From assembly GCF_004138495.1 (NCBI RefSeq), contig NZ_ML142853.1, forward strand, positions 152,499-167,715: 15,217 nucleotides of DNA, read 5' to 3'. This stretch comes from Phytoactinopolyspora endophytica (lineage in GTDB: Bacteria > Actinomycetota > Actinomycetes > Jiangellales > Jiangellaceae). Below the pieces are notes generated by a model. It did not search any database. It saw only the letters and a program-made list of their open reading frames with translations, and was not told where the DNA came from. Shown in pieces: positions 1 to 15,217 of this stretch; positions within the stretch are counted from its first letter, which is position 1; each line of letters starts with the position of its first letter. The translations under genes were made by a program, and so were the position numbers.

Positions 1-882
1 GGTCTGATCACCAATGACACGCTGGCACCGCTGCGTGCACAACTCTCCGGAACCAGAGGCAGCCATCGCTCACGGCCCGCGCCCACCCGTTCCCGGCACC
101 GGCGCAGCAGAGCCGCGGGACCGGTTAGATCCGGGCCACCGACGGCAGCCGGGCGCTGGTCTCTGCTGCCGGAACGAGACCTGGATCCGACGCGCCGGGC
201 ACACGCCGCCGCCGAGACGCTGCTGGACCGGCACGGCATCGTCACGCGGGGCGCCGTCGTCGCCGAGAGGGTTCCGGGCGGTTACGCCGCCGCGTACAAG
301 GTGCTCAAGGCGTTCGAAGAGTCCGGCCGGGCGCGTCGCGGGTACTTCGTCGCCGGGCTCGGTGCAGCACAGTTCTCCACCATCGGCGCGGTCGACCGGC
401 TGCGCACCTTCGCCGACGCCCACGCCGAAGCAGGTGCCGATCACCACCACACGGGCCGCCCTCGTACGGCAACACGACGCGACCAGGCTCGGGCCGGCGC
501 AGGGACCGTCGTGCTGGCCGCGACCGATCCCGCCAACCCATACGGCGCTGCGTTGCCTTGGCCAGACCGTCCCGACATCGAGTTTGCCGGCGAATCCGGC
601 CATCGACCCGGCCGCAAGGCGGGCGCACTCGTCGTCCTGGTGAACGGCGAACTCACCCTGTACGTCGAGCGGGGTGGCCGGACCCTGCTGTCGTGGACCG
701 ACCACGCCGACACGTTGCGAGAAGCAGCACACGCCCTGGCTGACGCCGTCCGCGCGGGAGCCGTAGGCGCCCTCCGCGTCGAACGCGCCGACGGCGAGCA
801 GATCACGTCCACACCGCTCGGCGAAGCCCTCACCGCCGCCGGCTTCTACGCCACCCCACGTGGCCTCCGCCTCCGCAGCTGA
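1..882 (+). CDS. lhr: Lhr-family ATP-dependent helicase, C-terminal fragment (5' end outside window)
   Basis: The frame is open from the first base of the window to a TGA at 880-882 (293 codons), so this is the 3' part of a longer gene. The translation has landmarks of the C-terminal region of actinobacterial Lhr DNA helicases (about 1500 aa in full): GLITNDTLAPLRA at the start, GRWSLLPE, RHGIVTRGAVVAERVPGG, VLKAFEESGRARRGYF, GLGAAQF, VVLAATDPANPYGAALPWP and GRKAGALVVLVNGELTLYVERGGRTLL. Lhr is a superfamily 2 helicase that translocates 3' to 5' and is linked to DNA repair; the motor motifs lie upstream of the window. Residues about 140-165, rich in His and Arg, are a poorly conserved linker. 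The family match is firm; the exact gene boundary upstream cannot be seen. Confidence 0.88.
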   Translation, partial: GLITNDTLAPLRAQLSGTRGSHRSRPAPTRSRHRRSRAAGPVRSGPPTAAGRWSLLPERDLDPTRRAHAAAETLLDRHGIVTRGAVVAERVPGGYAAAYKVLKAFEESGRARRGYFVAGLGAAQFSTIGAVDRLRTFADAHAEAGADHHHTGRPRTATRRDQARAGAGTVVLAATDPANPYGAALPWPDRPDIEFAGESGHRPGRKAGALVVLVNGELTLYVERGGRTLLSWTDHADTLREAAHALADAVRAGAVGALRVERADGEQITSTPLGEALTAAGFYATPRGLRLRS

Positions 883-885
883 CCC

Positions 886-944
886 GTTGACCAGCCTGAC
901 ACGCTCGTGAGCCACCTGGTCACTTAAAGAACCAACTGGTCACT
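886..944. repeat. Short direct/inverted repeats around CTGGTCACT, possible mobile-element end
   Basis: CTGGTCACT occurs twice, at 916-924 and 936-944, 20 bases apart. Its inverse core TGACCAG lies at 888-894, just after the Lhr stop codon. Spaced short repeats of this kind are known at the ends of IS21-family elements, but no istA or istB gene or fragment is present, so a decayed insertion end is only a suggestion. The block could also be an operator. Confidence 0.35.
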
Positions 945-1032
945 ATTGTGAGCAGGCCCGGATGCCGATGAGCGTCGAGCTTTCACCACGGGCGCAACCA
1001 CCTGCGCCGCCTCGGGCACGATTGATCAAGCA

Positions 1033-1065
1033 GTACGCCCCCGGCACCTGATGCCGGGGGCGTAC
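1033..1065. terminator. Perfect 14-bp stem hairpin, probable terminator
   Basis: Arms at 1033-1046 (GTACGCCCCCGGCA) and 1052-1065 are exact reverse complements around a 5-base loop (CCTGA). The stem is very GC-rich and is followed by CAGTTTG rather than a full T-tract, as is common for actinobacterial terminators. It lies about 150 bases after the Lhr stop and could end that transcript. It is symmetric enough to work in either direction. Confidence 0.65.
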
Positions 1066-1107
1066 CAGTTTGAAGATTGGTGGCTAAACCGCCAACTACC
1101 TTGACTG

Positions 1108-1154
1108 TGAGCCAGGGGCTCAGATCAAGTGCGCAGCTATGAGCCAGAGGCTCA
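1108..1154. promoter_or_regulatory. Two spaced TGAGCC-N3-GGCTCA palindromes (operator-like)
   Basis: Two 15-base palindromes, TGAGCC-AGG-GGCTCA (1108-1122) and TGAGCC-AGA-GGCTCA (1140-1154), differ only in the 3-base centre. Their starts are 32 bases apart, roughly three helical turns, which places both on the same face of DNA. TTGACT (1101-1106) sits directly before the first and resembles a -35 hexamer. This is the arrangement expected for a dimeric repressor or activator bound cooperatively. No intact gene starts downstream in either direction, so the regulated gene is unknown or lost. Confidence 0.45.
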
Positions 1155-1164
1155 GACCGCACTT

Positions 1165-1177
1165 CTATCTACGATAG
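1165..1177. promoter_or_regulatory. CTATC-TAC-GATAG dyad overlapping a -10-like TACGAT
   Basis: A perfect 5-base inverted repeat with a 3-base centre. The TACGAT at 1170-1175 fits the TAnnnT form of actinobacterial -10 hexamers. It lies 11 bases after the second TGAGCC palindrome, so the cluster 1101-1177 may be one regulated promoter pointing right. I see no convincing -35 at the right distance and no recognisable gene downstream. Confidence 0.3.
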
Positions 1178-1510
1178 CTCTCATCCTACGAAGGCTTGCC
1201 AAAGGCGTCGTCTACCGGTAGCGGTGTGGCGGCGCCCGACGCGCCACATCAGGGGTGCGGAACCGGTGCGTTCAGCATCCGGACCAGCCGGGACAGGTGA
1301 ATCGTCATCACGCTTCGAGGAGACGCAGGATCGTCGTCACGACTCGCTCAGCGGCATCGCCGTGCGCTTCACGGTCAGCAGCGTGCTGGTGCGCACTCTC
1401 ACGCGCCGCGAGCGAAGGGGTCGGCGAGTCGATCGAGTGCAGTTCGTTCGGACCGTCGTCGTTTGAATCCAGCAGCAGTACCGTCGAGCGCGGTGACCCT
1501 CATCCTTAGG

Positions 1511-1579
1511 CGACCAGATCACCACATCTGGTGCGACCAGATCACCACAGATGGCACGACCAGATGACCGTTGATCTCC
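1511..1579. repeat. Tandem 23-bp direct repeats (CGACCAGAT...)
   Basis: Three consecutive 23-base units begin with CGACCAGAT at 1511, 1534 and 1557. The first two match through CGACCAGATCACCACA and then diverge at a few positions; the third keeps only CGACCAGATGACC. Unit 1 also has an internal inverted repeat, ACCAGA and TCTGGT. Terminal repeat arrays like this occur in IS21-type elements, and a related CTGGTCACT motif lies at 916-944 on the other side of the gene-free region. No transposase remains, so the mobile-element reading is tentative. Confidence 0.5.
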
Positions 1580-1603
1580 CATCTCTTGCATACTGCCGGC
1601 GAT

Positions 1604-2088
1604 CTAGCGATCGAGTTTGGCCCGAGCTCGATGCCGGCGGACCGCGGCCCGATTCGCACAACGGACGGAACAATACTGCTGAGGCCCGTTGCGGGTGATG
1701 TCAACGACGGGTCTCCCTGGGCTTGTCATGCCGCGCATCGCCCGAGGCGATGCATGCCGCGGGTGGTGAGGTGGAGCGCCGTGCCGACGCTGGTGATCGC
1801 GAGTAGCACGTCGGGCATCGACTGATCATCGTCTCGATAATGCAGATGCCATCCCTCGTCGTTGTGGTCAGTCAGCCGCGGATAGGCGGTGGCGGCAGCC
1901 ATGTGGGCATTCAACAGCCGTGCTCGTTGCTGCGGGTCGGTGGTGTCGACGAGGGTGAGCCTGTCGTCCGCCCGGGGTCTCTCCGCGTGCCGACGTCGTC
2001 CACCTGGACCCACGTCGCGTAGTCGGTCGAGCCAGCAACCTCGGGAGAACCAAGGGTGTTCCCCGATGTGTCCGTCGCCCTTCTTCGG
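1604..2088 (-). pseudogene. CGNR zinc-finger (ABATE-type) regulator, frameshifted remnant
   Basis: On the minus strand, the open stretch from about 2088 to the stop at 1726-1728 contains RLLNAHMAAATAYPRLTDH, GWHLHYRDDD and GTALHLTTRGMHRLGRCAA, typical of the middle of CGNR zinc-finger proteins. The frame then stops. The expected zinc-finger tail, DITRNGPQQYCSVRCANRAA followed by VRRHRARAKLDR and TAG at 1604-1606, continues in a different frame. One half of the metal site (C-x3-C in YCSVRC) survives in the shifted frame and the first Cys (GRC) in the original. No plausible start codon with a ribosome site is seen upstream, and the 5' end abuts the serine hydrolase gene, so the N-terminus is probably degraded too. 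Intact relatives are about 180-200 aa putative stress-related transcription regulators. The break could be a sequencing error, but the ragged 5' end favours real decay. Confidence 0.75.
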
Positions 2089-2126
2089 TCAGGCTTGCTC
2101 TGGACGAACTGCTACAGGAGGTTGGG

Positions 2127-3251
2127 ATGAAGCGAGCGCCACGGGCGCTGCGGGCGCTGGTGACCACGACGACAGCGTTGGCGGTGATTGCGGCGCCGGC
2201 CGCAGCCACTGCAGCGCCGGAGGAAGCGGATCGCGCCGGGCTGCAGAGACGGCTGGATGACGTCGTCGCCACCGGTGCGGTGGGCGTGCTCGCGGAGGTG
2301 CGTGACGAGCATGGTGTGTGGCGGGGCACCAGCGGTGTCGCCGAACTGGGTAAGACACGGGAGGTCCCGACCCGCGGCCGGTTCCGTGCGGGCAGCATCA
2401 CGAAGACGTTCGTCGCTACCGTCGCCCTGCAGCTCGTCGACGAGGGTCGGCTGCGGCTGGAGGACACGGTCGAAGCGTGGCTGCCCGGAGTCGTCCCGGA
2501 CGGTGACCGCATTACGGTGCGCCAGCTGCTCAACCACACCAGCGGGTTGTACGACTACAAGGACACCCTGACGGTGCCGCCCAAGCCGGAATTCCTGGAC
2601 AACCGGTGGCGGACCTGGACCTCGACCGAGCTGGTTCGGCGCGCACTGGCCAACCCGCCGACGTTCGAGCCGCCGGGCTCGGCCTACGCGTACTCGAACA
2701 CCGGCTACCTTCTACTCGGCCAGATCGTCGAGGAGGCGACCGACCGGTCCTACGGCGAGCAGATCGAGCGCCGGATCATCCGACCCCTACGGTTGCGCGG
2801 CACCTCGCTGCCGGGCACGTTCCCGCTGATTCCCGGGCCGCATCCGCACGGCTACGTGCCGATACAGCAGGACGGTGAGATGGACCTCGTCGACTTCACC
2901 GTGATGAATCCGTCGCTCTTCGGCGCAGGTGGCGAGATGATCTCTACGACGACGGACCTCAACCGGTTCGTCGCCGCACTGCTCGGCGGGCGCCTCCTGC
3001 CGATTGATCTGCTCGAGGAGATGCGGACTCCGGGTGTCGAGGATGGGATGTACGGGCTCGGGCTGGCCTGGCGGGACACCTCGTGCGGGGTTCGCGTCTA
3101 CGGCAACGACGGCGATGCCCTGGCGTATCAGTCCTGGTCGTACTCCACGCCGGACCGTAGCCGCCAGGTGACGGTCGCGCTCACGCCCGACTTCCGCGGT
3201 GACCCCGACGACGCCGTCGACGCGTTCCTGGACAAGGCCTTCTGCGGCTGA
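2127..3251 (+). CDS. Exported serine hydrolase, beta-lactamase / D-Ala-D-Ala carboxypeptidase family
   Basis: A 374-aa protein with a Sec-type signal peptide (basic MKRAPRALR, hydrophobic stretch to residue 22, probable cleavage after ATAA at residue 30). It belongs to the class C beta-lactamase-like serine hydrolases that act outside the membrane on peptidoglycan peptides or related amides and esters. The nucleophile motif SxxK is S90-I-T-K93 and the second motif is Y189-S-N191. The third motif, usually HxG, reads YGNDGD at 325-330, with Asn where His is typical. Cys320 and Cys373 could form a disulfide in the exported protein. The ATG follows AGGAGG (2116-2121) with 5-base spacing, which fixes the start. 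The gene converges on the dehydrogenase with only 21 bases between stop codons. It is more likely a DD-peptidase-like enzyme or esterase than a true beta-lactamase, but the substrate cannot be read from sequence. Confidence 0.87.
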   Translation: MKRAPRALRALVTTTTALAVIAAPAAATAAPEEADRAGLQRRLDDVVATGAVGVLAEVRDEHGVWRGTSGVAELGKTREVPTRGRFRAGSITKTFVATVALQLVDEGRLRLEDTVEAWLPGVVPDGDRITVRQLLNHTSGLYDYKDTLTVPPKPEFLDNRWRTWTSTELVRRALANPPTFEPPGSAYAYSNTGYLLLGQIVEEATDRSYGEQIERRIIRPLRLRGTSLPGTFPLIPGPHPHGYVPIQQDGEMDLVDFTVMNPSLFGAGGEMISTTTDLNRFVAALLGGRLLPIDLLEEMRTPGVEDGMYGLGLAWRDTSCGVRVYGNDGDALAYQSWSYSTPDRSRQVTVALTPDFRGDPDDAVDAFLDKAFCG

Positions 3252-3272
3252 CCAGTCGTGGTTGTGCGGCGG

Positions 3273-4016
3273 TCACCACGCAACGGGGCCAAGCCGATCG
3301 ATGAAGATCCCGGTCGGTCCGTCGGCGTCGCTCATCGCCAGTTCGACGATCGAGTCGGTGCCCTCGGTGACCGTCAGCTCGCCGGTGTGGTTGTTCATGT
3401 CGGTGGCAACGCTTTTGCGGTTTGCGATCTCTCCAGGGGCCACGATATTAAATTTGATCTTCGGGAGCGCCTGAGCGTACCGGACGGTGATCATGTTCAG
3501 AGCCGCCTTCGATGAGCTGTAGGCGAGCTCGTGGATCTTCGAGAAAGGCTGCTCTGGGTCGGTCACGACCGCGAAGGAGCCGCCACCGCTGGACACCATC
3601 ACCACCCGTGGATGGTCCGCCGCCTGCAGCAACGGAAGGAACGCACGCGTGACCCTGATCGGTCCGTACACGTTGGTGTGGTAGACGGAATGAATTTCGT
3701 CAACCGTCGCGTCTGCAGGCGCTACAACGTTTCCGGTCGCGCCGGCGTTGTTGATCAACACGTCCAGCCGGTCGGTGTGCTCCCGAACGAGCCGTACAGC
3801 GCCGGTCACCGACTCGTCCGAGGTCACGTCCAGCGGGACCATGACCACGCTCGCGCCACCGTCAGTCAGCTTGTCGGCAGCTTCCCGTCCTCGACCTACA
3901 TCACGCGAGCCGAGAAAGATCGTCCAGCCCTGTTCCCCGAGCCGGCGGGCTGCCTCAAAACCAAGTCCTTTGTTGCCTCCGGTGATCAACACCGAGGTCT
4001 GCTCCGAGTTCGTCAT
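3273..4016 (-). CDS. Short-chain dehydrogenase/reductase (SDR), probable ECF41 target
   Basis: A 247-aa classical SDR from ATG 4014-4016. The cofactor motif TGGNKGLG is at residues 12-19, NNAG at 89-92, the serine region VSSGGGS at 141-147, and catalytic Y166-S-S-S-K170. The C-terminus GPTGIFIDRLGPVAW is typical of a bacterial SDR subgroup usually annotated as NAD(P)-dependent oxidoreductases. Residues 204-211 (about EIANRKSV) look like a short insertion after the APG turn compared with the usual PG-x-ATD pattern. The frame could start 18 codons earlier at GTG 4070, but a near-perfect ECF41-type promoter (4026-4052) lies inside that extension, so 4016 is the better start. No good ribosome site precedes it, in keeping with a leaderless transcript. 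The substrate is unknown. Confidence 0.88.
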   Translation of the reverse strand: MTNSEQTSVLITGGNKGLGFEAARRLGEQGWTIFLGSRDVGRGREAADKLTDGGASVVMVPLDVTSDESVTGAVRLVREHTDRLDVLINNAGATGNVVAPADATVDEIHSVYHTNVYGPIRVTRAFLPLLQAADHPRVVMVSSGGGSFAVVTDPEQPFSKIHELAYSSSKAALNMITVRYAQALPKIKFNIVAPGEIANRKSVATDMNNHTGELTVTEGTDSIVELAMSDADGPTGIFIDRLGPVAW

Positions 4017-4025
4017 GCACTCTAA

Positions 4026-4052
4026 GACGACACACCCCCCTCGGCTGTGACA
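4026..4052 (-). promoter_or_regulatory. ECF41-type promoter upstream of the SDR gene
   Basis: Read on the minus strand, TGTCACA (4052-4046) is followed by exactly 16 bases and then CGTC (4029-4026). This matches at every defined position the consensus reported for ECF41-group sigma factors (TGTCACA-N16-CGTC). An ECF41 sigma gene lies at 13233-14156. Only 9 bases separate CGTC from the ATG at 4016, so transcription should begin at or very near the start codon. Recognition by this particular sigma factor is inferred. Confidence 0.75.
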
Positions 4053-4092
4053 CGGCTTGAGCGACGACACAACCGGGGACCTGTTGTCTCTT

Positions 4093-4233
4093 CTAGGCGC
4101 CCGCGGCGCCAGACGCGAGTTGATCGCGGGTGAGCTTGATGTCGACGGCCGGTAGGGCGGCGTCGAACTGCTCCAGCGTCAACCGCGGATCCCGCCGCAG
4201 ACTGACGTCATCGGTGCGGCCGCTTCGACATCC
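4093..4233 (-). pseudogene. Possible C-terminal coding remnant, unidentified
   Basis: The minus strand has an open stretch ending at TAG (4093-4095) that translates to protein-like sequence, including RRDPRLTLEQFDAALPAVDI and then KLTRDQLASGAAGA. Its composition looks coding, with alternating polar and hydrophobic residues. There is no start codon or upstream portion because the furA promoter region replaces it. It may be the tail of a gene truncated by rearrangement. I do not recognise the family, and chance coding-like sequence in GC-rich DNA cannot be excluded. Confidence 0.3.
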
Positions 4234-4235
4234 TA

Positions 4236-4254
4236 TTCTTGAATGATTCCAGAA
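4236..4254. promoter_or_regulatory. FurA operator-like near-perfect palindrome
   Basis: The 19-base sequence TTCTTGAATGATTCCAGAA is an inverted repeat (TTCT-x-GAAT and ATTC-x-AGAA around a central G) with one mismatched pair. It stands out as A/T-rich against GC-rich surroundings and lies 20 bases before the furA start. In actinobacteria FurA represses its own furA-katG transcript by binding an A/T-rich operator at this place. TATTCT at 4234-4239, overlapping the palindrome, could be the -10 element. Confidence 0.65.
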
Positions 4255-4274
4255 AATGAGGCAGACTCCGGAGT

Positions 4275-6982
<2,708 letters not shown>

Positions 6983-6997
6983 TTCGATTCTGATGGT

Positions 6998-7026
6998 CCG
7001 GGTCGGCCGTGCGTCGGCCGACCCGG
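6998..7026. terminator. GC-rich hairpin between convergent katG and peptidase genes
   Basis: A perfect 12-base stem: CCGGGTCGGCCG at 6998-7009 pairs with 7015-7026 around the loop TGCGT. It lies 15 bases after the katG stop and 45 bases beyond the peptidase stop on the other strand. No T-tract follows. It could end transcripts from both sides. Confidence 0.7.
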
Positions 7027-7071
7027 CCGTTCCTGGACGGCGCCGCCCACGAGCGGTCGGGAACACGACAG

Positions 7072-8547
7072 TTAGGGCTTCAGCGCGCCGGGCCAGAGGT
7101 ATTCGTCCGGGGGCACCGTCCCGCCGTGGAACCATGCCTGGAAGAAGCCAGTGAGGTCCTGGCCGGCGATCTTCTCCGCGAACGCTTCGAACTGCGGCCA
7201 GTCGACGTAGTCGCCACGGCGCTGCTGGGGCCACTGCTTGATCAGGCGGTGGAACGCCTCCTCGCCGATCTGCAGGCGGAGTGCGTGCAGGGCGAGCGGC
7301 CCCTTGCTGTACAGGCCGATCCCCGGTGTCTGGCCAGGACTGTAAAGTTCCGCCCAGAAGTCGGCGTCGTCTGTGTTGGCGTTGACCTGCTCGCGGTAGC
7401 GGGCGTCGAGGTCGGCTCCGGCCTTGGCTTCGTCCCATAGCCAGGTGGCGTAGACGGCGAAGCACTCGGATAAGCAGTTGTCCTCCGACCGGCGGGGCGC
7501 GGCCGAGATCCCGTACCACTGGTGAGCCTGCTCGTGGACGACCATGTCGAGGGTCATGTACTGCGTGTTTCCGGCGCCCAGGTACACCGGACGGGTCTGC
7601 GGCGCGGTCCCGGGCGCCTCATTGTTCACGTGGACGAATACGTTGCCGGCCGCCCGGAAGGGATAGGGGCCGAACCTCTCGGAGAGGAAATCGAGAATCT
7701 CCGGCAACCGGCCCGCTAGCGGCTTGGTCGTCCCCTGCAGCTCCGGCGCGTACGCGTTGACCACCGGAGTTCCATCGGCCAAAGCCGACCGTTCGATCGT
7801 GAACCGGTCGATGGACACGGCGATGTGGGCGGGGTCGACGTCCGGCTCCGACCAACGGAACGTGGTGGTGGCGGCCTCGCGCCGCACCGGGCCCTCCCGG
7901 CCGATCGAGACGACGCCCCAGCCGGCCTGCACCGTCGCTGTCAGGTGGAACGCCGCCTTGTCAAGAGCGTCCTCATGGACCGGGAACCACGCGCTGGAAT
8001 CTCCCATGAAGGCAGTAGCCCCGCCCGACGCGGTGGGTAACCATCCGCCAGCGGGCGAGCCGTCATACTCTACCCGCACCTGGAACTTCTCGCCGCGTCT
8101 GATCGTCGTCGCTGGAACGATGGTGAGATCCTTGGCACCGCTCCGGGAGAAGGACTCCACCTCTTCCGTATCCACGGTTACCGAGCGGACTTCCAACTCG
8201 TCACTGAGGTGAAGGGTGAAGCCGTCCAGCGTCTGCGTGGCGGTGGCGTTCACCACCGTGGTTCCTCGTAGCCACCGGGTGCTCGGCCGGTAGCTCACGG
8301 TGATGTCGTACGTCGCGACGTCGAAGCGCCCTTCAGCCACTGTGCCCGGATTCGACGCCGCGCCGGCATGAGGCGAGCCGACGCCGCCGAGGCTCGTGCC
8401 GGCCCCCACCAGCATGCTGGCCAGCACGGCCGCGACCATCGACGCCGCGCGCGCTCCGCGCCGTATAGAACCGCGGCGCAAGCTCCGTCGATGTCGTGGT
8501 TCGACGCCCGCACGGTTACCGACATGTCTACTCAGAATGAGATCCAT
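7072..8547 (-). CDS. Secreted M1-family zinc metallopeptidase
   Basis: A 491-aa protein from ATG 8547. Zinc-site residues (numbered from this start) are H338-E339-Q-A-H342 and E361 in the segment NCLSECF, the gluzincin spacing HExxH-18-E of M1 aminopeptidases. NNEAPG at about 308-313 occupies the position of the exopeptidase GxMEN motif, in a variant form. YSKGPLALHALR carries the likely catalytic Tyr. An Arg-rich N-terminus followed by a hydrophobic stretch (SMVAAVLASMLVGAG, residues about 37-51) suggests export, with cleavage near HAGA/AS. Starts further upstream exist (ATG 8559, TTG 8610) and no ribosome site clearly decides among them. The protein is shorter than typical M1 aminopeptidases (about 850 aa), lacking the long helical C-terminal domain, as seen in other secreted actinobacterial M1-like peptidases. 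Substrate unknown. It is divergent from the DUF2975 operon. Confidence 0.87.
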   Translation of the reverse strand: MDLILSRHVGNRAGVEPRHRRSLRRGSIRRGARAASMVAAVLASMLVGAGTSLGGVGSPHAGAASNPGTVAEGRFDVATYDITVSYRPSTRWLRGTTVVNATATQTLDGFTLHLSDELEVRSVTVDTEEVESFSRSGAKDLTIVPATTIRRGEKFQVRVEYDGSPAGGWLPTASGGATAFMGDSSAWFPVHEDALDKAAFHLTATVQAGWGVVSIGREGPVRREAATTTFRWSEPDVDPAHIAVSIDRFTIERSALADGTPVVNAYAPELQGTTKPLAGRLPEILDFLSERFGPYPFRAAGNVFVHVNNEAPGTAPQTRPVYLGAGNTQYMTLDMVVHEQAHQWYGISAAPRRSEDNCLSECFAVYATWLWDEAKAGADLDARYREQVNANTDDADFWAELYSPGQTPGIGLYSKGPLALHALRLQIGEEAFHRLIKQWPQQRRGDYVDWPQFEAFAEKIAGQDLTGFFQAWFHGGTVPPDEYLWPGALKP

Positions 8548-8663
8548 GAATGACACCATCGGCGGACGATGTCCAACCGGCGTCCGCGTGGTGTCGCAGT
8601 TCTGTCGCAACTGCTCGTCCGGGCTCGACGAGACGCGACACAGCCACGAGATTCAACCTAAAT

Positions 8664-8690
8664 CTATTGACAATCGATCGATAACTAGCG
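8664..8690. promoter_or_regulatory. Candidate operator with ATCGATCGAT core before the DUF2975-HTH operon
   Basis: An A/T-rich block contains TTGACA (8667-8672), then the perfect 10-base palindrome ATCGATCGAT (8673-8682), then AACTAG. It lies 20-40 bases before the DUF2975 ATG, in the divergent gap next to the metallopeptidase. TTGACA is a consensus -35 hexamer, but no good -10 is found 17-18 bases on. The palindrome is a plausible binding site for the small HTH protein encoded in the operon (autoregulation, inferred). Confidence 0.4.
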
Positions 8691-8701
8691 AGAGTCGATG
8701 T

Positions 8702-9181
8702 ATGACAAGGTTGCATCGGACGGTTGGTCTGCTCCGAATCCTGCTGGTCGTGCTGTTCACCGGCCTGGTGGTGGCTCAGGTCGTCGTCATGCCCGAGACA
8801 CTGGCCGACATGGCGGCAGACGAGCCGGATCTGGCATCGCTGCGGGGGCCGCTGCTGGCGTTCTCGATCACCGAGTTGCTGTGCATCCAGGTGGTGATCG
8901 TATGCACTTGGAAGCTGCTCAGCATGGTCAAGGCTGACAGGATCTTCAAGGAGGAAGCGTTCGGTTGGGTGAACGCGATCCTGTGGGCCGTGTCGATTGC
9001 CTGGGTGCTGCTTCTCGGCATGTTCATCTATCTCACCATCCAGGTAGAAGATCCCGGTCTGCCGGTGCTCCTGTTCGGGGTGGTCCTGGCCGCAGGCGTC
9101 CTGGTGTTGCTGATGGTGGTGATGCGCGCGCTGCTTCGACAGGCCACGGCTCTGCGCAGCGACATGGAAGGTGTCATCTGA
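8702..9181 (+). CDS. DUF2975 integral membrane protein
   Basis: A 159-aa protein with four predicted membrane helices, at roughly residues 8-29, 48-72, 87-107 and 114-139, and short charged loops. Between helices 2 and 3 is MVKADRIFKEEAFGWVNAI, matching the DUF2975 (YoaS-like) pattern in which a conserved F-x3-FxWVNxI-like segment follows helix 2. The function of DUF2975 is not established. Its partner is typically a small YozG-type HTH regulator, and here that gene starts on the final base of this gene's TGA. The start ATG 8702 was chosen because the frame upstream overlaps the divergent peptidase and lacks membrane-protein character; the ribosome site before it (around AGCGAGAG) is weak. 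I infer a membrane component that signals to or restrains the HTH protein. Confidence 0.82.
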   Translation: MTRLHRTVGLLRILLVVLFTGLVVAQVVVMPETLADMAADEPDLASLRGPLLAFSITELLCIQVVIVCTWKLLSMVKADRIFKEEAFGWVNAILWAVSIAWVLLLGMFIYLTIQVEDPGLPVLLFGVVLAAGVLVLLMVVMRALLRQATALRSDMEGVI

Positions 9182-9387
9182 TGCCGATTGTGGTGCGCCT
9201 CGACGTAGAACTCGCCAAGCGCAAGATGAGCGTCGGGGAGTTCGCCGAGCGCGTCGGGCTCACACCGGCGAACGTGGCGGTGCTGAAGAACGGCCGCGCC
9301 AAAGCCATCCGGTTCAGCACTCTGGAGGCAATGTGCCGGACACTGGACTGCCAGCCCGGTGACCTGCTCGAATGGGTCGAGGACTGA
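9181..9387 (+). CDS. YozG-family Cro/CI-type HTH transcriptional regulator
   Basis: A 68-aa single-domain helix-turn-helix protein. MSVGEFAERVGLTPANVAVLKNG (16-38) forms the HTH, and AIRFSTLEAMCRTLDCQPGDLLEW (42-65) is the standard continuation of the small XRE-type regulators found with DUF2975 proteins. Its ATG overlaps the upstream TGA by one base (TGATG), indicating translational coupling and near-equal expression of the two proteins. It probably binds a palindrome near its own promoter; the ATCGATCGAT site at 8673-8682 is the obvious candidate. The flavoprotein gene starts 10 bases downstream. Confidence 0.88.
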   Translation: MPIVVRLDVELAKRKMSVGEFAERVGLTPANVAVLKNGRAKAIRFSTLEAMCRTLDCQPGDLLEWVED

Positions 9388-9397
9388 GCCGGACGAC

Positions 9398-10591
9398 ATG
9401 CCAGACTTCACCTCTCCCTCTCCCCTGCCCTCTCCCCTGCCCTCTCCCTCGCCCGCGGCCGCGGCCGCACCGCGCCGACGCTTGAACGCCGACGTCCTGG
9501 TGGTCGGCGCTGGACTGGCGGGGCTACGCACGGCCACACTGCTCGCCGAACGTGGGCACGACGTCCTGCTCGCCGAACGGCGGTCTACGCTCACCGGCGC
9601 CATCCGCACCACCGGGATCTTCGTCCGTCGAACACTCGACGATTTCACGTTGCCTGCTGACTGCCTCGGCCCGCCGATCCGACATGTGGCGCTTTACCCG
9701 CCGACGCTGCGCCGACCCGTGACCCTCGTTAGTGCGCGCGACGAGTATCGGGTCGCTGACATGGCCTCGCTGTACACGGCGACCGCGCGCACCGCAACCG
9801 ATGCCGGCGTGCGGATAGCGCTGGGCACTCGCTATGCCGGCCGGCAGTCCGGGGCCTTCCTCCTGATGGATCGAAACGGGCCGGTCAGCGTGCCAGCTCG
9901 GTTCGTCGTCGGCGCCGACGGTGCCCGCTCACAGGTGGCCCGGGACCTGGGGTTGGATCGCAACCGACACCTACTCGTCGGCGGCGAGGAGGTCTTCCCG
10001 ATCCCCCGGCACGACGAGCCACCGACATTCCATTGCGTGATCGATCCGTCGCTCGCGCCCGGTTATCTGGCGTGGGTGGTCAACGACGGGCAGCACGCCC
10101 ACGTCGGCGTCGCCGGCTATGCTCGCCGCTTCCCCGACGGTCTTCGGCGGGCTTTGGACCGGTTCAGCGGCTCAGCGCCCGGGCTGCACGGCCTCAGCCG
10201 CCCCGACGAGGTGGAGCGGCGTGGCGGCCCGATCCCCGTCGGCGGGGTGCTGGGCCGGATCAGCAGCGTCGACGGGCTCCTCGTGGGTGATGCCGCAGGC
10301 GCCGTCTCCCCGCTCACCGCGGGTGGGCTCGATCCTTGTCTACGCCTGTCGGACCATGCGGCCGAGGTCCTCGACGAGGCGCTGCGGTCCGGCAGAGCGG
10401 ATGCCTTGGCCCACTACAACGGAGCGGCCCTGCGCCGGCGGTTCCGAGGACGGTTGGCATTGCGCCGAGGGCTGGCCCAGGTGCGCACGCCCCCGGTGGC
10501 CACAGCCGCATTCACGCTGCTGCGCACACCGCTCGGCCGACACGCGGCCCGTCGCATCCTCTTCGGCGACGCGTCGTTCCCCTCCCCCTAA
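9398..10591 (+). CDS. FAD-dependent oxidoreductase, geranylgeranyl-reductase-like
   Basis: A 397-aa flavoprotein with the N-terminal dinucleotide motif VVGAGLAG (35-42) and a long beta-alpha-beta pattern to LLAER, the mid-protein VVGADGARS motif, and the C-terminal FAD motif LLVGDAAGAVSPLTAGGLDP. The order and spacing resemble the geranylgeranyl reductase/PHBH-like flavoprotein superfamily, which reduces isoprenoid double bonds or hydroxylates substrates. The substrate here is unknown. The start ATG 9398 gives an unusual Pro/Ser/Ala-rich tail (residues 5-25, SPSPLPSPLP and onward) encoded by 12-base tandem repeats; a GTG at 9359 inside the HTH gene and a TTG at 9482 are less likely starts. 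The 10-base gap from the HTH gene suggests one operon, so the flavoprotein may be the effector of the DUF2975-HTH pair. Confidence 0.82.
   Translation: MPDFTSPSPLPSPLPSPSPAAAAAPRRRLNADVLVVGAGLAGLRTATLLAERGHDVLLAERRSTLTGAIRTTGIFVRRTLDDFTLPADCLGPPIRHVALYPPTLRRPVTLVSARDEYRVADMASLYTATARTATDAGVRIALGTRYAGRQSGAFLLMDRNGPVSVPARFVVGADGARSQVARDLGLDRNRHLLVGGEEVFPIPRHDEPPTFHCVIDPSLAPGYLAWVVNDGQHAHVGVAGYARRFPDGLRRALDRFSGSAPGLHGLSRPDEVERRGGPIPVGGVLGRISSVDGLLVGDAAGAVSPLTAGGLDPCLRLSDHAAEVLDEALRSGRADALAHYNGAALRRRFRGRLALRRGLAQVRTPPVATAAFTLLRTPLGRHAARRILFGDASFPSP
9416..9451 (+). repeat. 12-bp in-frame tandem repeat (CCCTCTCCCCTG)
   Basis: Two exact copies at 9416-9427 and 9428-9439, then a partial copy at 9440-9451 with 10 of 12 bases matching. 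They lie inside the 5' end of the flavoprotein gene and encode its Ser-Pro-Leu-Pro tail. The unit length is a multiple of three, so gain or loss of copies by slippage would change tail length without breaking the frame. Confidence 0.8.
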
Positions 10592-10765
10592 CCCGTCGTG
10601 TACCTCGAATCAGGACCGATTTCTCTCGCTGCCCACCGTTCAGCGCGTCGGCGACTCGACTCGAGTGCGGTGGTGAAAGTCATTGGCCGAGAGGCGGCCG
10701 AAGCCGAGCCGGAACACCTCTCCGCTGGCCGGTGTCGTCGCCGCTACCTTGTTGCCTCCCGGGGA
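10592..10765. other. Intergenic stretch before the epimerase operon
   Basis: No gene is recognisable between the flavoprotein stop and the ECF41-type promoter. The epimerase frame is open back to 10683, but that part does not resemble the family and lies upstream of the probable promoter, so it is probably not translated. I see no clear terminator hairpin for the flavoprotein operon. Confidence 0.5.
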
Positions 10766-10792
10766 TGTAACAGAAAACAGGGCTGTCTCGTC
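10766..10792 (+). promoter_or_regulatory. ECF41-type promoter upstream of epimerase/SnoaL/CMD genes
   Basis: TGTAACA (10766-10772), a 16-base spacer, then CGTC (10789-10792). This matches the reported ECF41 consensus TGTCACA-N16-CGTC with a single mismatch at the fourth base of the -35. The expected start of transcription is around 10798-10800. A GTG at 10800 would then be a leaderless start; the alternative ATG 10837 with ribosome site GGAAGG (10823-10828) would have a leader of about 38 bases. Confidence 0.7.
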
Positions 10793-10799
10793 GACAGGT

Positions 10800-11759
10800 G
10801 TGAGAGCCAAATTTCTGGAACCGGAAGGTGACGATCATGCGGGTTTCGTGGCGGGCGGGACTGGGGTGGTAGGGCGGCATCTGGTGCCACAGCTGGTGGC
10901 TCGGGGTCATGAGGTGACGGCTACCGCGACAAGCCCGGGAAGGTTGGGCTTGCTGAGGCAGATGGGCGCCGAGGCGGTTGTGATGGACGGGCTGGATGCG
11001 TCGTCGGTCGACGAGGCGGTGACGAAGGCCCGTCCGGACGCTATCGCGCACGAGATGACAGCCATCGGCGCCAAAGCCGACATGAAGCACATGGACCGGT
11101 GGTTCGCTACCACCAATCGGCTGCGCACCGAGGGGACGGACCACCTACTGGCCGCCGCCGAGGCGAGTGGGGTGTCCAACGTTGTTGCGCAGAGCTACGC
11201 GGGCTGGAACGGCATCCGAGAGGGCGGCTGGGTCAAGACCGAGGACGACCCGGTGGACCTGTGGGAGGGGACGATCGCGCACTCGATTATGGCAGCGGCG
11301 CATTACGTCGAGGACGTGGTCGTCAAGGCGGGTGGTGCGGCGCTGCGGTTCGGCTGGCTGTACGGGCCGGGCGCTTCCGACGGCGTCGTCGAGCCCGTGC
11401 GCAAGCGGCAGTTCCCCGTCGTCGGGGGCGGCACCGGCCACACGTCGTGGGTGCATCTCCACGACGCGGCGAGCGCGACTGTCCTCGCCGTGGAGCAGCA
11501 GGCCAAGGGCGTGTTCAACATCGTTGACGACGAACCGGCCGCCGCCAACGTATGGCTGCCATATCTGGCCGAGGCTGTGGGCGCGAAACCGCCGTTGAAG
11601 GTCCCGTCGTGGCTCGCCGGGCCTCTCGCCGGGAACGCGGTGGTGGGACTGATGACCGAGGGGCGTGGCTTCTCCAACGCCAAGGCCAAGCGTGAGCTCG
11701 GCTGGCAGTTGCAATACCCCTCGTGGCGCCAGGGGTTCAGAGAAAGCCTGACGTCTTGA
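10800..11759 (+). CDS. NAD-dependent epimerase/dehydratase (extended SDR), probable N-terminal frameshift
   Basis: An atypical extended SDR, about 319 aa from GTG 10800. FVAGGTGVVGRHLVPQLVARGHEVTAT is the Rossmann GxxGxxG start. WFATTNRLRTEGTDHLLAAA, QSYAGWNG, RFGWLYGPGASD, VRKRQFPVVGGGTGHTSWVH and FNIVDDEPA are shared almost word for word with the epimerase at 14184-15188. Relatives begin MRVFVAG. Here GGAAGG and ATG 10837 are well placed, but ATG-CGG-GTT is followed by one base too few, so the ATG frame stops after 11 codons while the body is read from an upstream-open frame. Either the gene uses GTG 10800 (7 bases after the promoter's CGTC) or the start is a one-base deletion or sequencing error. 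Epimerases are one of the three classic ECF41-linked enzyme types. Substrate unknown. Confidence 0.82.
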   Translation: MRAKFLEPEGDDHAGFVAGGTGVVGRHLVPQLVARGHEVTATATSPGRLGLLRQMGAEAVVMDGLDASSVDEAVTKARPDAIAHEMTAIGAKADMKHMDRWFATTNRLRTEGTDHLLAAAEASGVSNVVAQSYAGWNGIREGGWVKTEDDPVDLWEGTIAHSIMAAAHYVEDVVVKAGGAALRFGWLYGPGASDGVVEPVRKRQFPVVGGGTGHTSWVHLHDAASATVLAVEQQAKGVFNIVDDEPAAANVWLPYLAEAVGAKPPLKVPSWLAGPLAGNAVVGLMTEGRGFSNAKAKRELGWQLQYPSWRQGFRESLTS

Positions 11760-11786
11760 CGAAATTCCAACGCTGGAGGATCAATC

Positions 11787-12227
11787 ATGGCTACTCAACA
11801 CGCGACCGACGAAGCGGCCATTCGCCAGCAGGTCGACAATCTGATTGACGGAATTCGTGCCCGGGATCTCGACGGCTTAAAGCCGCTTTACGCCACGGAC
11901 ATCGTGTCATTCGACGTCCAACCGCCGCTGCAGCACGTGGGGGCAGAGGCGAAGATGAAGAATTGGGTAGATGTGTTCACGATCTACGAAGAGCCCCATT
12001 ATGAGGTTCATGACCTCACGATCACGGTCGACGGTGACGTGGCATTCGCGCACAGCCTCAATCGGCTCAGCGGCAGGTTGACGAACGGGACGACGGCGAG
12101 CGGTTTCTGGGTTCGGTTCACAGCGTGCTTCCGGAAGCTCGACGGCAAATGGCTGATCGCACACGATCATGTCTCCCTGCCACTCGACTTCGAAAGCGGC
12201 AAGGCCCTGATGGATCTGGAACCCTGA
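11787..12227 (+). CDS. SnoaL-like / nuclear transport factor 2 family protein
   Basis: A 146-aa cone-fold protein: an N-terminal helix pair (EAAIRQQVDNLIDGIRARDLDGLKPLYATDIVSFD), a central segment (VDVFTIYEEPHYEVHDLTITVDGDVAFAHSLNRLSG) and C-terminal strands (FWVRFTACFRKLDGKWLIAHDHVSLPLDF). This is the SnoaL_3/YybH-type pattern. Such proteins are small enzymes or ligand-binding dimers acting on hydrophobic or polyketide-like compounds; nothing here defines the ligand. The start is fixed by GGAGGA (11775-11780) six bases before the ATG. It lies 27 bases after the epimerase stop, so it is probably in the same ECF41-driven transcript. The sigma factor at 13233 carries a fused domain of the same superfamily. 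Confidence 0.85.
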   Translation: MATQHATDEAAIRQQVDNLIDGIRARDLDGLKPLYATDIVSFDVQPPLQHVGAEAKMKNWVDVFTIYEEPHYEVHDLTITVDGDVAFAHSLNRLSGRLTNGTTASGFWVRFTACFRKLDGKWLIAHDHVSLPLDFESGKALMDLEP

Positions 12228-12311
12228 CGGCTCAGTGTGTCGTGTTCGGGCCCGCGCCGATCGTCTTGTATGTGAGGGCAGATAGCCGAGCAGGATGGAG
12301 GCCGAGGCACC

Positions 12312-12641
12312 GTGCCGGATGAGGACAAGAAACGAGCAGCGCACCGAGCCCTGGTGGATCGCGTACTGAACGCAGAAGGCAGGGCGTCGCCGGAGCAGCG
12401 AGCCCGTGCCTTCAGCAATGACGGTCTTCCCCCGCCGCTGCACACATTGATCGGCAAGGTCGCGACGAATCCGGCACAGGTCACCGACGCGGACTTCGCA
12501 GCGGCAACGGCATCGGGGTGCACCGAGGACGAGCTCTTCGAGCTGGTGATATGCGCTGCGGTCGGCCACGCCACCCGCCAGTATGAAGCAGGGCTGGCCG
12601 CCCTGGCCGAGGCAACCGTCGACGGCGAGGAGGACGGCTAA
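12312..12641 (+). CDS. Small carboxymuconolactone decarboxylase-like protein
   Basis: A 109-aa protein whose C-terminal half, DFAAATASGCTEDELFELVICAAVGHATRQYEAGLAAL, matches the helical core of the CMD/AhpD-like superfamily. It has no CxxC redox pair, so it is probably not an active alkylhydroperoxidase by itself and may pair with the larger CMD protein encoded next. Its TAA overlaps that gene's ATG by one base, which implies coupled translation and perhaps a hetero-oligomer (inference). The start is GTG 12312, with GAGG at 12304-12307 or GGAG at 12297-12300 as ribosome sites. An 84-base gap precedes it, containing only a weak second promoter candidate. Confidence 0.75.
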   Translation: MPDEDKKRAAHRALVDRVLNAEGRASPEQRARAFSNDGLPPPLHTLIGKVATNPAQVTDADFAAATASGCTEDELFELVICAAVGHATRQYEAGLAALAEATVDGEEDG

Positions 12642-13222
12642 TGCGCCTTGACATCCTCAACCGCGGTTACAGCCCCGGGACCAAGCTGCTATTTGCGCTC
12701 ATCCGGCTGTTCTCCAGGCACCCGGTTCCAGACGCCGCCAAGCTGGTCTTCTACCGGCCCGCCTTCTACGGTGCCCAGGCGAAGGAATTCACCCACGAGG
12801 CGATGCGAGGACCTTCCGCCTGGCCGGTAGCTGACCGAGAGCTGATGGCGGCCTACGTTTCGAAGGTCAACGAGTCCGCGTTCTGCATCGGCGCACACAC
12901 CGCCACCGCGGCGCAGGCGTACCAGGACAGCGCGAAAGTTCAAGCGGTGCTGGCCGACCTGGAATCGGCCCCCATCGGGGACGCGCTGCGGGCAACATTG
13001 CGGATGCTCGGCGAGCTGACCCGGGAGGGAAAGGTGAGCGCCCAGGACATGCGCGACGTGCTGTCCGCAGGTGTCTCACCCCAGCAGGTCAAGGACGCGC
13101 TCGCGGTCTGCGCCGCGTTCAACACGACCGACCGGCTCGCCGACGCCTTCGGCTTCGAAGTGCTCAGCCCCGAGGGCTTCGAGGCAGGAGCCAAATACCT
13201 GCTCAAGCGGGGCTACCGATAG
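12641..13222 (+). CDS. Carboxymuconolactone decarboxylase / AhpD-like peroxidase-family protein
   Basis: A 193-aa AhpD-superfamily protein. The core is VNESAFCIGAHTATAAQAY (75-93): C82 and H86 correspond to the second Cys and the His of the family's CxxCxxxH motif, while the first Cys position is Ser79. The usual disulfide-relay chemistry of AhpD is therefore not available in standard form. A second conserved helical block is LSAGVSPQQVKDALAVCAAFNTTDRLADAFGF (141-172). The ATG overlaps the previous gene's stop (TAATG) and is preceded by GAGGAGG (about 12627-12633). CMD-family proteins are the most typical partners of ECF41 sigma factors; the sigma gene ends only 10 bases beyond this gene, in convergent orientation. 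Likely cytoplasmic; substrate unknown. Confidence 0.85.
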   Translation: MRLDILNRGYSPGTKLLFALIRLFSRHPVPDAAKLVFYRPAFYGAQAKEFTHEAMRGPSAWPVADRELMAAYVSKVNESAFCIGAHTATAAQAYQDSAKVQAVLADLESAPIGDALRATLRMLGELTREGKVSAQDMRDVLSAGVSPQQVKDALAVCAAFNTTDRLADAFGFEVLSPEGFEAGAKYLLKRGYR

Positions 13223-13232
13223 GACTGCGGAC

Positions 13233-14156
13233 CTATTGAGGCCGTGTTTGCCGCATCAGCGCGTCCATGTCGGCGAGCGGTCCGAGGTGGCGAAGCTTGT
13301 CGGGGTTGATCACGGACCGCACGGTCTGGACGGCGCCGTCGCTCACATCGAGGGCGAGGATGTGGATGAGCGCTCCGTCGGCGTCGACGACGAATGCGCC
13401 CGCTTGGCCGTTGATCTCATGCGGCTCGATCCGGCCGCCCACCTGCCGAATGGTCTGACCGATCCCGGCGAGCAGCCGCGCGACGCGGACAGTTCCGCTG
13501 ATCGGGCGCATCCATTGGGGAGCCTTGCCGCCTCCATCACCGACGACGCTGATATCGGTGGCGAGCACGTTGATGAGGCCGTCGACGTCGCCCTGAGTGA
13601 TGGCGGCGAGGAAGCGCTGGCTGAGCTTGTCCCGCTCGGACGAAGCGACGTCGAAGCGCGGCTTCTCGGACTCGACGTGGCGTCGAGCGCGAAGCGCTAG
13701 CTGACGGCAGTTCAGCGGCGTCTTACCGACGATCTTGGCTATGTCGTCGTAGCTGTAGTCGAAGATGTCGTGCAGCAGATAGACGGCCCGCTCGACAGGA
13801 TTGAGCCGTTCGAGCAGGAGAAGGAAGGCCATCGACACCGAGTCGGCCAGCTCGGCATGATGGGCGGGATCGTCGTCGGTGAGCAGTGGCTCCGGCAGCC
13901 ACTGCCCGACGTAGGTTTCGCGGCGTACCCGCGCCGAGCGCAGGTGATCGATGGCCAGCCGAGTGACCACCGCCGACAGATACGCCTTGGGTGACTCGAC
14001 CACCGAGCCGTCGGTTTGGGCACGCAGATAGCGCACGAAGCCTTCCTGGACGATGTCCTCGGCGTCGCTGACGCTGCCCAGCATCCGATAGGCGATGGAA
14101 AACAACAGAGGGGACAGCGAGTCGACAAGCTGAGCTGTCGAGTCGTCATGCGTCAT
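13233..14156 (-). CDS. sigJ: ECF41-group RNA polymerase sigma factor (SigJ-like) with SnoaL-like C-terminal domain
   Basis: A 307-aa extracytoplasmic-function sigma factor. Region 2 spans about residues 10-78 (LLFSIAYRMLGSVSDAEDIVQEGF), the linker has WLPEPL at 86-91, and region 4 lies at about 110-162 (LNPVERAVYLLHDIFDYSYDDIAKIVGKT). A SnoaL-like C-terminal extension follows, carrying D207-GGG-K211 and N284-P-D-K-L288. These two motifs define ECF41, whose members have no separate anti-sigma factor; the fused domain tunes activity instead. The start ATG 14156 has GAAGGG (14165-14170) 8 bases upstream. It lies 27 bases after the epimerase gene on the same strand, so the two are probably one operon. 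Two ECF41-type promoters occur elsewhere in the window. The inducing signal is not evident. The symbol is by resemblance to mycobacterial SigJ. Confidence 0.92.
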   Translation of the reverse strand: MTHDDSTAQLVDSLSPLLFSIAYRMLGSVSDAEDIVQEGFVRYLRAQTDGSVVESPKAYLSAVVTRLAIDHLRSARVRRETYVGQWLPEPLLTDDDPAHHAELADSVSMAFLLLLERLNPVERAVYLLHDIFDYSYDDIAKIVGKTPLNCRQLALRARRHVESEKPRFDVASSERDKLSQRFLAAITQGDVDGLINVLATDISVVGDGGGKAPQWMRPISGTVRVARLLAGIGQTIRQVGGRIEPHEINGQAGAFVVDADGALIHILALDVSDGAVQTVRSVINPDKLRHLGPLADMDALMRQTRPQ

Positions 14157-14183
14157 GAGGTTGTCCCTTCATTGCTGATCCAT

Positions 14184-15188
14184 TCATTGCTGCCTGGGCT
14201 GTTGAAGTGGGATGTTGCCTGAGCCGTTGTCTGGATCGTGGGTGTCGGTGGGTAGCCGCGCGTCGGTGAGTGCATGCCGGAATCCGTCGCGCCAGCTGCT
14301 CCAGGCCGGTCGCCAGTCGAGCTCGCGCTTGGCCTTCTCGTTCGAGGCGCCGCGGGCTTCGGTGGACCACTGCACGGTGGGTGTTCCCGCGAGCAGCCGA
14401 CCAACCCAAGACGGCACGCGCATCGGCCGCTTGGCGCCGACGCTCGTGGCCAGATGCGGCAGCCAGTCCGCGACCGCGGCTGGGTCGTCGTCGACGATGT
14501 TGTAGACACCGGGCTCGCCGCGTTCCAAGGCCGCGACGGTCGCGGCGGCCGCGTCGTCGAGGTGGATCCACGACCAGATGCCGCGCCCGCGACCGATGAT
14601 GGGGAATTGCCGCTTGCGGATGAGCTCCACCATCGAGTCCGAGGCGCCAGGTCCGTAGAAGTTGCCGTAGCGCAGCACAATGCCATGAAGCGGTGCGTTG
14701 GTCACGGCTCTCTCGAGGAACTGGATGGCGGCCATGGACTCTCGCTGGGCTGCGGCTGGTTCCGGGTCGAGCTGGTCGTCTTCGGTCTTGATCGATCCAC
14801 CCGTGCGAGCATTGTTCCACCCGGTATAGCTCTGGATGATGAACCGGCCGACCCCGGCCGCTCGTGCGGCGGCCAGCAGATGCTCGGTTCCTTCGGTGCG
14901 CAGCCGGTTGGTGGTGGCGAACCAGCGGTCGAAGTGTTTCAGGTCCGACTTGCCGCCGAGCGCCGTCATCTGGTGAACGATCGCGTCGGGCTTGGCACGT
15001 ACGACGGCCTCGCCGACGGCCACACCATCGAGTCCGTCGACCACGACGGGCTCAACTCCGGCGGCACGCAGCGCTCCTGCGCGGTCGGGGTTGCGCACGG
15101 TTGCCGTGACCTGGTGGCCACGAGCCGTCAGCTGCGGCACGAGCCGTCTGCCCAGTGCACCGCTTGCTCCTGCTACGAATACACGCAT
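14184..15188 (-). CDS. NAD-dependent epimerase/dehydratase (extended SDR), co-operonic with ECF41 sigma gene
   Basis: A 334-aa protein starting MRVFVAGASGALG, with the cofactor motif G7-A-S-G10-A-L-G13. It shares long segments with the epimerase at 10800-11759 (HFDRWFATTNRLRTEGTEHLLAAA, QSYTGWNNA, YGPGASDSMVELIRKRQFPI, YNIVDDDPAAVADWLPHLA), so the two are paralogues. The classical YxxxK pair is not obvious, as is common in this atypical SDR group. The last 25 or so residues (LPTDTHDPDNGSGNIPLQQP) form a polar tail absent from the paralogue. ATG 15186-15188 follows a purine-rich ribosome site (AGAGAGGGA, about 15196-15204). The promoter lies beyond the window edge. It precedes the sigma gene in the same direction, the classic ECF41-epimerase arrangement. 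Substrate unknown. Confidence 0.9.
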   Translation of the reverse strand: MRVFVAGASGALGRRLVPQLTARGHQVTATVRNPDRAGALRAAGVEPVVVDGLDGVAVGEAVVRAKPDAIVHQMTALGGKSDLKHFDRWFATTNRLRTEGTEHLLAAARAAGVGRFIIQSYTGWNNARTGGSIKTEDDQLDPEPAAAQRESMAAIQFLERAVTNAPLHGIVLRYGNFYGPGASDSMVELIRKRQFPIIGRGRGIWSWIHLDDAAAATVAALERGEPGVYNIVDDDPAAVADWLPHLATSVGAKRPMRVPSWVGRLLAGTPTVQWSTEARGASNEKAKRELDWRPAWSSWRDGFRHALTDARLPTDTHDPDNGSGNIPLQQPRQQ

Positions 15189-15217
15189 CGGGAATCCCTC
15201 TCTTCTGTGGGGATGCG

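Follow-up and report, generated by a model that had tools for sequence, protein, structure and literature searches.

A conserved ECF41-class promoter before an orphan short-chain dehydrogenase gene of Phytoactinopolyspora endophytica and a candidate leaderless class of ECF41 promoters

In the stretch of Phytoactinopolyspora endophytica DNA analyzed here (15,217 nt, henceforth the window), a short-chain dehydrogenase/reductase (SDR) gene is directly preceded by an exact and conserved match to the promoter consensus of the ECF41 sigma factors, and comparison with its orthologs suggests that it is a usual ECF41 partner gene that stands apart from its sigma gene in this host. The account that we consider probable as a whole is as follows. 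The 27-bp element would work as an ECF41-class promoter, with a transcript that begins on the SDR ATG or no more than two bases from it, so that the mRNA has no leader or almost none. In Nonomuraea-like actinobacteria, one ECF41 clade would have the SDR family as an ordinary partner; in the host, the gene and its promoter would have come to stand alone, probably after a horizontal transfer, and the factor most likely to read the promoter would be a member of that clade encoded on another contig (C3:170918-171760). Three points are new here: a candidate class of leaderless ECF41 promoters, an orphan target that has kept its promoter, and a palindrome beside the -35 element in most of the orthologs.

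In the portions of the literature available, ECF41 factors are said to control a single neighboring gene, and the transcripts that were mapped have leaders. The available portion of Wecke et al. 2012 (PMC3426412) gives the consensus TGTCACA-N16(+/-1)-CGTC upstream of the COE genes and reports mapped leaders of 22/23 nt with a ribosome site in two species. The system in the window shares with these promoters, as presented in that portion, the motif, a target that is an NAD(P)-type redox enzyme and, in many relatives, linkage to the sigma gene. It differs in that the target is a classical adh_short enzyme with only a weak Epimerase match, in that it is unlinked in the window, and in that its ATG stands 9 nt after the -10 element in place of the 22/23-nt leader and ribosome site.

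The element lies on the minus strand at 4052-4026 and is made up of the -35 element TGTCACA (4046-4052), the 16-nt spacer GCCGAGGGGGGTGTGT (4030-4045) and the -10 element CGTC (4026-4029), with both elements matching the consensus exactly. The 9-nt stretch TTAGAGTGC (4017-4025), which holds no usable Shine-Dalgarno sequence, separates CGTC from the ATG at 4016-4014. The site agrees with the ECF41 definition (-35 TGTCACA, -10 CGTC, spacer 16 +/- 1) and is the sole exact TGTCACA-N16-CGTC match within the window, just where the original prediction had placed it, on the minus strand and 9 bases before the SDR ATG. The accompanying estimate, 0.007 matches expected if all four bases are equally frequent, is correct as arithmetic (2 x 15217 / 4^11); in dinucleotide shuffles the number of chance matches per window comes to 0.05 for five spacings together and about 0.01 for one. 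A scan of the whole host genome (G000, 7.6 Mb in 64 contigs, with the window on contig C5; L and G numbers are our labels for loci and genomes), which had been proposed as a check, yielded 14 exact matches at N15-17 (two at N15, 11 at N16 and one at N17) versus one for the reversed pattern used as a control. Six of the 11 N16 sites (L004, L005, L007, L008, L013 and L014) precede an ECF41-like sigma gene or an epimerase gene adjoining one. The extended motif TGTCACAG-N14-TCGTC matches exactly at three sites, namely the SDR and two ECF41-linked epimerases; with one mismatch allowed it gives nine matches versus six in the control and is therefore a weak regulon finder.

The SDR gene (3273-4016, minus strand) encodes a protein of 247 amino acids, the best Pfam domain of which is adh_short (PF00106, 125 bits), with Epimerase (PF01370) also matched at 24.9 bits (cut-off 20.9). 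Sequence matches in the PDB include salutaridine, menthone and isopiperitenone reductases. The oxidoreductase Pfam list shown for COE targets in the available portion of PMC3426412 does not contain adh_short PF00106. A scan of GTDB genomes recovered 19 loci, 17 of which are close SDR orthologs with 81-91% identity (measured for L067 over 96 residues only); the two remaining loci, only 26-28% identical, were set aside. Two more copies from the same genomes (L100 and L101) bring the set to 19 orthologs in 16 other genomes, all with at least 81% amino acid identity. Their hosts are mostly Nonomuraea, along with Thermocatellispora, Sphaerisporangium, [Actinomadura] parvosata, one Streptomyces record and one Chloroflexota MAG. 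Within the order of the host, no ortholog was found at an E-value of 1e-115 in the 21 other genomes (the single hit among 22 being the host itself). In a smaller set of five genomes from the genus or order, three, the host among them, have a match at 1e-40, but the two others are only 49-51% identical. That the host alone among 22 genomes of its order has the SDR at 1e-115 or better suggests a horizontal gain. Divergent from the SDR gene, at 4275-6982, are genes for a FUR-family regulator (PF01475) and then a KatG-like catalase-peroxidase (by reading).

The ECF41 motif has been retained before most of these orthologs. It is exact (N16 or N17) in 12 of 19, 9-10 nt before the ATG, and near-exact in four more at 8-9 nt (one mismatch in L052, L057 and L101, two in L059). 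This agrees with what the original prediction had expected of orthologous SDR genes, and the DNA further upstream is unrelated. In the set of 16 N16 members, comprising 15 orthologs and the window, with the three motif-less orthologs and the N17 ortholog left out, mean pairwise identity is 0.92 in the -35 element, 0.65 in the spacer and 0.28 in the DNA 45-145 bp upstream of the -35; CGTC was the alignment anchor, so its own identity carries no independent weight. Four-fold sites of the SDR gene itself have a pairwise identity of 0.76 (14 sequences), which is below the -35 and above the spacer. The distance from the -10 to the ATG is 8, 9 or 10 nt in all 16 motif-bearing orthologs, and because its length varies in this way the intervening stretch is not coding. 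We take the SDR site, on this pattern of conservation, to be a real, conserved ECF41-class promoter. The three orthologs in which the motif is missing have different start contexts: in L054 the ATG lies within TAATG after GGTGAGGA, in L067 GGAGG stands directly before the ATG, and in L065 there is no ATG at the aligned start and one three bases on. Given these contexts, the three copies may be expressed via upstream genes or ribosome sites.

Conserved gene neighborhoods tie the SDR to the sigma factors themselves. Nine of the 19 orthologs (L053, L055, L056, L060-L064 and L100) have an ECF41 gene no more than 3 kb away, the one beside L061 being a shorter match of 290 bits; no ECF41 gene was seen in the flanks examined (about 4-10 kb) of the other ten. 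These genomes hold 4-27 ECF41 genes each, which puts chance linkage at 1-2% per gene, and linkage in nine of 19 has a P of about 4e-11 if the loci are independent. Since it is linked in nine of 19 orthologs, the SDR appears to be a usual ECF41 partner orphaned here, and not the novel, distal kind of target as which it had been put forward. As for the small dispersed regulon that went with that idea, distal ECF41 targets have a precedent, and such a regulon is conceivable. The precedent is Mycobacterium tuberculosis SigJ, an ECF41-type factor that acts on sigI (PMC4821874); this is likewise an unlinked gene, but the target is another sigma gene, and the available portion of that source makes no leaderless claim. 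At two loci (L100:4189-4234 and G032:C1:5417072-5417112) the SDR and ECF41 genes are divergent and the sigma side also has an exact ECF41 motif; here a single factor may serve the two genes.

The host genome encodes 15 matches to TIGR02957 above 190 bits, of which five are over the curated cut-off, so the motif alone cannot point to the nearest ECF41. That nearest gene, at 13233-14156 on the minus strand of the window (TIGR02957, 354 bits; cut-off 323), has its near end 9.2 kb from the SDR site, in keeping with the 9 kb first estimated. We compared ECF41 trees of 56, 80 and 99 sequences; the 16 ortholog-bearing genomes have 259 ECF41 matches in all. The SDR-linked sigma factors of G023, G024, G026, G027, G031, G032 (two) and G037 fall in one clade together with L015, the paralog on contig C3 of the host (C3:170918-171760). 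With L081 included, this clade has a FastTree support of 1.0 in the 56- and 99-sequence trees and an ultrafast bootstrap of 100 in the 80-sequence tree; without L081 the values are 0.57 (56 sequences) and 95 (80 sequences), and L015 is weakly placed inside it (bootstrap 40, 80 sequences). The window ECF41 is sister to this main clade and not inside it (0.99, 99 and 0.98 in the three trees). The SDR-linked factors of G033 and G034 fall into a different group (0.79, 97 and 0.80), and both genomes also hold clade members elsewhere (L280 and L289). In G023 the clade sigma is 2.8 kb away from another SDR copy, L190, which is cut by a contig end and is not among the 19 orthologs.

Region 4 of the sigma factors gives a similar picture, with L015 being 83-91% identical to five SDR-linked clade members and the window factor 54-56%. 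In the same region L015 is 74% identical to L081, whose genome has an unlinked SDR, and the region 4 of L064, from the other group, is equally far from L015 and the window factor (56 and 57%). Among the matches listed, which reach down to about 298 bits (full-length clade members scoring at least 342), 11 of 13 genomes with a main-clade member also have the exact motif, versus none of three without one; of the latter, G025 and G035 have no motif and G030 has two decayed copies. The Fisher P of 0.018 for this association comes from a test on 'clade or linked' and ignores relatedness; for the clade alone, before further sampling of G033 and G034, it was 0.24.

The window sigma factor has probable sites of its own. 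The sequence TGTAACA-N16-CGTC at 10766-10792 (plus strand) is a probable promoter of an epimerase-to-CMD cluster, the first gene of which encodes an NAD-dependent epimerase (10838-11759, plus strand, exact start uncertain). A second NAD-dependent epimerase (14184-15188, minus strand) has TGTAAC-N17-CGTC at C5:167758-167784, just outside the window. These two sites, which flank the sigma cluster, share TGTAAC-N12-TGTCTCGTC and are the only ones with TGTAAC among the 43 matches listed (4 in the control) for the 22 genomes of the order. The 10766 site is thus the likelier target of the window sigma factor. The natural-looking ATG of the first epimerase, at 10838-10860, is out of frame with the rest (compare the paralog at 15188), and either a later start is used or an indel is present. 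Clade membership, region 4 and the TGTAAC at the window factor's own sites together favor L015 as the SDR regulator; the promoter is most likely read by this factor on C3, the ECF41 at 9 kb being the less likely candidate, and cross-recognition among ECF41 paralogs is possible.

Leaderless transcripts, in which the start codon lies at or next to the 5' end and no Shine-Dalgarno sequence is present, occur in actinobacteria such as M. tuberculosis. Those have been mapped at the RNA level, whereas the SDR case is deduced from promoter geometry and is tied to one alternative sigma family. In Sinorhizobium meliloti, the start of the SMb20029-rpoE9 operon, an ECF41 target, has been mapped 9 nt after TGTCACA-N16-CGTC (PMC3616915, available portion), and the promoter string given in the available portion of PMC6180224 ends, by our reading, on the ninth base after CGTC. 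With the same motif and spacing, the mapped start of that operon falls where the start codon of the SDR stands; its single adjacent target is a carboxymuconolactone decarboxylase, and the available portions of PMC3616915 and PMC6180224 do not describe it as leaderless. Since the S. meliloti start is 9 nt after the motif, a gap of 8 nt would be exactly leaderless and one of 9 nt would leave at most 1-2 bases. The SDR promoter, with 8-10 nt in the 16 motif-bearing orthologs and no Shine-Dalgarno sequence, has no room for a leader; the SDR transcript is expected to start within 2 nt of the ATG, and leaderless translation of the SDR is likely. The original suggestion of leaderless translation is in this way supported by the geometry, namely the 9-nt gap, the lack of a usable Shine-Dalgarno sequence and a wider class of promoters with gaps of 8-9 nt.

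This class emerged from a survey of TGTCACA-N16/17-CGTC-N3..33-ATG in 17 genomes (the 16 SDR genomes and the host), which gave 112 matches versus eight in the control. The 13 SDR matches have gaps of 9 nt (12) and 10 nt (one). The non-SDR matches show a bimodal distance from CGTC to ATG, with 9, 5, 12, 10 and 4 at gaps of 6, 7, 8, 9 and 10 nt, only four in total at 17-24 nt and 35 at 25-33 nt, many of the last having visible GGAGG-like sites. The 22 non-SDR matches at 8-9 nt compare with 5.3 expected from other gaps (P 5e-8), a P value that is overstated because many of the 22 are homologous (seven NmrA-type and five ECF41 genes). We then read 39 of the non-SDR sites with an ATG at 6-10 nt, leaving out a fortieth beside a cytochrome b gene. 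By this reading the ATG opens a real gene in all 12 cases at 8 nt and eight of ten at 9 nt (20 of 22 together), versus at most four of 17 at 6, 7 and 10 nt. Of the 20 genes, seven are of the NmrA type and five encode ECF41 factors; the others are those for two epimerases, two flavoenzymes, two small membrane proteins (one of them DoxX-like) and a hydrolase, together with the SDR copy L190. A Pfam run on nine of them, plus L197 from the class-wide sample, found families in nine of the ten (NmrA/NAD_binding_10, Epimerase, sigma-70, Pyr_redox_2, Amino_oxidase, Abhydrolase and DoxX_2, with SnoaL_2 and the CMD of L197 below cut-off); no Pfam family was matched in L178.

Sampling beyond these genomes gave a weaker signal. 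A class-wide sample of 69 genomes had 69 matches versus 16 in the control, and the 54 sites outside G000 place seven of 59 ATGs at 8-9 nt, with gaps of 0-4 nt holding 20; the 8-9-nt excess has a P of 0.012 against gaps of 11-24 nt and 0.07 against all other gaps. The five class-wide ATGs at 8 nt open frames of 84-257 amino acids, read as CMD, NmrA or DnaJ-like. A phylum-wide sample of 296 genomes, with nine matches (one being the window's own) versus one in the control, is too thin. The 8-9-nt class is thus distinct among the Nonomuraea-like genomes and no more than suggested beyond them. In four genomes the sigma gene of a single ECF41 lineage (L166, L169, L184 and L188) has its start codon 9 nt after an exact motif, and leaderless autoregulation is likely for it.

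A second element accompanies the promoter in many relatives. The consensus of CRP/FNR-type sites is TGTGA-N6-TCACA, and a palindrome of this sequence, with 9-10 of ten bases, is present in 11 of 17 SDR promoter sequences versus 0.03 expected; it resembles a CRP-type site. It ends 2-3 nt before the -35 in ten sequences; in L060 the distance is 13 nt, larger by roughly a helical turn. The window falls short of the TGTGA-N6-TCACA sequence, having only a decayed copy at 4056-4071 (minus strand) with seven of ten half-site bases, equaled by 23 of 200 shuffles. Loss of the palindrome in the window may have uncoupled the SDR from a second control.

Other explanations have to be weighed against this account. 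The original proposal has the window ECF41 controlling the distal SDR within a small local regulon, and it gains from this sigma gene being the nearest one and, at a bootstrap of 99, the sister of the main SDR-linked clade. We nonetheless find it unlikely, as the factor lies outside the SDR-linked clade, the two sites flanking its own cluster read TGTAAC and not TGTCAC, and its region 4 is only 54-57% identical to those of the six SDR-linked sigmas compared, most of which group with L015. A site conserved by recent common descent only, which would be a functionless relic in the window, transferred without its sigma gene, would fit the want of an ortholog at this identity in the 21 other genomes of the order, the lack of an adjacent ECF41 gene and the decayed palindrome. 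We judge it quite unlikely in view of the -35 being more conserved than four-fold sites and the spacer less, the exactness of the window copy and the presence of a suitable clade member in the host genome.

It seems distinctly improbable that the SDR has a leadered transcript starting further upstream without ECF41, from a housekeeping promoter or under a regulator binding the CRP-like palindrome. Although the palindrome abuts the -35 in most of the 17 sequences, the window has only a decayed copy, and L053, L057, L062 and L066 lack it altogether while keeping the ECF41 motif (with one mismatch in L057); moreover, there is no ribosome site before the ATG, and the distance is 8-10 nt throughout. 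A chance match, finally, is hardly credible: a few exact N16 matches are expected per genome, at the shuffle rate of about 0.01 per 15 kb, but the presence of the motif in place in 16 of 19 orthologs rules this out. We therefore retain the reading of a working ECF41 promoter with a leaderless SDR mRNA, belonging to an orphaned partner gene and probably read by the C3 factor.

More generally, actinobacterial ECF41s might run a strictly leaderless promoter class, of which we found no description in the literature searched, with the start on the A of an ATG 8-9 nt after CGTC. It would serve several gene families (SDR, NmrA, epimerase, flavoenzyme, DoxX-like and hydrolase) and their own sigma genes, and would form a compact module that is horizontally mobile with its gene and adoptable by a resident paralogous ECF41. 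For this proposal we regard the balance as even. The ECF41 promoter stays with the SDR even where the sigma gene is elsewhere, and the sharp 8-9-nt class suggests that many ECF41 promoters in these genomes are laid out for leaderless translation. The 8-9-nt rule would offer a simple guide to start sites and to pairing paralogous ECF41s with their targets, and a target gene may outlive its linked regulator by using a paralog.

L011 and L216, from two genera of the same family, each have an ECF41-type site with a gene behind it that reads as DnaJ-domain-like, its ATG being 8 nt after CGTC in L216; this gene is a possible non-redox ECF41 target. On contig C3 of the host, an exact ECF41-type site (C3:173583-173609; L006, L194) lies 42 nt before a cytochrome b gene, which is QcrB-like by reading and convergent with the C3 ECF41 gene.
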